This document shows positions 1 to 64,000 of a DNA stretch of 64,000 nucleotides, piece after piece. This stretch comes from Archangium violaceum (GTDB lineage: Bacteria > Myxococcota > Myxococcia > Myxococcales > Myxococcaceae): the NCBI RefSeq assembly GCF_016859125.1, contig NZ_CP069338.1, positions 9,861,501-9,925,500 on the forward strand. Reading direction: 5' to 3'. A program made the translations under genes and the position numbers. Within the stretch, counting starts at the first letter, position 1. Every line of letters begins with the position of its first letter. Below the pieces are notes generated by a model, which saw nothing but the letters and a program-made list of their open reading frames with translations, had not been told where the DNA came from and searched no databases.

Positions 1-632
1 GCCAGCACCACCGCCTCCACGTGCGAGTTGACGCCCATCTTCTTGTAGATGTGGGACAGGTGCGTGCGCACCGTGCGCCGCTCCAGCGTCATCACCCGGC
101 CCACCTCGGCGTTGGACAGGCCCTTGGCCACGTAGCGCAGCACGTCGAACTCGGCCGGGGTGAGGCCCCAGGGGTTCTGCTTCTCCGCCTCGGGCGGCTT
201 CGCCTGGATGGACTGGAAGTAGTTCCAGAAGCGTCGTGCGATGAGGGGCTCGAGCACCGTGCCGCCCTCCATCACCTCGCGGATGCCCGAGCGGATCTTC
301 TCCGGCCCCACCCGCTTCACCAGGTAGCCCGAGGCCCCCGCTTGAATCGCCTCGTACACCTTCTGCTCGTCCTCGAAGGACGTGAGGATGAGCACCTCCA
401 CCTCGGGCGCGCGGCGCTTCACCCGCCGCGTCACTTCGATCCCGTTGAGGCCCGGTAGCTCCAGATCCAACAGCACCAGCTGCGGGCGCACCCGGACCAG
501 TTCCTCCACCGCCTGCTCCCCATCCTGGGAGCTACCCACCACCTCCAGCTCCGGGAAGCTCCCCAGCACCTTGAGGAGGTTGCGCAAGAGGGTCGGCTGA
601 TCCTCGACGACGAAGACGCGGGTCCGGTCCAT
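1..632 (-). CDS. NarL/FixJ-type response regulator (C-terminus cut by window edge)
   Basis: The visible 210 residues form a receiver domain (about 1-120) with acidic pair E10-D11, phospho-acceptor D56 in LLDLELPG and the conserved Lys in SGYLVKRVG (K106). A LuxR-type helix-turn-helix follows, with LTPAEFDVLRYVAKGLSN and RTVRTHLSHIYKKMG. Such proteins are phosphorylated by a histidine kinase and bind DNA as dimers. The start is the ATG at 632, four bases after the stop of the upstream pseudokinase gene, so the two are almost certainly cotranscribed. The 3' end lies beyond base 1. No partner histidine kinase is visible in the window. Confidence 0.93.
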   Translation of the reverse strand, partial: MDRTRVFVVEDQPTLLRNLLKVLGSFPELEVVGSSQDGEQAVEELVRVRPQLVLLDLELPGLNGIEVTRRVKRRAPEVEVLILTSFEDEQKVYEAIQAGASGYLVKRVGPEKIRSGIREVMEGGTVLEPLIARRFWNYFQSIQAKPPEAEKQNPWGLTPAEFDVLRYVAKGLSNAEVGRVMTLERRTVRTHLSHIYKKMGVNSHVEAVVL

Positions 633-636
633 GGCC

Positions 637-2775
637 TCAGCGGTGGAGAGAGTCATTGAAGAGCTGCTGCAGCTTCCTGTGCTCGCCGCGCTCCAGGCTC
701 ACCTGGAACACCTCGCGGTGCCGCGGCACGCCAATCGTCTCGATGATGATCTCACGGGTGCCCGACCTCACCGGGTAGCGAACCAGGGGCAGGTTGCGCT
801 TCACCCGCACGCCATCGATGTACGCGCGTGCCGGACGGTTGGCCTCGAGCGACAGGTACGCGACGCCGGGCTTGGGGGAGTCCTCGCGCGTCCCCGGGGT
901 GGACACCACCACCGGCTCCGCTGGAGGGCTGTGCCTGGGCTTGGAGGGCTCCGGCGGCGGCGTGGAAGGTTCATCGTGCAGGTACTGCTCCACGGCGCCA
1001 CTGACCGCGGACACCTTGGGATCCGTCTCGAGCTGGGGCCGCTGTGAGAACCGCCACAGCGCGAAGGCGAAGCACACCGCGCCCACGAGCGCGATGGCGC
1101 CCGCCACGGCCAACATCCGGCGCCGGCGCCGCGCGTCCTCCTGGAGGTTGCGCTCCTCGGTGAAGAGGCGCCGCTGGGACACCGCCGCCTTGACCTCGGG
1201 CGACGTGGGCGGGGGCATGGGGATGTACGAGCGATCCGGCTCGGCCGTCGTGGGCGGCTGCTCGGACACGTGCCCGCGCACCAGGGACGGAGGCACGCGC
1301 GCCCGCGTCACCGTCCCCTCGGGGACGCGCGAGCGGATCACCGTCCCCTCGATCTTCTCGGTGTCGATCCGGTCCTCGGCATCTCCCGCCGGAGAGGGGG
1401 CCTCGGATGGAGACTCGGGACGGGAGTAGTCCTCCACCACGCGCAGGCGGGGATGCTTGCCCACGCGCGTGCCTTCCCTCGCCGCCGCGGCGGCGCCCCC
1501 GAGCACGGGCCCCCGGCGCGGCTTGGGCGGAGCCGCCCCCGGAGGCGCCACCCAGGTCTGCTCGTCATCCCCCGGCGGAGCGCTCCGGCCCGCCTCGGAA
1601 GACGCCTTGGCGCTGACGTGGGTGGGCTCGAGGACCTCCTCCTTCGGAGGGTCGCCCGTGAAGACATGGGTGGAGTCGAGGACGCGGCGATCCATCGCGG
1701 GCCCCGGCACCACGGTGGGCTCGGGCAGGTAGTCGTCGAAGGCGGGCGGGGCCTCCATGGTGTCCGCCTCGCTGAGGGCGGGGCTGAAGGAGGGCCGCAC
1801 CACCACGGACTTGTCCAATGCATCCGCGCTCACCTGGGCCAGCGACACACCGGAGATGGGCGTGAGCGTGAAGCGCTCGGAGAACGGCACCGGACCGAGC
1901 CCGACGGACACTTCGTTGGGGAAGAGCTCGGCCACGAAGCGGCGCGAGTCCTCGGCACCGGGCAGGCCTCCGTTGGTGGAGAGGAAGTTGCGCAGCGAGC
2001 CGGCGAACTCGGCGCAGGAGCGGAACCGCCTCGTGGGCGTGGCCTCCAGCGCGCGCAGGATGATGGGATCCAACCGCGCATGGAGGCGCCGATCCAGGCG
2101 GCTGGGCGGAGGCAGACCGGCGCGGCGGGTGCTGACACCTCCGTCGGGGACGACGGCCTCGCGCAGGGTGAGCAGCTCGTAGGCCATGGCGCCCATGGAG
2201 TAGATGTCCGAGAGCACGTCGGGCATGTCACCCCGGCCCACCTCGGGGGCGCGATAGGCGCTGCGGCCGCGGCCCACGAAGGCGCGCTTGAGCTCCGGCA
2301 CCCCCATGAGCGCCTGGAGCGCACCGAAGTCACACACGGCGGGCAGGCCGGCGCGCGACAGCAGCACGTTGCCCGGGGTGATGGCGCCGTGGACGACGCC
2401 GACCGCGTGGGCCCGCTCCACGGACTCGAGCAGCTGGATGATGAGGTGGAGCGCGACGGGCGGCGGGAGGAGGACCTCCTTGGAGTTGAGCCGCTGCAGC
2501 GCGGTGCCCAGGGTGTGGCCATCCACGGACTCGCGCACCACGGCGAGCCGGTTCTTCACGAAGCCCATGTCGAGGACGTGGAGGACGCCCTCGGGGTGCA
2601 GCGGGTTGAGGACGCTGTACGTCTGGGCCAGCACGGCGGCGTAGCGCGGATCCGACGTCTTCGGGTGGAAGAGCTTGATGACGACCCTGGCGCCACCCGG
2701 CTCCTGGACGGCCTCGTAGAGATCGGCGAGCTCTCCGGCTTCGATGCGGCCGGTCAACCGGTAGGCGCTGCTCAT
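637..2775 (-). CDS. Membrane-anchored Ser/Thr kinase-like protein, probable pseudokinase
   Basis: A 712-residue protein with an N-terminal Hanks-type kinase fold (about 1-290), a long disordered Pro/Glu/Thr-rich linker, one membrane segment near residues 565-590 (LAVAGAIALVGAVCFAFALW) and a C-terminal PEGA-like beta domain of about 80 residues. The ATP-anchoring K34 (VVIKLF) and the DFG motif (D149) are present. The catalytic loop HRDLKPEN reads VHGAITPGN, so the catalytic Asp is Ala131, and the glycine-rich loop is also poor. Catalysis is therefore unlikely and a scaffold or sensor role is more plausible. The start at 2775 overlaps the stop of the zinc-ribbon gene upstream (ATGA), and a response regulator follows four bases downstream. 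The frame stays open upstream of 2775, but that stretch is the neighbouring gene. Confidence 0.85.
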   Translation of the reverse strand: MSSAYRLTGRIEAGELADLYEAVQEPGGARVVIKLFHPKTSDPRYAAVLAQTYSVLNPLHPEGVLHVLDMGFVKNRLAVVRESVDGHTLGTALQRLNSKEVLLPPPVALHLIIQLLESVERAHAVGVVHGAITPGNVLLSRAGLPAVCDFGALQALMGVPELKRAFVGRGRSAYRAPEVGRGDMPDVLSDIYSMGAMAYELLTLREAVVPDGGVSTRRAGLPPPSRLDRRLHARLDPIILRALEATPTRRFRSCAEFAGSLRNFLSTNGGLPGAEDSRRFVAELFPNEVSVGLGPVPFSERFTLTPISGVSLAQVSADALDKSVVVRPSFSPALSEADTMEAPPAFDDYLPEPTVVPGPAMDRRVLDSTHVFTGDPPKEEVLEPTHVSAKASSEAGRSAPPGDDEQTWVAPPGAAPPKPRRGPVLGGAAAAAREGTRVGKHPRLRVVEDYSRPESPSEAPSPAGDAEDRIDTEKIEGTVIRSRVPEGTVTRARVPPSLVRGHVSEQPPTTAEPDRSYIPMPPPTSPEVKAAVSQRRLFTEERNLQEDARRRRRMLAVAGAIALVGAVCFAFALWRFSQRPQLETDPKVSAVSGAVEQYLHDEPSTPPPEPSKPRHSPPAEPVVVSTPGTREDSPKPGVAYLSLEANRPARAYIDGVRVKRNLPLVRYPVRSGTREIIIETIGVPRHREVFQVSLERGEHRKLQQLFNDSLHR

Positions 2776-3089
2776 CCCTTCCTCTTCCGGGGCCGGACGG
2801 CGTCGAACAGGAACCCGCACCAGACGCAGGCCTCGCCCCGGCGTCCCTGGGGGAACTCCAGCGTGCAGCCCGGGCAACGGGGACGAGCCCGGCCGCCTCC
2901 CCTGGGAGCGGCCGTCTGACGGCGCACCCGACCGGAGGAGGCCCCCTTGGAACGCGTACGCCCGGCCACGACGGCGCCGCGCACCAACACCTCGAGCCGG
3001 CGGACACGGTCCTCCAGGGCCTCGATTCGGGCGGACAGCCGCGCGTGGATCTCTGCGTCGGACGGGGGGCGTCTGGCGGGCGATCGCAT
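2772..3089 (-). CDS. Small coiled-coil zinc-ribbon protein
   Basis: A 105-residue protein of no recognised family. Residues 10-40 (DAEIHARLSARIEALEDRV and onward) have the heptad pattern of a short coiled coil. A basic linker follows, and the C-terminus has two CxxC knuckles (CPGC and CVWC) typical of a zinc ribbon. The start was placed at the ATG at 3089, which precedes the coiled coil; a longer upstream frame is open but has no coding character. Its stop overlaps the ATG of the pseudokinase gene, so it is the first gene of a three-gene unit ending in the response regulator. A role as an oligomeric adaptor is only a guess. Confidence 0.6.
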   Translation of the reverse strand: MRSPARRPPSDAEIHARLSARIEALEDRVRRLEVLVRGAVVAGRTRSKGASSGRVRRQTAAPRGGGRARPRCPGCTLEFPQGRRGEACVWCGFLFDAVRPRKRKG

Positions 3090-3144
3090 GCGGACCCGCG
3101 AGCGTGCCACGTCGGCTCGGCGGCCCGCAAGGAGGACTGGCCAT

Positions 3145-4893
<1,749 letters not shown>

Positions 4894-4942
4894 GACCCCT
4901 CCCCCGCCCCGGGGACTCCTGAATCCGAGGGCTGGAAAGACA

Positions 4943-4976
4943 AACGGCCGGGTTCCCCGAAGGGAGCCCGGCCGTT
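4943..4976. terminator. Bidirectional terminator hairpin between convergent genes
   Basis: A 15-bp inverted repeat (left arm 4943-4957, right arm 4962-4976) pairs with a single G-T wobble around a four-base CGAA loop. It sits between the convergent nucleotidase gene and rpsA, 49 bases after one stop and 31 bases from the other. T-rich tracts are weak on both sides (TTGTCG on plus, TTTGTCTTT on minus). It is the clearest terminator in the window. Confidence 0.8.
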
Positions 4977-5007
4977 GTCGTATCCCTCTGCGTGAGGGAC
5001 GAAGCGA

Positions 5008-6717
<1,710 letters not shown>

Positions 6718-6768
6718 GAGATTGGGAGTCCTTCGAAACGGTACTGCTGCCCCCGGTTGTGGACGGCA

Positions 6769-6820
6769 GTCACTCGCGGGGAGCTACGAGTGACCCGCGA
6801 GCCAACCCCACAACGGGGTT
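6769..6820 (-). promoter_or_regulatory. Two hairpins in the predicted rpsA leader
   Basis: Within the predicted 5' untranslated region of rpsA are two perfect inverted repeats. GTCACTCG/CGAGTGAC (6769-6776 with 6787-6794) has a 10-base loop, and AACCCC/GGGGTT (6804-6809 with 6815-6820) has a 5-base loop. S1 is known in enterobacteria to repress its own translation through a structured leader. These hairpins are in the right place for such control, but they share no recognisable sequence with the E. coli element, so the function is inferred. Confidence 0.5.
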
Positions 6821-6835
6821 GACTCGAAGCCGCGC

Positions 6836-6865
6836 ACCCTAGACACCGGTTACACCGGCAGTCAA
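6836..6865 (-). promoter_or_regulatory. Sigma70-like promoter of rpsA
   Basis: Read on the minus strand, TTGACT (6865-6860), an 18-base spacer and TAGGGT (6841-6836) match the housekeeping promoter pattern. The predicted start near 6829 gives a leader of about 110 bases before ATG 6717. This is one of four good TTGAC-type or TTGAA-type promoters in the window. Confidence 0.65.
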
Positions 6866-7067
6866 GCGAGCGCGGGGTACTTGTTTACAGTCTTGATAAT
6901 GCGGCTCCGGGTGGGAGGGGACCCCCGCCACCCCAGAGTGCCTGTCCCACGGGCCAGGTCGCCAGGCCTCCGGGCGCCTACCGGAGGACAAGGTGCTACC
7001 TCCATGGGTAGTCGCGCCATCGCCCCGGCGCACGAGGGGCGCGGACCTCCGCCAGCAGAGCGGGCGG

Positions 7068-8213
7068 TCAGTCGAGGAGCTTGAACGTCTCGCGGGCGAT
7101 CACCAGCCGCTGAACCTCGCTGGTTCCCTCGTAGATGGTCTGCACCCGGGCATCCCGGAAGTAGCGCTCCACGGGGAACTCGTCGATGTAGCCGTAGCCG
7201 CCGTGGATCTGCACCGTCTTGTCCACCGCCCGGTTGGACATCTCGCTGGCGTACAGCTTCGCCATGGAGGCCTCGCGGGTGAACGGCTGGCCCTCGTCCT
7301 TGAGGAACGCCGCCCGGTACGTCAACAGCTCGGCCGCCTGGAGCTCGGTGGCCATGTTGGCCAGCATGAAGCGCAGGCCCTGGAACTCGCCAATGGGCTG
7401 ACCGAAGGCCTTGCGGTCCTTCGCGTACCGGATGGAGGCCTCCAGCGCCGCCCGCGCCACGCCACACGCCTGCGAGGCGATGCCGATACGCCCGCCGTCC
7501 AGCGCGATCATCGCCAGCTTGAAGCCGTCGCCCTCCTTGCCCAGGAGGTTCTCCGCGGGGATCTCCATGTCCTCGAAGGTGAGGCTCACGGTGTTGGACG
7601 AGCGCAGGCCCATCTTGTCCTCATGCTTGCCGACGATGAGGCCCTTCGTCCCACCCTCCACGATGAAGGCGGAGATGCCCTTGCTCCCCTGCCCTCCCGT
7701 GAGCGCCCACACCACCATCACGCCCGCGTAGGCGCCGGAGGTGATCCACTGCTTGCTGCCGTTGAGGACCCACTTGTCCCCGCGCCGCACCGCCGTGGTG
7801 CGCATGGCGCGCGGATCCGAGCCCGCGTGCGGCTCGGAGAGCGCGAACGAGCCCACCACCGCCTCGCCCGAGGTGATGCGCGTGACGTACTTCTGGCGCT
7901 GCGCCTCGGTGCCGAACTTCTGGATGAGCTCGGCGCACATGTTGGTGACGGCCATGGCCACCGAGGTGGAGGCGCACGCGGCGGCCATCTCCATCATCGC
8001 CAGGGAGTAGGCGACGACGCCCGCCTCGGCGCCGCCGTACTGGGAGGGGATGTTCACCCCCATGAGCCCCAGGGAGGCCAGCTCCTTGAAGAGCTCGGTG
8101 GGGAAGATCTCCTCCTTGTCGAATCTGCGCGCCTGGGGCGCCACCCGCTCCCGCGCGAACTTGCGCGCGGTGTCGCGGATGAGCGTCTGCGTCTCGGTGA
8201 GCTCGAGGTTCAC
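7068..8213 (-). CDS. Acyl-CoA dehydrogenase
   Basis: A 381-residue FAD-dependent acyl-CoA dehydrogenase, which introduces the alpha-beta double bond in acyl-CoA and passes electrons to ETF. It has the family N-terminal helical domain, the middle-domain signature ALSEPHAGSDPRAM, the flavin/substrate segment NGSKQWITSGAYA, DGGRIGIASQACGVAR, and the C-terminal YEGTSEVQRLVIAR carrying the catalytic Glu of short/medium-chain enzymes. Length is normal. It is the last gene of a unit with the AgmX-like gene (10-base gap) and a second acyl-CoA dehydrogenase, which fits fatty-acid or branched-chain oxidation. Chain-length specificity cannot be read from the sequence. Confidence 0.94.
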   Translation of the reverse strand: MNLELTETQTLIRDTARKFARERVAPQARRFDKEEIFPTELFKELASLGLMGVNIPSQYGGAEAGVVAYSLAMMEMAAACASTSVAMAVTNMCAELIQKFGTEAQRQKYVTRITSGEAVVGSFALSEPHAGSDPRAMRTTAVRRGDKWVLNGSKQWITSGAYAGVMVVWALTGGQGSKGISAFIVEGGTKGLIVGKHEDKMGLRSSNTVSLTFEDMEIPAENLLGKEGDGFKLAMIALDGGRIGIASQACGVARAALEASIRYAKDRKAFGQPIGEFQGLRFMLANMATELQAAELLTYRAAFLKDEGQPFTREASMAKLYASEMSNRAVDKTVQIHGGYGYIDEFPVERYFRDARVQTIYEGTSEVQRLVIARETFKLLD

Positions 8214-8223
8214 GGAAGGGGTC

Positions 8224-8712
8224 CTACTTGATGGCCTTGAGGTTGAACGGATACTCGATGGGGTACTCGCGCCGGTCCGGCGGCTGCGGGAAGTTGATGC
8301 CGGAGAGCACGTTCACCACGCACTCGTGCAGGCGCGGGTTCTTCAGCGTCGTGCCCGCCTTGGCGACCTTGGCGTTGCGCACGAAGCCGTCCGTCGTGAT
8401 GGTGAAGGTCGTCATGATGCGACCCTCCTCCACCGCGCTGCCCTTCGTCGCGAGGATCTCCTCGTAGCACTCCTGGATGTCGAAGGCGTAGTACTCCATG
8501 ACCATGCGGATGGAGTCCGGAGTGAAGGGCAGCCGGTTGATGTCCGGCGGCGGAGGCCGGACCGGGCCCGCCGCCTTCTTCTTCTCCTGCGCGGGGGCGG
8601 ACGCCTCGGTACCGGTCTCCTTCTGGGCCGAGCCCTTCTTGCCGGGCGAGCCCTGCGCGAACGCCAGGCCCGACCCGAGCAACACCACCACCGCGAACAG
8701 GGAACGCTTCAT
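8224..8712 (-). CDS. Secreted AgmX/PglI C-terminal domain protein
   Basis: A 162-residue protein with a signal peptide (MKRSLFAVVVLLGSGLAFAQ, cleavage after AQ) and a charged Pro/Lys linker. From about residue 65 it has a domain like that at the C-terminus of myxobacterial AgmX/PglI and related TonB-like proteins: IMTTFTITTDGFVRNAKV, then a conserved Cys (RLHECVVNVLSGINFP) and a basic end. The domain occurs in periplasmic proteins and its role is unclear. It lies between two acyl-CoA dehydrogenase genes with gaps of 9 and 10 bases, so it is cotranscribed with them although no metabolic link is obvious. Confidence 0.72.
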   Translation of the reverse strand: MKRSLFAVVVLLGSGLAFAQGSPGKKGSAQKETGTEASAPAQEKKKAAGPVRPPPPDINRLPFTPDSIRMVMEYYAFDIQECYEEILATKGSAVEEGRIMTTFTITTDGFVRNAKVAKAGTTLKNPRLHECVVNVLSGINFPQPPDRREYPIEYPFNLKAIK

Positions 8713-8721
8713 TTCGACTCC

Positions 8722-9864
<1,143 letters not shown>

Positions 9865-9999
9865 GGCACTCCTGGGGAAAGGGCGCGGAGGTACATAGTA
9901 CGGGCATGCCTCCTGGGATCAGGGATTGCAAGAGGGGCGGGCAAGCGCCAATTGCCGCGCCCATTAGCCGTCCCGGGGCTCCCGGGTGTTTCTGGCCGC

Positions 10000-10776
10000 C
10001 TACCTGCCAGTGAAGGCGGCGGTACGCTTCTCCAGGAAGGCCTTCATGCCCTCCTTCTGGTCCTCCGAGCCGAAGAGCACCGCGAAGCCCTGGCGCTCCA
10101 GCTCGTTGGCCGCCCGGAGATCCTGGTCGGCGCCGAACTCGATGACCCGCTTGGCCTGCGACACCGCCAACGGACCGTTCTTGAGGATCTTCCCCGCCAC
10201 CGCCTTGCAGTGGGCCAGGAGCTGATCCGCCGGCAGCACGTCGAGCACCAGGCCGATCTCCTTCGCCTTGGCCGCGTCCAGGCGCTCACCCGAGAAGACG
10301 AGCTCCTTCGCGCGCATCTTGCCCACCACGCGGGTGAGGCGCTGCGTGCCGCCGAAGCCCGGAATCACGCCGAGGGTCACCTCGGGCAGCCCCAGCTTCG
10401 CCTTCTCCGAGGCGTAGATGAGATCGCACGCGAGGGCGAGCTCACAGCCACCGCCGAGCGCGAAGCCGTTCACCGCGGCGATGGTGGGGATGGGGAGCTG
10501 CTCGAGCGTGTGGAAGACGCGGTGGCCGAGCGCGGCGAACTCGCGCGCCTGCGCCGCGGTGATGGAGACCATCTCCGCGATGTCCGCGCCCGCCACGAAG
10601 GCCTTGTCGCCGCCGCCCGTGACGATGAGCGCACGGGTCGTGGGAGGAAGGGCGTTGAGCGCGGATTCGATCTCCTGGAGCGTCTTGCTGTTGAGGGCGT
10701 TGAGCGCCTTGGGACGATCGATGGTGAGGATCGCGATGGCGTCCTCGGTCTCCAGCCGGATGTTCTCGTAGGCCAT
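10000..10776 (-). CDS. Enoyl-CoA hydratase/isomerase (crotonase family)
   Basis: A 258-residue crotonase-fold enzyme that hydrates 2-enoyl-CoA to 3-hydroxyacyl-CoA. The oxyanion-hole segments AFVAGADIAEM and NGFALGGGCELALACD are present, and the two catalytic Glu positions (GGGCE and LPEVTLGVIPGFGG) are conserved as in true hydratases. It starts at ATG 10776, 18 bases after the 3-hydroxybutyryl-CoA dehydrogenase gene, and is the second gene of that unit. The exact substrate is open; short-chain enoyl-CoA is likely given its partner. Confidence 0.92.
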   Translation of the reverse strand: MAYENIRLETEDAIAILTIDRPKALNALNSKTLQEIESALNALPPTTRALIVTGGGDKAFVAGADIAEMVSITAAQAREFAALGHRVFHTLEQLPIPTIAAVNGFALGGGCELALACDLIYASEKAKLGLPEVTLGVIPGFGGTQRLTRVVGKMRAKELVFSGERLDAAKAKEIGLVLDVLPADQLLAHCKAVAGKILKNGPLAVSQAKRVIEFGADQDLRAANELERQGFAVLFGSEDQKEGMKAFLEKRTAAFTGR

Positions 10777-10794
10777 GTCGGGGATTGCCTCGTC

Positions 10795-11643
<849 letters not shown>

Positions 11644-11686
11644 GGCGTTTCGAGACCCCTTGCTCGGTAATCGAGGAACCGGGCGC

Positions 11687-11715
11687 GCTATAGCCCTGGC
11701 CCCCCCACCGGTCAA
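11687..11715 (-). promoter_or_regulatory. Promoter of the 3-hydroxybutyryl-CoA dehydrogenase operon
   Basis: On the minus strand TTGACC (11715-11710), a 17-base spacer and TATAGC (11692-11687) form a good sigma70-like promoter. Its -35 box overlaps the stop codon of the upstream gene, so the dehydrogenase unit can be expressed separately from the mrp unit. The predicted leader is about 35 bases. Confidence 0.68.
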
Positions 11716-12116
11716 CGGCTCGTGGGTACCGGGAGTCCCCGCTCGACGCGCACGTCTTCTTCTCCGAGTGTCAGGCGCTCCACACGTGGGGGCCTGGAAG
11801 GTCCACTTTCACCCCGGGCGAACACCCACACCTCGTACGACCCCGCGGGCAGCTCCGTCCTCAGGGTCACCGAGCCCGGCGGCCCCCCCTGGAAGGAGTG
11901 CGTCTCGCGCTTCACCAGTTCGCCCTCGGCGTTCTTCACCTGCAGGTCGAGGGCGCGGATCTCGCTCCAGCCCGGGCCCACCAGCCGCCACACCAGCTCG
12001 CGCTCGGGCACGTCCGAGCCCTTCCACAGCCACAGGCCCATCGCCACCAGCAGCAGCACGGGGAGCCGCCTCAGCAACGGGTGCTGACGCCAGTTTCGCC
12101 GCCCCTCGCCCTCCAC
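11712..12116 (-). CDS. Small membrane-anchored protein of unknown function
   Basis: A 134-residue protein with a basic N-terminus, one hydrophobic segment (LLRRLPVLLLVAMGLWLW, about 14-31) and a C-terminal beta-rich region of about 100 residues predicted outside the membrane. No catalytic motif is seen; the composition resembles a single Ig/FN3-like or carboxypeptidase-regulatory-like fold (GSVTLRTELPAGSYEVWVF). It starts four bases after the stop of the preceding gene and is last in the unit led by mrp. The family is not recognised. Confidence 0.6.
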   Translation of the reverse strand: MEGEGRRNWRQHPLLRRLPVLLLVAMGLWLWKGSDVPERELVWRLVGPGWSEIRALDLQVKNAEGELVKRETHSFQGGPPGSVTLRTELPAGSYEVWVFARGESGPSRPPRVERLTLGEEDVRVERGLPVPTSR

Positions 12117-12120
12117 GCCG

Positions 12121-12585
12121 TCACTCCTTCTTCGAGGCGGACTTCTTGCCGCCGCGGCGCGTGTTCAGCTCGGTGACGACCACCTTGGAGCGCGCCGGCT
12201 CGCCCTGCTCCGCGTCCTCGCCACGGTCCGGAACCAGACGGATCTGCGCCTTCACCTCGATGGTCATCCCCGACATCAGCTTGAGGAACTCGTCGCGCAG
12301 CTTCTCCGACTGGAGGAAGCGCCGCAGCTCCTCGGAGACCACCCGGCCCACCTCGTCCTTCGTCTTCTCCGCCTGCCCGAGGATGTAGCCGAGCGCCTCC
12401 TTGGGCAGCTTCAGCTGGCCGGCCAGCGAACGGATGCCCTCCTCCGTCATGAAGAGGGCACCCAGACCCGCCACCGCCACCTTGCGCACGAACTCGGGCA
12501 CGAACCCCGGGCGGGAACCCTCCTTCCCCGGCTCGTCGCCGAGCAGCGGATCGAAGTCGTTGTCGGGTTCCTTGCCGGTTGTCAT
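12121..12585 (-). CDS. Conserved hypothetical protein (helical, soluble)
   Basis: A 154-residue protein, largely helical, with an acidic start, a moderately hydrophobic segment (VRKVAVAGLGALFMTEEGIR) and a Lys-rich tail. The middle (LKLPKEALGYILGQAEKTKD) looks like helical-bundle proteins that coat hydrophobic surfaces, such as phasin-like proteins, but no family signature is certain. It sits between mrp (31-base gap) and the small membrane protein (4-base gap). No function is assigned. Confidence 0.6.
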   Translation of the reverse strand: MTTGKEPDNDFDPLLGDEPGKEGSRPGFVPEFVRKVAVAGLGALFMTEEGIRSLAGQLKLPKEALGYILGQAEKTKDEVGRVVSEELRRFLQSEKLRDEFLKLMSGMTIEVKAQIRLVPDRGEDAEQGEPARSKVVVTELNTRRGGKKSASKKE

Positions 12586-12616
12586 GGGGGTCCTCGGTGG
12601 GGGTCGCGGGGGATCC

Positions 12617-13705
12617 TCAGCTTACAACGGGGAGCTTCACCGCCACCCGCATGTTCTCGGTGGACACGCGGCCCGCGATGTTGCGCGCCATCGCCCTGAA
12701 GGCCTGGGCCTCGGGGCTGTCCGGCGCGCTGAGCACCACCGGCACGCCCGCGTCACCCGACTCGCGGATCTTCAGATCCAGGGGGATTTCGCCCAGGAAC
12801 GGGATGCTGAACATCTGCGCCGCCTTGTGGCCGCCGCCCTGGTTGAAGATGGGCGTGGCCTTGGAGCAGTGCGGGCACACGAACTGGCTCATGTTCTCCA
12901 CGATGCCCAGCACCGGGATGTGCACCTTGTCGAACATCTGCTTGGCGCGCACCACGTCCGCCAGCGCCACGTCCTGCGGCGTCGTCACCAGCACCGCGCC
13001 CGCCGCCCTCACCGACTGCGACAGCGACAGCGCCACGTCACCCGTGCCCGGCGGCAGATCCAGCACCAGGTAGTCCAGCTCGCCCCAGCGCACGTCCCGC
13101 ACCAGCTGCATCAGCGCCCCGTGCAGCATGGGCCCGCGCCAGATGAGCGCCTGATCCGCCTCCACCAGGAAGCCGATCGACATCACCTTCAGCCCGTGCT
13201 TCTCCAGCGGGAGCAGCGACTTGCCATCCGGGCTCACCGGCTTCTCGGTGATGCCCGTCATCAACGGCACGGACGGACCGTAGAAGTCCGCGTCCAGCAG
13301 GCCCACCTTCGCGCCCTCGCGCGCCAGCGCCGCCGCCAGGTTCACCGACACCGTGCTCTTGCCCACACCGCCCTTGCCGGCGCCCACGAGGATCACGTTC
13401 TTCACCTGCGGCAGCATCGCCTGGCCCTGCGGCCCGCCCATGCCCACCGGCGCCGAACGCACCTGCGCGCCCCACTCGATGTCGAACGTCTTCAGCCCCG
13501 GCACCTGCTTCAGCGCCGCCTCGGCGTCCGCCTGGATCTTTCCCTTCAGCGGGCAGGCCGGCGTGGTCAGCTCGATCTTGAGCTTCGCCTTGTCGCCCTC
13601 CACGCGGATGTCCTTCACCATCCCGGCCTTCACGAGGTCGATGTGCAGCTCGGGATCCATCACCTTCGACATCGCCGCGAGGATGTCGCGCTCGGAAACG
13701 CTCAT
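12617..13705 (-). CDS. mrp: Mrp/NBP35-family iron-sulfur cluster carrier ATPase
   Basis: A 362-residue P-loop ATPase that holds and transfers Fe-S clusters to apoproteins in the cytoplasm. The N-terminal 90 residues form a MIP18/DUF59 domain (KVMDPELHIDLVKAGMV). The MinD-like core has the deviant Walker A GKGGVGKST, GLLDADFYGPSVP and LDLPPGTGD. A CxxC pair (FVCPHC) near residue 268 is the cluster-binding dimer motif. It is the first gene after a strong promoter and heads a three-gene unit with two small genes of unknown role. Confidence 0.95.
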   Translation of the reverse strand: MSVSERDILAAMSKVMDPELHIDLVKAGMVKDIRVEGDKAKLKIELTTPACPLKGKIQADAEAALKQVPGLKTFDIEWGAQVRSAPVGMGGPQGQAMLPQVKNVILVGAGKGGVGKSTVSVNLAAALAREGAKVGLLDADFYGPSVPLMTGITEKPVSPDGKSLLPLEKHGLKVMSIGFLVEADQALIWRGPMLHGALMQLVRDVRWGELDYLVLDLPPGTGDVALSLSQSVRAAGAVLVTTPQDVALADVVRAKQMFDKVHIPVLGIVENMSQFVCPHCSKATPIFNQGGGHKAAQMFSIPFLGEIPLDLKIRESGDAGVPVVLSAPDSPEAQAFRAMARNIAGRVSTENMRVAVKLPVVS

Positions 13706-13762
13706 CTGAGTACCTGAATCCTTTTGGAACCCGGGAGGTGGGGTCCCCTCTCGGAAGGGCGC

Positions 13763-13791
13763 GGAATAGCCAGCGGCCCGGATCGTGTCAA
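13763..13791 (-). promoter_or_regulatory. Sigma70-like promoter of mrp
   Basis: On the minus strand a perfect TTGACA (13791-13786), a 17-base spacer and TATTCC (13768-13763) lie about 60 bases upstream of the mrp ATG. This is the best -35 match in the window. No operator-like repeat is obvious next to it. Confidence 0.7.
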
Positions 13792-13829
13792 CCTCCTCTA
13801 ATCGCCCGCGCTCCGGGTCGCATGTCTTC

Positions 13830-14468
13830 TCATTCGAGCGCCGCCACCCGGTACTCGCCTGCCTCCCGCACCAGTCGCACCCCGTGCTCCTTCCCGAGCG
13901 GGAACTCCGCCTCCGAGCCCGTCACCCGCGCCTGCCCCTTCAGCGCGAGCCTCGCCCGGCGCACCCGCTCGGCCGCCAGGGGCTCGCGCTCGAAGTCCTC
14001 GCGCAGACGCTCGGGGGTGTAGCGAACACGCAACGGCTCACTCAGCAGCGACCAGGCCGTGGTCCAGTCGCTCGCCCCCACCGCGTCCAGGAAGCGTGTC
14101 AGGACGGCCCGGGGCGCGTCCGCCGACGCCTCCTCGACGACCCGCCAGCCCTCCTTCGCCTGGATCAGCGAGAGGGCGGGCGCCCGCGTCTGGAGCTCCG
14201 GAAGGGCCGCGCGCACCTCCGCGGCCCGTGCCTCGCGGACCGAGGCATTCGCGTAGTGCTCGAGGAACGACGGTTGTTCCTCTGGCGGCGCGTTCGTCAG
14301 CGCGAGGGCATCCGCCAGCCGATTCTCCTCCAACGCCCGGGCATAGGCCGAGGCCACCTCCCTGGGTCCGGGAGTATGCGCACAACCCGTGACGGCCAGG
14401 ACGGCCGCGAGAGACAGGGTGGTCAGGGAGAGCCGGAAAGGAGGGGTGGAGGCCATGGGGCGGGTCAT
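13830..14468 (-). CDS. Lipoprotein of unknown function
   Basis: A 212-residue protein with a lipoprotein signal ending in the lipobox LAVTGC, so it should be lipidated and exported. The mature part is helical and looks like two similar NTF2/DUF4878-type units (ARALEENRLADALALTNAPP and RFLDAVGASDWTTAWSLLSE), each beginning with a growth-and-accumulate helix pattern. ATG 14468 was chosen because it lies three bases after the stop of the zinc-ribbon gene; ATG 14456 is an alternative. It is the third gene of the sppA unit. Confidence 0.72.
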   Translation of the reverse strand: MTRPMASTPPFRLSLTTLSLAAVLAVTGCAHTPGPREVASAYARALEENRLADALALTNAPPEEQPSFLEHYANASVREARAAEVRAALPELQTRAPALSLIQAKEGWRVVEEASADAPRAVLTRFLDAVGASDWTTAWSLLSEPLRVRYTPERLREDFEREPLAAERVRRARLALKGQARVTGSEAEFPLGKEHGVRLVREAGEYRVAALE

Positions 14469-14471
14469 CCT

Positions 14472-15011
14472 TCAAGAAGTGTGGAGCTGGACGGCGCTCG
14501 GGGGCCGGCACCTGGCGCAGTAGACGTCGCCCTCATACGCGAAGGCGTCCCGAAGCTGGAGCCCCAACCCGCATGCCGAGCACTTCAGGGGCGAGGCCGC
14601 CACCACCGCTCCCGCCGGCCGCGCCTGGGGATTCGTCACCCCCTCCAGCAGCTCGAACTCGCCCGCGTCCAGCCAGACCCCCTCGCAGCGCGGGCACACG
14701 TCGATGGGACAGGCGCTCGTCACCACCAACGTCAGCCGCGAACCACAGCTCGGACAGGCCACCGGCTCGCTCCGGCACGTGGGGCACACGGTCTGTTCGC
14801 GAGCCACCAGATGACCCCGCCTCCGGCACCGAGAGGGCGCCTGCCTCGCCGCCGCCAGGAACGTGCGCGCCGGAGGCCGATCCGGAAACCGATCCAGCTC
14901 GCCCCGGTCGAACCACAGCCCGTGACAGCGGGGACAGGTATCCACTTCCACGTCGGAGACACGCAGGGGCCGCAGGGGCTCGTTCTCGCAGAGGGGACAG
15001 TGGCGCGCCAT
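14472..15011 (-). CDS. Zinc-ribbon protein with two TFIIB-type zinc-finger units
   Basis: A 179-residue, Cys-rich protein. It has the signature of the bacterial zf-TFIIB family twice: CPRCHGLWFDRGELDRF near the N-terminus and CPRCEGVWLDAGEFELL in the second half. Further CxxC pairs (CPLC, CPTC, CPSC, CSAC, CARC) suggest at least four zinc sites. Such proteins are cytoplasmic and their role is unknown. The start was set at ATG 15011 (MARHCPLC) because the longer frame runs into the sppA 3' end. It lies 13 bases downstream of sppA and just before the lipoprotein gene. Confidence 0.78.
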   Translation of the reverse strand: MARHCPLCENEPLRPLRVSDVEVDTCPRCHGLWFDRGELDRFPDRPPARTFLAAARQAPSRCRRRGHLVAREQTVCPTCRSEPVACPSCGSRLTLVVTSACPIDVCPRCEGVWLDAGEFELLEGVTNPQARPAGAVVAASPLKCSACGLGLQLRDAFAYEGDVYCARCRPPSAVQLHTS

Positions 15012-15024
15012 GCGGGCCCGGAGG

Positions 15025-16740
15025 TTACTCGAAGCGCTCCCCTTCCCCGAAACCCTGAAGACTCCAGGCCGTCGGGCAGAAAGCATATGTCCCCGCGTGC
15101 GAGCCCCCCAGCAGCAGCTTCAGCAGCGAGAAGCGCCGGCCTTCGCCCCCGTACACCTGGAGCTCGAAGCGCCCCGGCACCTTCGCCAGCTCCATCGCGC
15201 GCCGGCACGCCTCCTCGAAGCCCTCCGTCCGGTCCACCAGCCCCGCCGCGAGCGCCCGCGTGCCGCTGTACACCCGCCCCTCCCCCAGCGCGTGGATCTC
15301 CTCCTTCGTCCGGCCCCGCGCCTTCGCCACGTGCTCGAGGAACGCCTGGTACGTCTCCTCCACCTCGGCCTCCATCAAGACCCGCTCGTGCTCGGTGAAG
15401 CCCCGCGTGGACGAGTAGATGCCCGCGTTCTCCCCCCGGGTGATGAGCGTGCGGTGCACCCCCAGCTTCTCCATCAACCCCGAGGTGTCGAACTTCCCCG
15501 CGAACACGCCGATGGAGCCCACGATGGCGTGCGGCGTGGCCCAGATCTCCTTCGCCCCCAGCGCCGCCATGTAGCCACCACTCGCCGCCACCCGGTCCAC
15601 GAAGGCGATGACCGGCTTCTTCCTCGCCACCCGCTGCACCGCCTCCAGGATGATCTCCGAGGCCACCGCCGAGCCTCCCGAGCTCGACACGAACAGCACC
15701 ACCGCCCTGGCCCTCCGGTTCCGCCCCGCCGCGCGCAGCGCCTTCACCACCGACTCCGAGCCCGCCATCTGGCCCGTCACCCCCGCCCCGCCCTTCCCCG
15801 TGACGATCATCCCCGACACCGGCACCACCGCCAGCCGGGGCAGGGGCCTCAACCGGCGCCAGCGCACCAGCGGCCACGGCAGCCTCGCCCGGTACATCGG
15901 CATCGGCCCCAGACCCTCCTCCTCGTCCTCCGCGTCCTTTCCCTCCGCGCCCTTTCCGCTCAGCCGCTCGGGCAGCGCCGCCTCGTCACACACCCCGTCG
16001 ATGAGCCCCTCCGCCGCCGCGCGTCTGGCGCTGTAGGGGCCTCCGTCGATCCACGCCCTCACCTGCTCCGGCGTGCGCCGCCGCCCCTTCGCGAGGGTGT
16101 CCACCAGCTCGGCGTACCGCTCGTCCAGGAAGGACTCCAGGACCTCCCGTTGGATGTTCGACACGTGCGGGAGCGTGAAGAGCTCGGGCATCGTCTTGTA
16201 CTCGCCCCGCCGGAAGAAGTGCGCCTGGACGCCGAGCCGCCCGAGCCCCTCGCCCACCGCCATGGCCTCCGCCGCGTAGCCCACCAGCTCCAGCCGCCCC
16301 GCCGGGGACAGCAGCGCCTCGTCCGCCGCGCACATCACCTGGTACCCCAGGTTGTCCACGCCCACCGCCCAGGCCACCACCCGCTTGCCCGCTCCCCGGA
16401 AGCCCTCGAGCAGCTTCACCAGCACGTCCCGCTTCGCCGGCGGCACCGCCAGGTCCTCCAGCTCCAGGAGGATGCCCTTCACCTTCGGGTCCTTCGCCAG
16501 CAGCTCCAGCGCCTCGCGGAAGGCCTCCAACGAGGTCACCGTGGCCGGCTCCGGACGGTTCTGCCCCCCCAGCAACCCCAGACTCCGCCGCCGGGGCAGC
16601 TCCCGGTACGGGATATCCCCCGTCAGCCGGAACCGGACGTACGCGGGCCTGCCGCGGGTCCCCATCAGACGGAAGGGCAGACCCAACAGGTGCCGCAGGA
16701 ACAACAACAGGTTGATCAGGGGAACGAAGAGGAGGCGCAC
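15025..16740 (-). CDS. sppA: Signal peptide peptidase SppA (long, two-repeat form)
   Basis: A 571-residue membrane-bound serine protease that degrades signal peptides after cleavage. The N-terminus has a hydrophobic anchor (FVPLINLLLFLRHLLGLPF). Two ClpP-like S49 repeats follow, as in E. coli protease IV. The catalytic Lys is in the first repeat (RRGEYKTMPE, K182) and the nucleophile Ser in the second (VAASGGYMAA, S387), matching the split Lys/Ser dyad of the family. SSSGGSAVASE supplies the conserved binding loop. It heads an operon with the zinc-ribbon and lipoprotein genes and is divergent from the next gene. Confidence 0.93.
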   Translation of the reverse strand: MRLLFVPLINLLLFLRHLLGLPFRLMGTRGRPAYVRFRLTGDIPYRELPRRRSLGLLGGQNRPEPATVTSLEAFREALELLAKDPKVKGILLELEDLAVPPAKRDVLVKLLEGFRGAGKRVVAWAVGVDNLGYQVMCAADEALLSPAGRLELVGYAAEAMAVGEGLGRLGVQAHFFRRGEYKTMPELFTLPHVSNIQREVLESFLDERYAELVDTLAKGRRRTPEQVRAWIDGGPYSARRAAAEGLIDGVCDEAALPERLSGKGAEGKDAEDEEEGLGPMPMYRARLPWPLVRWRRLRPLPRLAVVPVSGMIVTGKGGAGVTGQMAGSESVVKALRAAGRNRRARAVVLFVSSSGGSAVASEIILEAVQRVARKKPVIAFVDRVAASGGYMAALGAKEIWATPHAIVGSIGVFAGKFDTSGLMEKLGVHRTLITRGENAGIYSSTRGFTEHERVLMEAEVEETYQAFLEHVAKARGRTKEEIHALGEGRVYSGTRALAAGLVDRTEGFEEACRRAMELAKVPGRFELQVYGGEGRRFSLLKLLLGGSHAGTYAFCPTAWSLQGFGEGERFE

Positions 16741-16819
16741 GATCCGCGCCTAATGGACCGTCGGGGATGACGCAAGCCTTGTTCTGCGCACCTGTAAGGT
16801 CGTGGTAGGCTGCGCGCCC

Positions 16820-17173
16820 ATGCGCCTGCCCTCCTTCTCGCATCTGCTGGTCGTCTTCGTGCTCGTCACTGGCGGCGCCGCCCTGGCACAGCGGCGGCAA
16901 CTCCATGAGTTCCAGGGTGAGGAGATGACCCAGGAGGAGCGTGAAGCCGCTCGCTCCCGTCCGAAGTACAACATCAACGCCTACGGCAAGGACATCCAGA
17001 TCAAGGAAGAGCCCATTCCCTGGAAGGCCATCGGCCTGGCGTGCATCGCGTTCCTGGTGACCGCGCCCTTCGCCTGGCGCATCTACAAGGGCACCACCAA
17101 GGAGATCGCCGAGGCCAACGTGTTCGGCGTCTCGAGCGCCCGCGTCGCCGAGGGTGACGACGAGCAGGCGTAG
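16820..17173 (+). CDS. Small exported protein with one transmembrane helix
   Basis: A 117-residue protein with a cleavable-looking signal (MRLPSFSHLLVVFVLVTGGA, cleavage after ALAQ) and a second hydrophobic helix near residues 73-93 (AIGLACIAFLVTAPFAWRIY). The loop between is charged and the tail acidic. It ends in TAG at 17171, and the following cytochrome-like gene continues in the same reading frame 24 bases later. ATG 16820 was chosen because it starts the signal peptide. The function is unknown; the linkage suggests a membrane partner for the haem protein. Confidence 0.65.
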   Translation: MRLPSFSHLLVVFVLVTGGAALAQRRQLHEFQGEEMTQEEREAARSRPKYNINAYGKDIQIKEEPIPWKAIGLACIAFLVTAPFAWRIYKGTTKEIAEANVFGVSSARVAEGDDEQA

Positions 17174-17197
17174 CGCGCGCCGAGGGGCTCCCACTTG

Positions 17198-17476
17198 ATG
17201 TTCGGGGTGACGCTGCTGCGCCATGACGTGGCGCGAGCCGCCGCCCAGCGCATCGCCTCCGAGCCCCGGCTGGTGCGCCCCGAGGTCGGCGGCGAGGACG
17301 ACCCGGGCACCTTCCTTCCCGAGCGCTTCTTCGTGCTCCAGGACGAGGTGCGCATGCGGGCCCAGGCCGTCGCGGCCTCCGCCGAGAAGCGTGACGACAA
17401 GGCGCTCGCCGAGAGCTACGGCCTGCTCGTGCAGACGTGTGTCTCCTGTCATTCGGTGTACCTGAAGCCCGAGTGA
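17198..17476 (+). CDS. Small c-type cytochrome-like protein lacking a signal peptide
   Basis: A 92-residue protein ending with TCVSCHSVYLKPE, a CxxCH haem-c attachment motif near the C-terminus, as in cytochrome c prime-like helical bundles. The preceding helices (DEVRMRAQAVAASAEKRDDK and beyond) fit that fold. Covalent haem c is attached only outside the cytoplasm, yet no signal peptide is visible from ATG 17198 or TTG 17195. The frame is continuous with the upstream exported membrane protein apart from one TAG and seven intervening codons. Either a signal is missed, or the two were once a single membrane-anchored cytochrome. Confidence 0.6.
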   Translation: MFGVTLLRHDVARAAAQRIASEPRLVRPEVGGEDDPGTFLPERFFVLQDEVRMRAQAVAASAEKRDDKALAESYGLLVQTCVSCHSVYLKPE

Positions 17477-17485
17477 GCGCGTTCC

Positions 17486-17538
17486 CCTGGCATCAGGCCA
17501 GGTGTTGAAGCCCGCGGCCGCCCGCATGCCGCGCGGGC
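17486..17538 (+). terminator. Possible terminator hairpins after the cytochrome-like gene
   Basis: Two inverted repeats follow the stop at 17476: CCTGGC/GCCAGG (17486-17491 with 17497-17502, five-base loop) and GCCCGCG/CGCGGGC (17510-17516 with 17532-17538). Neither has a real T tract, so termination is possible but unproven. Confidence 0.35.
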
Positions 17539-17626
17539 AGGAACCCAGGCGTCCACACACAGTGTTGTTTCTTCGGGGACGCCCCCCTCCGATGGTAGAT
17601 CCTGGCGGCTCACGCCCCCCCTCGTG

Positions 17627-18853
17627 ATGAGCGAGCCTCGAGACTCCACCGAGCACGCACAGCCAGAAGCGAGCAGACCCCCCATGAAAACGGCAGTCGC
17701 CCTGCGCATGGAGGAGCCTCCCCGGTCCTCCCATCCGGGCCTCGATGACGAGGCCTTCGCCCGTGACCTCCAAGCCCTCCGCATGGAGATGGAGGCGTCG
17801 CTCGGACCCGAGGACCTCGCGCACTTCCGGAAGATTCAGCGCTGGGGCCGCGTGTGTTCGGCGCTCGGCTATGCGACGGCCTGGATCGCGCCCAATCCCC
17901 TCTCCGCGCTGCTCATCGCGCAGGGCAGCACGGCCCGTTGGACGATGATGGCGCACCACGTCACGCACCGCGGCTACGACCGCGTGCCCGGCATGCCCGA
18001 GCACTCCACGGGACGCCACTTCGCCACCGGGTGGCGCCGCTTCATCGACTGGCCGGATTGGATCCACCCCGACGCCTGGCGGCACGAGCACAACGCGCTC
18101 CACCACGGGCGCACCGGCGAGACGGCGGATCCGGATCTGGTGGAGGAGAACACCGAGTGGCTGCGCCGCTCCTCCATGCCCCTGGTGGCGAAGTACGCGA
18201 TCGTCGCCTTCTTCGCCTGCACCTGGAAGGTGACGTACTACGCGCCCAACACCTTCCTGGAGTGGCGGCGCGCCGAGCGGCGGCGCGCGGGCCTGCCCGA
18301 TGATGGCGGCAACCTCCGTCTGTTGACGGCCTTCAATCCACTCACCGCCGAGGGCCGGGACTTCTGGCGGACGTGCCTCCTGCCCTACGCGGGCGTGCGC
18401 TTCGCGCTCCTCCCCGCCCTCTTCGCTCCGCTCGGTCCGTGGGCCGTGTTCTGCGTGTTCGCCAACAGCGTCCTCGCCGAGGTGCTCACGAACATCCAGA
18501 GCTTCGTGCTGATCGCGCCGAACCACGCGGGCGAGGATCTCTACCGGTTCCACGGCCGCGCCGAGGGCCACGCGGAGTTCTGCGTGCGGCAGGTAGTCGG
18601 CTCGGCGAACTACGCCACCGGTGGCGACGTGGTCGACTTCCTCCACGGCTGGCTCAACTACCAGATCGAGCACCACCTCTGGCCGAGCCTGCCCATGAGC
18701 AAGTACCAGCAGATCCAACCCCGGGTGAAGGCGCTGTGCGAGAAGCACGGCGTGCCCTACGTGCAGGAGAGCGTCTTCCGCCGCGTGAAGAAGCTCGTCG
18801 ACATCATGGTGGGCCGGACCTCGATGCGCACGCTGCCCACGCCGGGCCGGTGA
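17627..18853 (+). CDS. Membrane fatty acid desaturase
   Basis: A 408-residue di-iron membrane desaturase that inserts a cis double bond into acyl chains. The three histidine clusters are HHVTH (110-114), HEHNALHH (153-160) and the C-terminal QIEHHLWP (347-353, with H349-H350). Hydrophobic segments lie around residues 75-105, 190-205 and 250-300. QIEHH, as opposed to HxxHH, is typical of the group acting on lipid-linked or front-end substrates, so a complex-lipid desaturase is plausible. ATG 17627 was preferred to the GTG just before it. Its TGA overlaps the ATG of the downstream lipoprotein gene. Confidence 0.9.
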   Translation: MSEPRDSTEHAQPEASRPPMKTAVALRMEEPPRSSHPGLDDEAFARDLQALRMEMEASLGPEDLAHFRKIQRWGRVCSALGYATAWIAPNPLSALLIAQGSTARWTMMAHHVTHRGYDRVPGMPEHSTGRHFATGWRRFIDWPDWIHPDAWRHEHNALHHGRTGETADPDLVEENTEWLRRSSMPLVAKYAIVAFFACTWKVTYYAPNTFLEWRRAERRRAGLPDDGGNLRLLTAFNPLTAEGRDFWRTCLLPYAGVRFALLPALFAPLGPWAVFCVFANSVLAEVLTNIQSFVLIAPNHAGEDLYRFHGRAEGHAEFCVRQVVGSANYATGGDVVDFLHGWLNYQIEHHLWPSLPMSKYQQIQPRVKALCEKHGVPYVQESVFRRVKKLVDIMVGRTSMRTLPTPGR

Positions 18854-19609
18854 TGAGGGGTCTTCTGATGGGCGCCGTGCTGCTGGCCGGCTGTGCCACG
18901 CAGGCGCCCATGAGGCCACCGCCCGGAGGCCGCTACGCCCAGTCCACGGACTCGGCGACGAGTGGCTGCCTGCGCAACCCCGCCTGCTACACCACCGCGC
19001 CGGGCGAGGAGGCCCGTCCTCCCGTGGGTGTCGCGCGCCGTGGAAACGGCCAGGGCGCTCGCCACCCTCAAGGAGTTCCTCGAAGAAACCGACCTGCGCC
19101 TCGTCGAGCAGCTGCTCATCGAGTGCGCCAGGGAGGCGGACTTCCAGGTCAACGAGCGGGAATACGGCAAGGGAAAAGCCCCGGACGACGCCGAGTGCGA
19201 CAGGGTGGTCGGCTACGACAACAATGGGAGCAAAGTGACGCGGGCCATGGAGCTCGGGACGATGAAACACGAGGCCGCCTTCGCCTGTGTCCGGCAGCGG
19301 CTCCTCACGCGCTTCCCGGAGAACATCTCGATCGAACCCCGCTATTCACCTGGCCCGGCGCCAAGGCAATCCGTTCTGACCGACCAATGGACGGGCTCTC
19401 TCAAGCCAGACATCGTCCTGCACTTCGCGCGCAATCCCACCAGGGTTCAGTGCATCTTCGATTTCAAGTTTCCCTGTACGCTCGCGAGCAAAAGCAACCC
19501 ACTTGGCCCAAAGAGTTCTGATGTGCGCGCGCAACTGAGGAAATACGACGCACTGGGTGGCAACTGCCCCTCGGGCATCGTAACGCCCCAGCTTGGAATC
19601 AGCCCATGA
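18853..19609 (+). pseudogene. Lipoprotein with nuclease-like C-terminus, apparently frameshifted (toxin-like)
   Basis: The first frame, from ATG 18853, gives a lipoprotein signal with lipobox LLAGC and a Cys-containing spacer (SGCLRNPACYTT), then loses coding character near 19030-19041. The downstream frame, offset by one base, continues with a well-formed domain (LVEQLLIECAREADFQVNE, LKPDIVLHF, CIFDFKFPC) to the stop at 19609. PD followed by DFK resembles a PD-(D/E)xK nuclease core. One extra base in the GCGCGCC run near 19032-19040, or a two-base loss, would join the frames. The 3' end overlaps the immunity-like gene (ATGA). The architecture recalls the SitA lipoprotein toxins of Myxococcus, which are passed between cells by outer-membrane exchange. 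Assembly error or programmed frameshifting cannot be excluded. Confidence 0.65.
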
Positions 19610-20592
19610 TCGAACACTATCCCCGTATCCGCCGCTACGGACCCACCAGACAGGGAGAGCAACTGCTCATCAGAGAGGTCGTCCACCTCGTCTTCTACAT
19701 GCCTCATGACCATGTGAATCTGGCAACTGGGGTGAGCAGGGCCCTCGATAGCTACATACGCGCCGTGGGGGAGGGACCCGAAACCGTCTGCGGCTGGGCT
19801 CCCGGTGGCGGTGAGTACGCCTTCCTGAATGCAGAACAGTGGGCTCGTATTCGACACTTGCTGCGTCCAGACCGGCTCGTCCGCTTCGCCGATGATCATG
19901 ATAGGGATTTCCTCGATCAGATGGTGAAGAGTGGCTTCGAGACGTACCTCTGCATCGATGGAGACCCCTCGAATCCCACCAGCTATAGCTTCACGTATTG
20001 TGCCCGCCTGCCATGGCGTTCTCCTCCTGAAGGCAGCGTGAGCGTGTTGAGCGCCACCCTTCCCACGGAGTACCTTGAGCAGCACGGTCCGGGACGGGTG
20101 CGGGAGCTGGCCCTGGAGATGGCTTCTCCTTTGCGGTTCTCCACGGGCCATGCGGGCCTGGCTTTCGAGTTCCTGGGCTCTCGCACCCGCCATCTATCCG
20201 AGATCCGTGAGGAACTCTTCCGCTACCCAGGGCTGGACGTGCCCCGCTGGGGACTTCTGTGTCGACAGGGCACGCGCGTGGATGGTGTGCACTGGCTCAA
20301 CTTCCTCGGCCGGCCGGTGCTGGGCGAGGTGGGCGGCGCGGCGGGCTTGCGCTCCCGGCTTCACTCCCCCGGAACCACCGTGCAGGAGATGGAGGGCGAG
20401 CGCGCCCTGGTGACGCTGGGGCCATGGCCCGAGGCTGGAGATCTGACTCAGGGCCTCGACCTGCCCGCCTACCGCGAGCTCGCGCGCGTGCTGGAGCCCT
20501 GGTCGGAGGCATTCTCCCCCGGCTTCGTCAACTCCTGGCGGGGCTACTCGGAGGAGGACGTCCGGCGGTGGTGGCGCCGCTTCCTCGACTGA
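19606..20592 (+). CDS. Type VI immunity family protein (DUF3396-like)
   Basis: A 328-residue soluble protein with the pattern of the DUF3396/type VI immunity family: a central GHAGLAFEFLGSR, a RYPGLDVPRW segment, VHWLNFLGRPVLGEVGG and a late LPAYRELARVLEP. Members are usually encoded beside a polymorphic toxin and protect against it. ATG 19606 overlaps the stop of the nuclease-like lipoprotein gene by four bases, as in toxin/immunity couples. The N-terminal half has somewhat lower GC than neighbours, hinting at acquisition. The frame is intact even though the toxin-like partner appears broken, so it could serve as an orphan immunity gene. Confidence 0.8.
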   Translation: MIEHYPRIRRYGPTRQGEQLLIREVVHLVFYMPHDHVNLATGVSRALDSYIRAVGEGPETVCGWAPGGGEYAFLNAEQWARIRHLLRPDRLVRFADDHDRDFLDQMVKSGFETYLCIDGDPSNPTSYSFTYCARLPWRSPPEGSVSVLSATLPTEYLEQHGPGRVRELALEMASPLRFSTGHAGLAFEFLGSRTRHLSEIREELFRYPGLDVPRWGLLCRQGTRVDGVHWLNFLGRPVLGEVGGAAGLRSRLHSPGTTVQEMEGERALVTLGPWPEAGDLTQGLDLPAYRELARVLEPWSEAFSPGFVNSWRGYSEEDVRRWWRRFLD

Positions 20593-20653
20593 CTCACCCC
20601 GCTCCGCGCCACGACTGGAGCCAGGGCCGCCACTCCGACTACTGTCTCCTCTC

Positions 20654-20953
20654 GTGTCCGGCCCTCGACCGAAGACGTGCGACGCCTGCGGGCGCGGTAT
20701 CGCCCCGAGCGCGGTGTACTACCGCTTCACCCTCGTCCTCGAAGGTGAGCAGGACGTGCTGGACCCTTCTGGAGGAGGAAGCGCGGGAGAGGATCTCGCC
20801 GCGCTCCTGAAGCAGCTCGAGGAAGGGCCGGAGTCGCCCCAGGAACTGGAGGATCAGGTGCACTGGGAGCGCAGCGGAGTCGTGTGCTCGGCGTGCCGCT
20901 CCATGGTGGTGCGCACGCTGGCCGCGCCCCCGGAGCCAGCCAGACCCCACTGA
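20654..20953 (+). CDS. Small protein with paired CxxC motifs
   Basis: A 99-residue protein with CDACG at residues 9-13 and CSACRS near residue 78, separated by an acidic helical insertion (LKQLEEGPESPQELEDQVH). The two knuckles could make one split zinc ribbon. The only usable start is GTG 20654, and no strong ribosome-binding site is visible, so expression is less certain. It lies 61 bases after the immunity-like gene and converges on the ABC transporter operon. No family is recognised. Confidence 0.55.
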   Translation: MSGPRPKTCDACGRGIAPSAVYYRFTLVLEGEQDVLDPSGGGSAGEDLAALLKQLEEGPESPQELEDQVHWERSGVVCSACRSMVVRTLAAPPEPARPH

Positions 20954-20978
20954 GCCCCCCGCCGGCACCCCGGCTCAG
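20950..20978. terminator. Inverted repeat between convergent stop codons
   Basis: CTGAGCC (20950-20956) and GGCTCAG (20972-20978) pair perfectly around a C-rich 15-base loop that itself contains GCCGGC. The repeat covers the stop codons of two convergent genes. It has no T tract; a bidirectional terminator is likely from position alone. Confidence 0.4.
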
Positions 20979-22705
20979 GAGGCCGTCTCGGAGCCCTCCC
21001 TCGACACATCGAGCCGGTCGAAGGCATGGCCCAGGCCCACCACGCCCAGTGCCACCTCGGCCACGAGCACCAGCGCCGCGACGAGTCCCGCGAAGGGGAA
21101 CGCCCACACGCCGAAGCCCAGGAGCCGGTCCAGCCCGAAGCCCACCAGGGCCGCCACGAGCGCCGCGGGCAGCAGCCCCACCAACAGCACCACCAGCGTA
21201 CCCGCCAGCGTCAGCAACCGCTGTCCGAGCGCCTCGAGACCGCGCACCCGCTCGCCCTCGGGTGGCAGCCACGCCGGGAAGAGCACCACCGCCGCGTTCT
21301 GCACGAAGAGGCCCCCGAGCGACACCGCCGGCAGCACCCAGAGCGCGCCCAGGCCGGCCGCCACCCACAACTCCGTCCGCTCGCCCCCCTGCCACGCCGC
21401 GAGCACCACCACCAGCAGGACGAGCCCCATCTGCGTCACCCCGAGCAGCAATGCCGGCGCGGCGAGCTCCGCCGCCACCACCTGCCGCCCGGTGAGCGGC
21501 AACGCCCGCAGCTGCTCCAGCCGGGGCAGATCCATCCGCAGGTCCACGCGCACGGCGGACGGGCCGAAGAAGCACAGCACCACCGCGAGCCCTCCGCACA
21601 TGGGCACCATGAACATGCGCACGTTGGAGAGGATCTCCCCCAGGCTCCCTCCCGAGGACACCGAGGCCACCAGTCCACCCACCAGTCCCGCGACGAGGAG
21701 CCGCCCCGCCCCGCCCAGCCGCCGTGCGGCGACGAGGTTCTTCCAGAGGATCGCCACCTCCGGCCGGCCCGTGGACGCGAGCCGGAAGAGCGTCGAGCCC
21801 GCACGAATGGGCGTGGGGCGGCCTCCCTGCCGAGAGAGCTGCTCCCGGAGTCGAGCGCGCTCCTCGGCCCGGCGCACCGCGGACTCCTCGAAGGGCACCG
21901 CCGCCTTCATCACCCACACGTAGTGCACCGCGAGCAGCCCGAGCGCGAGCGGCAGGGCCTTCAGAAAGGCCCACGCATCCGGCGCGAGCGGCAGGGCCAC
22001 CAGCAACCGTCCCGGCCACAGCGCCGGTGAGTCCATCAACGCGAGGAGCCACGCCTGGAGCTGTCGGGGATGCGTCAACTCCTGGGGGAAGGGGTGCTCG
22101 CGCAACGCGGCCATCCCCGCGCCGATCATCAGGGCGATCACCGCGGAGAGGCCAGCCCAGCGAAGCACCGTCCCCACCCCACCGTGCCGGGCGAGCCTCG
22201 TGCGCATGAAGGAGGCCGCCGTCACGTGCAGGTTCACCGTGGCGAGCGTCACCGTGGCGCCGATGAAGAACAAGACGGGATGCGAGCGCACCACGCCGCT
22301 CACGAACACGGTGGCGAAGAAGGCACCCACGACCGAGCCCACGAGGCCGCGCGCGAGCTTGTAGTGAAGCAGTCCCCGTCTCGACACGGGCGCGGCGAAG
22401 AGCTGCTGGACCTCGGTCTCGTTGAAGGACAGCGAGGGCCGATCCGGCCCCAGCGCCCACGCGGAGAGGATCGTCCCCAGCATCGCGGCCGTGAGCATGA
22501 ACTGGCTGAAGAGCTGCGCCACCGGAGGAGCCATCCCCTCCCGTCCGGGATGGCCCAGCCGCCGCAGGAAGACGGAGTACAGGTACAGCCCCCCCACCAT
22601 CGCTCCCACGAGGTACTTCGGCTGACGCAGGCGCTGGATCTGGCGGATCACCCGGTTGCGCGCCGAGGCCACCCAGAGGAACGCCACCGCACGAGGGAAG
22701 CTCAC
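20975..22705 (-). CDS. ABC transporter permease (large, multi-pass)
   Basis: A 576-residue membrane protein with an N-terminal cytoplasmic segment (VASARNRVIRQIQRLRQPKY) and about twelve hydrophobic segments in two groups, separated by a cytoplasmic loop rich in Arg and Glu (RRAEERARLREQLSRQGG). This layout is seen in ABC-2-type exporter permeases that are fused pairs. It starts at GTG 22705, whose first bases overlap the TGA of the ATPase gene (GTGA), so translation is coupled. The substrate is unknown; export of a lipid, peptide or drug is typical. Confidence 0.83.
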   Translation of the reverse strand: MSFPRAVAFLWVASARNRVIRQIQRLRQPKYLVGAMVGGLYLYSVFLRRLGHPGREGMAPPVAQLFSQFMLTAAMLGTILSAWALGPDRPSLSFNETEVQQLFAAPVSRRGLLHYKLARGLVGSVVGAFFATVFVSGVVRSHPVLFFIGATVTLATVNLHVTAASFMRTRLARHGGVGTVLRWAGLSAVIALMIGAGMAALREHPFPQELTHPRQLQAWLLALMDSPALWPGRLLVALPLAPDAWAFLKALPLALGLLAVHYVWVMKAAVPFEESAVRRAEERARLREQLSRQGGRPTPIRAGSTLFRLASTGRPEVAILWKNLVAARRLGGAGRLLVAGLVGGLVASVSSGGSLGEILSNVRMFMVPMCGGLAVVLCFFGPSAVRVDLRMDLPRLEQLRALPLTGRQVVAAELAAPALLLGVTQMGLVLLVVVLAAWQGGERTELWVAAGLGALWVLPAVSLGGLFVQNAAVVLFPAWLPPEGERVRGLEALGQRLLTLAGTLVVLLVGLLPAALVAALVGFGLDRLLGFGVWAFPFAGLVAALVLVAEVALGVVGLGHAFDRLDVSREGSETAS

Positions 22706-23487
22706 GAGGTCTCCCGCTCCTGCCGGGACTCGGGAGCCGCGCTGGTGATGCGGATGAACAGCTCCTCCAGCGACGCACCCGCTCCCTCCGGGCCACTGAG
22801 GTGCGCGCGGATGTCCGCGAGCGTCCCCAGCGCCACCACCCGCCCCCCGGCGATGACAAGGATGCGGTGGCACAGCTCCTCCACCAGCGGCAGCAGGTGC
22901 GAGGAGAGCACCAGCGCCGTCCCCTCCTCCGCGCGCCGGCGCAACGAAGCCTTCATGCGGCGGATGGCCAGCGGATCCAATCCCGTGAGAGGCTCGTCCA
23001 GGATGATGAGCCGGGGCGAGTGCAGGAAGCCGCACGCGATGGACAGCTTCTGCTTCATCCCGCGCGACAGCTCTCCGGGCAGGGCCTTTTCCTTGTTGGC
23101 CAGCTCCATCTCGTCGAGCAGCGCCCGGGCCCGCGCCTCCCAGTCCTCCACCCCGTACAGCCGGGCCACGAAGTTCAGGTGCTCCCAGACGGTGAGGTAC
23201 TCGAAGAGGCGCGGCTCATCGGGCAGGAACGCCAGGGCCCGCTTGGCCGCCACGGGGGCACTCGCCAGATCATTCCCGGCCACCCCCACGCGCCCGGCCG
23301 ATAGAGGCAGGATGCCCGCCAGGCAGCGCAGCGTGGTCGTCTTCCCCGCCCCATTGGGCCCCACCAGCCCGAGCACCTCGCCGGGAGCGACCTGGAACGT
23401 CAACCCCTGCACGGCCCTCACGTCGCCGTAGGTCTTCTCCAGGCCCTGCACCTCCAGGACCGGCGCCGTCATCGGGACTTCACTCAT
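22702..23487 (-). CDS. ABC transporter ATP-binding protein
   Basis: A 261-residue ABC ATPase. Walker A is GLVGPNGAGKTTT, the Q-loop region is LAFLPDEPRLFEYLTVWEHL, the signature is LSRGMKQKLSIA, Walker B is LIILDEPLTGLDP and the switch His is in LSSHLL. It belongs to the CcmA/NatA-like exporter group. ATG 23487 gives the normal N-terminus; a longer open frame upstream would overlap the divergent GuaB1 gene. It is coupled to the permease gene by a GTGA overlap. Confidence 0.92.
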   Translation of the reverse strand: MSEVPMTAPVLEVQGLEKTYGDVRAVQGLTFQVAPGEVLGLVGPNGAGKTTTLRCLAGILPLSAGRVGVAGNDLASAPVAAKRALAFLPDEPRLFEYLTVWEHLNFVARLYGVEDWEARARALLDEMELANKEKALPGELSRGMKQKLSIACGFLHSPRLIILDEPLTGLDPLAIRRMKASLRRRAEEGTALVLSSHLLPLVEELCHRILVIAGGRVVALGTLADIRAHLSGPEGAGASLEELFIRITSAAPESRQERETS

Positions 23488-23527
23488 GAGACACAAAATA
23501 CGCGCCCGCTGGGATGGATTCCAATGA

Positions 23528-25003
<1,476 letters not shown>

Positions 25004-25086
25004 GGAAAGGTCGGCTCAATTCCTCTCATATTTTGATTGCATCCGGCGTCCCTCCGGGCGACCGCATGGCCCATGGCTTGTCTTGG

Positions 25087-25115
25087 TTGAACGGATATCC
25101 TTGAAATTGTATATG
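25087..25115 (+). promoter_or_regulatory. Sigma70-like promoter of the P450 gene
   Basis: TTGAAC (25087-25092), a 17-base spacer and TATATG (25110-25115) make a good housekeeping-type promoter in a distinctly AT-richer patch. The predicted start near 25122 gives a leader of about 73 bases before the P450 ATG. It is the only promoter visible for the P450/exporter/synthetase series. Confidence 0.68.
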
Positions 25116-25117
25116 GG

Positions 25118-25131
25118 TTCAACGCGTTGAA
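25118..25131. promoter_or_regulatory. Perfect 14-bp palindrome at the predicted transcription start (operator)
   Basis: TTCAACGCGTTGAA is a perfect palindrome lying two bases after the -10 box, across the predicted start site. A dimeric repressor bound here would block initiation. TTGAAC in the -35 box shares a half-site. No regulator gene is immediately adjacent, so the binding protein is unknown; the AraC- and LysR-type genes downstream are candidates only by proximity. Confidence 0.55.
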
Positions 25132-25194
25132 TACGCGGTCAGCTTCTCGAAGCAAGCCTCAGTCACGCAGTCAACCCGAAGGAGACACCCCTCT

Positions 25195-26412
25195 ATGAGC
25201 CTGCTGGAGCGCTTCGACACCCTCGATCCCGAGGTGATCAGAAATCCGTACCCCTACTTCGCGGAGATGAGAGAGAAGGCGCCCCTCTTCTGGATCGAGC
25301 GCCTCCAGGCCCACGCCGTCAGCCGCTATGAGGACGCGGCGTACATCCTGAAGAACCCGGCCCTGTTCTCGTCCGCGGATATCCGCATCGCCGGCAAGCT
25401 GCCCTCGGAGCGGTCCTCCCTGGAGCTCGGCTCGGTGTCCAACCTCCTCACCTCGGATCCGCCCATCCACACGCGGCTGCGGGGCCTGGTGAGCCGCGCC
25501 TTCGTCCCCAAGCGCATCTCCGAGATGGAGCCCCGCGTTCGCGAGCTGACCAAGGGACTCGTGGCGGAGATGACCGCCCATGACGAGTTCGATCTCATGG
25601 ACGGACTGGGCTCTCCCCTGCCCGTCACCATCATCGCGGAGATGCTCGGTGTGGAGCCCTCGCGGCGCCGGGATTTCAAGCGCTGGAGCGACTCGCTCGT
25701 CGAATCCGGCGCGGAGATCATCCGGGACGGGAAGGCCTCGGACAAGAACATCCGGCTCGGTCAGGAGATGCTCGCCTATATGACGGAGATCGCCGAGAAG
25801 CGCCGCCGCGAGCCTCGGGGCGACCTCATCTCCATGCTCGTCCAGGGCGGCGAGGGCGCGGAGCCGCTGACGCCCAAGGAGGTGAACTCCTTCGCCATCC
25901 TGCTGCTGGCCGCCGGTAACGAGACCACCACCAACCTGATCGGCAACGCGCTCGTCGCCCTCATCCGCAACCCGGAGGCGTACGAGTGGTTGCGGCGCGA
26001 TCCCACCATCGCGGCCTGCGCCGCCGTGTGCGAGGAGACGCTGCGCTATGACTCGCCCGTGCTGGGGCTGACGCGCCGGACCACCCAGGAGGTGGAGCTG
26101 AGCGGTGGGAAGCTCCCCGCGGACTCGACGCTGGTGGTGATGGTGGCGTCCGCCAACCATGATCCACGCAAGTTCCCGAACCCGGATCGCTTCGATCCCC
26201 AGCGCGATACGACGGGGCTGTTCTCGTTCGGCCACGGCATCCACTTCTGCCTGGGAGCGCCGCTGTCGCGGTTGGAGGCGCCGGTGGCGCTTCAGGAGTT
26301 GATGGCCCGCGCGCCGCGGTTGGGCTTCGCGCAGCGCCAGCCCGAGCACATCGACTACGGAATGTCGTTCTTCCTGCGCGGGCCCCGCTCGCTCTGGCTC
26401 CGCAAGAACTGA
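25195..26412 (+). CDS. Cytochrome P450
   Basis: A 405-residue soluble bacterial P450 monooxygenase. The I-helix oxygen-binding motif is AAGNETTTNLIG, the K-helix ExxR is in EETLRYDSPV, and the haem-thiolate loop is FSFGHGIHFCLGAPLSRLE with the Cys ligand. A GGAG-containing ribosome-binding site (GAAGGAGAC) precedes ATG 25195. No ferredoxin or reductase is encoded nearby, so electrons must come from elsewhere. It is followed by an MFS exporter and an Ebony-like synthetase on the same strand, which suggests oxidation of a small aromatic or amine substrate in a secondary pathway. Confidence 0.95.
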   Translation: MSLLERFDTLDPEVIRNPYPYFAEMREKAPLFWIERLQAHAVSRYEDAAYILKNPALFSSADIRIAGKLPSERSSLELGSVSNLLTSDPPIHTRLRGLVSRAFVPKRISEMEPRVRELTKGLVAEMTAHDEFDLMDGLGSPLPVTIIAEMLGVEPSRRRDFKRWSDSLVESGAEIIRDGKASDKNIRLGQEMLAYMTEIAEKRRREPRGDLISMLVQGGEGAEPLTPKEVNSFAILLLAAGNETTTNLIGNALVALIRNPEAYEWLRRDPTIAACAAVCEETLRYDSPVLGLTRRTTQEVELSGGKLPADSTLVVMVASANHDPRKFPNPDRFDPQRDTTGLFSFGHGIHFCLGAPLSRLEAPVALQELMARAPRLGFAQRQPEHIDYGMSFFLRGPRSLWLRKN

Positions 26413-26413
26413 G

Positions 26414-26446
26414 CCCTCGCGCTGGGGAGAGGGCCAGGGTGAGGGT
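26414..26446. repeat. Dispersed GC-rich repeat, copy 1
   Basis: Directly after the P450 stop is a CCCTC...GAGAGGG...GGGTGAGGGT stretch. The same GGGAGAGGG-N-GGGTGAGGG string recurs at 38329-38363, where the stem is complete. It looks like a short palindromic intergenic repeat of the REP kind. Here the left arm is degenerate. Confidence 0.45.
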
Positions 26447-26564
26447 ATGTTCCCACCCGGAGTCGCTGAACGAGAACCCGGCGGCGCATTGTTCTCGTAG
26501 CGAAACACTGTTTTCAGCGCGGGGAGCCTTGGTCACCCACGTCTCAGCCGTTAAGAGGCGTGAA

Positions 26565-27809
26565 ATGAGCACTCCCCCCGCGCCTCCACGGCGAACCCTC
26601 CTGCTGTTCGTCCTGGGCATGTTGACGGCGTTCGGCGCGTTGTCGATCGACATGTACCTTCCGAGTCTCCCCACCATCCAGGGAGACCTCGGGACCACCG
26701 CGTCCTCGGTCCAGCTCACCCTGGCGGCGTTCATGGCGGGGCTGGGAATCGGCCAGTTCGCCTATGGCCCCCTCTCGGACAGGTTCGGGCGCCGGCGTCC
26801 GCTCATCGCGGGAATCAGCATCTACATCCTCGCGTCCGCCGCCTGCGCGTTCGCGCCGAGCATCCACTGGCTCATCGCGCTGCGGTTCTTCCAGGCGGTG
26901 GGCGGAGCCGCCGGAGCGGTCATCGCGCGGGCCATCGTCCGTGACCACTACAGTGGCCGGGAGATCGCACGCGTGCTCTCGTTGCTCATGCTCATCATGG
27001 GTGCGGCCCCCATCCTCGCGCCGCTCCTGGGTGGGTGGGTCCTCGGCTTCGCCGGGTGGAGGGCCATCTTCGGGGTGCTCGCCGTCCTCGGCGGCATCGC
27101 CCTGGTGCTCACGCTGGTGGCCATTCCCGGGACGGAGCCCGCGACCCAACACCCCAAGCGCACCGTCACGCTCGGGACGAACCTCCGTGTCCTCTTCACC
27201 GACCGGCGATTCCTCGCCGCCACGCTCGCTGGTGGCTTCGCGCAGTCCAGCATGTTCGCCTACATCTCCGGCTCGCCCTTCGTGTTCATGGAGATCCACC
27301 ACGTGGCGCCGGAGCGCTTCGCGTGGCTCTTCGCCATGAACGCCGCGGGGCTCATCACCGCGAGCCAGATCAACCGGCGGCTCCTCGCCCGCTTCGCCCC
27401 CGAGCGGATCGCCATCACGGCGACGCTCGGCTCGGTGTTGATGGGAGCCGGCCTCGTGGTGCTGGCCGTGACCGGGCTCGGGAGCGTCCCGACCATCGCG
27501 CCCACGCTGCTCCTGTTCATCACGAGCATCGGTTTCGTGACGCCGAACGCGGCGGCGCTGGCCCTGGAGGATCACGGAGCCCGGGCGGGAGTGGCGTCCG
27601 CCGTCCTCGGCTCCCTGCAGTTCGCCATCTCGGCGCTGGCCTCGGCGAGCGTCGGGCTCCTCAACGATGGCAGCATGCTGCCCATGGCGGCGGTGATGGG
27701 GACGTGCGCCGTGGCGGCCTGGGTGTTCGCGCTGAGGGTCAAGGCCGAGGTGGGCAAGAAGGACGAGGAGTCCCAGCTCCCGCCCCCGGAGGCGTCCCTG
27801 GCGCGATGA
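26565..27809 (+). CDS. Bcr/CflA-type MFS drug efflux transporter
   Basis: A 414-residue, twelve-helix major facilitator. Helix 1 carries FGALSIDMYLPSLPTIQ, the signature of the Bcr/CflA (bicyclomycin/chloramphenicol) proton antiporters. The loop 2-3 motif is GPLSDRFGRRRPL, and motif C-like glycines are in GAAPILAPLLGGWVLG. ATG 26565 starts MSTPPAPP just before helix 1; the open frame further upstream is not needed. It lies between the P450 and the adenylation-thiolation-GNAT gene on the same strand, so it probably exports their product or a related compound. Confidence 0.92.
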   Translation: MSTPPAPPRRTLLLFVLGMLTAFGALSIDMYLPSLPTIQGDLGTTASSVQLTLAAFMAGLGIGQFAYGPLSDRFGRRRPLIAGISIYILASAACAFAPSIHWLIALRFFQAVGGAAGAVIARAIVRDHYSGREIARVLSLLMLIMGAAPILAPLLGGWVLGFAGWRAIFGVLAVLGGIALVLTLVAIPGTEPATQHPKRTVTLGTNLRVLFTDRRFLAATLAGGFAQSSMFAYISGSPFVFMEIHHVAPERFAWLFAMNAAGLITASQINRRLLARFAPERIAITATLGSVLMGAGLVVLAVTGLGSVPTIAPTLLLFITSIGFVTPNAAALALEDHGARAGVASAVLGSLQFAISALASASVGLLNDGSMLPMAAVMGTCAVAAWVFALRVKAEVGKKDEESQLPPPEASLAR

Positions 27810-27860
27810 CCACGCGCGGCGGGTTTGCCTTTCCATGGGCGAAGCCGCAGGCTGGTCTTC

Positions 27861-30341
27861 ATGTGGAGCGTACTTCATGGCCCCTCTGTCCCGCTCTCGG
27901 CGGACTGGACGATGGAGGGCGCGCTCAAACAGATGATGGCGGCCAGCCCCGCGCGCCGCGAAGCACCGGCACTCCTCACGGACGAGGGCTCGTTCAGCTT
28001 TCATGAGTTGAGCACCCGGGCCCATCGCCTCTCACGAGCACTGCGGACGCGGTTGCGCGGAACCGCCTCACCCCTCCCCCAGGGGACGCCGCTCGTGGGC
28101 GTGTGCATGTCGCGTGGGCCCGCGCTGATCGAGCTGCTCCTCGCCGTGCTCCAGGCGGGCGGTGCCTATCTGCCGCTCGATCCCTCTCATCCCCCCGCAC
28201 GACTGGCACACATCATCGCCGATGCCGCCCCCTCCCTCATCGTAACCGGACCCGAGCACGAAGCGCTCGTGCGGCCACTCGCCTCCACGAGCCCGTGCTG
28301 GATACTCGACCCGCGTGCACCGCTCGAGCGGGAAGACGCGGCGCCCCAGGTGCCCGAGCCCCTGTCATCCAGGTCTCCAGCCGGCGAGCGCCCCTTCGCG
28401 GTGCTGTACACCTCGGGGAGCACCGGACGGCCACGCGGCGTGTGCCTGCCGCATCGGGCGGCGCAGAACCGGTTCCAGTGGATGTGGCGGGCGTTCCCCT
28501 TCACCGAGGGCGAGGTGTGCTGTTTCAAGACCCCTCTCGGCTTCGTCGACTCCATCTGGGAGTTGTTCGGCGCGCTCCTCCAGGGAGTCCCCGTGGCGGT
28601 CGCGCCCGATGGCCTCGAGAGACACCCCGAGCGGTTGATCGCCTTCGCCGAGCGCCATGGGGTGAGCCGCCTCATCGTCGTGCCCTCCCTGCTGCGGCTC
28701 CTCGTGCCGCACCTGCCGCCCCGTCCCGACGCGGCGGGCGCGCCCCTGAAGAAGCTGCGCATGTGGACATGCAGTGGCGAACCCCTGCCCCCCGCGCTCG
28801 CCGGGACATTCCTCGCGCGGCGGCCGGGCGATGTGCTGCTGAATCTCTACGGCAGCACCGAGGTCATGGGCGACGTCACCGCGCACGTGGTTCGCGCTGG
28901 GGAGGATCCGGTTCCCATCGGGCGGCCCCTCTGCAACACCACCCTCGAGCTGCTCGATGAGGCGGGAGCGCCCGTGAGTGCGGGCGAGCGAGGCACCCTC
29001 CATGTGCGAGGCGCGAACCTCGCACTCGGCTATCTCGGACACGGAAGCGCCTCCGCCGCGTGGGCGGAGGACGGACGGCGCTACGACACCGGGGACCTCT
29101 GCCGGATGGTCCGCGACCCCATCGACGGAGACTGGACACTCATCCACGAAGGCCGCGGGGATCGGCAGGTGAAGCTGTTCGGCAACCGTTTCGATCTCGC
29201 CGAGCTCGAGCGCACGCTCCTCCGGTGCGAGGGCGTCATGGACGCCGTGGCGCTGGTGCATGAAGACGCGGCGGGGCCCTCGCTGCTCGGGTTCGTCCAA
29301 CCGCGCGAGCCGGGAGCGGTGGCGCTGGAGACCCTCCGAGCGGCGTGCGCCGAGACGCTACCGCCCCATGCGCGGCCTGCCCTGTATCTCATCGAGCGGT
29401 TTCCGCTGCTGCCCAATGGAAAGCTCGATCGCCAGCGATTGCTGGCGCTCGGGGTGGAGCGTGCCACTCCCAACGAGGATCCGTACACGGCCGCCTGGCG
29501 CGCGATCCTTCCCCGGACTCCAGTGGCGGAGGACGTCGACTTCTTCCAGGCGGGAGGCACCTCCCTGCTCGCGGTGGACCTGCTCCGGAGACTGCGCGAG
29601 GCAGGTGTGACGGTGTCCCTGGAGCGGTTCTACGCGGCGCCCTCTCTCGGAGCGCTGAGACGAGGGGGAGGCACGGAGGAGGCAACCCCCCACGGGCTCA
29701 TCCTGCGCGGGGTCGAGACGGCGCGGGGGGAACAAGGCACGGCGGCGGTGAACCTGCTCGCCGATCGCTTCGAGGAGATCGATCCGCTCGCGCGGGTGCT
29801 TGGCGGGACGCGAGCTGATCTGCATGCGCTGTTCACCAGCTATCTCGAGGCCTGCGGGATGGAAGGTCTGTCCTTCGTGGCCACTGATGAGCGAGGAGAC
29901 CTGGTGGGGTGCGTGGTGGCCGCCGATTTCTCGCGGGTGCATACCCATGCACGGGAGGGCCGCTTCGTATTGGCTCCGGCGCTCGGGCCGCTGGACGCAG
30001 TCATGAGCGCCCTCTCGGACCCCTGGTGCCACCACGAGTCGGATCCAGGACCGGGCGAATGGGTCTACGTGTTGCTGCTCGCGGTCGCGGGGCAGCAGCG
30101 CGAGGTGGCCCGGGTCACGCGCGAGCTCGAGACCGCGGTGATCGCCTCGGCCCGCGCCCGGGGCTACCGGGGAGTCGTCACGGTCAACTCTCATGCCCTG
30201 ACGCAGCAGGTCTGCGAGGAGCTGGGTTATCGCACCGAGGCACGCCTGGACGTGCGTGGGTTCGTCCACGAGGGGACACGCCCCTTCGCCCAGGTGCCAG
30301 AGGGCGGCGCGGAGCTGCGGCTGCACGTCCTGCGGCTGTGA
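27861..30341 (+). CDS. NRPS-like adenylation-thiolation-GNAT synthetase (Ebony-like)
   Basis: About 826 residues in three modules. Residues 18-530 are an adenylation domain with A3 LYTSGSTGRPRGV, A4 FVDSIWELFGALL, A5 NLYGSTEVMGDVTAH, A7 YDTGDL, A8 GRGDRQVKLFGNRFD and A10 LPNGKLDRQRL. Residues 545-600 are a carrier domain with phosphopantetheine Ser568 in DFFQAGGTSLLAVDLL. From about 620 to the end lies a GNAT-like acyltransferase (GLSFVATDERGDLVGCVV, ASARARGYRGVVTVNSHAL). No condensation or thioesterase domain is present. The A-T-GNAT order matches insect Ebony, which activates beta-alanine and transfers it to biogenic amines, so the product is probably an N-acyl-amine (aminoacyl amide). ATG 27912 is an alternative start. 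Confidence 0.82.
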   Translation: MWSVLHGPSVPLSADWTMEGALKQMMAASPARREAPALLTDEGSFSFHELSTRAHRLSRALRTRLRGTASPLPQGTPLVGVCMSRGPALIELLLAVLQAGGAYLPLDPSHPPARLAHIIADAAPSLIVTGPEHEALVRPLASTSPCWILDPRAPLEREDAAPQVPEPLSSRSPAGERPFAVLYTSGSTGRPRGVCLPHRAAQNRFQWMWRAFPFTEGEVCCFKTPLGFVDSIWELFGALLQGVPVAVAPDGLERHPERLIAFAERHGVSRLIVVPSLLRLLVPHLPPRPDAAGAPLKKLRMWTCSGEPLPPALAGTFLARRPGDVLLNLYGSTEVMGDVTAHVVRAGEDPVPIGRPLCNTTLELLDEAGAPVSAGERGTLHVRGANLALGYLGHGSASAAWAEDGRRYDTGDLCRMVRDPIDGDWTLIHEGRGDRQVKLFGNRFDLAELERTLLRCEGVMDAVALVHEDAAGPSLLGFVQPREPGAVALETLRAACAETLPPHARPALYLIERFPLLPNGKLDRQRLLALGVERATPNEDPYTAAWRAILPRTPVAEDVDFFQAGGTSLLAVDLLRRLREAGVTVSLERFYAAPSLGALRRGGGTEEATPHGLILRGVETARGEQGTAAVNLLADRFEEIDPLARVLGGTRADLHALFTSYLEACGMEGLSFVATDERGDLVGCVVAADFSRVHTHAREGRFVLAPALGPLDAVMSALSDPWCHHESDPGPGEWVYVLLLAVAGQQREVARVTRELETAVIASARARGYRGVVTVNSHALTQQVCEELGYRTEARLDVRGFVHEGTRPFAQVPEGGAELRLHVLRL

Positions 30342-30371
30342 CTCCGGATCCATGCTCTATGGCCGCGAGGC

Positions 30372-31343
30372 TCACTGCGCGGACAGGAGGCCCGGCTCCA
30401 TCTCCCGCAGCCGTCGCAGATCCCTCCCGGGCGGCGTGCCAAACAGGCGGCGGTACTCGCGGCCGAACTGTGAGGGGCTCTCGTAGCCCACCCGGAAGCC
30501 CGCCGTCGCCACATCCACGTCCGCGCTGAGCAGGAGGCGGCGGGCCTCCTGGAGCCGGAGCTGCTTTTGATACTGCAGCGGGCTCATGGCGGTAACGGCC
30601 TTGAACTGGTGATGCAGCGAGGAGGGGCTCATGTGCACCTCGCGCGCGACATCCTCGATGCGCAGCGGCTCCGCGAAGCGGCTCTTGATCCAGGCGATGG
30701 CCCGGGCGATGCGCTCCGCCTGGCTGTTCGCCGTGGCGATCTGCCCCAGCCTCCAGCCGTGCTCCCCCTTGAGCAGGCGATAGAGGATCTCGCGGATGGC
30801 CAGCGGAGCCAGCATGGGGATGTCCTCGGGCGCATCCAGCAGGCGCACCAGCCGGAGCACCGCATCCAGCAGCGCCGGAGTCGTCTGGCTGAGGAACAGG
30901 CCTCGGGACGGGCCCCGCTGCACCGGCGCGGGCAGGCCCGCCTTCAGGATCAGCTCGGCGAGCTCGACGGGGTCCAGATCGAGCTGGAAGCAGAGGTACG
31001 GCGCCTTGGGCGTCGCTCGCGTCACCTGGCCCGTGACGGGGAGGTCCACGGAGACCACGAGGTAGTGCGAGGCGTCATACGGGTAGACCTCCTCGCCCAG
31101 CATCACCTGCTTGCTCCCCTGGGCGATGACGCACAGCGCGGGTTGATAGAGGACGTGCAGCGGCTCGCCCGGCCGCTCGGCGCGCAGGAGCGACACGCGT
31201 GGAATGGCTGTCGGGTGCACGCCATCGCCCGGGGTGAAGCGCTCGATCAGCGAGGCCAGCTCGGCCAGGCGCGCGGAGTCCTTCTGGTTCCCGCTTTCAC
31301 CGTTCGAACCGCTCACGGGTCTTTCCCTGGAGGTCATCGCCAT
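30372..31343 (-). CDS. AraC-family transcriptional regulator
   Basis: A 323-residue regulator. The N-terminal two thirds match the AraC_N type sensor (VLYQPALCVIAQGSKQVMLG, DASHYLVVSVDLPVTGQVT), and the last 100 residues form two helix-turn-helix units (DVAREVHMSPSSLHHQFKAV and FRVGYESPSQFGREYRRLFG). This subtype is often divergent from an oxidoreductase it controls, as here with the SDR/CMD pair. ATG 31343 and ATG 31337 are both possible. An inverted repeat lies just upstream. Confidence 0.93.
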   Translation of the reverse strand: MAMTSRERPVSGSNGESGNQKDSARLAELASLIERFTPGDGVHPTAIPRVSLLRAERPGEPLHVLYQPALCVIAQGSKQVMLGEEVYPYDASHYLVVSVDLPVTGQVTRATPKAPYLCFQLDLDPVELAELILKAGLPAPVQRGPSRGLFLSQTTPALLDAVLRLVRLLDAPEDIPMLAPLAIREILYRLLKGEHGWRLGQIATANSQAERIARAIAWIKSRFAEPLRIEDVAREVHMSPSSLHHQFKAVTAMSPLQYQKQLRLQEARRLLLSADVDVATAGFRVGYESPSQFGREYRRLFGTPPGRDLRRLREMEPGLLSAQ

Positions 31344-31356
31344 GGAGAATCAGACT

Positions 31357-31376
31357 ACTCCCTTCGATTGGGGAGT
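31357..31376. promoter_or_regulatory. Inverted repeat upstream of the AraC gene (possible operator)
   Basis: ACTCCC (31357-31362) and GGGAGT (31371-31376) are a perfect 6+6 inverted repeat with an 8-base centre, 13 bases upstream of the AraC ATG in the 180-base divergent region. Position suggests autoregulation or control of the divergent SDR gene. Confidence 0.4.
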
Positions 31377-31523
31377 GCCCCACGACTTCGCGGCGCCTTG
31401 CAGGAATAGGCAAGAGCGCGCCAGGAATGGTCTACCGGCGGACAGCGCCTGATTCGTAGTTTTGGCTCGCTTCCGGGGCGCACCAGCCCCGGGCGTTCGA
31501 CACAAACCTGCGAGGGAATAGCC

Positions 31524-32261
31524 ATGTCCGGAATCAAGGAAAAGGTCGTTGTCATCACCGGGGCCAGCAGCGGCATTGGCGAGGCCACGGCCCGCCTGCT
31601 CGCCAGGCAGGGAGCGCACGTGGTGCTCGGTGCCCGGCGCACCGACAGACTCGAGGCGCTCACGAAGGCCATCACCGCCGAGGGAGGCTCGGCCCGGTAC
31701 CGGCAGCTGGATGTGACCCGGCGCGAGGACATGGAGGCGTTCGTCGACTTCGCGCTCGGTACCTTCGGCCGCGTGGACGTGATCATCAACAACGCGGGCG
31801 TCATGCCGCTGTCCATGCTGGAGGCGCTGAAGGTCGACGAGTGGAACCGGATGATCGACGTGAACATCCGGGGGGTGCTGCATGGCATCGCCGCGGGACT
31901 GCCGCTGATGAAGAAGCAGCGGAGCGGGCAGTTCATCAACCTCTCGTCCATCGGTGGCCACAGCGTCTCGCCCACGGCGGCCGTGTACTGCGCGACCAAG
32001 TTCGCCGTCATGGCCATCTCCGAGGGGCTTCGCCAGGAGGTCGGTGGCGACATCCGGGTGACGGTGATCTCGCCGGGAGTCACCGAATCGGAGCTCGCGG
32101 AGAGCATCAGCGATCCCCTTGCCCAGAAGACGATGAAGGACTTCCGGCGGATCGCGATTCCCGCCGACTCCGTCGCCAGGGCCATCGCCTTCGCCATCGA
32201 GCAGCCCGCCGATGTCGACGTCAGCGAGATCATCGTCCGGCCCACCGCGAGCCCGTACTGA
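31524..32261 (+). CDS. Short-chain dehydrogenase/reductase (SDR)
   Basis: A 245-residue classical SDR using NAD(P). The cofactor motif is TGASSGIGEA, the structural motif is NNAGVMP, and the catalytic set is Ser in INLSSIGG with YCATK. A basic residue after the glycine motif (GARRTDR) favours NADP. GAGGGAA lies seven bases before ATG 31524. It is divergent from the AraC regulator and 19 bases upstream of a carboxymuconolactone decarboxylase-like lipoprotein gene, a pairing seen in other proteobacteria as an inducible redox unit. The substrate is not inferable. Confidence 0.93.
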   Translation: MSGIKEKVVVITGASSGIGEATARLLARQGAHVVLGARRTDRLEALTKAITAEGGSARYRQLDVTRREDMEAFVDFALGTFGRVDVIINNAGVMPLSMLEALKVDEWNRMIDVNIRGVLHGIAAGLPLMKKQRSGQFINLSSIGGHSVSPTAAVYCATKFAVMAISEGLRQEVGGDIRVTVISPGVTESELAESISDPLAQKTMKDFRRIAIPADSVARAIAFAIEQPADVDVSEIIVRPTASPY

Positions 32262-32280
32262 ACCGCCGGGAGGAACCGCC

Positions 32281-32826
32281 GTGCGCTTGCGTCCCCTCAT
32301 GCTGATTCCCCCTCTCCTGGCACTCTCCCTCGGCGGCTGCGTGCACGCGATACCGACCGCGCGGGCCAGCCCGCCAGGAGAGCCCGCGCGTACCAGTCCC
32401 ACCGTCGCCGACCGCGTCGCACGAGGCGAGGCCCTCGTGTCCGAGCTGAATGGCGGCAAGCCCCAACCGGCGCTGGAGGCGATGCGCCGCGACTTCCCAT
32501 TCCTCGCCGAGGCGACGGCGGCCTACGCTCTCGGCGACGTCTGGGGACGCCAGGAGCTCGACGTGCGGACGCGCCAGCTCGCGGCGATGGCGGCGTTCGC
32601 CTCCCTGGGCCAGCTGGCCCAGTTCAAGATCCACGCGGGCTACGCGCTGAACGCCGGAGTGAAGCCGGAGGAGCTCAAGGAGATCGTCTATCTCATCACC
32701 GTGCCCGCGGGCTTCCCTCGCGCCATCGACGCGTCCCAGGTCCTGAAGCAACTGTTCGACGAACGGGGGATTGAGCTCACCCTCCGCGAAACACCTTCCG
32801 GAAGTGCTCGGTCACGAAGTCGATGA
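32281..32826 (+). CDS. Carboxymuconolactone decarboxylase-family lipoprotein
   Basis: A 181-residue protein with a lipoprotein signal (LIPPLLALSLGGC) and a CMD/AhpD-like helical domain (FPFLAEATAAYALGDVWGRQ, LDVRTRQLAAMAAFASLGQ, HAGYALNAGVKPEELKEIV). The AhpD-type CxxC is absent and the conserved His is kept, so it resembles the decarboxylase branch rather than the peroxidase branch. GGGAGG at 32268-32273 lies seven bases before GTG 32281, which makes that start better than ATG 32299. Its last 50 bases overlap the 3' end of the convergent LysR gene. Confidence 0.8.
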   Translation: MRLRPLMLIPPLLALSLGGCVHAIPTARASPPGEPARTSPTVADRVARGEALVSELNGGKPQPALEAMRRDFPFLAEATAAYALGDVWGRQELDVRTRQLAAMAAFASLGQLAQFKIHAGYALNAGVKPEELKEIVYLITVPAGFPRAIDASQVLKQLFDERGIELTLRETPSGSARSRSR

Positions 32827-33682
32827 ACACGCGCACCCTGTGGGGCAGGTGCTTGCGCTGGGGGTAGACGAGGGTGATGGTGAACACGTCGGGCACGTAG
32901 GCATCGAGGACGGTGACGAGCCGTCCCTCCCTCAGGTCCGCGTCGATGAGCGACCGGGGCAGGCGCGCCAGCCCCATGCCCTCGAGCGCCGCTTCGCGCA
33001 CCACCGCGATATCATCCGCGACGAGCGTACCCGAGAGCGGAACGAGGAGCGGGGCACCGCCCTGCCCCTGGAAGACCCACTTGCTGCCCTTCATGCGCAG
33101 GCAGTTGTGATGGGTCAGGTCGTGCGGAGTCTGGGGAGGCGCGCGTCTGGCGAAGTACGAGGGAGCGCCACAGATGGCGGTCCGCTCGGTTCCGAGCCTG
33201 CGCTCGATGAGGGTGCGCTCATGGGGATGCGGGCGGAGCCGCACCGCCACGTCGAAGCCCTCCGCGAGCATGTCCACCTGCCGGTCCGACACGGACAGAT
33301 CCACCTGTACCCGGGGGTAGCGCTCCGCGAACTTCTCCAGCACGGAGACGAGCGGGTGCAGGGAGAGGCCCACCGGGGCGGCGACGCGCACGGTGCCCTC
33401 CGGAATGGTCCCGACGTGGCCGAGGAGATCGGACGCCTCGTCCGCTACGGAGAGCAGGTGCGCGCAGCGCTCATAGAGGCGGGCGCCCTCGTGGGTGAGG
33501 GACAGCCGCCGCGTGGTGCGCTGGAGGAGCTGGACGCCCAGCCTGCGCTCGAGCGCGGTGATGCGGGTGCTCACCGCGGACTTGGACAGGCCGAGCCGGG
33601 CCGCGGCGCCCGAGAACGAGTTGGCCTCCACGACGCGTGCGAACACGGTCATCGCGACGAGGTCGTCGAGGGATGCGCCCAC
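32777..33682 (-). CDS. LysR-family transcriptional regulator
   Basis: About 301 residues with an N-terminal winged helix (FARVVEANSFSGAAARLGLS, KSAVSTRITALERRLGVQLL, QRTTRRLSLTHEGARLYE) and a LysR substrate-binding domain resembling the CrgA/PA2206-like group. GTG 33682, with GGGAGA eight bases upstream, gives the usual short N-terminus (VGASLDDLVAM); ATG 33652 would cut into the first helix. The open frame further upstream overlaps nth and is not coding. It converges on the CMD gene, overlapping it by 50 bases, and is divergent from nth. Confidence 0.9.
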   Translation of the reverse strand: MGASLDDLVAMTVFARVVEANSFSGAAARLGLSKSAVSTRITALERRLGVQLLQRTTRRLSLTHEGARLYERCAHLLSVADEASDLLGHVGTIPEGTVRVAAPVGLSLHPLVSVLEKFAERYPRVQVDLSVSDRQVDMLAEGFDVAVRLRPHPHERTLIERRLGTERTAICGAPSYFARRAPPQTPHDLTHHNCLRMKGSKWVFQGQGGAPLLVPLSGTLVADDIAVVREAALEGMGLARLPRSLIDADLREGRLVTVLDAYVPDVFTITLVYPQRKHLPHRVRVFIDFVTEHFRKVFRGG

Positions 33683-33685
33683 GAT

Positions 33686-33703
33686 TGTTCTCCCGAGGGA
33701 ACA
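33686..33703. promoter_or_regulatory. Imperfect palindrome upstream of the LysR gene
   Basis: TGTTC (33686-33690) and GAACA (33699-33703) form an inverted repeat with an 8-base centre that is itself partly symmetrical. It lies directly before the LysR GTG start and partly overlaps its ribosome-binding region, consistent with an autoregulatory LysR site. Confidence 0.4.
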
Positions 33704-33758
33704 GTAGCCGCGCCTCCAGGAGCCGTCTAGCGTTGGAGCAGAAGGAGCTCCACCTACC

Positions 33759-34394
33759 ATGACCGCCGCCCAGACCGCCAAGACCGTCCTCACCCGCCTC
33801 CACGAGGCCCACCCGGGAGCTCGCTACGAGCTCAACTGGACGACCCCCTTCGAGCTGCTCGTCGCCACCATCCTGGCCGCGCAGTGCACGGACGAGCGCG
33901 TCAACCGGGTGACCGCGACCCTCTTCAAGAAGTACCAGGGCCCCCGGGCCTTCGCCGAGGCCGACACCGCCGGGCTTGAGGAGGACCTCAAGCCCACGGG
34001 CTTCTACAAGCAGAAGACGAAGTCGGTGCAGGCCATGAGCCGCGAGCTGCTCGCCAGCTTCGGGGGCGAGGTGCCGAAGACGATCGAGGAGCTGATCACC
34101 CTCCCCGGCGTGGCCCGCAAGACGGCGAACGTCGTGCTCAACACCGCCTTCGGTATCCCCTCGGGCGTCATCGTCGACACCCACGTGGCCCGGGTCAGCC
34201 AGCGTCTGGGCCTCACCAAGAAGGAGAAGCCCGACGACATCGAGAAGGATCTGATGAAGCTCGTCCCCCAGGATGAGTGGACCTTCTTCGGGCCCGCGGT
34301 CGTGCTTCACGGCCGCTACACCTGCACGGCCCGCAAGCCCAGGTGCGACGCCTGCCCCCTGAACGACACCTGCCCGAGGATCGGGGTGGAGTAG
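33759..34394 (+). CDS. nth: Endonuclease III
   Basis: A 211-residue bifunctional DNA glycosylase/AP lyase that removes oxidised pyrimidines. It has the helix-hairpin-helix LPGVARKTANVVLNTAFG with catalytic K121, catalytic D140 in VIVDTHVARVSQRLG, and a 4Fe-4S loop with the exact C-x6-C-x2-C-x5-C spacing at the C-terminus (CTARKPRCDACPLNDTC). Length equals the E. coli enzyme. It is divergent from the LysR gene and followed by tRNA-Arg. Confidence 0.96.
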   Translation: MTAAQTAKTVLTRLHEAHPGARYELNWTTPFELLVATILAAQCTDERVNRVTATLFKKYQGPRAFAEADTAGLEEDLKPTGFYKQKTKSVQAMSRELLASFGGEVPKTIEELITLPGVARKTANVVLNTAFGIPSGVIVDTHVARVSQRLGLTKKEKPDDIEKDLMKLVPQDEWTFFGPAVVLHGRYTCTARKPRCDACPLNDTCPRIGVE

Positions 34395-34476
34395 GCACCA
34401 CCCGTTGGAGGCGCAGGTTGCGCGAGGTGAAAAGAAGATTGAGCTGCGCCAGCCGCCGTGGTACCTCGCGCCCCAC

Positions 34477-34550
34477 GCTTCCTTAGCTCAGCTGGATAGA
34501 GCGTCGGACTACGAATCCGAAGGCCGGAGGTTCGAATCCTCCAGGAAGCG
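34477..34550 (+). tRNA. tRNA-Arg (anticodon ACG)
   Basis: A full cloverleaf of 74 bases. The acceptor stem GCTTCCT pairs with AGGAAGC, the D arm is GCTC/GAGC, the anticodon stem TCGGA/TCCGA encloses CTACGAA with anticodon ACG at 34511-34513, and the T arm GGAGG-TTCGAAT-CCTCC is intact. The discriminator is G and CCA is not encoded. A34 is normally deaminated to inosine to read CGN codons. Confidence 0.96.
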
Positions 34551-34567
34551 CTCTCCCCTTCCCCACT

Positions 34568-34900
34568 CGCCCGTGACGACGGGCCGCCGCAGCGTCCACG
34601 CGATGGCGATCTCGGAAGGGGCACGCCCGTGCCGCTCGCCGATCTTCTTCAGCAGCTCCACCAGGGCCAGGTTGCGCGACAGCTTGGGCTCCTGGAAGTC
34701 CGAGTGGCCGAGCCCGTACACGGCGGCGGTGTCGATCCAGTTGATGCCCCGCTCGAGCGCGTGCTGGATGGCGCGGATGGACTGCTCATCGTCCTGGTGA
34801 CCCCAGGCGTAGGTCCAACCCGAGCCACCGATGGGGCCCAGGCTCCGAAGCCGATCGGAGTGATGTGGAGATCCGAGTTGCCGAGCTGCCGCTTCTGCAT
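34568..34900 (-). pseudogene. Aldo/keto reductase remnant
   Basis: The N-terminus of an aldo/keto reductase (MQKRQLGNSDLHITPIGFGA) begins at ATG 34900. Its frame is lost in a GGGGCCC run near 34833-34840. The second frame continues with GGSGWTYAWGHQDDEQSIRA and INWIDTAAVYGLGHSDFQEP, then jumps to EIAIAWTLRRPVVTG, a segment that lies about 150 residues later in intact family members. Similarity stops at 34568, 17 bases from the 3' end of tRNA-Arg. So there is a frameshift, a large internal deletion and a truncated C-terminus. It is surely non-functional. Confidence 0.82.
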
Positions 34901-35006
34901 GTGAGTCTCCCCTTGGGTTGCGAATCCTGATCGCCCCTATATCCGCCGGGGACAATCACCGCGGAAGCGGAATGTGGATCATCCCTCCCCCGGGAGCCAC
35001 GAGTGT

Positions 35007-35714
35007 TCACCTGGAGGCGCGAGCCACCCGGGCGAAGTGGTGGGCGAGCCGCTCGATGAGCTCCCGGTTCTCGGGCTCCGCGGCGCGCAGCTTGGGGAGC
35101 TGGGAGCGCAGCTCGTCCAGGTTCTTCTCGTACAGCTCGACCAGCTCCTCGGCGCCCTCGGTGTACCAGCGCTCGAGCTCGTCCGCGGTGAGCTCCAGGT
35201 GGAACTGGAACCCATACGAGTCGCCGAGCCGGAAGGCCTGCTGCGAGTAGCGATCCGTGGAGGCCAGGAGGGTGGCCCCCGACACGGGCTTGAAGGTGTC
35301 CTGATGCCAATGGGCCACGGGAGTGCGTGGGCGCACGCCCGCGATGACGGGATCGGCCAGGCCCTCCTTCGTCCAGCGCACGGGTGCCACACCCACCTCG
35401 AGCCCGTTCTTCCCGACGAAGACCTCGGAGCCGGCCGCCGCCGCCAGGAGCTGCGCGCCCAGGCAGATGCCCAGTACCGGCAGCCCGAGCGCGAGCCGCT
35501 CGATCAGTAGAGCCAGCTCCTCTCCGAGAAAGGGATGGCGGTCCGCTTCGTAGACGCCCATGGTGCCGCCCATCACCACCACCAGCTCCGCGTCCAGGTC
35601 CTCCCGCTTCACACCACGGAAGCGCTTCACCAGCGTGAAGCCCGCCGCCTCCAGGGCCGGACCGAGCAGCCCTGGCCCCTCGTTTTCCTCGTGCTGCATC
35701 ACCACCGCGCGCAT
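35007..35714 (-). CDS. Class I glutamine amidotransferase-like protein
   Basis: A 235-residue GATase1 protein like those annotated as GMP synthase glutamine amidotransferase-like. The nucleophile Cys is in LGICLGAQLLAA and the catalytic His/Glu in FQFHLELTADE. No synthetase domain is attached. GGAGGAG lies immediately before ATG 35714 (MRAVVMQHEENEG); the longer frame is less likely. Homologues act on gamma-glutamyl amides or small amines, but no partner is nearby. It is divergent from the CreD-like gene. Confidence 0.87.
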   Translation of the reverse strand: MRAVVMQHEENEGPGLLGPALEAAGFTLVKRFRGVKREDLDAELVVVMGGTMGVYEADRHPFLGEELALLIERLALGLPVLGICLGAQLLAAAAGSEVFVGKNGLEVGVAPVRWTKEGLADPVIAGVRPRTPVAHWHQDTFKPVSGATLLASTDRYSQQAFRLGDSYGFQFHLELTADELERWYTEGAEELVELYEKNLDELRSQLPKLRAAEPENRELIERLAHHFARVARASR

Positions 35715-35851
35715 GTCTCCTCCAGGGTGGGAGTCCGTTCCCAACAAACCAGAGTACCGCTCGGGCCCCGCAACAATTTCTGCACGAACATTCCTGGGGA
35801 AGTGCACGGGGCATCCATTCGCACTGCACCCCCCTGCCCCACTCTGGGCCC

Positions 35852-37159
35852 ATGAGCCCAGACACCCTCAACCCCACACCCACGCCGCCGCCGCGTCCCA
35901 CGGGCTCGGCGGTCAGGCGGGCGCTGACGTGGCTCGTCCGCCACCACGTCTTCGGCAGCCTCTTCATCGTCGTCTTCGCCACCGCCGTCATCGCCAGCCA
36001 GGTGGCGGACCGGACCGACTTCGCCAGCTCGGAGCTCGCCCGGGATGTCGAGGAGCGCTGGGGCGCCCCCGTCGTGCAGCCGGCGCCCTCGCTGCGCTAT
36101 GTGCAGAGCGGCACCATCTTCACCGAGCTCAAGCCCCTGCCCTTCGACAAGCAGCACGTGCAGGTGCAGGCCCGGATGAACTACCGCAAGCGCGGCCTGC
36201 GCTACTTCTCCGGCTTCGACTTCACCCTCTCCGCCGACTACGCCGCCGTCAACCGGGAGGGCCACGACATCGACGTGGCCTTCATCTTCCCCATCGAGGT
36301 GGACAAGTCCCAGGTGCTCCTCTCGGAGTTGCAGTTCCTCGTCAACGGCGGCGAGGCGGACCTGGACCTGGGCGAGTCCGGAAACCGTCTCGTCTGGACG
36401 GGCCGTATCCCCCAGGGCGCCACCAGCCACTTCTCCATCCGCTACCGCGCCCGGGGTCTCGACTCCTTCCTCTACAAGCTGGATCCCTCGCTGCCGGCCC
36501 GCGACGTGCGGCTGCACCTCACCGTGGAGGGGGGCGAGAACTATGACTATCCGCCCCAGGTCCTCGTGGCCAACACGGTGGAGACCGGACGCGACACGGT
36601 GGCGCTCGACTGGGCCTTCCAGTCGCTCGAGTCCGGCGTGAACCTGGGAGTCATCCTCCCCTCGGAGGAGGCGTACGACGACGTCGTCTCCACCATGGCG
36701 GGCCGGGCCTGGGTGCCCTTCCTCGGCCTGCTGGCCCTGCTCGCCGCCTTCAGCATCCACCACCGTAGACCGCTGGCCTTCTACGAGTCCTACCTGCTGG
36801 CCGCCGCCTACGGCTTCTTCTTCGTGCTGCTCGCGTACCTGGCGGCCTTCATGAACTTCTACGTGGCCTACGCGCTGGCCACCCTCGGCCTCGGCGCCGC
36901 CGTGGTTGCCTACGCGAAGCGTCTCTATCCAGGAGAGCGCACCTCGCGGCTGGCGGGCGTTTGGGGCGCCACCCTCGTGGTGCCCACCACCGCCGTCATC
37001 CTCCAGGGCTACACCGGACTCATCTACACGCTGGAGCTCCTCGCGGCGCTGCTCGGCCTGATGGCCCTCTCCACCCGCGCGAGTGTGCGGGCCCTGCTCT
37101 CGGATCTCCCACCCGGAGGCGAGCCGCCGCACGCCCCCGTCACCCAGGAAGCGAGGTGA
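35852..37159 (+). CDS. CreD-like inner-membrane protein
   Basis: A 435-residue protein with one N-terminal membrane helix (FGSLFIVVFATAVIASQV), a periplasmic beta-rich domain of about 240 residues, and five or six C-terminal helices (FLGLLALLAAFSIHH, SYLLAAAYGFFFVLLAYLAA and following). The topology and C-terminal pattern match E. coli CreD, the inner-membrane target of the CreBC system. It is first in a unit with an exported protein (three-base gap). A CreC/CreB-like pair lies 1.8 kb downstream on the other strand, followed by a beta-lactamase gene. Confidence 0.72.
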   Translation: MSPDTLNPTPTPPPRPTGSAVRRALTWLVRHHVFGSLFIVVFATAVIASQVADRTDFASSELARDVEERWGAPVVQPAPSLRYVQSGTIFTELKPLPFDKQHVQVQARMNYRKRGLRYFSGFDFTLSADYAAVNREGHDIDVAFIFPIEVDKSQVLLSELQFLVNGGEADLDLGESGNRLVWTGRIPQGATSHFSIRYRARGLDSFLYKLDPSLPARDVRLHLTVEGGENYDYPPQVLVANTVETGRDTVALDWAFQSLESGVNLGVILPSEEAYDDVVSTMAGRAWVPFLGLLALLAAFSIHHRRPLAFYESYLLAAAYGFFFVLLAYLAAFMNFYVAYALATLGLGAAVVAYAKRLYPGERTSRLAGVWGATLVVPTTAVILQGYTGLIYTLELLAALLGLMALSTRASVRALLSDLPPGGEPPHAPVTQEAR

Positions 37160-37162
37160 ACC

Positions 37163-38326
37163 ATGTGGACCTCTTCTCTCGTGCTCGTATTGATGCTGAC
37201 CGCGCAAACGCCCTCGGGCTCGGCGACGGTGCCACTCCAGGAATTGCTCCCGCTGTATGCGAAGCACCAGGAGCAGACGCCCCCCGCCCCCCCCACGGAT
37301 GCCCTGGTGGTGAAGAGCCAGCTCGAGGGGCGCCTCACCGCGGACGCCCTGCTGGTGGATGCGCACTTCGAGGTGGAAGTCCTCGCCAGCGGACACTGGA
37401 CGCGGGTGAGGCTGCTGCAGCTCGACCCGGATATGTATCTGACCGAGCTGCCCTCACTGGAGGAAGCCACGGTGGGCGCGTTGGAGGGGCAGCTGAGCCT
37501 GGTGACGCGAACGCCGGGCCGCTACGCCTTCGATGTCAGCCTCGCCCTGCGACCCACGGTGACCGGCCCCGAGCGCCAGGTGCAGCTGCGCTTCGGACCT
37601 CACGTCACGCCAGTGCCGCTCCGGCTGGAAGCGGACGCCACGGCCTTCACGCTGACCGAGCCGGCCGCCTCCGGAAGTGAGGACTCCGAGGTGTATCCCC
37701 GGCAGGGCGTGCTGAGGATCGGCTGGCGCACCGCCGTCACGCCGAAGGTGGCCCGTCAGGTGGTGCGTCCGCCGATGGAGCCGAGCATCCCCGAGGCCCA
37801 GGCCTCCTGGGTGTCCACGCTGGAGGGCAAGGCCTCCGTGCGCGTGCGCTACGCGTTGCGGTTGGATCGCGAGCAGGAGTTGGAGCTGGAGCTCCCCGAG
37901 GGCCACCACCTCGAGCGGGTGCTGCTCGACTCGGTCCCGCTCGTGCCCGACGAGAAGGACGGCCGGCTGAAGTTGAAGGTAGCCCCGGCGCGTTTCGGGG
38001 AGACGGAGGCCTCGCTGGAGGTGGTCCTGGCGAGGGATCTGGGCGTCTTCCACCTGTCGGGCCGTTTGAAGCTGGCGCTGCCCCGGGTGTCCTGGCCGGT
38101 GGGCACGGTGCGGGGGCGGGCGCACTTCCCGGCCGTCTTCAACTACCGGCGGGAGGGAGGAAGCATGGAGCAGTACGAGGCCAGGGAGGGAGAAGACGCG
38201 GGGCTCGAGACGAAGACGCCGCTGCCGGGCAAGGTGCTCCACTTCCGGCAGTACCTCGTGTCGGCCTCCGCGCCGACGCTGGAGCTGGGCTACTCGGTGG
38301 ACATCTCCAAGAGCTACTTCCGGTGA
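37163..38326 (+). CDS. Exported protein of unknown function
   Basis: A 387-residue protein with a signal peptide (MWTSSLVLVLMLTAQTPSGS) and a beta-rich body without membrane segments. Patterns such as LQLDPDMYLTELPSLEEATV and VRYALRLDREQELELELPEG resemble the outer domains of CreD-associated envelope proteins, but no family is certain. It starts three bases after the CreD-like stop, so it is surely cotranscribed with it and probably works with it in the periplasm. Confidence 0.7.
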   Translation: MWTSSLVLVLMLTAQTPSGSATVPLQELLPLYAKHQEQTPPAPPTDALVVKSQLEGRLTADALLVDAHFEVEVLASGHWTRVRLLQLDPDMYLTELPSLEEATVGALEGQLSLVTRTPGRYAFDVSLALRPTVTGPERQVQLRFGPHVTPVPLRLEADATAFTLTEPAASGSEDSEVYPRQGVLRIGWRTAVTPKVARQVVRPPMEPSIPEAQASWVSTLEGKASVRVRYALRLDREQELELELPEGHHLERVLLDSVPLVPDEKDGRLKLKVAPARFGETEASLEVVLARDLGVFHLSGRLKLALPRVSWPVGTVRGRAHFPAVFNYRREGGSMEQYEAREGEDAGLETKTPLPGKVLHFRQYLVSASAPTLELGYSVDISKSYFR

Positions 38327-38328
38327 TG

Positions 38329-38363
38329 CCCCCTCTCCCTCTGGGAGAGGGCGGGGGGTGAGG
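38329..38363. repeat. Dispersed GC-rich palindromic repeat, copy 2
   Basis: CCCTCTCCC (38331-38339) and GGGAGAGGG (38343-38351) form a perfect 9-bp stem with a TCT loop, followed by GGGGGGTGAGGG. The GAGAGGG and GGTGAGGG parts match the element at 26414-26446. It lies between convergent genes and may also help terminate transcription. Confidence 0.55.
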
Positions 38364-38380
38364 GTAGTCGCCTCCGTGTT

Positions 38381-38935
38381 TCAACGGGAGGCGGCTGCCG
38401 AGCCAGCGAGTGGCAGAGGGTATCTACCCAGCCGCCTTTCCATGTCATAGCGAGATTCGTCGAGAGGGTACGCCACGAGCGTGCCCGAGTACTTCGTCCT
38501 GGCGAGCCACTCGTCGGCCAGTTGCTTGCGAGAAAAGACGGCCGTTGGCTGCGCCGCGCCCTGGCCCGTGAAGAGCCACACAGCTCCGAATGCATGGTAT
38601 CGCCGCAGCGGAAGCCCCTCGGGAACCGTATTTATCTCGAAGGCCGCATCCACTCCCAGGGCGCGTAGGGCCGAGATGGTCTGTTGTGCATCGGGTGGAT
38701 CGGCCTGGACGAGAGCACCCCCCGCGCCCTCATCCCATGAAACCTGGAACCGCAGTCCATTCTCCGCTTCGAAGGCCCAGAAGAATTCACGCATGCCACC
38801 CGTACGGGTGGGATCGTCCTCCACGTAGCCAGGTGCCCCCAACGGAAGAAGTACTTCGCGAGTGGCCGGGATCCACACGAGGTAATCACTGGACCGGCGA
38901 TAGGGCATGACGATGGGAAAGCGCAGCCGACGCAT
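38381..38935 (-). CDS. Hypothetical protein with DUF7710-like C-terminus
   Basis: A 184-residue soluble protein. The C-terminal 50 residues (AVFSRKQLADEWLARTKYSG, TLVAYPLDESRYDMERRLG) follow the pattern of a small domain, Ax(F)S-x-AEEWI-x-x-LSGTLTxYPxDxxVYDW, that I associate with DUF7710 proteins, often adjacent to polymorphic toxins. The N-terminal part is not recognised. It stands alone between convergent and codirectional neighbours with no toxin gene beside it. Codon use is somewhat less GC-biased than in its neighbours. Confidence 0.6.
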   Translation of the reverse strand: MRRLRFPIVMPYRRSSDYLVWIPATREVLLPLGAPGYVEDDPTRTGGMREFFWAFEAENGLRFQVSWDEGAGGALVQADPPDAQQTISALRALGVDAAFEINTVPEGLPLRRYHAFGAVWLFTGQGAAQPTAVFSRKQLADEWLARTKYSGTLVAYPLDESRYDMERRLGRYPLPLAGSAAASR

Positions 38936-38974
38936 GGGGAGTCGCGACCTCCGTTGAGGACCAGGTGACGTAGC

Positions 38975-40531
38975 CTACGCCACCACGGCGAAGGCAGTCC
39001 CCTTCTCCTCCGTGGGCAGCAGCTCCAGGCGGGCACCGAAGGCGCGCAGCATCGACTGGGCGATCGTCAACCCGAGCCCCGTGCCTCCCCGCTCCCGCGC
39101 CGTCGTGAAGAAGGCATCGAAGACGCGCGCCCTATTGGCCTCGGAGATGCCCCTCCCATCGTCCCGTACCACCACCCAGCCCCTCCCCTCGCCCGGCACC
39201 GCGTCCGCCTCCAGCCGCACCCGCACGCCCTCGCCCCCGTGCTGCGAGGCGTTGACGATGAGCTGCCAGACGGTGTCCTCCAGCACCTCCGCGGGCAGCC
39301 CCAGGGTGAGCCCTGGCGATACCGCGCCCACCTCCACGGCGAGTCCCTGCGCCCGGCCACGCTCCGCGAGGGCCTCCAGCACCGGAGCAACCTCCGTCCG
39401 CGAGGGGCGGGCCACCAGCGAGTCCGCGCGCGCGAGCTCCAGCAGCCGCTGCACCAGCCGGGTGAGACGCCGCGCGTCCGCGTCGATGTTGGACAGGAAG
39501 CGCTCGCGCTGCTCGGGGGACATGCTGTCGGCGCTGTCGCGCAGCAGCTCCACCGCGCCCTGGATGGAGGCCAGCGGCGTCTTGAACTCGTGCGACACGT
39601 TCGCCGCGAAGGAGCGGATGTACTGGTTGCGATCCCTCAGCGCGGTGGCCATTCCGGCCAGGGACTCGGAGAGCTCGGCGAGCTCTTGCACGACCGGGCG
39701 TGCAACCGGCTCGAAGCCCTCGGGCGCGCTGGCGGCGATGGCTCGCGTCTGCCGCACCAGGGCTCGCACCGGACGGACCACCAGCGCCGCGGCGGCCAGG
39801 GACATCAGCGCCACCACGCCCAGCAACACCAACCCGGTCGCCGTGAGATTCCACCGGTCCGCGTAGACGGCCTTGGCGAACGTCATGGGCGTACGGGAGA
39901 GCACCACCGCGCCCCAGACCTTCTCCTCCTCGAGCACGGGCAGGACCACCGTCACCCGCACACCCGTGTCGCGGCTCAGCGAGGCGAGCGGTGCGTCCTC
40001 GGGATCCGCGATGCGCCGGCGCAGCACACTCCGGAGCTCGCCGCGCAGGGCCCGCTGGACCTCCTCCCGGGCCATCAGCGTGGTTCCGAGGCCCGAGGCA
40101 CTGCTGGCCACCACCACGCCCTGAAGGTCCACCACCCGGATGCCGGCCAGCGTGGATCGCCCCACGTGGATGAGCAGCGGAGCGAGCTGGTCGCCCGCCT
40201 GTCGCGCGAGGGGCTCGGCGGGGATGGCGGAATCCGGGGGTCCTTCCGCCGGGGGCAGCACCTCGTCCGAGGCCCGGAGTGAAGGGAGGATGGGCCGCAG
40301 ATGCGAGCCCTTGGCTGTCGGGAACGGCCAGGGCGCGACACGGCTCAGGCCATAGTCCCGGGTCCCCACCTTCTCGCGCAGCAAATCGCGGTACACCTCG
40401 GAGACCACGACGCCCTGGGCGATGAGCTCGCTCTCCGTCTGGCGGATGAGCTGATCGTCATAGACCCGGACGAGCACCAGGCCGAGCAGCGCGAGCACGA
40501 GAGTCCCCAGCCCCACCGCCGCGAAGACCAT
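38975..40531 (-). CDS. Membrane sensor histidine kinase (CreC-like)
   Basis: A 518-residue sensor with membrane helix 1 (residues 2-22), a periplasmic sensor of about 200 residues, helix 2 (about 232-252), a HAMP linker, the phospho-acceptor box SHEFKTPLASIQGA (H314) and an ATPase domain with N, G1 and G2 boxes (VNASQHGG, DDGRGI, GGTGLGLT). The H-box and linker resemble CreC. The response regulator gene lies 28 bases upstream, so they form one unit. ATG 40531 is the first usable start, placed just before helix 1. Confidence 0.9.
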   Translation of the reverse strand: MVFAAVGLGTLVLALLGLVLVRVYDDQLIRQTESELIAQGVVVSEVYRDLLREKVGTRDYGLSRVAPWPFPTAKGSHLRPILPSLRASDEVLPPAEGPPDSAIPAEPLARQAGDQLAPLLIHVGRSTLAGIRVVDLQGVVVASSASGLGTTLMAREEVQRALRGELRSVLRRRIADPEDAPLASLSRDTGVRVTVVLPVLEEEKVWGAVVLSRTPMTFAKAVYADRWNLTATGLVLLGVVALMSLAAAALVVRPVRALVRQTRAIAASAPEGFEPVARPVVQELAELSESLAGMATALRDRNQYIRSFAANVSHEFKTPLASIQGAVELLRDSADSMSPEQRERFLSNIDADARRLTRLVQRLLELARADSLVARPSRTEVAPVLEALAERGRAQGLAVEVGAVSPGLTLGLPAEVLEDTVWQLIVNASQHGGEGVRVRLEADAVPGEGRGWVVVRDDGRGISEANRARVFDAFFTTARERGGTGLGLTIAQSMLRAFGARLELLPTEEKGTAFAVVA

Positions 40532-40559
40532 CCACAGGCGCGGGCGGGCGCGCGTGAAC

Positions 40560-41267
40560 TCAGGGGATCGCGAGCCGGTAGCCAAGGCCGTGCACCGTCT
40601 GGATGACCTCGCCTCCGGCCGCGGCGAACTTCTGCCGGATGTGCCGCACGTGGCTGTCGATGGTGCGATCACTCACCACCACGTCCTCATAGACACGCGT
40701 CATCAGCTCGTCCCGGGTGAACGCCTTGCCGGGCGCGCGGAGAAGCGCGGCGAGCAGGTGGAACTCGGTGACCGTCAGCACCACCTCCCGCTCGTTCCAG
40801 TACGCGCGCCACAGGTCGAGGTCCAGCCGCAGAGGCCCCCGTTGCAGCACCTGCGAGGCCGTGGCAGCGGGTGCCGCGGGACTCGCGCTCGGGGTGGCTC
40901 GGACCCGGCGCAGCACGGCCTTGATGCGCGCCACCAGCTCGCGCGGACTGAAGGGCTTGGTGATGTAGTCGTCACCGCCCAGCTCCAGCCCGAGAATCCG
41001 GTCCACCTCGTCGTCTCGCGAGGAGAGGAACACGATGGGAATCTCGTGCGTGCGGCGGACCTCGCGGCACATCTCCAGCCCATCCATCTCGGGCATCATG
41101 ATGTCCAGGACGATCAGCGCGGGCACCGAGCGCCGCACCTGCTCCAGGCCTGCTCTCCCATCGGAGGCCTGCTCGACATGGAAGCCCGCCTGCGTGAGGG
41201 CGAACCCCACCACCTCACGCAGGTGTGGATCATCATCGACCACCAGGATGGAAGGAGGTTCGGTCAC
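40560..41267 (-). CDS. OmpR/PhoB-type response regulator (CreB-like)
   Basis: A 235-residue regulator with a receiver (acidic D11-D12, phospho-acceptor D55 in IVLDIMMPEMDG, Lys in YITKPFSP) and a winged-helix output domain (TVTEFHLLAALLRAPGKAFT, SDRTIDSHVRHIRQKFA, QTVHGLGYRL). It is cotranscribed with the CreC-like kinase. In Pseudomonas and Aeromonas, CreB/BlrA orthologues control beta-lactamase and creD; here both types of gene are neighbours, which supports the same role by analogy. Confidence 0.92.
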   Translation of the reverse strand: MTEPPSILVVDDDPHLREVVGFALTQAGFHVEQASDGRAGLEQVRRSVPALIVLDIMMPEMDGLEMCREVRRTHEIPIVFLSSRDDEVDRILGLELGGDDYITKPFSPRELVARIKAVLRRVRATPSASPAAPAATASQVLQRGPLRLDLDLWRAYWNEREVVLTVTEFHLLAALLRAPGKAFTRDELMTRVYEDVVVSDRTIDSHVRHIRQKFAAAGGEVIQTVHGLGYRLAIP

Positions 41268-41297
41268 GGCATCCGAACCCTATCACGGACGATTGCC

Positions 41298-42176
41298 TCA
41301 CTTCGTGTAGAGCGTCAGGCCGATTCCCGGGCGAACCGTCCCGAGGAAGAGGACGTCATTTTCCGGGTCGGCGGCCAGTGACAGCATCAGGCCCGCGTTC
41401 ACCGAGAGTCGGGGGATCAGCCAGAACTCCATTCCTCCACCCGCGGAGAACGACACCGAGGTGGAGCCCTCGAGCCCGCTGCCCGTGACGCCGGTCGCCC
41501 CCAACCCGGCCGCGAAGTAGGGACGGAACGCGTCTCCTGGGGTGCCGCCGTAGAGGTTCAGCCCGATGCCCGCGCCCAGCCCCGTGACGATCTCCTTGTC
41601 CGCCGACGCGAGGGCGAAGCCCACCTCGAAGTCCATGCCCACCCAGTCGCTGAGGAAATAGCGAACGCCCACCGTCGAGCCGGAACCCTGGGGCGTACTG
41701 ATCGTGGGAAGGCCGAAACCAGCGCCGAACAGCGTGCCGCGGATGCCGAACCGACCCGCGCGAGGACCCGTCGTCTCCTCCGGCTGAACAGGGACCACCA
41801 CCAGGGTCGGAGCCTCGGGCGGCTCCGGGGGCTCGGGCGGCTCCGGGGGCTCGGGCGGCTCCGGGGGCTCGGGCGGCTCCGGGGGCTCGGGCGGCTCCGG
41901 GGGCTCGGGCGGCTCCGGAGACGGCTCATTCACGGAGGCAACCGGAGTGGACGGCTGGGCTTCCTCCGTGGGCTGAGCCGAAGCCTCGTTCGTGGGAGTG
42001 CTCTCGGTTTGCCGTGCCTCCGGGGCATCGGCCTGCTCGGAAACCTGATCCTGCCCGGCCCCCTGCTCCTGGCGCTCGCGCTTGAGCTCCGCGAGGCGCT
42101 GGGCCGCGGTCTTGGCCGGCGGTGTCGTGGCACAACCCGTGGCGAGCACGGCCAATGAGATGAACAGCGTACGCAA
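41298..42176 (-). CDS. Outer-membrane beta-barrel lipoprotein with Pro-Glu-Pro linker
   Basis: About 292 residues. The lipobox is VLATGC, followed by an acidic Gln/Glu-rich segment, a rigid linker of about eleven Glu-Pro-Pro units, and a C-terminal eight-strand-like barrel (RFGIRGTLFGAGFGLPTIST, VGVRYFLSDWVGMDFEVGFA, PGIGLTLYTK) typical of outer-membrane porin-like opacity proteins. GGAGGAG lies six bases before TTG 42176, giving a start that precisely begins the signal peptide; the ATG further upstream would put the signal peptide 11 residues in. It lies between the CreB-like regulator and the beta-lactamase. Confidence 0.8.
   Translation of the reverse strand: MRTLFISLAVLATGCATTPPAKTAAQRLAELKRERQEQGAGQDQVSEQADAPEARQTESTPTNEASAQPTEEAQPSTPVASVNEPSPEPPEPPEPPEPPEPPEPPEPPEPPEPPEPPEPPEAPTLVVVPVQPEETTGPRAGRFGIRGTLFGAGFGLPTISTPQGSGSTVGVRYFLSDWVGMDFEVGFALASADKEIVTGLGAGIGLNLYGGTPGDAFRPYFAAGLGATGVTGSGLEGSTSVSFSAGGGMEFWLIPRLSVNAGLMLSLAADPENDVLFLGTVRPGIGLTLYTK
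41814..41918. repeat. Tandem 18-bp repeat encoding the Glu-Pro-Pro linker
   Basis: About six near-identical copies of an 18-bp unit (CTCGGGCGGCTCCGGGGG, read on plus) encode six codons of the EPP linker each. The near identity of codons, not only residues, points to recent expansion and probable length variation between strains. Confidence 0.9.
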
Positions 42177-42238
42177 GAAATTCTCCTCCGAAGAAGGGCG
42201 CCAGCACATAGCACTTCGCCCGTACGTGGCTCCAGGCG

Positions 42239-43111
42239 TCAGCGAGTCACGTGCGCGTAAACCCGCCGGGAGAGCTCCACGATGAGCGCGCGGGCCACCT
42301 TCTCGTCCGGGATGCCGCTGGTGAGCACCACGAGGACATAGGGCGAACGGCCCGACGGGTAGACGATGGCGGCGTCATGAAGGACACCGGAGATCTGCCC
42401 CGTCTTGTGCGCCACGGGAGTGCCCGCGGGCAGTCCCGCTGGGATCTCCTGGTTCAGCTCCTGGGCCAGCAGGATGGAGCGCATGGCCTTCGTGGAAGCG
42501 GGTGACGCGGCCTGCCCCCGCTCGATGGCGGCCATCACGGTGGCGAGATCCCTCGCAGTCGTGGTGTTGTTCAGACCCTTCTCGTACGCCTTCCCATCCT
42601 CCACACCGCGCAGGACGGCCATCTGGCGGGCCCCCAGCGAGCGCAGGGTCTTCGTGACGCGCTTCGGGTCCACCAGGGCGATGACCGTGTTGGTGGCCAG
42701 GTTGCTCGAGCGGGTGATCATCCGCTTGACGAGCTCGCGCACCGGCACCGGCTTGCCGAGCCGCTCGTAGAGGGCCGCGTCCTCGTCGTCCTTGGCCTCC
42801 AGGGAGTACGGCGAGCCATCCACGATGGACGCGAACTGGTTGGCCAGCGTCACCGGTTGGTCCAGCGACAGCTTGCCGGAATCGGCCTGTCGGAAGAGCT
42901 CGATCATCACCGGCACCTTCATGGTGCTGGCCGCATGGAAGGAGCGGTCGGCCTCCAGGAACAGTGAGTCCTTGGAATCACCGAGGTGCTGGAAGGCGAC
43001 CGCCACGGACGCGCCCTTCACCTGGGCGATGCGCTCCTGGAGGGAGGCGCGGAGGGTTTCGGTGCCAGACGGTGTCGCGGCGAGGAGGAGCAGGAGCGCG
43101 GTGGAGAACAT
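42239..43111 (-). CDS. Class A beta-lactamase
   Basis: A 290-residue serine beta-lactamase with a signal peptide (MFSTALLLLLAATPSG). The nucleophile motif STMK is at 62-65, the SDN motif reads SSN (135-137), the omega-loop general base is E177 in EKGLN, matching E166-x-x-LN, and HKTG is at 235-238. All catalytic residues are present apart from the SDN variant, so hydrolysis of penicillins is likely. It is 62 bases downstream of the Clp-like gene and close to a CreBC-like system that may induce it. Confidence 0.93.
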   Translation of the reverse strand: MFSTALLLLLAATPSGTETLRASLQERIAQVKGASVAVAFQHLGDSKDSLFLEADRSFHAASTMKVPVMIELFRQADSGKLSLDQPVTLANQFASIVDGSPYSLEAKDDEDAALYERLGKPVPVRELVKRMITRSSNLATNTVIALVDPKRVTKTLRSLGARQMAVLRGVEDGKAYEKGLNNTTTARDLATVMAAIERGQAASPASTKAMRSILLAQELNQEIPAGLPAGTPVAHKTGQISGVLHDAAIVYPSGRSPYVLVVLTSGIPDEKVARALIVELSRRVYAHVTR

Positions 43112-43147
43112 GGCCGGAGATTACATCTTCGCCACGTCCAGCTCCCC

Positions 43148-45448
43148 TCACCCATCGAGCACCGTCGCGAGCGCGCGGTACTCCGGCCTCAGCATCCGCT
43201 CGGCGGCACTGCCGGCCACGACCACCGGGAGCATCGCCCCCTCCAGAGCGGCGTCGGCCGAGAGCCGCACCGCGATGGGGGCCATCACCTTCGCCTCGAT
43301 GAGCCGCTTCAACGGCCGGGCTCCCAGTTTCGGCTCGTACCCGTTGCGGGCCAGCCAGGCTCGCGCGTCCGGCTCCACCACCAGCCGCAGCCTGCGCCGC
43401 AGGAGTCCCGCCCGTGACGCCGCCTTCTCCAGCTCCAGGTCCACGATGCGCAGCACGTCCGCCTCCGACAGGCGGCGGAACGGGATGACGTGATCGATGC
43501 GGTTGAACAGCTCCGGACGGAACGCCTGACGGATGGCCCGAAGGAAGTCCTCCGAGCCCCGCTCGGCACCGAAGCCCGCCGGTTCGGATGGCTCGACGCC
43601 GAGGTTGCTCGTCATGCAGACCACCGTCATCCGGAAGTCCACCAGCCGTCCCAGGCTGTCGGTGAGCCTCCCCTCCCCCAGGATGCCGAGCAGCAGATCG
43701 AATACATCCGGGTGGGCCTTCTCGAGCTCGTCGAAGAGGACGAGCGACATGGGCTGCTGGCGCACGCGCTCGGCGAGGCTGGTGATGCCGGGGCCCACCT
43801 CCATCAGCCGCTGGGCCGAGCCGGGCAGCATGTACTCGGACATGTCGATCCGGATCATCCGATCCTCGTTGCCAAAAAGCGTGCGCGCGAGCTGCTTGGA
43901 CAACTCCGTCTTCCCCACGCCCGTGGGCCCGGCGAAGAGCAACGTGCCCACGGGCTTGTCCGGATCATTGAGCCCGGCCTTGAACCGCGCGAGCACGCCC
44001 GCGGCCAGATCGCAGGCGCGCTCCTGACCGATGACACCCTGCCTCAGCTGCGCCGCGAGCGTGGCCTGCTCGGCGGGGATCTCATCGCTGATGAGCTGGA
44101 GTGGCAGTCCCGTGTAGCGCGCGTAGGCCTCGGAGACATCACGCGGATAGAGCGTGCGGGCCTTGCCCCGTTCCCCCTGCTGTTCGAGCCAGTCGAGGAA
44201 ACGGAAGGCCTTTCCCGGGAACAGACTGTCGCGCTGGAACGTCTCGAGGTGCCCCACGAGCTGTCTCAGGCCCAGGGCGTGGATGCTCACGCGGCTGCGC
44301 TTCGCCGACTGGTAGCGCAGCATCCACTCAGGGACCTGAGAGGCCGGTGGAGGCTCGATGCGGATGACGCGGAAGGGCCGCAGGGCCTCCGGGAAACGCC
44401 GCTGGCAGCGCTCGAGCTCGGCCTCGGTGCACTCGGCGATGAGGGAGATCTCCCCGCTCATCGCGGCGGGGAGGAGCAGATCTCCAATCGACGAGCCATC
44501 CGGCTGGGGCGCGAGGATCGACGTGAGCCGATCCACGTAGAGATAGTCGTTCTCATATGAGAGCGCGTCGACGATCTTCAGACAGCGCTCCTGCCACATG
44601 CCCAGGTACACCATGCCGGCCACGATGCGCTCGGCGCTGGTGCGCCAGATGTCCGGCAGACGCGTCTCCTTGTCCTCACGCCGCTGCTCGGCGATGAAAC
44701 GCGCGAGCATCAGCACCTGGCTCGTCTTGCCGACCCCTGGCCCTCCGACGAGCAACAGCGACTGCGGAGGCTGCCGCCGCGCATGGGCGAGCCAGGAGCG
44801 CATCGCCTCACCGTCGTACACCAGCGCCGGCTGCCTGCCGCCCAGGGCGCGAGAGGTCAGCTCCTCGCCGATCTGCTCCAGCACCTCGGGCCGTTGGACC
44901 TCGCGCTTGCCGCTCCGGGAGTCCCGCTGCAGCCCTCCCGGGTCCCAGCTGCACACGTACTCCGGGCCCTCATGGCGGAAGTCGTAGAGGCCCTTGGGCT
45001 TCTCCCCGAGCAGCACGGCGGTGAGCGCGTTCTGCAACACCTCGCGCGCGATGGAGAGATCCTCGATCACGAACGACCAGCCGAAGCGCGGCACCCGCAC
45101 GCGCCAGGCACCACTCTCCATCTTCCCGTAGACATACGTCAGCTTCAGCGGGACGAGCGCCTTGGCGATCACCGGCCGCTTCTTGTGCACGGTCTGCGGG
45201 TGGATCTCCACGGAGATGGTCCGGGCCTCCAGGGTCTCCTCCCACAGGAAGCGTTCGAGCGCGGAGGAATCCTGGAGCAGCAGTTGCCGCACCTGCATCT
45301 CGAGCAGGGCGTAGACCTCGGCCTCGCTGGTGCCGTAGGCGGAAGGCGGAGGCGCATCGAAGAAGCGGTCCCAGACGGGCAGGAGCTGCCCGGTGAGCCG
45401 GCCATCGTGGTGGGTCGTGAAGTAGACGCGAAGGCTCTTGTCACTCAT
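43148..45448 (-). CDS. ClpA/ClpB-like double AAA+ protein, third of three paralogues
   Basis: A 766-residue protein with a unique N-terminal domain (1-200), D1 with Walker A GPGVGKT (236-242) and a Clp-type AGMVYLGMWQER loop, and D2 with GPTGVGKT (507-514), LVLFDELEKAHP (569-580) and GRLTD. The D1 Walker B is poor (YLYVDRL). In D2 the pore loop that reads GYVGY in Clp proteins is VGPGITS, without an aromatic residue. It ends shortly after the D2 small domain (GYEPKLGARPLKRLIE). ATG 45448 overlaps the stop of its larger paralogue (ATGA). It probably forms part of a mixed or partner hexamer. Confidence 0.88.
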   Translation of the reverse strand: MSDKSLRVYFTTHHDGRLTGQLLPVWDRFFDAPPPSAYGTSEAEVYALLEMQVRQLLLQDSSALERFLWEETLEARTISVEIHPQTVHKKRPVIAKALVPLKLTYVYGKMESGAWRVRVPRFGWSFVIEDLSIAREVLQNALTAVLLGEKPKGLYDFRHEGPEYVCSWDPGGLQRDSRSGKREVQRPEVLEQIGEELTSRALGGRQPALVYDGEAMRSWLAHARRQPPQSLLLVGGPGVGKTSQVLMLARFIAEQRREDKETRLPDIWRTSAERIVAGMVYLGMWQERCLKIVDALSYENDYLYVDRLTSILAPQPDGSSIGDLLLPAAMSGEISLIAECTEAELERCQRRFPEALRPFRVIRIEPPPASQVPEWMLRYQSAKRSRVSIHALGLRQLVGHLETFQRDSLFPGKAFRFLDWLEQQGERGKARTLYPRDVSEAYARYTGLPLQLISDEIPAEQATLAAQLRQGVIGQERACDLAAGVLARFKAGLNDPDKPVGTLLFAGPTGVGKTELSKQLARTLFGNEDRMIRIDMSEYMLPGSAQRLMEVGPGITSLAERVRQQPMSLVLFDELEKAHPDVFDLLLGILGEGRLTDSLGRLVDFRMTVVCMTSNLGVEPSEPAGFGAERGSEDFLRAIRQAFRPELFNRIDHVIPFRRLSEADVLRIVDLELEKAASRAGLLRRRLRLVVEPDARAWLARNGYEPKLGARPLKRLIEAKVMAPIAVRLSADAALEGAMLPVVVAGSAAERMLRPEYRALATVLDG

Positions 45449-48400
45449 GGCGTCACCCGCTCGTTCTCGCGGCCGTCCACCGGGTTCTGGCTCATCCTCA
45501 ACCGCCACAGGGCTGGCAGGGCGTCCGCCGGGGTTCTCACGCGGTGGCCGCCGCTGTGGGTGAGCAGGTAGTCATCGAGCTCCAGCACCGAGATCGTCCC
45601 TGGCCGCGCGGGCGGCTCGAAGCGGTAGGCGCGAACGACGGGGGCCGCCGATTCGGGATCCTCCGGCAGCGGGCTCACCCCCTCCTGGCGCGCCTTGTGG
45701 AAGGCCTGGAGCTTCACGGCGTGCAACGCGAGCAACTCCGAGGGCTCGGGCGCGCTCGCCTCGTGGACACGGACCTTCACGATCTCCGGAAGCCGCCCCG
45801 AGGATTGCCAGACGTGCAGTCCCCCCTCCCCCTCGAAGAAGGGCCGCACACCGGGACCCACCAGCTTGATCGCGGCGTGCACCGGCTCCGCCATCGACGA
45901 GCCCAGGAACTCCCGGAGCCGCCGGGCGCCTCCCGTCACCACGGCGCCTCCGGGCAGGTGCACGGCGAAGGACTCGATGGCGCCTCGAGACCAGGCGTAG
46001 GCCGTGCAGAGCCACCGGGTGAGCAGGGAGCCGTTGGACGCGCCCTGCCGCCACTGCCCGAGCGGCAGCAGCTCCAGGGTGATCACGTGTTGGTCGGGGC
46101 TGGAGAGATTCCGGAGGATGCGTTGCAGGAAGTACACCTCGGCCAGCGCATCGAGCATCTGCTCGCGGGAGACGACCTTCACCGGCGCGAGCGCCCGCCG
46201 GTCGAAGATCCGGACGCGCTCCCCATCCCAGCTGTCCATCCTGGGCCGCTCCAGGATGCCGAAGCGCTCGACCTCGATCATCTCGCGCGCCTCCTCCTCG
46301 GGAGCGCGGGCGAAGGACTCGAGCTGGGAGGCGAACTCCTCCAGGTACATCCGCATCGCATCGAGCGTGTACAGCGACTCGGCATGCTCACGCTCGCCCG
46401 CGCGCAGCCGCTCGAGGTGGAAGCGGACCTGCTCGGACAGCGAACCGAGGGCGGCGCTCTCGCCCATCTCCCGTACCACCTCGCGCGCCTCGAGCATCCT
46501 CTCGCGCAGCCGCGCGACAGGGAGAGACAGGAGCGGCTCCAGCGCGAAACCCTCGACCACCGGCTCCCGGGGGATCAGCGCATCGGCCTGCACCTCGAAA
46601 CGACCGTCCCGGGTGTAGAGCTGGAACAGCCGCATCAGGGCCTGGGGTCCCTGGATGATGGCCTCGGAGAGAACCTGCCCGACCTTCTCCTCCAGGTAGC
46701 GCTTCAGCGGGCGCGCGCCCAGCTGCGGGTCGAAGGCCTCCTCGACGATGCGGCGTTTCACCGCGTCGTCCGCGGACACGAAGATGTGGCGCGAGGTCAA
46801 CCCGTGCCGCGACAGCAGCCGCGCGAGCTCCTTCTCGACGACCTTCTCGCCCACCTCCCGTGAGAGCGGCGCGAAGTGCACGATGTGATCGATGCGGTTG
46901 AAGAGCTCGGGCGGGAAGAACTCGCGCACGGCGCGGTCCGCGTCGAGCGCCAGGGCCCGCGAGTCCGGAGTCCCGATGCCCACCGCCGGCTTGCGCCGGG
47001 CCCCGAGGTTGCTCGTCATCACGATGACGGTATGCGTGAAATCCGCCGTCTCGCCCGAGGCGTCGGTCAGCCGGCCCTCGTCGAACGTCTGCAGGAGCAG
47101 GTTGAGCAGCGAGGAGTGCGCCTTCTCGATCTCATCGAACAGCACGAGCGAGAACGGCTGCTCGCGAATGAGGCGCGTGAGACGGCCCTCCGGCTGCCAG
47201 GCATCGCCAGTGAGCCGCGCGACGGCATCCGCCGTCTGGAACTCGGCCATGTCGAGCCGCACCATGCGCGAGGCATCGCCATACAGGTAGCTGGCCAGCG
47301 CGCGTGCGAGCTCGGTCTTCCCGGTACCCGTGGGACCGGTGAACAGATAGACACCATAGGGCCGCCGGGGATCGGTGAGCCCGGAGTGGATGCGCGCGAC
47401 GAGATCGCACGCCACCTCCACCGCGTCCGGTTGCCCCATGACCTTGCGCGAGAGGGCCTCGTGGACCTCTTCCGGTGCCAGCTTCTCCTGGGGGCGGAGC
47501 AGGAAATCCGGCAGACCCGTGCGGCGCGAGAGGTACTCGAAGAACTGCTCGATCCCGATGCGCTTCTCCGGAGCCCCCACGTCGGTGGCCAGCGCACGCA
47601 ACAGATCGAGCGCCTTGCCCGGCAGCGCGCTCCCGGAGAAGAGCGATTGGGCCTGCTCGAGCAGGGCCGGAAAGAGCGGGACCTCCCAGGAGACGCGGTG
47701 CTTGGATTCCAGCTCGCGCGACTCGTGCAGCAGCATGCGGAGCGTCTCGTCGGTGCGGGTGGGCCGCACGTGGAGCTGGGTGAAGAGCGCGGCGAAGGAC
47801 GGGGCATCCGATTCGAGCCGCTGGAGCTGCTCCGGTGTCACCGTGCCCACGAGAGTGATCTCCCCCCGCGCGAGCGCTCCCTGGAAGAAGAGCGCGAGGT
47901 TGGCGTCACTGTCGCGCGAGCGGCCGATGCGTCCGAAGGCATGTAGGTCCTCGATGAAGAGGATGCGCCGTCCGCCCTTCGCGTCCTCGAGCAGCTCGAG
48001 GCAGCGCTGCTCCCAGTCGCCGACGTAGCTCATGCCGGCGATGATCCGCTTGCCGGCGAGCATCCAGACCTCGGTCACCTTGTCCAGGTTGCGGTGGGTC
48101 TGGAAGCCCTCGGCCTCGAGCTGCTCGGCCACGAAGCGCTTGAGCAGGGTCCGCTTCCCACAACCCGGAGGCCCGACGAGCAGCACCGGCGTGCGCCGCT
48201 CGCCACTGAGCAGGAGCTGCAACTGCTCGCGGTAGGGGCTCCGTGCCATGCCGGTGTCGAGCGAGCCCTCCGCCGCCTGGAGGGTGAGGTTCGTTCCCAG
48301 GTTGCCCAGCACCCGGTTGCCGTTGCCCGACCTCTTCTTCTTCTTCCCCTTCTCCTTGCCGGGCCGGTCCTCGATCTCCAGATCGTCCCAGGGGCCGTTC

Positions 48401-48942
48401 TTCTTACCGAGCGTGTCGAGCAACGACTTCGGTCTGGCCACGAACGCGAGCGCCTTGAGGCTGTCCTTGCGGTTGGAGCGCAGCTCCTCGAGCTCGTAGG
48501 ACTCCAGCCCGGCCCAGGAGCGGGTGAAGAAGACCTTCGCCTGCTCCTCGAGGCTGGCGCCGGTATCGACCGGGAACCACTCGCCCTGGCGCGCGGGGTG
48601 GTACGCGATGGTCATGAGCTCGTCGCGCGTGCGCCAGCGCGGCTCGAGGATCAACGGGAAGAGCCCCGATAGCCGGGGGGTCTCGGCTCCGGCGCGCACG
48701 CGCTTGAAGTCGAGCTCGAGCTGCAACCGCTCCAGGCGGATGCCGCGAGGAAGCTGGAAGTACGAGAGCTCACGGACCGGCAGCTCGCCGATGATGTTCC
48801 GGAGGTCCTCCACGAGCTTCTGCTGGATCTTGACCGTGCTCCGGCCCTCGCGGTCGCGGGTATGGGGGCCGAGTGCGAGCGTGGTCCACCGGAAGCCACC
48901 GGAGGCATACCGGCTCTGGTAGACGGCGATGGTGAGGTTCAT
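45445..48942 (-). CDS. ClpB-like double AAA+ protein with release-factor-like C-terminus
   Basis: A 1165-residue protein. Residues 1-240 form a specific N-terminal domain ending in a basic linker. D1 has Walker A GPPGCGKR (257-264), AGMSYVGDWEQR and ILFIEDLH; D2 has GPTGTGKT (536-543), LVLFDEIEKAHS and GRLTD, but GYVGY is replaced by GDAWQPEG. After about residue 800 a coiled-coil region, then LELLPLGQWRQGASNGSLLT, KLVGPGVRPFFEGEGGLHVW and DYLLTHSGGHRVRTPADALP follow the order of class I release factors (PCRF domain, then GGQ-like loop), with GGH in place of GGQ. It is translationally coupled at both ends. Confidence 0.86.
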   Translation of the reverse strand: MNLTIAVYQSRYASGGFRWTTLALGPHTRDREGRSTVKIQQKLVEDLRNIIGELPVRELSYFQLPRGIRLERLQLELDFKRVRAGAETPRLSGLFPLILEPRWRTRDELMTIAYHPARQGEWFPVDTGASLEEQAKVFFTRSWAGLESYELEELRSNRKDSLKALAFVARPKSLLDTLGKKNGPWDDLEIEDRPGKEKGKKKKRSGNGNRVLGNLGTNLTLQAAEGSLDTGMARSPYREQLQLLLSGERRTPVLLVGPPGCGKRTLLKRFVAEQLEAEGFQTHRNLDKVTEVWMLAGKRIIAGMSYVGDWEQRCLELLEDAKGGRRILFIEDLHAFGRIGRSRDSDANLALFFQGALARGEITLVGTVTPEQLQRLESDAPSFAALFTQLHVRPTRTDETLRMLLHESRELESKHRVSWEVPLFPALLEQAQSLFSGSALPGKALDLLRALATDVGAPEKRIGIEQFFEYLSRRTGLPDFLLRPQEKLAPEEVHEALSRKVMGQPDAVEVACDLVARIHSGLTDPRRPYGVYLFTGPTGTGKTELARALASYLYGDASRMVRLDMAEFQTADAVARLTGDAWQPEGRLTRLIREQPFSLVLFDEIEKAHSSLLNLLLQTFDEGRLTDASGETADFTHTVIVMTSNLGARRKPAVGIGTPDSRALALDADRAVREFFPPELFNRIDHIVHFAPLSREVGEKVVEKELARLLSRHGLTSRHIFVSADDAVKRRIVEEAFDPQLGARPLKRYLEEKVGQVLSEAIIQGPQALMRLFQLYTRDGRFEVQADALIPREPVVEGFALEPLLSLPVARLRERMLEAREVVREMGESAALGSLSEQVRFHLERLRAGEREHAESLYTLDAMRMYLEEFASQLESFARAPEEEAREMIEVERFGILERPRMDSWDGERVRIFDRRALAPVKVVSREQMLDALAEVYFLQRILRNLSSPDQHVITLELLPLGQWRQGASNGSLLTRWLCTAYAWSRGAIESFAVHLPGGAVVTGGARRLREFLGSSMAEPVHAAIKLVGPGVRPFFEGEGGLHVWQSSGRLPEIVKVRVHEASAPEPSELLALHAVKLQAFHKARQEGVSPLPEDPESAAPVVRAYRFEPPARPGTISVLELDDYLLTHSGGHRVRTPADALPALWRLRMSQNPVDGRENERVTP

Positions 48943-51900
48943 CGGTTCGCGCCCCTGATCGTGTCGAGCACGAAGGAGAACCCACTCTCGGGATCGAAAC
49001 CGCCGGAGCGCTCGAGGTGGAGGATGTGTTCGAGGAGGATCAACTCGAGCTGCTGGAAGTAGCTCCCGCCGTCGAGCTGGAGCTTGCGCGCGCCATCGCA
49101 CAGCGCGAGCCAGCCCTCGGGGAGGTGCTCACGCTCGGCCGGCGTCAACCGGAGCTCCTTGAGGGGCGGTTGCGTTGGAGGGGCGATGGCGGGCAGCTCG
49201 AGCTCCTTCTCGGAGAGGATGGTGACCATCCCCACGGGCCTGACGGTGAGCAGGACCGGCGCTTCCTTCTCCGTGGGCGGGAAGCGATGCAACCCGGCCT
49301 CGAGCGCCAGGAAGGCTCCGGCATACGGACCACTGACCGACAGCAGGATCTCCCGGAAGGTGCGCGAGGGATTCATGAGCGCCTTCCGCAGCTGCTCGAG
49401 GCCGAGGACCTCGTCGGCCCACTTGCGCGTGCGGTCGCTGCCCTTGCTGGTGATGGAGGGGCGACCGCCGACCGACCAGCCGCGCCGCGGGAGATCCTCG
49501 AACAGCGGCAGGAGCCAGCGATCGAGCGCCCGCGTCTCCCCCGCTTCCTGGAGGATGAGCGTGATCCCATCCCGCCGGGGTTGCAGGGCGAGCAGCACCA
49601 AGGGCATCAATCGGCGGAGCGCCCGGATCTGCTCGTGGCCGTCGTCCACGAAAGGGGTGGCGTCCTGTTGCTCGAAGAGCGCCATCAGCGCCAGCTCCTC
49701 GGCGGCGAGCAGCGCCGAGCGCAGCCGTTGGCTCTCGGACCAGAGCTCCTCGAGCCGGCTGTGCTCGTGCCGCTGTTTCCCCACCGAGACAGCCTCGGGT
49801 CCGCGAGCATTTCGTTGGTCGCCCTGCGCGAGCTGGGCCACCAGGAAGCGGAGCTGTTCCGCGAGGTGCTCCACGGCGTCCAACCGGAAGAGCGTGTCGA
49901 TTTCCCGCCGTTTCTCCTGCAGGCCGTACACCAGGCGGAGCTGGTTCCGAGCCGATTTCGGACTCCCCCTGGACAGCTCCACCGAGAGCCCCTCCGGACG
50001 CGAGGAGATCTCCACGTGTCCCCCCTGGGCATCGGGCCCGGCCGCGGAGAGCACACGGGCGATGGGGACCACGAGCTGCTGATCCAGGTGCCTCCGCATG
50101 GCGCGAGCGCCATAGGCCTCCTGGTACCCCGACGCGGCGAGCGCGGTGGTGATCTCCGGCGGGACGTGGAGCGAGATACCGCGCTGGAACAACCCGCGCC
50201 GCTGCCCCAGCCTGTCCACCCCGAGTCGCGCCACCTCCGCCGCCTGCTCGGCCGTGAGCGGGTGGAAGGGAATGAGCTGATCGATGCGGTTGACGAACTC
50301 GGGCCGGAAGTGCCGGTGCACCTCGCGCAAGTAGTACGAGGAATCCTCCACCGCGGTGGCACCGATGCCCAGCGGAGCGCGGCGATGCGCCACCCCGAGG
50401 TTGCTCGTCATGATGATGAGGGCGTTGTGGAACCAGGCGGTCTGCCCCCGGGCATCGGTGAGTCGCCCTTCCCCACAGACCTGCAGGAGCAGATCGAAGA
50501 CGGCCGGGTGGGCCTTTTCGATCTCATCGAGCAGGAGCACACAGAAGGGCTGCTGGCGGACGCGGCGCGTGAGCAGCCCCTCGCCCTGATTGTTGCCTCG
50601 GATGAGACGCTCGGCGGCCCAGGCGTCCATGAATTCGCTCATGTCGAAGCGGAACATCCGCTCCGGCGAGCCGAAGAGGAACGTGGCGAGCAGCCGCGCG
50701 AGCTCCGTCTTCCCGACGCCGGTGGGGCCCACGAAGAGGAAGGTGGCCAGCGGCTTGCCCTGCGGCTGCAACCCCGCCTTGACCATGCACAGCGTCTCCA
50801 CGACGCGGCGAACCGCGAGCTCCTGGCCTACGAGCTGGCGGCGGAAGTGCGCCTCGACCTCGGCGGCGAGCAGCGCGCGGTCCTCGCGCAGCAGGAACTC
50901 GGGAACGCCGGTCTTGAGACTGAAGAGCGAATACACCCGCTCGCGAGTGAGGACGGGCACCCGGCCATCCCCCGTGCGCTCCTGCTGCAGGCCCGCGCGC
51001 ATCTCCTCGTACAAACGCACGGCCTTGCCCGGTAGCGCGCGGCTCGGCAGGTAGCGCTCGGCCAGGTCCACGAGGGGCTCCACCGCGTCATCGGCCAGCG
51101 TGGGCCTGGAGGGTTCCGCCTGCCGCTGCCAGGCCGCCCGGCTCCGGAGCGCCTCGCGGGTGTGCCGGGTCACCAGGGGCTCCAGGCGCACGCGCGCGAG
51201 CACGGCGAAGAGGCCCGGGTGCCGGTTCTCCAGCAGATCCAACGCATCGGGCGAGAGCTCGCCGAGGAAGCGCACCCTGCCCTCCTCCAGGAAGGGCTTC
51301 ATCGCGCCGGGGATGTCGATGGACTCCGTGGAGTGCTGCGCGAGCAGCTCGCCGAGGTTCTCGAAATAGAGGACGGCATCGAGCTCCTGCGCCGCGCGCA
51401 TCACGCGAAGCACGCGCTCCTGCCACTGGCCGAAGCCGGACATGCCGGCGATCAGCCGCGAGCCGCTCGTCGCGAACACCTGGCGGTGGCGGCCCGCCTT
51501 CCGTTCGGCACGGAGCCACGCGTGGAGCAACTCCGACTTGCCCACGAGCTCGGGGCCGACGAGCAGCACGCCCTGCCGCTTCTCCCCTCCGAGCAGGCCG
51601 GACAGCAGCGTGAGCTCGGTATCCCGGCCGACGAGCGGTGGCCCGTGCTTCGCCTCGTCACGGGTGTGCAAGGGGGTGGAGACGGAGAGGAGCACCTCGT
51701 TCGCCCGGTCGCGCTCGAGCTTCTCCTCCCACTTCTTCTTCGCCTGCCGGGCCTTGTCGCTCACGTCCAGACGCCGGAGCGTGAGCGGGAGGGTCTCGAG
51801 CGTCACCGATCTCGGAGGCAGCAGCCGCAGGTACTCGTGGGCGGTCGGCTCCTGCGCGGCGAGCAGCCGCTCCACGTCCGCGCGGACGGTCTCGCGGACG

Positions 51901-52292
51901 TCCTGCTTCGGGCCCACATAGACCGTGTGATCCAGCGCGGGAACGAAGACCCAGGTCTCCTCCGGGAGCGGGACGACGACCGCGGCCAGCTCCAGGGTGG
52001 TCGGCTTGACGAGACGCTTGGGCAGATCGGCGCGCGGCGCCAGGATCTCCAGCGTCTCGAGCCGCACCTGCGCGGGGAGGGAGAACCGGGCGAGCTCCTC
52101 GGGCTCCACCTTGGACAGATGCTCCTCGAGGAACAGCCGCTGCTCCGACAGGCAGGCCTCGAGGCTGTGTGCGTGGCTCGTCAGGGTGGGCGCGGCTACG
52201 GGAAACACCTGATAGTCACCGCTCCAGAGCTGCTGGCATAGAAGCGGCGTGGAGAAATCGAGGGTCCCGGGCGCGGCATCGGAAGGGGCCAT
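48939..52292 (-). CDS. ClpB-like double AAA+ protein with release-factor-like C-terminus, first of three
   Basis: A 1117-residue protein. N-terminal domain 1-220; D1 with degenerate Walker A GPELVGKS (246-253), AGMSGFGQWQER and a weak Walker B (VLYFENLGEL); D2 with GPTGVGKT (522-529), VLLLDEIEKAHP, GRLTD and arginine-finger region FRPEFVNRID. The D2 pore loop reads GNNQGEG in place of GYVGY. Residues 780-1030 resemble a release-factor coiled coil and PCRF domain (ILLSVSGPYAGAFLALEAG, then LHRFPP, like the SGxYAxGxLxxExGxHR segment of RF2). No GGQ is seen. It is the first gene of the overlapping unit. Confidence 0.86.
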   Translation of the reverse strand: MAPSDAAPGTLDFSTPLLCQQLWSGDYQVFPVAAPTLTSHAHSLEACLSEQRLFLEEHLSKVEPEELARFSLPAQVRLETLEILAPRADLPKRLVKPTTLELAAVVVPLPEETWVFVPALDHTVYVGPKQDVRETVRADVERLLAAQEPTAHEYLRLLPPRSVTLETLPLTLRRLDVSDKARQAKKKWEEKLERDRANEVLLSVSTPLHTRDEAKHGPPLVGRDTELTLLSGLLGGEKRQGVLLVGPELVGKSELLHAWLRAERKAGRHRQVFATSGSRLIAGMSGFGQWQERVLRVMRAAQELDAVLYFENLGELLAQHSTESIDIPGAMKPFLEEGRVRFLGELSPDALDLLENRHPGLFAVLARVRLEPLVTRHTREALRSRAAWQRQAEPSRPTLADDAVEPLVDLAERYLPSRALPGKAVRLYEEMRAGLQQERTGDGRVPVLTRERVYSLFSLKTGVPEFLLREDRALLAAEVEAHFRRQLVGQELAVRRVVETLCMVKAGLQPQGKPLATFLFVGPTGVGKTELARLLATFLFGSPERMFRFDMSEFMDAWAAERLIRGNNQGEGLLTRRVRQQPFCVLLLDEIEKAHPAVFDLLLQVCGEGRLTDARGQTAWFHNALIIMTSNLGVAHRRAPLGIGATAVEDSSYYLREVHRHFRPEFVNRIDQLIPFHPLTAEQAAEVARLGVDRLGQRRGLFQRGISLHVPPEITTALAASGYQEAYGARAMRRHLDQQLVVPIARVLSAAGPDAQGGHVEISSRPEGLSVELSRGSPKSARNQLRLVYGLQEKRREIDTLFRLDAVEHLAEQLRFLVAQLAQGDQRNARGPEAVSVGKQRHEHSRLEELWSESQRLRSALLAAEELALMALFEQQDATPFVDDGHEQIRALRRLMPLVLLALQPRRDGITLILQEAGETRALDRWLLPLFEDLPRRGWSVGGRPSITSKGSDRTRKWADEVLGLEQLRKALMNPSRTFREILLSVSGPYAGAFLALEAGLHRFPPTEKEAPVLLTVRPVGMVTILSEKELELPAIAPPTQPPLKELRLTPAEREHLPEGWLALCDGARKLQLDGGSYFQQLELILLEHILHLERSGGFDPESGFSFVLDTIRGANR

Positions 52293-52367
52293 GAGCCGCG
52301 CAGTCTATGTCCGCGCAGACCTTCCCTGATAGGTGGGGTACGCTGGTGGAAGGAGGCGTACCTCATC

Positions 52368-53471
52368 ATGGCGCACGTGAACCCCATCCTCTTCCAGTCC
52401 GCGACCGAGCGGCGCCTGCGCGACGAGCTGCTCGCCGACAAGGACATCCAACGGGCACTGCGTCACCTGGACGAGCACCCGGCCGGGTCTGCCTCCCTCG
52501 CGAGGCGCAGACGGCTGCTGTCGGACGCGTTCCGGCTGACGCACTCGACGGCACCGGGGATCATGGGGGCGCTGGCCTCGTGCCAGGAGACGCTCGGTTA
52601 CGAGGGAACAGTGGAGGTGTTCGTCCATCCGGAGCCGGGACTCCGGGTCGCGGCGGTGCATCGCCCTCCGGAGACCCCCGCCATCGTCCTCTCCGCGAGG
52701 CTGCTCGAGGTGCTGCCGGAGGCCGAGCTGCGCTTCGTCCTCGGACACGAGCTCGGCCACCTCGCCTTCGGGCACTTCGCCCTCCCGCTGCCGGCCACGG
52801 CCCTGGCGGGGGAAGGCTCGGGGCGGATCGTCCGGAACACCACGGCCCTCCGGCTGTACCAGTGGAGCCGGGCCGCGGAGAGCAGCGCGGACCGCGCGGG
52901 ACTGCTGTGCGCCAGGGACGCCGAGGCCGCCGCGAGCGCCCTGTTCAAGCTGGCGAGCGGTATGACCTCCGCGCCCGTGAAGTCCGAGCTGCGGGCCCAT
53001 ACACGCCAGGTCGATGCGCTGCTGTCCGGAGCCTCGGCTCGGGAGAAACCCCGCGAGGACGAGGAGACGCTCGGCCTCTTCAGCACCCACGCTTTCGGTC
53101 CGCCACGGCTGCGCGGTATCGCGGCATTCGCCAGGACGAGGACCTTCCTGAGGATCGCGGGCCGCTACGCGAGCGAGGAGGGGCACCTGGACGAGGATGC
53201 AGACCGCCTCCTGGCGGATGACCTCCGGGAGCTGGAGCCTCCCTCGCAGCAGGAGGAGATGCCCGCGCATGCCGAGTTGCCGCGACGGGCCCAGGAGACG
53301 ACCCTCTCCGAGAGGGCCCGGCTGGTGCAGCACCTCACCCTGGTGGCGGCCCCGGATGGAAACGTGTCCGACGAGGGATTCCTGGAGCTGCGGCGTGTGG
53401 CCGAAGCGCTCTCCGTGCCCGCCTGGCTCGTGGACGAGGCGCTCCGAGCCGCCTCACACCCTCTGGACTGA
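52368..53471 (+). CDS. M48-like zinc metallopeptidase with TerB-like tail
   Basis: A 367-residue protein with no signal peptide or membrane helix. HELGH at 127-131 and the second-helix motif RAAESSADRAGLL (E171, D175) match the M48 Ste24/HtpX fold, though without the usual membrane segments. After about residue 300 a helical unit VQHLTLVAAPDGNVSDEGFL is followed by a conserved Leu/Ala pattern like TerB. AAGGAGG precedes ATG 52368. It is divergent from the three AAA+ genes across 75 bases and starts the plus-strand series, 24 bases before the kinase gene. A cytosolic protease working with the AAA+ proteins is possible. Confidence 0.82.
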   Translation: MAHVNPILFQSATERRLRDELLADKDIQRALRHLDEHPAGSASLARRRRLLSDAFRLTHSTAPGIMGALASCQETLGYEGTVEVFVHPEPGLRVAAVHRPPETPAIVLSARLLEVLPEAELRFVLGHELGHLAFGHFALPLPATALAGEGSGRIVRNTTALRLYQWSRAAESSADRAGLLCARDAEAAASALFKLASGMTSAPVKSELRAHTRQVDALLSGASAREKPREDEETLGLFSTHAFGPPRLRGIAAFARTRTFLRIAGRYASEEGHLDEDADRLLADDLRELEPPSQQEEMPAHAELPRRAQETTLSERARLVQHLTLVAAPDGNVSDEGFLELRRVAEALSVPAWLVDEALRAASHPLD

Positions 53472-53495
53472 CCGGACTCCGCTATCGTTTGGATC

Positions 53496-56400
53496 ATGGG
53501 GCTTCCTGGTGACCTGATCGGCCCGTACCGGCTGAGGCATTTGATTGGCAGCGGCGGCATGGGACGAGTCTTCGCCGCCGTCCACGAACGTATGGAGCAG
53601 GAGGTCGCGCTCAAGCTCCTCTCGCCGGATGCGGCGCGGGACCCCCAGCTCGTCGCCCGATTCATTCAGGAGGCGCGCGCCCTGGCGCGACTCCAGCATC
53701 CCGGTGTCGTGCGCGTTCATCAATGCGACCGGCTCGATGACGGCACGGTCTACCTCGCGATGGAGCTCCTCGCCGGTCTCTCCCTTCGCGACTGGATGCG
53801 AAGCCACCCAGGCCCCGTACCGCTCGAGACCGCGTTGGCCATCGGCTGGCAGATCGCGGACGTGATGGCCGACATTCACGCGAAAGGGATCGTCCATCGG
53901 GATCTGAAGCCCGAAAACGTCTTCCTGTGCCCCGACGAGAGCATCGCACCAGGCCACCGGATCAAGCTCCTGGATTTCGGTATCGCCAAGGTGCCACCAG
54001 CCGCGACTGGAGCGCATGGGGATACGCAGGTGCAGACCGTGGCGCCCATCTTCCTCGGTACCGCCGCGTACATGGCACCCGAACAATGTCGGAACGCGGC
54101 GGATATCGACGGCCGCGCGGATGTGTATGCGTTGGGAGTGTTGCTCTACGAGCTCCTCGCCGGGCACCTTCCGTTCATCTCCGATACGTCCATCGAAATG
54201 CTCTCGCTCCACCTGCATGCGGAACCACCGCCTCTGCAGTCCGTCGTGCCAGCGCTCCCGGGGGCACTCTCCACCTTCATCACCACCGCCATGCTCGCCA
54301 AGGCGCCCTCGGAGCGGCCGACGATGCTCCAGTGCCGGGACAAGCTGGGCCAGCTCTGGGAGGGCGGGCAGGACGAGTGCCCCCTCCCAGGACTCGCGCC
54401 CTTCACGGAGGCCCAGGTCGAGCTGTTCTTCGGGCGCAAGGCGGAGATCGACGAGTTGTTGAGACAGCTCGAGAGGGCACGTACGGGCGAGCGGCGCTGG
54501 ATTCAGATCGAAGGGCCGAGTGGCATCGGAAAGTCCTCACTGGTCCAGGCAGGGCTCCTGCCCCGATTGAAGGAGAACCGTCCCCAGGACGCCCCGCTGT
54601 GGCGAATCGCCAGCATGCGACCCTCCGACGAGCCACTGCGCGGTCTCGCACTGGCGCTCGTCGCGGCCTATACGGGCACGGGCCTCGAACAGACCCCAGA
54701 GGAGCTCGAGCACGCGTTCCGTACGGATCCCGGAGCCCTCCGGACCCTGGTGACGGAGCACATGCCTCCAGGCTGTTGCTTGCTGCTGGTCCTCGAACAG
54801 ATGGAGGAACTCTTCACGATTGGCGCGGCGGATTGCCCCCGGTTGGACGAGCTCGTGGCCACCGCGCTCGCCGCGACCGGCTCCCCCCTGCGGCTGCTCA
54901 CGACCCTGCGCAGCGACTTCATCCACTGTCTGGAGCGGATGCCCCTCCTCGCGCGCCAGCTCAACGAGGCCACGCGCCATCACTTGAGCCCGATGGATCA
55001 GGAAGCACTCACGCAGGTGATCCAGGGAATGGCCAGGCGTGCGGGGCTGCGGCTCTCCGAGGGCCTTCCAGCCCGGATGGTCCAGGACGTCAGGAACGAA
55101 GGGAGTCAGCTTCCGCTGCTCGGCCATGCGCTCCGTGGGCTCTGGTCGCTGCGCAGCGGCTCGCTCCTGACGCACGAACGCTATGAACAGCTCGGCGGTG
55201 TCGGAGGCGCGCTGGCGCGGCAGGCCGAGCAACTCCTGGACGGCCTGGGTGAAGAGGGGCGAGAGCGCGCGAAGTGGATCCTCCTGGAGCTCGTGCAGGT
55301 GGGCCGGGGTGTCCCCGATACCCGCCGTCCGCGAACCAGGCAGGAGGTGGTCGTGGCGGCGGGCGGCGGTGAACGTGCCGAGCAGGTATTGATGTGGCTG
55401 TCCGGGATGAGGACCGGGGCTCCGGACGACGAGGCTCCGGGGCTGCGGCTCGTCGTGCTCTCCGGAGGACCGGAGCCCACGCAGCAACGTGTCGACCTGG
55501 TCCACGAGACCCTGCTCCAGAAGGTGCCATCCCTCGCGGAGTGGATCGAGCGTGAGCGCGTGCCGCTCGAGCGGCATGCCGCTCTGGAGGCGGCCGCGCA
55601 CGAGTGGGAACAGGCGGAGTGTCGGGCCGATTGGCTGCCTTCGGGCACCCTGCTGGCGCACTATCGTGGGCACACGGGCCCCACACGCCCGCGCGATCAG
55701 TTCACGCGGATGACGAGTGACCGCGCGATGCGCTTCCTCGATGCCGCGCAACGGCTCGACCGGCGGCGCACCTGGATCAAACGCACGCTGATGCTCGCAT
55801 CGGCCGTGGCCATGGCGGCGATCGTGCTCTTCGCGGTTCGCGCCGAGGAAGCACGACGGCGGGCCGAGGCAAGTGAGGCTCGTGCCCTCCAGGAGCAACA
55901 GAACGTCAAGGAGCTCCTCCAGCAGCTCTCCGCAGTCATGAGTGATTTCGTCTCGAATGCGGATTGGGAGCTCGGCAGGCTCTCGGGCACGCTCGACATC
56001 CGGCGGAAGCTGCTGCGCGCCTACGAGGAGAGGCTGGCCTCGTTCCAGGAACAGCATCGCCAGAGGCCCGAGATACGTGGGACGATCATTGAAACCAAAC
56101 ACCGGCTTGGGGACCTCGCGTTCCTCGATGGTTCGCTCGATGAGGCGGATACCCACCTGAAGGGTGCATGGGAGGAGCTTCACCGGAACCTCGAGCTCCA
56201 GCCCGAGGACAAGTTCCTCACGTTCCTGCTGGGACTGAATCACTCGAAGCGCGGGAAGGTCGCACTGGCGCTCGGCCACCTGGATGAGGCCGAGCGCCAT
56301 TTCGGTGAAGCCCTCACGCTCTTCGAACGCCCACCCGTGGAGGGCAACGCCGACGAGATCAGGGACTACAGGCGGACCCTCGCGACGAGCCTGTCCGAGC

Positions 56401-56954
56401 AGGCGGACCTGGAGCTCGAGAGGGGTCGAACAGCGGCTGCGGCCTCATTGAATGAGCGAGCCCTCCTGCTCTTCGAACATAATCGCGACAAGGATTACGA
56501 TCGCGCCCTGCTGGCAGAAGCGCTCTGCCAGGTCGGGGAAATACACCGCCGGGGCGGAGACCTGAAGACAGCGAGCATCGCTCTCGCGCAGGCGCTGGAG
56601 CTCGAAGATTCACTCGTCCGCTCCAACCCGGGGAACGAATACTTCCGGTGGATTCTGGCCCGGATTCACATCGCACTCGCGGAACTCCGGGTCACGGAGG
56701 GCCGACTCGGCTCCGCGGACCTCCACTACCACGAGGCGCAAGACCTGGGACGAGCGCTGCGCAAGGGAGAGCCAGAAAACAAGCGCTACGCGCTGGCCCT
56801 GAGCCAGGGCCTGTACGGGGACGAACACCTGGCGCACACCCGAGGCGACCCGACCCACGCCAGACACGTACGCGATGAGCGATGTGCGCTGGTGAACGAA
56901 TTCCTGAGCAAGGACCCGCGGGACGTCCGCTTCCAGCGGCTGGCCTGCCACTGA
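53496..56954 (+). CDS. Ser/Thr kinase fused to STAND-type NTPase and TPR region
   Basis: A 1152-residue protein. Residues 11-275 form an active-looking Hanks kinase (GSGGMGRV, K40, HRDLKPENVF, DFGIAKV, APEQ). A STAND-like NTPase follows (FFGRKAEIDELLRQLE, Walker A GPSGIGKSS about 340-348, RWIQIEG). Near 762-784 there is one membrane helix (TLMLASAVAMAAIVLFAV), then tetratricopeptide-like helices to the C-terminus (FLDGSLDEADTHLKGAW, LALGHLDEAERHFGEALTLF). This order is typical of myxobacterial and cyanobacterial signalling STANDs. It is between the M48 gene and the SAVED gene. Ligand and substrates are unknown. Confidence 0.86.
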   Translation: MGLPGDLIGPYRLRHLIGSGGMGRVFAAVHERMEQEVALKLLSPDAARDPQLVARFIQEARALARLQHPGVVRVHQCDRLDDGTVYLAMELLAGLSLRDWMRSHPGPVPLETALAIGWQIADVMADIHAKGIVHRDLKPENVFLCPDESIAPGHRIKLLDFGIAKVPPAATGAHGDTQVQTVAPIFLGTAAYMAPEQCRNAADIDGRADVYALGVLLYELLAGHLPFISDTSIEMLSLHLHAEPPPLQSVVPALPGALSTFITTAMLAKAPSERPTMLQCRDKLGQLWEGGQDECPLPGLAPFTEAQVELFFGRKAEIDELLRQLERARTGERRWIQIEGPSGIGKSSLVQAGLLPRLKENRPQDAPLWRIASMRPSDEPLRGLALALVAAYTGTGLEQTPEELEHAFRTDPGALRTLVTEHMPPGCCLLLVLEQMEELFTIGAADCPRLDELVATALAATGSPLRLLTTLRSDFIHCLERMPLLARQLNEATRHHLSPMDQEALTQVIQGMARRAGLRLSEGLPARMVQDVRNEGSQLPLLGHALRGLWSLRSGSLLTHERYEQLGGVGGALARQAEQLLDGLGEEGRERAKWILLELVQVGRGVPDTRRPRTRQEVVVAAGGGERAEQVLMWLSGMRTGAPDDEAPGLRLVVLSGGPEPTQQRVDLVHETLLQKVPSLAEWIERERVPLERHAALEAAAHEWEQAECRADWLPSGTLLAHYRGHTGPTRPRDQFTRMTSDRAMRFLDAAQRLDRRRTWIKRTLMLASAVAMAAIVLFAVRAEEARRRAEASEARALQEQQNVKELLQQLSAVMSDFVSNADWELGRLSGTLDIRRKLLRAYEERLASFQEQHRQRPEIRGTIIETKHRLGDLAFLDGSLDEADTHLKGAWEELHRNLELQPEDKFLTFLLGLNHSKRGKVALALGHLDEAERHFGEALTLFERPPVEGNADEIRDYRRTLATSLSEQADLELERGRTAAAASLNERALLLFEHNRDKDYDRALLAEALCQVGEIHRRGGDLKTASIALAQALELEDSLVRSNPGNEYFRWILARIHIALAELRVTEGRLGSADLHYHEAQDLGRALRKGEPENKRYALALSQGLYGDEHLAHTRGDPTHARHVRDERCALVNEFLSKDPRDVRFQRLACH

Positions 56955-57055
56955 AGCCGAGCCCGAAAAAATAAAAAGAAATCGGTCGCGCTCGATCCGT
57001 GCGCGGATGGCGTCCATGAAGATCGGGATCCCTCTTCCTCCTGGACCAGAATTCC

Positions 57056-58861
57056 ATGAACGAGCCGAACGACACACCCCGGAGCGGGTTGATCCTCCTG
57101 TCCCAACCCGAGCAGATCGGCATCTCGCCGAGGGACATGACCGGCGCGCTGCCGGATGCCTACAAGCTCCTACCCCGGCTGGATGTCGAACTGGACATGG
57201 CGGAGATCGCCAGGCAGGCGGTCCACTCTCGTGATTGGGGCAAGGCCCAGCGCACGCTTGAGGAGTTGTTCCGCACGAAGCTCGCGCCGCTCCGGGAGAA
57301 ACACCCCGACTATCGGCTCGTGTACTTCGGTTCCTCGCCCGTCCCACTCGCGCTCTACCTTGGTTTCCTGCTCTACACCTGGCAGCAGGTGGAGGTCATC
57401 CCGCACCACCATGCGCGACGAGCCTGGGGATGGTTCCCCGAGCCCGGAAGAGCCCCTGCCCGCCTCGCGCGGGTACAACTGCCGGATTACAGGGATCAGT
57501 CATCGGGTGTCGCCGTCATCCGGGTCTCGACGTCACACCGCGTCGATCCCCATATGACGCAGCGGGTGGTTTCCAATCCCCTGTTGGAGCTCGACATCGC
57601 GCTGGAGTCGCCCGCCGAAGACGCCTTTACCCGCCAGGAGGAGATGCAGGAGGTCGCCCGCGCGTTCCGGGAGGCCCTGAATGTCATCGGCACCCGGTTC
57701 CCGGGCATCCAGCGCGTCCACCTGTTCGCCTCGGTCCAACCGGGAATGGCGCTCCTGCTCGGCGCGCAGATCAACAAGACGATGCACCCACCCGTGCAGA
57801 CGTACCAGTACGCGCGGCACGTGGAGAACGAGCCGTACCACCTGCGTGCGTTGCTCGTGAACGCCCCGAGCCACCTCGAACCCTTGCCGCTGACCGAGGA
57901 AGAGCAATCCCGGGCCGACGGTGATCGCGGGAACCTGTTGGAAGACCTCGAACAGATGAAGGAGCTTGCCCGGCGGGAGCAGGAGAACCCGGGACGAAGC
58001 TGGATCGCGGGGCTCCTGCCGGGGACCGAGGCACTTCTGGAGTTCTCCGCCCATTGGCTGCACCTGTCAGCCCTGTACGAGACACCGTTGTCCGAGACGA
58101 CGGTGGAGGTGGGGCTACGAGCCGTGGAGGACAGCTTCCGCCTCGATTCTTCCAGCAACGCCTGGCAGATCGACGCGCACTGGCTGGCACGACTCGCGCG
58201 GAGGATTCCGGAAGCGGCGAGGCGGCGCCGCGCCCTGCGCATGCTCGTCTTTCACGAGCTGGCCCATCGTGGGCCTCAGGCACTCACCAGCTGGTCGAGC
58301 AAGGAGATCGGGCGTTTCCCCAAGGTGCTCGAGGAGATCGACTATCACGCGGACGTCTGGGCGATGTTGCACGAGTACGCGCTCACGAAGACGCGGGCTC
58401 CGGATGAGGTCGCCGATCCACGGAAGTTCTTCGTGGACCTGGTCCGGATCGCGACCGAGACCATGTGGGCCTTCGACGACGATGGCCCTCCCCTGCAGGA
58501 GATCCAGACCCGCCGCCTCAACCGGTACCTCATCTGGTACTGGCAGTACCTGCTCCTGGAGCGCGGCGCCGGACGGGGACAGAAGACGACGCTCGAGTCC
58601 ATCCTCGCACGCCTCGCGCAGCGCCCCCTCATCGAGCTGGCGGGCCCCACCGTGATTGCCCACGACGAGCGCGTCTTCTTCGCGCTCGATACCGCGCGGG
58701 TGAACGTTCCCGAGCTCGGCGTCTATCACGAGGGCCGCCTTCATCGGCACGGAACGCGCCCCGACTTCAACATCAACGCGCTCCTCGAGAGAGTACGCGC
58801 CCGCGACGGGAAGGGAATCCTCGAGGTCCTGCGCTCGGCCTTCACCCTGACGCTGCACTGA
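57056..58861 (+). CDS. SAVED-domain protein fused to an HExxH zincin-like domain (CBASS-like effector)
   Basis: A 601-residue soluble protein. Residues 85-255 match SAVED, the cyclic-oligonucleotide sensor domain of CBASS and CRISPR-linked effectors: YFGSSPVPLALYLGFLLY, VIPHHHARRAWGWFPEP, VIRVSTSHRVDP and VHLFASVQPGMALLLGAQIN. The C-terminal half carries LVFHELAHRG (HELAH 400-404) and EEIDYHADVWAML (about 426-438), a zincin-like pair in which E426/E427, H431 or D433 could supply the third ligand. Known SAVED effectors are mostly nucleases, so this looks like a cyclic-nucleotide-activated protease. It is 10 bases upstream of the CD-NTase gene. Confidence 0.83.
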   Translation: MNEPNDTPRSGLILLSQPEQIGISPRDMTGALPDAYKLLPRLDVELDMAEIARQAVHSRDWGKAQRTLEELFRTKLAPLREKHPDYRLVYFGSSPVPLALYLGFLLYTWQQVEVIPHHHARRAWGWFPEPGRAPARLARVQLPDYRDQSSGVAVIRVSTSHRVDPHMTQRVVSNPLLELDIALESPAEDAFTRQEEMQEVARAFREALNVIGTRFPGIQRVHLFASVQPGMALLLGAQINKTMHPPVQTYQYARHVENEPYHLRALLVNAPSHLEPLPLTEEEQSRADGDRGNLLEDLEQMKELARREQENPGRSWIAGLLPGTEALLEFSAHWLHLSALYETPLSETTVEVGLRAVEDSFRLDSSSNAWQIDAHWLARLARRIPEAARRRRALRMLVFHELAHRGPQALTSWSSKEIGRFPKVLEEIDYHADVWAMLHEYALTKTRAPDEVADPRKFFVDLVRIATETMWAFDDDGPPLQEIQTRRLNRYLIWYWQYLLLERGAGRGQKTTLESILARLAQRPLIELAGPTVIAHDERVFFALDTARVNVPELGVYHEGRLHRHGTRPDFNINALLERVRARDGKGILEVLRSAFTLTLH

Positions 58862-58871
58862 AAGAGATCAC

Positions 58872-59783
58872 ATGTCATTCCAGCCGATGTTCCGGCAGTT
58901 CCACGAAATCATTCAGCTGAAACGCCACGGAGAAAGCGCGGAGCTCCTCGAGAAGAGCCAACGCATCTTCAAACGGCTCCGGGACAACCTGCCGGTCTCC
59001 TTCCAACCGTTCTATCAGGGCAGCTACGTCATGGGGACGGGCATCAAGCCTCTCAACGGGCATTACGACCTCGACGTGGGAATCGAACTCGACCTCGACC
59101 CTCGGGCGAACGATCCCGTCAAGGTCAAGGAGTGGGTCTACAAGGCTGTGAGCGAGCACACCGCCAGGGTGGAATGGCGCCGCCCGTGCATCACGGTGTA
59201 CTACCAGGAGGCGCGCGAGGTCATCTATCACGTCGACCTGGCCATCCTGGCGAAGGCTCCGTCCTCCGGCTCGCTGTACCTGGCGCTCGGTAAGCAGAAC
59301 GCGCTCCCGGAGCAGCGCAAGTGGCAGCCCGATGATCGCAAGGGCTTCATGGAAGCCCTCGAGAGAAGATTCACGGGTGAGGACGCGGGACAGTTCTGCC
59401 GGGTCATCCGCTACCTGAAGCGATGGAAGGACGAGCACTTCCCCATAGAGGGGAAAGCGGCACCCACAGGGCTCGCGCTCACCGTCGCCGCGTACCATTG
59501 GTTCCAGCCCGTGAAGACAGGCTGGCATCAGAGTGCCCAGTACGATGATCTCGCGGCGACCACCGCCCTGGTGCGAGCGATGCGCCAACACTTCGGCTCG
59601 CGATTGTCTCTGCGCTTTCCCACCGCGCCCCAGGATGACGTCTTCGCACGGATGAACGATCAGCAGATGAAGGAGTTCCGTGAGCGCCTCGATAAACTCA
59701 GTGGATGGTTGGAGGAGGCAGCGAGGACCCAATCCGCCGCCCCGCTCCAGCGCGCATTCGGCGCACAATTCCCATCGCGCTAG
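58872..59783 (+). CDS. CD-NTase (CBASS cyclic-oligonucleotide synthase)
   Basis: A 303-residue nucleotidyltransferase of the SMODS/cGAS-DncV-like superfamily. The GS motif is YQGSYVMGTG (G50-S51), the metal-binding pair is D66 and D68 in HYDLDVGIEL, and the third acidic residue is D122 in YHVDLAIL. RVIRYLKRWKDEHFP and PTGLALTVAAYHWF belong to the helical OAS1_C-like part. All catalytic residues are intact. It should make a cyclic di- or oligonucleotide on infection, sensed by the SAVED protein encoded just upstream. No E1/E2/JAB or HORMA/Trip13 genes are next to it, so the layout is a minimal, type I-like CBASS. The product cannot be read from sequence. Confidence 0.88.
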   Translation: MSFQPMFRQFHEIIQLKRHGESAELLEKSQRIFKRLRDNLPVSFQPFYQGSYVMGTGIKPLNGHYDLDVGIELDLDPRANDPVKVKEWVYKAVSEHTARVEWRRPCITVYYQEAREVIYHVDLAILAKAPSSGSLYLALGKQNALPEQRKWQPDDRKGFMEALERRFTGEDAGQFCRVIRYLKRWKDEHFPIEGKAAPTGLALTVAAYHWFQPVKTGWHQSAQYDDLAATTALVRAMRQHFGSRLSLRFPTAPQDDVFARMNDQQMKEFRERLDKLSGWLEEAARTQSAAPLQRAFGAQFPSR

Positions 59784-59802
59784 GGACCTCGAGCATCAGC
59801 AC

Positions 59803-60612
59803 ATGGGCCACGAAGAGCTCCCCGAAGTGTCCATCGAGGAACTGCTCCGCCGCGCACGTGCCGGGGATGAGGGCGCGCGCGCGGAGCTCTTCAAGCGGTG
59901 TCGGCCGAGAATCGGCCAGTGGGCCGCACGGGATCTCGCCCATGTGCCACCAGGCCTTGCCCGCCCCTCGGACATCACACAGGACACAGCGGAGCTCGCG
60001 TACCGCCATCTGTCCTCGTTCAACGGGACCACGGAGGCGGAGTGGTTCGCCTGGCTGCATCGCATCTTCCGCAACCAGGCAGCGCAATCCGTCCGGAACG
60101 AGCGGAGGAAGAAACGGAGCGCGCCCAGCACCGTTCCCCTGGACAGCCCCGAGGCGGCTGTGGCTGCCACACGGCAGAAGAGCCCCAGCCAGGTCGCTTC
60201 CGTCCAGGAGGAATGGCGGCTGCTCCTCGCGCACCTCTATCGACTCCCGGACGATCAGCGCGATGCGATCTGGCTCTGTCACCTCAAGGAGCTCCCGGTT
60301 GCCGAGGCCGCTCGACGCCTGGGCCGGACGGAGCCCTCGGTGGCGGGACTTCTGCAGCGGGGATTGAAGGCGCTGCGAGCGCGCATGGCGGAGAGCCTGG
60401 GCGCGGAGACCGGGGAGTCCCCCAGCCTCACGGCCACCGTGAACGACGCGGCGGCCGCCCTTCTGACGTATCTGCGGCGGCGTGATGCGGGGGAGAAGGT
60501 AGAGCCGGCTGCGTTCATCGCCGAGAACCCAGATTGCGCGGACGAGCTTCGCGCCATGCTCCACTGGATCGAACGCCTCCAGGCTCTACGGCCAGCAACC
60601 CCCCAATCGTAA
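59803..60612 (+). CDS. ECF-like RNA polymerase sigma factor with kinase-type tail
   Basis: A 269-residue sigma-70 family protein. Region 2 is TAELAYRHLSSFNGTTEAEW with the -10-binding helix WLHRIFRNQAAQSVRNERRK, and region 4 is LPDDQRDAIWLCHLKELPVA followed by the HTH EAARRLGRTEPSVAGLLQRG. The C-terminal 50 residues (LLTYLRRRDAGEKVEPAAFI, ENPDCADELRAMLHW) match a motif usually found in front of the kinase domain in planctomycete and myxobacterial Ser/Thr kinases. ATG 59803 is 19 bases after the CD-NTase stop. It probably directs transcription of target genes, perhaps this locus. Confidence 0.85.
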   Translation: MGHEELPEVSIEELLRRARAGDEGARAELFKRCRPRIGQWAARDLAHVPPGLARPSDITQDTAELAYRHLSSFNGTTEAEWFAWLHRIFRNQAAQSVRNERRKKRSAPSTVPLDSPEAAVAATRQKSPSQVASVQEEWRLLLAHLYRLPDDQRDAIWLCHLKELPVAEAARRLGRTEPSVAGLLQRGLKALRARMAESLGAETGESPSLTATVNDAAAALLTYLRRRDAGEKVEPAAFIAENPDCADELRAMLHWIERLQALRPATPQS

Positions 60613-60644
60613 CGCGACCCGGAAGACGGGCGTACGAGGTGCCC

Positions 60645-61511
60645 ATGCTGTCACCAGGTTCACGAATCGGAGAGCACGTGCTGGTCCGTCGCGTGGCGAT
60701 CGGTGCCATGAGCGAGGTGTACGAGGGCCGCCATGAGACCCTCGGACATCCGGTCGCGGTGAAGGTCCTGTTCCCCGAGTGGAACGCGCATGAAAAAGTG
60801 GTCGCGCGTTTCCTCAACGAGGCACGTGCGCTCCAGAGCCTGAGGCACGCGCGGATCGTGACGGCCTTCACGTATGGGACCCTTCCCGAGGGACCGCCCT
60901 TCATGATCCTGGAATGGTTGCCAGTGGACCTCCACCAGTTGCTCTCGCGAACGGGAGGTCCTCTTCCGCCGGGAGCCGCGGTGCGCATCAGCGCGCAGCT
61001 GGCCGATGCGCTGACCGCGCTACACGAACGCGGCATCGTCCACCGCGATCTGAAGCCGGCCAACGTGCTGTTGGCCCGGGAGGAGCTGCCATCCCTGGAG
61101 GTCAAGCTGGCGGACCTGGGCCTCGCGAAGGTCCCCCCCGGCGGGGCGGAGGATCACCCGGATGGAGGCGCCGGACCGGGCCCCGCTCCCGTCTCGACGG
61201 GGAGCAGCGCGATGCTCGGGACGTGGGACTACATGGCCCCGGAACAATGGATCGAATCCAGGCGCGTCGACCCGAAGGCCGACGTCTATGCACTGGGAGT
61301 GCTCCTGTTCCAGCTGGTGACCGGCCGCCTGCCCTTCATCGCCGAGCAGCAGAAGGATCTGATGTACCTCCATCTCATGGAGCCACCGGCGCTCGAGTTG
61401 CTCGAGGGCCAGGTGCCAGTAACCCTCCGTGACCTCGTCGCCGGAATGCTGGGCAAGAAGCCCGCCCAACGCCCCACGATGCGCGAGGTGATGGAGCGGC
61501 TCGTCGTCTGA
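60645..61511 (+). CDS. Soluble Ser/Thr protein kinase
   Basis: A 288-residue Hanks-type kinase consisting almost only of the catalytic domain. The glycine loop is IGAMSEVYEG, the ATP-binding Lys is K40 (VAVKVLF), the catalytic loop is HRDLKPANVLL, DFG reads DLG (LADLGLAKV) and the APE motif is MAPEQW. DLG is tolerated in some active kinases. No membrane helix is present. GAGG before ATG 60645 sets the start. It follows the sigma factor by 32 bases, and the sigma carries a motif normally found N-terminal to such kinases, so the two probably work as a pair. Confidence 0.87.
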   Translation: MLSPGSRIGEHVLVRRVAIGAMSEVYEGRHETLGHPVAVKVLFPEWNAHEKVVARFLNEARALQSLRHARIVTAFTYGTLPEGPPFMILEWLPVDLHQLLSRTGGPLPPGAAVRISAQLADALTALHERGIVHRDLKPANVLLAREELPSLEVKLADLGLAKVPPGGAEDHPDGGAGPGPAPVSTGSSAMLGTWDYMAPEQWIESRRVDPKADVYALGVLLFQLVTGRLPFIAEQQKDLMYLHLMEPPALELLEGQVPVTLRDLVAGMLGKKPAQRPTMREVMERLVV

Positions 61512-61541
61512 CGTTTCCATATCGAACGAAGGGGGAGAGAG

Positions 61542-61769
61542 ATGTCGCTGGTCGATTTGAATGGTTGGTGGAGGCGTTCTCGCCGGACCTGGGAGGGCCT
61601 GCGCCCACCTTCGCTCGGGATCTCCGAACTCTGGAGGGATCTCACCTGGCATCGGGCGCTCTACGTCGAGGACGGATTGCCCCTGCGCGATCAGCTCGCG
61701 TTCCTCGGGCTGCGTATCGTGCAGCGCGTCTCCTACAATCTCGGTTGGCACTTCGGAGGCCGGCGATGA
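61542..61769 (+). CDS. Trp-rich 75-residue protein upstream of radical SAM genes
   Basis: A 75-residue protein of no known family containing six Trp (positions 9, 10, 17, 31, 36 and 69) and many Arg. The C-terminal end is YNLGWHFGGRR. GGGGGAG lies a few bases before ATG 61542, and the TGA overlaps the ATG of the first radical SAM gene (ATGA). Small genes just before radical SAM/SPASM genes are often RiPP precursors, but this one lacks an obvious leader/core boundary or GG site; a scaffold or recognition protein is the alternative. Confidence 0.65.
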   Translation: MSLVDLNGWWRRSRRTWEGLRPPSLGISELWRDLTWHRALYVEDGLPLRDQLAFLGLRIVQRVSYNLGWHFGGRR

Positions 61770-62830
61770 GCACACTGCCTCCCGAGTCCCACGCCCTGGT
61801 CCTCGCCCAGCGCAACTTCGATGCCCTGCCCGAGGCCGAGCGTGTTCATTGGAGCAGCCGTTTCCAGAAGGTGCGGCGAGCACCGGAGCTCCCCTGGCCC
61901 GAGCGCGTCATCATCGAGCTCGCCAACACGTGCAACCTCGACTGCCCCATGTGCAGGGTTGGTGCCAACGGCGTGAATCTGGCGCGCGTCATGCCTCTCG
62001 GCTCCTTCAAGGATCTGGCCTCTCAGCTCCTTCCGCATGTCCGGGAGGTCCGGCTCAACGGACTGGGGGAGAGTACGCTCATTCCGGACTTCGGCGCGTA
62101 CCTCGACGTGCTCCGGGAGCATCCCGTCCAGGTGGAGCTCATCACCAACGGAACAGGAGCCGTGCCGCTCTACACACGAATGGTGGATGAGGGCGCCACC
62201 CTGCTCTTCTCCTGGGATGCCGCTCAGCCCGCGCTCTTCGAGCGGTTGCGGCGTCCGGCGCGCTGGGACGTGCTGGTGGGAACCCTCCGGGCCGTGGCGG
62301 AACATGCCCGGCGACAGCACCGCGAGCAGCAGCTCTTCCTGCTCTTCACCCTCCAGGGGGCCAACCGCGCCGAGCTCCCCGCCCTCGTGGACCGGGCCGC
62401 GGAGTGGGGCATCCCCCATCTCCTCGTCAACGTGGTGAAGCAGCGCAGCGATGCATGGATCCAGCCGTGCATGGAGGAACTCCTCGCCGTCTTCGGGGAG
62501 GCGGAGAACCGGGCCCAGCGCTCGGGCATCCGGCTCTTTCTCCCAGACACCCTCGCGGGGCACCACGTGTCACTGGCGTCCGCCTCTCGTACGGCGGGCT
62601 CGGGCTGCGATCGTCCCTGGAAGGAGGTCGTCATCCGTTGGGACCTCGATGTGCAGGTCTGCAACATGTTCAACCCGTACACGTATGGAAACCTGTCGCT
62701 GAGACCCTTCGAGCACGTCTGGCGAGGAGCCTTCGCACAGCTCTTCCGGGAGAACCTCAATACACCCCGGTGCCATCCCTACTGCCGGGGCTGCTACTTC
62801 CTGAAGGACGTCCATGTCCGAAAGGGCTGA
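61766..62830 (+). CDS. Radical SAM/SPASM-like protein
   Basis: A 354-residue radical SAM enzyme. The cluster motif is CNLDCPMC (C-x3-C-x2-C), the SAM-contact GE-type motif is LNGLGESTL, and late Cys residues (SGCDRPWKEVVIR, VQVCNMFNP, RCHPYCRGCYF) form a SPASM-like auxiliary Fe-S region. ATG 61766 overlaps the stop of the Trp-rich gene, and the 3' end overlaps the next gene by 17 bases. It probably modifies a peptide or a sugar nucleotide intermediate; the target is not known. Confidence 0.85.
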   Translation: MSTLPPESHALVLAQRNFDALPEAERVHWSSRFQKVRRAPELPWPERVIIELANTCNLDCPMCRVGANGVNLARVMPLGSFKDLASQLLPHVREVRLNGLGESTLIPDFGAYLDVLREHPVQVELITNGTGAVPLYTRMVDEGATLLFSWDAAQPALFERLRRPARWDVLVGTLRAVAEHARRQHREQQLFLLFTLQGANRAELPALVDRAAEWGIPHLLVNVVKQRSDAWIQPCMEELLAVFGEAENRAQRSGIRLFLPDTLAGHHVSLASASRTAGSGCDRPWKEVVIRWDLDVQVCNMFNPYTYGNLSLRPFEHVWRGAFAQLFRENLNTPRCHPYCRGCYFLKDVHVRKG

Positions 62831-63851
62831 GCCTCGTTCGAATCGATCACACGGAATGCAACCCGCTCCGCCCCGCACCCTCTTCATAGAGGTGACGACC
62901 GAGTGCAACCTCCGCTGTCGGCAGTGCCACATGTGGCATTCCCAGGAACCGCCCACGGCCCTGAGCACGGAGGAGAAGACGGCGCTGTTGCACCCCTTCG
63001 CCACCTGGTCTCCCGGCGCCACCGTGGTGCTCACGGGTGGCGAGCCTCTGCACAAGAAGGATGAATTCTTCTCACTCACGCGCACCTGCCGGCGGATGTC
63101 CCTGCCGGTGGCCGCGAACACCAACGCCACCCTCCTGGATGAGGACGCCGTGGATCGGCTGCTCCTCGAGGGACCTCAGTACCTGCTCGTGTCGCTCGAT
63201 TCCCATCGACCGGCGCTGCACGATTGGATACGCGGGGCTCCGGGGACCCACGACCGGGCGGTCTCGGTGATCCGTCGGCTGCTCGCCCGACGGAGAGAGA
63301 CCTTTCCTGGCTCGGACCTGCGACTCCTCACCAACACCATCATCTTCGATGGGAACGTTGGCGAGCTCGACGCGTATGTGGAATTCGCGCGGGAACTCGG
63401 TGTGGACGGCATGACATTCCAGATGCTCTCCCGCACGTTCATGAGGGCATCCCGCCGGGACACCTTCTTCGAGCGGCATTTTCCAAGGGATGTCACGCGA
63501 GTGGACGCTGCCATCGATCGGCTCCTGGAACTGAAGAACGCAGGAGCCCCTGTCGCCACGACCGAGAATGATTTGCGGTGGATGAAGCTCTACGCCCGGG
63601 ATCCGGACTTCATCGGCGAACAGGTGTGCGGCAGCGCCGAGCGCAACATGATGGTGGACCAGCATGGAAACGTGCAGCTCTGCTTCTTCATGCGCGCTCT
63701 CCTGGACGGACGCGTCATCGGCAACGTCCGCCAGTCAGGTCTGCGAGAGCTGTGGGAGTCGGACCTCGCGATCCAGGCCCGTGACGTGATGGCCGGGTGC
63801 CGGAGGAACTGCGGAATGCTGAATTGTCATCGCAAGCAGGAGGCTCCATGA
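62814..63851 (+). CDS. Radical SAM/SPASM-like protein
   Basis: A 345-residue radical SAM enzyme. The cluster motif is CNLRCRQC and the SAM-binding segment LTGGEPLHKKDEFF. The C-terminus has the SPASM pattern: VCGSAERNMMVDQHGNVQLC, then GRVIGNVRQSGLRELWE and CRRNCGMLNC. It is a distinct relative of the upstream radical SAM enzyme, not a recent duplicate. ATG 62814 lies within the end of the previous gene; ATG 62856 is an alternative. Its stop overlaps the ATG of the glycosyltransferase gene. Confidence 0.85.
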   Translation: MSERAEPRSNRSHGMQPAPPRTLFIEVTTECNLRCRQCHMWHSQEPPTALSTEEKTALLHPFATWSPGATVVLTGGEPLHKKDEFFSLTRTCRRMSLPVAANTNATLLDEDAVDRLLLEGPQYLLVSLDSHRPALHDWIRGAPGTHDRAVSVIRRLLARRRETFPGSDLRLLTNTIIFDGNVGELDAYVEFARELGVDGMTFQMLSRTFMRASRRDTFFERHFPRDVTRVDAAIDRLLELKNAGAPVATTENDLRWMKLYARDPDFIGEQVCGSAERNMMVDQHGNVQLCFFMRALLDGRVIGNVRQSGLRELWESDLAIQARDVMAGCRRNCGMLNCHRKQEAP

Positions 63852-64000
63852 GCCAGACACAAAGTCACACGCTGCCCCTCTCCGTGGTCGTCCCCTGCTT
63901 CGGCCGTCTGGAACTCACACGGCGGATGTTGTCCTCACTGGAGGCCTCGCCGGATCGGTTTCAGGTGATTCTGGTCGACGACGCCTCTCCCGAGCCCACC
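63848..64000 (+). CDS. GT2-family glycosyltransferase (cut by window edge)
   Basis: Only the first 51 residues are visible. LPLSVVVPCFGRLELTRRML and FQVILVDDASPEPT match the N-terminal nucleotide-sugar-binding fold and the first Asp motif of GT-A family 2 enzymes. ATG 63848 overlaps the stop of the radical SAM gene (ATGA). The cluster may build a glycosylated product, or a surface polysaccharide with unusual modifications. Confidence 0.8.
   Translation, partial: MSQTQSHTLPLSVVVPCFGRLELTRRMLSSLEASPDRFQVILVDDASPEPT

Follow-up and report, generated by a model that had tools for sequence, protein, structure and literature searches.

Both release factors and Clp unfoldases are ancient, and both have been studied in depth. 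A locus in the soil bacterium Archangium violaceum raises the question of why two Clp-type proteins carry long C-terminal regions that look like release factors, and whether such regions could place an unfoldase on the ribosome. The window, the whole stretch of DNA that was analysed, comprises 64,000 nt (positions 9,861,501-9,925,500 of contig NZ_CP069338.1, assembly GCF_016859125.1); the host genome, of the genus Archangium, is 12.7 Mb. An earlier note on this DNA had proposed, from the letters alone, that the C-terminal regions follow class I release factors and that one of them holds a segment resembling the catalytic loop. Based on our analysis of sequence profiles, predicted folds and related loci in other genomes, the first proposal is well founded and the second is not.

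The A-B-C cassette and its surroundings

Three genes, here called A, B and C, each encode two Clp-type AAA+ modules. A long stretch beyond the D2 lid, about 350 C-terminal residues, is found in A and B but not in C. The features, in window positions, are as follows.

48939..52292, minus strand: gene A (1117 aa), with an N-terminal domain, Clp-type AAA+ modules D1 and D2, and a release-factor-like tail without the GGQ domain
51693..52292, minus strand: A N-terminal domain (residues 1-200), with no Clp_N match and no relative among PDB sequences
50973..51692, minus strand: A AAA+ D1 (residues ~201-440), Walker A GPELVGKS
49998..50885, minus strand: A AAA+ D2 and D2-small (residues ~470-765), intact Walker A and B, GYVG pore loop absent
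50340-50372, minus strand: A tripeptide LGI at the ClpP-loop position, inside D2
49593..49961, minus strand: A helical region, equivalent of release factor domain 1 by fold comparison (residues ~778-900)
48993..49580, minus strand: A equivalent of release factor superdomain 2/4 by fold and alignment (residues ~905-1100)
49284..49334, minus strand: A core motif SGPYAGAFLALEAGLHR (A 987-1003), RF2 counterpart LKAExGVHR
45445..48942, minus strand: gene B (1165 aa), with an N-terminal domain, Clp-type AAA+ modules D1 and D2, and a release-factor-like tail without the GGQ domain
46618..47505, minus strand: B AAA+ D2 and D2-small, with the tripeptide VGI at the ClpP-loop position
46111..46539, minus strand: B helical region, release factor domain 1-like by fold comparison (residues ~802-944)
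45463..46101, minus strand: B superdomain 2/4-like region by fold comparison (residues ~948-1160)
45808-45861, minus strand: B motif VGPGVRPFFEGEGGLHVW (B 1028-1045), within the 2/4-like region
45517..45579, minus strand: B segment LDDYLLTHSGGHRVRTPADAL (B 1122-1142), equivalent of the domain-4 hairpin, with GGH at 45544-45552
43148..45448, minus strand: gene C (766 aa), Clp-type paralogue without a tail, third member of the cassette

The stop codon of A and the start codon of B overlap in an ATGA, as do the stop of B and the start of C, indicating that the cassette is translationally coupled. The first ~200 residues of A, B and C form an N-terminal domain that the three have in common but in divergent form. 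This domain could have a role in substrate binding; it has no match in Pfam, and a search of PDB sequences gave no meaningful relative.

A class A-type beta-lactamase-like gene (42239-43111, minus strand) lies 37 bases downstream of C, also in A. lansinium (L037), and comparison of neighbourhoods indicates that it is no general partner of the cassette. Divergent from the cassette is a CBASS-type defence locus (52368-59780, plus strand) with genes for an M48-type peptidase, a Ser/Thr kinase-nSTAND1 protein (PADLOC kinase C3a189, 512 bits), a SAVED 'peptidase' CBASS effector (736 bits) and a DncV-like cyclase. Across cassettes, no conserved operon partners beyond A-B-C were found. Further neighbour clusters were discarded, as most of them came from antisense ORF artefacts or from synteny within one lineage.

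Release-factor ancestry of the A and B tails

The strings on which the earlier note relied, SGPYAGAFLALEAGLHR in A and VGPGVRPFFEGEGGLHVW and LDDYLLTHSGGHRVRTPADAL in B, are present in the translations. The searches that could have returned no profile match or an unrelated fold returned release factors. Profile and fold both show that the two larger Clp paralogues carry C-terminal regions of release-factor origin. PCRF was the top family of all Pfam among the A tails, matching 10 of 22 members (best E 1.9e-4), and NCBIfam prfB matched five of the 22 (best 2e-7). A related Clp protein from another Myxococcota genome (L050) scored above the Pfam curated cut-off (27.2 versus 24 bits). The window's own A tail reached only E 0.026 against Pfam PCRF, and B tails had zero PCRF matches in the Pfam search. 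Given such weak single-sequence scores, profiles or folds are needed to place the tails of the window.

When profiles were compared with hhalign, the A tails scored 54 against RF1/RF2 and 55 against D, a second Clp-RF2 fusion described below, while the B tails scored 36 and 46, respectively. The maxima over 60 column shuffles were 19 for A with RF1/RF2, 22 for B with RF1/RF2 and 19 for B with D; over all controls the best shuffled target did not exceed 22 and the best reversed target reached 21. Six-frame searches of 30 whole genomes with the A-tail profile (E<=0.01) recovered only A, B, D and ORFs the size of RF2 (356-414 aa), and in two planctomycetes the next match was a 374-aa RF2 carrying GGQ. 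Against PDB sequences, RF1 and RF2 made up the first 23 of 27 matches of the A-tail profile (E 0.002). The B-tail profile found there a single weak match, to an unrelated protein. The case for the B tail is therefore carried by the fold match and by similarity to A and D.

AlphaFold models of the tails, for which the alignments comprised only the window and the fetched loci, had a pLDDT of 87.8 and pTM of 0.83 for A and a pLDDT of 81.0 and pTM of 0.79 for B. With Foldseek against the PDB, the best 47 matches of the A tail (best E 7.6e-8) and the best 50 of the B tail (best E 8.7e-7) were all release factors, comprising RF1, RF2, mtRF and PrfH. The VIA-align Z was 13.0 for A and 12.7 for B. The first row that was not a release factor appeared at Z 5.4 for the B tail, and some helical proteins reached Z 10-11 with the A tail via the coil alone. 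The weight for A is therefore carried by superdomain 2/4, which aligns with RF1 over about 145-160 residues at an rmsd of 3-4. As modelled, the fold of the A and B tails is that of release factor domain 1 and superdomain 2/4.

A helical coil together with a short GLHR-like motif might resemble a release factor by chance, and the window sequences taken singly, with their weak or missing Pfam PCRF matches, would allow it. However, the fold matches span both release-factor domains, the profile scores lie far above those of the shuffled and reversed controls, and the whole-genome profile search was clean. Chance similarity was rejected on the fold and these controls and is hardly credible, and we regard the release-factor ancestry of both tails as secure.

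Of the known release factors, RF2 (prfB; PF03462 and PF00472) has the same helical domain 1, superdomain 2/4 and LxxExGxHR core, along with a C-terminal '(I)RxY...D.RTG' segment seen in planctomycete A tails and in D. Unlike RF2, proteins A, B and D are fused to a Clp ATPase, have no GGQ domain and have a shortened PxT/SPF loop. The part needed for peptide release is absent from the A and B tails: in a search of the host genome, PF00472 (the GGQ domain) was undetectable in A, B and D and was found only in RF1, RF2 and one 129-aa ORF. By alignment, the GGQ domain has been cut out of A and is degraded in D, the stop-codon loop (PxT/SPF) is shortened or unrelated in both, and the helix start of GGxEA type and the R(I/R)HTS stretch have been shortened or lost. 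Stop-codon reading is not expected of the A and B tails.

The GGH of B (B 1131-1133), previously read as an altered GGQ loop, lies in the wrong part of the fold. Based on alignment and secondary structure, its segment forms the final hairpin ahead of the C-terminal helix and matches 'KDLRTGVETGNV..VLDG' of RF2, the domain-4 hairpin. Orthologues of B have GSH, GTH, GNH, ETT, DTV and others in place of GGH. With this variability and a position outside the GGQ region, GGH was dismissed as a GGQ relic.

Protein D and the spread of the fusions

Searching the host genome in six frames for PCRF revealed D (E 4e-19), a Clp-like ORF of 953 aa (G000:C1:280549-283374; L091 6050-8875) whose likely start gives 942 aa. 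D matches NCBIfam prfB at 6.5e-26 and resembles RF2 more than RF1. It shows the combination of Clp and release factor in a less degraded form, and suggests a straightforward evolution in which an RF2 gene joined a Clp gene and the catalytic domain was then lost. Of 195 genomes of the phylum, 84 have D, and almost all of these belong to the host's myxobacterial family, across which D is single copy and slowly evolving. A D-like protein of 970 aa was found in a Sandaracinaceae genome. In two genomes (G144, G150) D is apparently split into two ORFs. The neighbourhood of D has no conserved neighbours, with tRNA genes nearby in two genomes only, and no translation gene was consistently linked to D or to the cassette.

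Triples of A, B and C were found in Myxococcota and Planctomycetota. Among 199 genomes sampled from the planctomycete phylum, 10 carried A-type tails, as did 4 of 199 from the acidobacterial phylum; both counts include the centre genomes. A maximum-likelihood tree built on the AAA+ core places together the B proteins of both phyla (support 93/90) and also the planctomycete C proteins with the myxobacterial C proteins of type I (95/96), while deeper A branches are unresolved. As the B and C lineages are common to both phyla, the triplication is old, with the tail kept in two of the three members.

The tails differ in how fast they evolve. Within the genus, identity is 64-75% for the A tail, 92-94% for the D tail and 94-95% for RF2; the rate of the A tail is about five times that of RF2 in the same genus, with a within-genus omega of 0.31-0.67. 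Five of 22 A tails end in a hairpin like the L7/L12 C-terminal domain (Pfam, best E 1.1e-7; L040, L041, L043, L044 and L051, identified by reading the sequences). In L021 a similar hairpin is apparently inserted mid-tail.

The Clp motor and possible roles of the tails

The D2 Walker A and B motifs and the ClpB_D2-small lid are intact; several members, judging by sequence, have a degenerate Walker B in D1. At the position of the ClpP-docking loop is a [hydrophobic]-G-[F/I/L/Y] tripeptide, of the type [LIV]G[FL], in 29 of 30 A, 22 of 25 B, 18 of 20 C and all five D proteins, as counted with a lenient pattern between the D2 sensor strand and RPEF.NR; the host's own ClpB-like protein is without it. 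ClpA, ClpC and ClpX bind ClpP at this position, and the A-B-C machine is perhaps a partner of ClpP as well. The aromatic GYVG pore loop of D2, kept in all three ordinary Clps of the host genome, was seen in one of 25 B proteins and in none of the 30 A, 20 C and five D proteins, making the usual threading mechanism uncertain. None of the named equivalogs (ClpA, ClpB, ClpG, ClpK, TssH) fits; for example, the ClpA score is 300 bits against a cut-off of 993. Like ClpA, ClpC and ClpB (Hsp100), these proteins have two AAA+ modules, intact D2 Walker motifs, the D2-small lid and a ClpP-loop-like tripeptide. However, A, B and C are without Clp_N and the D2 GYVG, fall far under the ClpA and ClpB family cut-offs, and form a three-paralogue operon with a release-factor tail.

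Our best explanation, evenly balanced between belief and doubt, is a heteromeric A-B-C Clp ATPase docked on the ribosome via an RF2-derived body. Under this scenario, A, B and C would co-assemble into a single Clp/Hsp100-type ATPase, to which A and B would each bring an RF2-type domain 1 and superdomain 2/4, stripped of the GGQ domain and with a shorter stop-codon loop. The release-factor body would dock the motor at a vacant or stalled A site or at the GTPase-associated centre, neither reading a stop codon nor hydrolysing peptidyl-tRNA. ATP-driven pulling may then unfold or extract a nascent chain or another protein bound to the ribosome and perhaps pass it into ClpP. In its full form, which we offer tentatively and at somewhat less than an even chance, the proposal is of an undescribed ribosome-directed AAA+ machine, a three-paralogue Clp whose GGQ-less RF2 body would serve as a codon-independent A-site anchor for extracting or degrading proteins on ribosomes that are stalled or idle; D would then be a second version, a core one in myxobacteria.

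Domain 1 and superdomain 2/4 of RF2 are the part that contacts the decoding site and the GTPase centre. This, the conservation of the D tail at the level of RF2 and the L7/L12 match in five A tails favour the ribosome. However, the A tail evolves fast for a surface that contacts rRNA, which counts against docking, and we put docking itself at roughly an even chance. Taken together with the loss of recognition motifs and the lack of linkage to translation genes, the fast A tail makes reuse in assembly or as an adaptor the main rival. The release-factor body would then act off ribosomes as a protein-protein module, in A-B-C ring assembly or in substrate or adaptor binding, within a general or specialised Clp unfoldase; the loss of the GGQ domain along with the decoding motifs, and tails on two of three co-travelling paralogues, are as expected. 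The constancy of the D tail speaks against such a module. So does the L7/L12 match, which adds another ribosomal resemblance, even if unrelated proteins can have L12-like hairpins too. Reuse off ribosomes is a real possibility, though on the doubtful side.

If the tail still binds ribosomes, bacteria would have a built-in link from the A site to an unfolding or degrading motor, a link that eukaryotic quality control is so far known to make with separate proteins. If the tail no longer binds them, it would be a clear case of a translation factor that shed its catalytic domain and was taken into another machine as a structural component. Culturable myxobacteria allow either outcome to be tested.

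Other release-factor folds have been repurposed from normal termination, as in PrfH, which is among the structural matches, and ArfB and their kin. PrfH, ArfB and related rescue factors keep the GGQ catalytic domain, whereas the A and B tails have none and are fused to a motor. A release-factor-like domain is also coupled to an AAA+ unfoldase in Vms1/ANKZF1 and Cdc48 of eukaryotic ribosome-associated quality control, and Vms1-clade proteins interact with CDC48 (PMC6514570). However, the release-factor fold there is the unrelated archaeo-eukaryotic one and the two are separate polypeptides, whereas the A and B tails are part of one chain. The Clp-release-factor fusion would be a one-polypeptide analogue of the Vms1-Cdc48 pairing, with a common logic that we only infer. 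In the open-access literature we found no paper describing Clp and a release factor in one protein, although domain databases may list the architecture. A survey of release-factor evolution makes no mention of Clp or PCRF (PMC6514570), and one of AAA+ conflict systems leaves release factors unmentioned (PMC7159879). The component families are known; the Clp fusion and the GGQ-less tail are, as far as we found, new to us.

Lastly, the cassette may be a device for defence or translation shut-off, with a release-factor-like dummy filling the A site during infection or stress. In the host genome it adjoins the CBASS-type locus, with its cyclase and SAVED peptidase effector, and the nSTAND1 kinase. 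However, defence genes are not kept beside distant cassettes, and PADLOC gives only generic AAA+ similarity (DolB, PDC-M37B) with no specific model. D, unlike most defence genes, is a slowly evolving single-copy gene across the family. A defensive role is improbable in our view.
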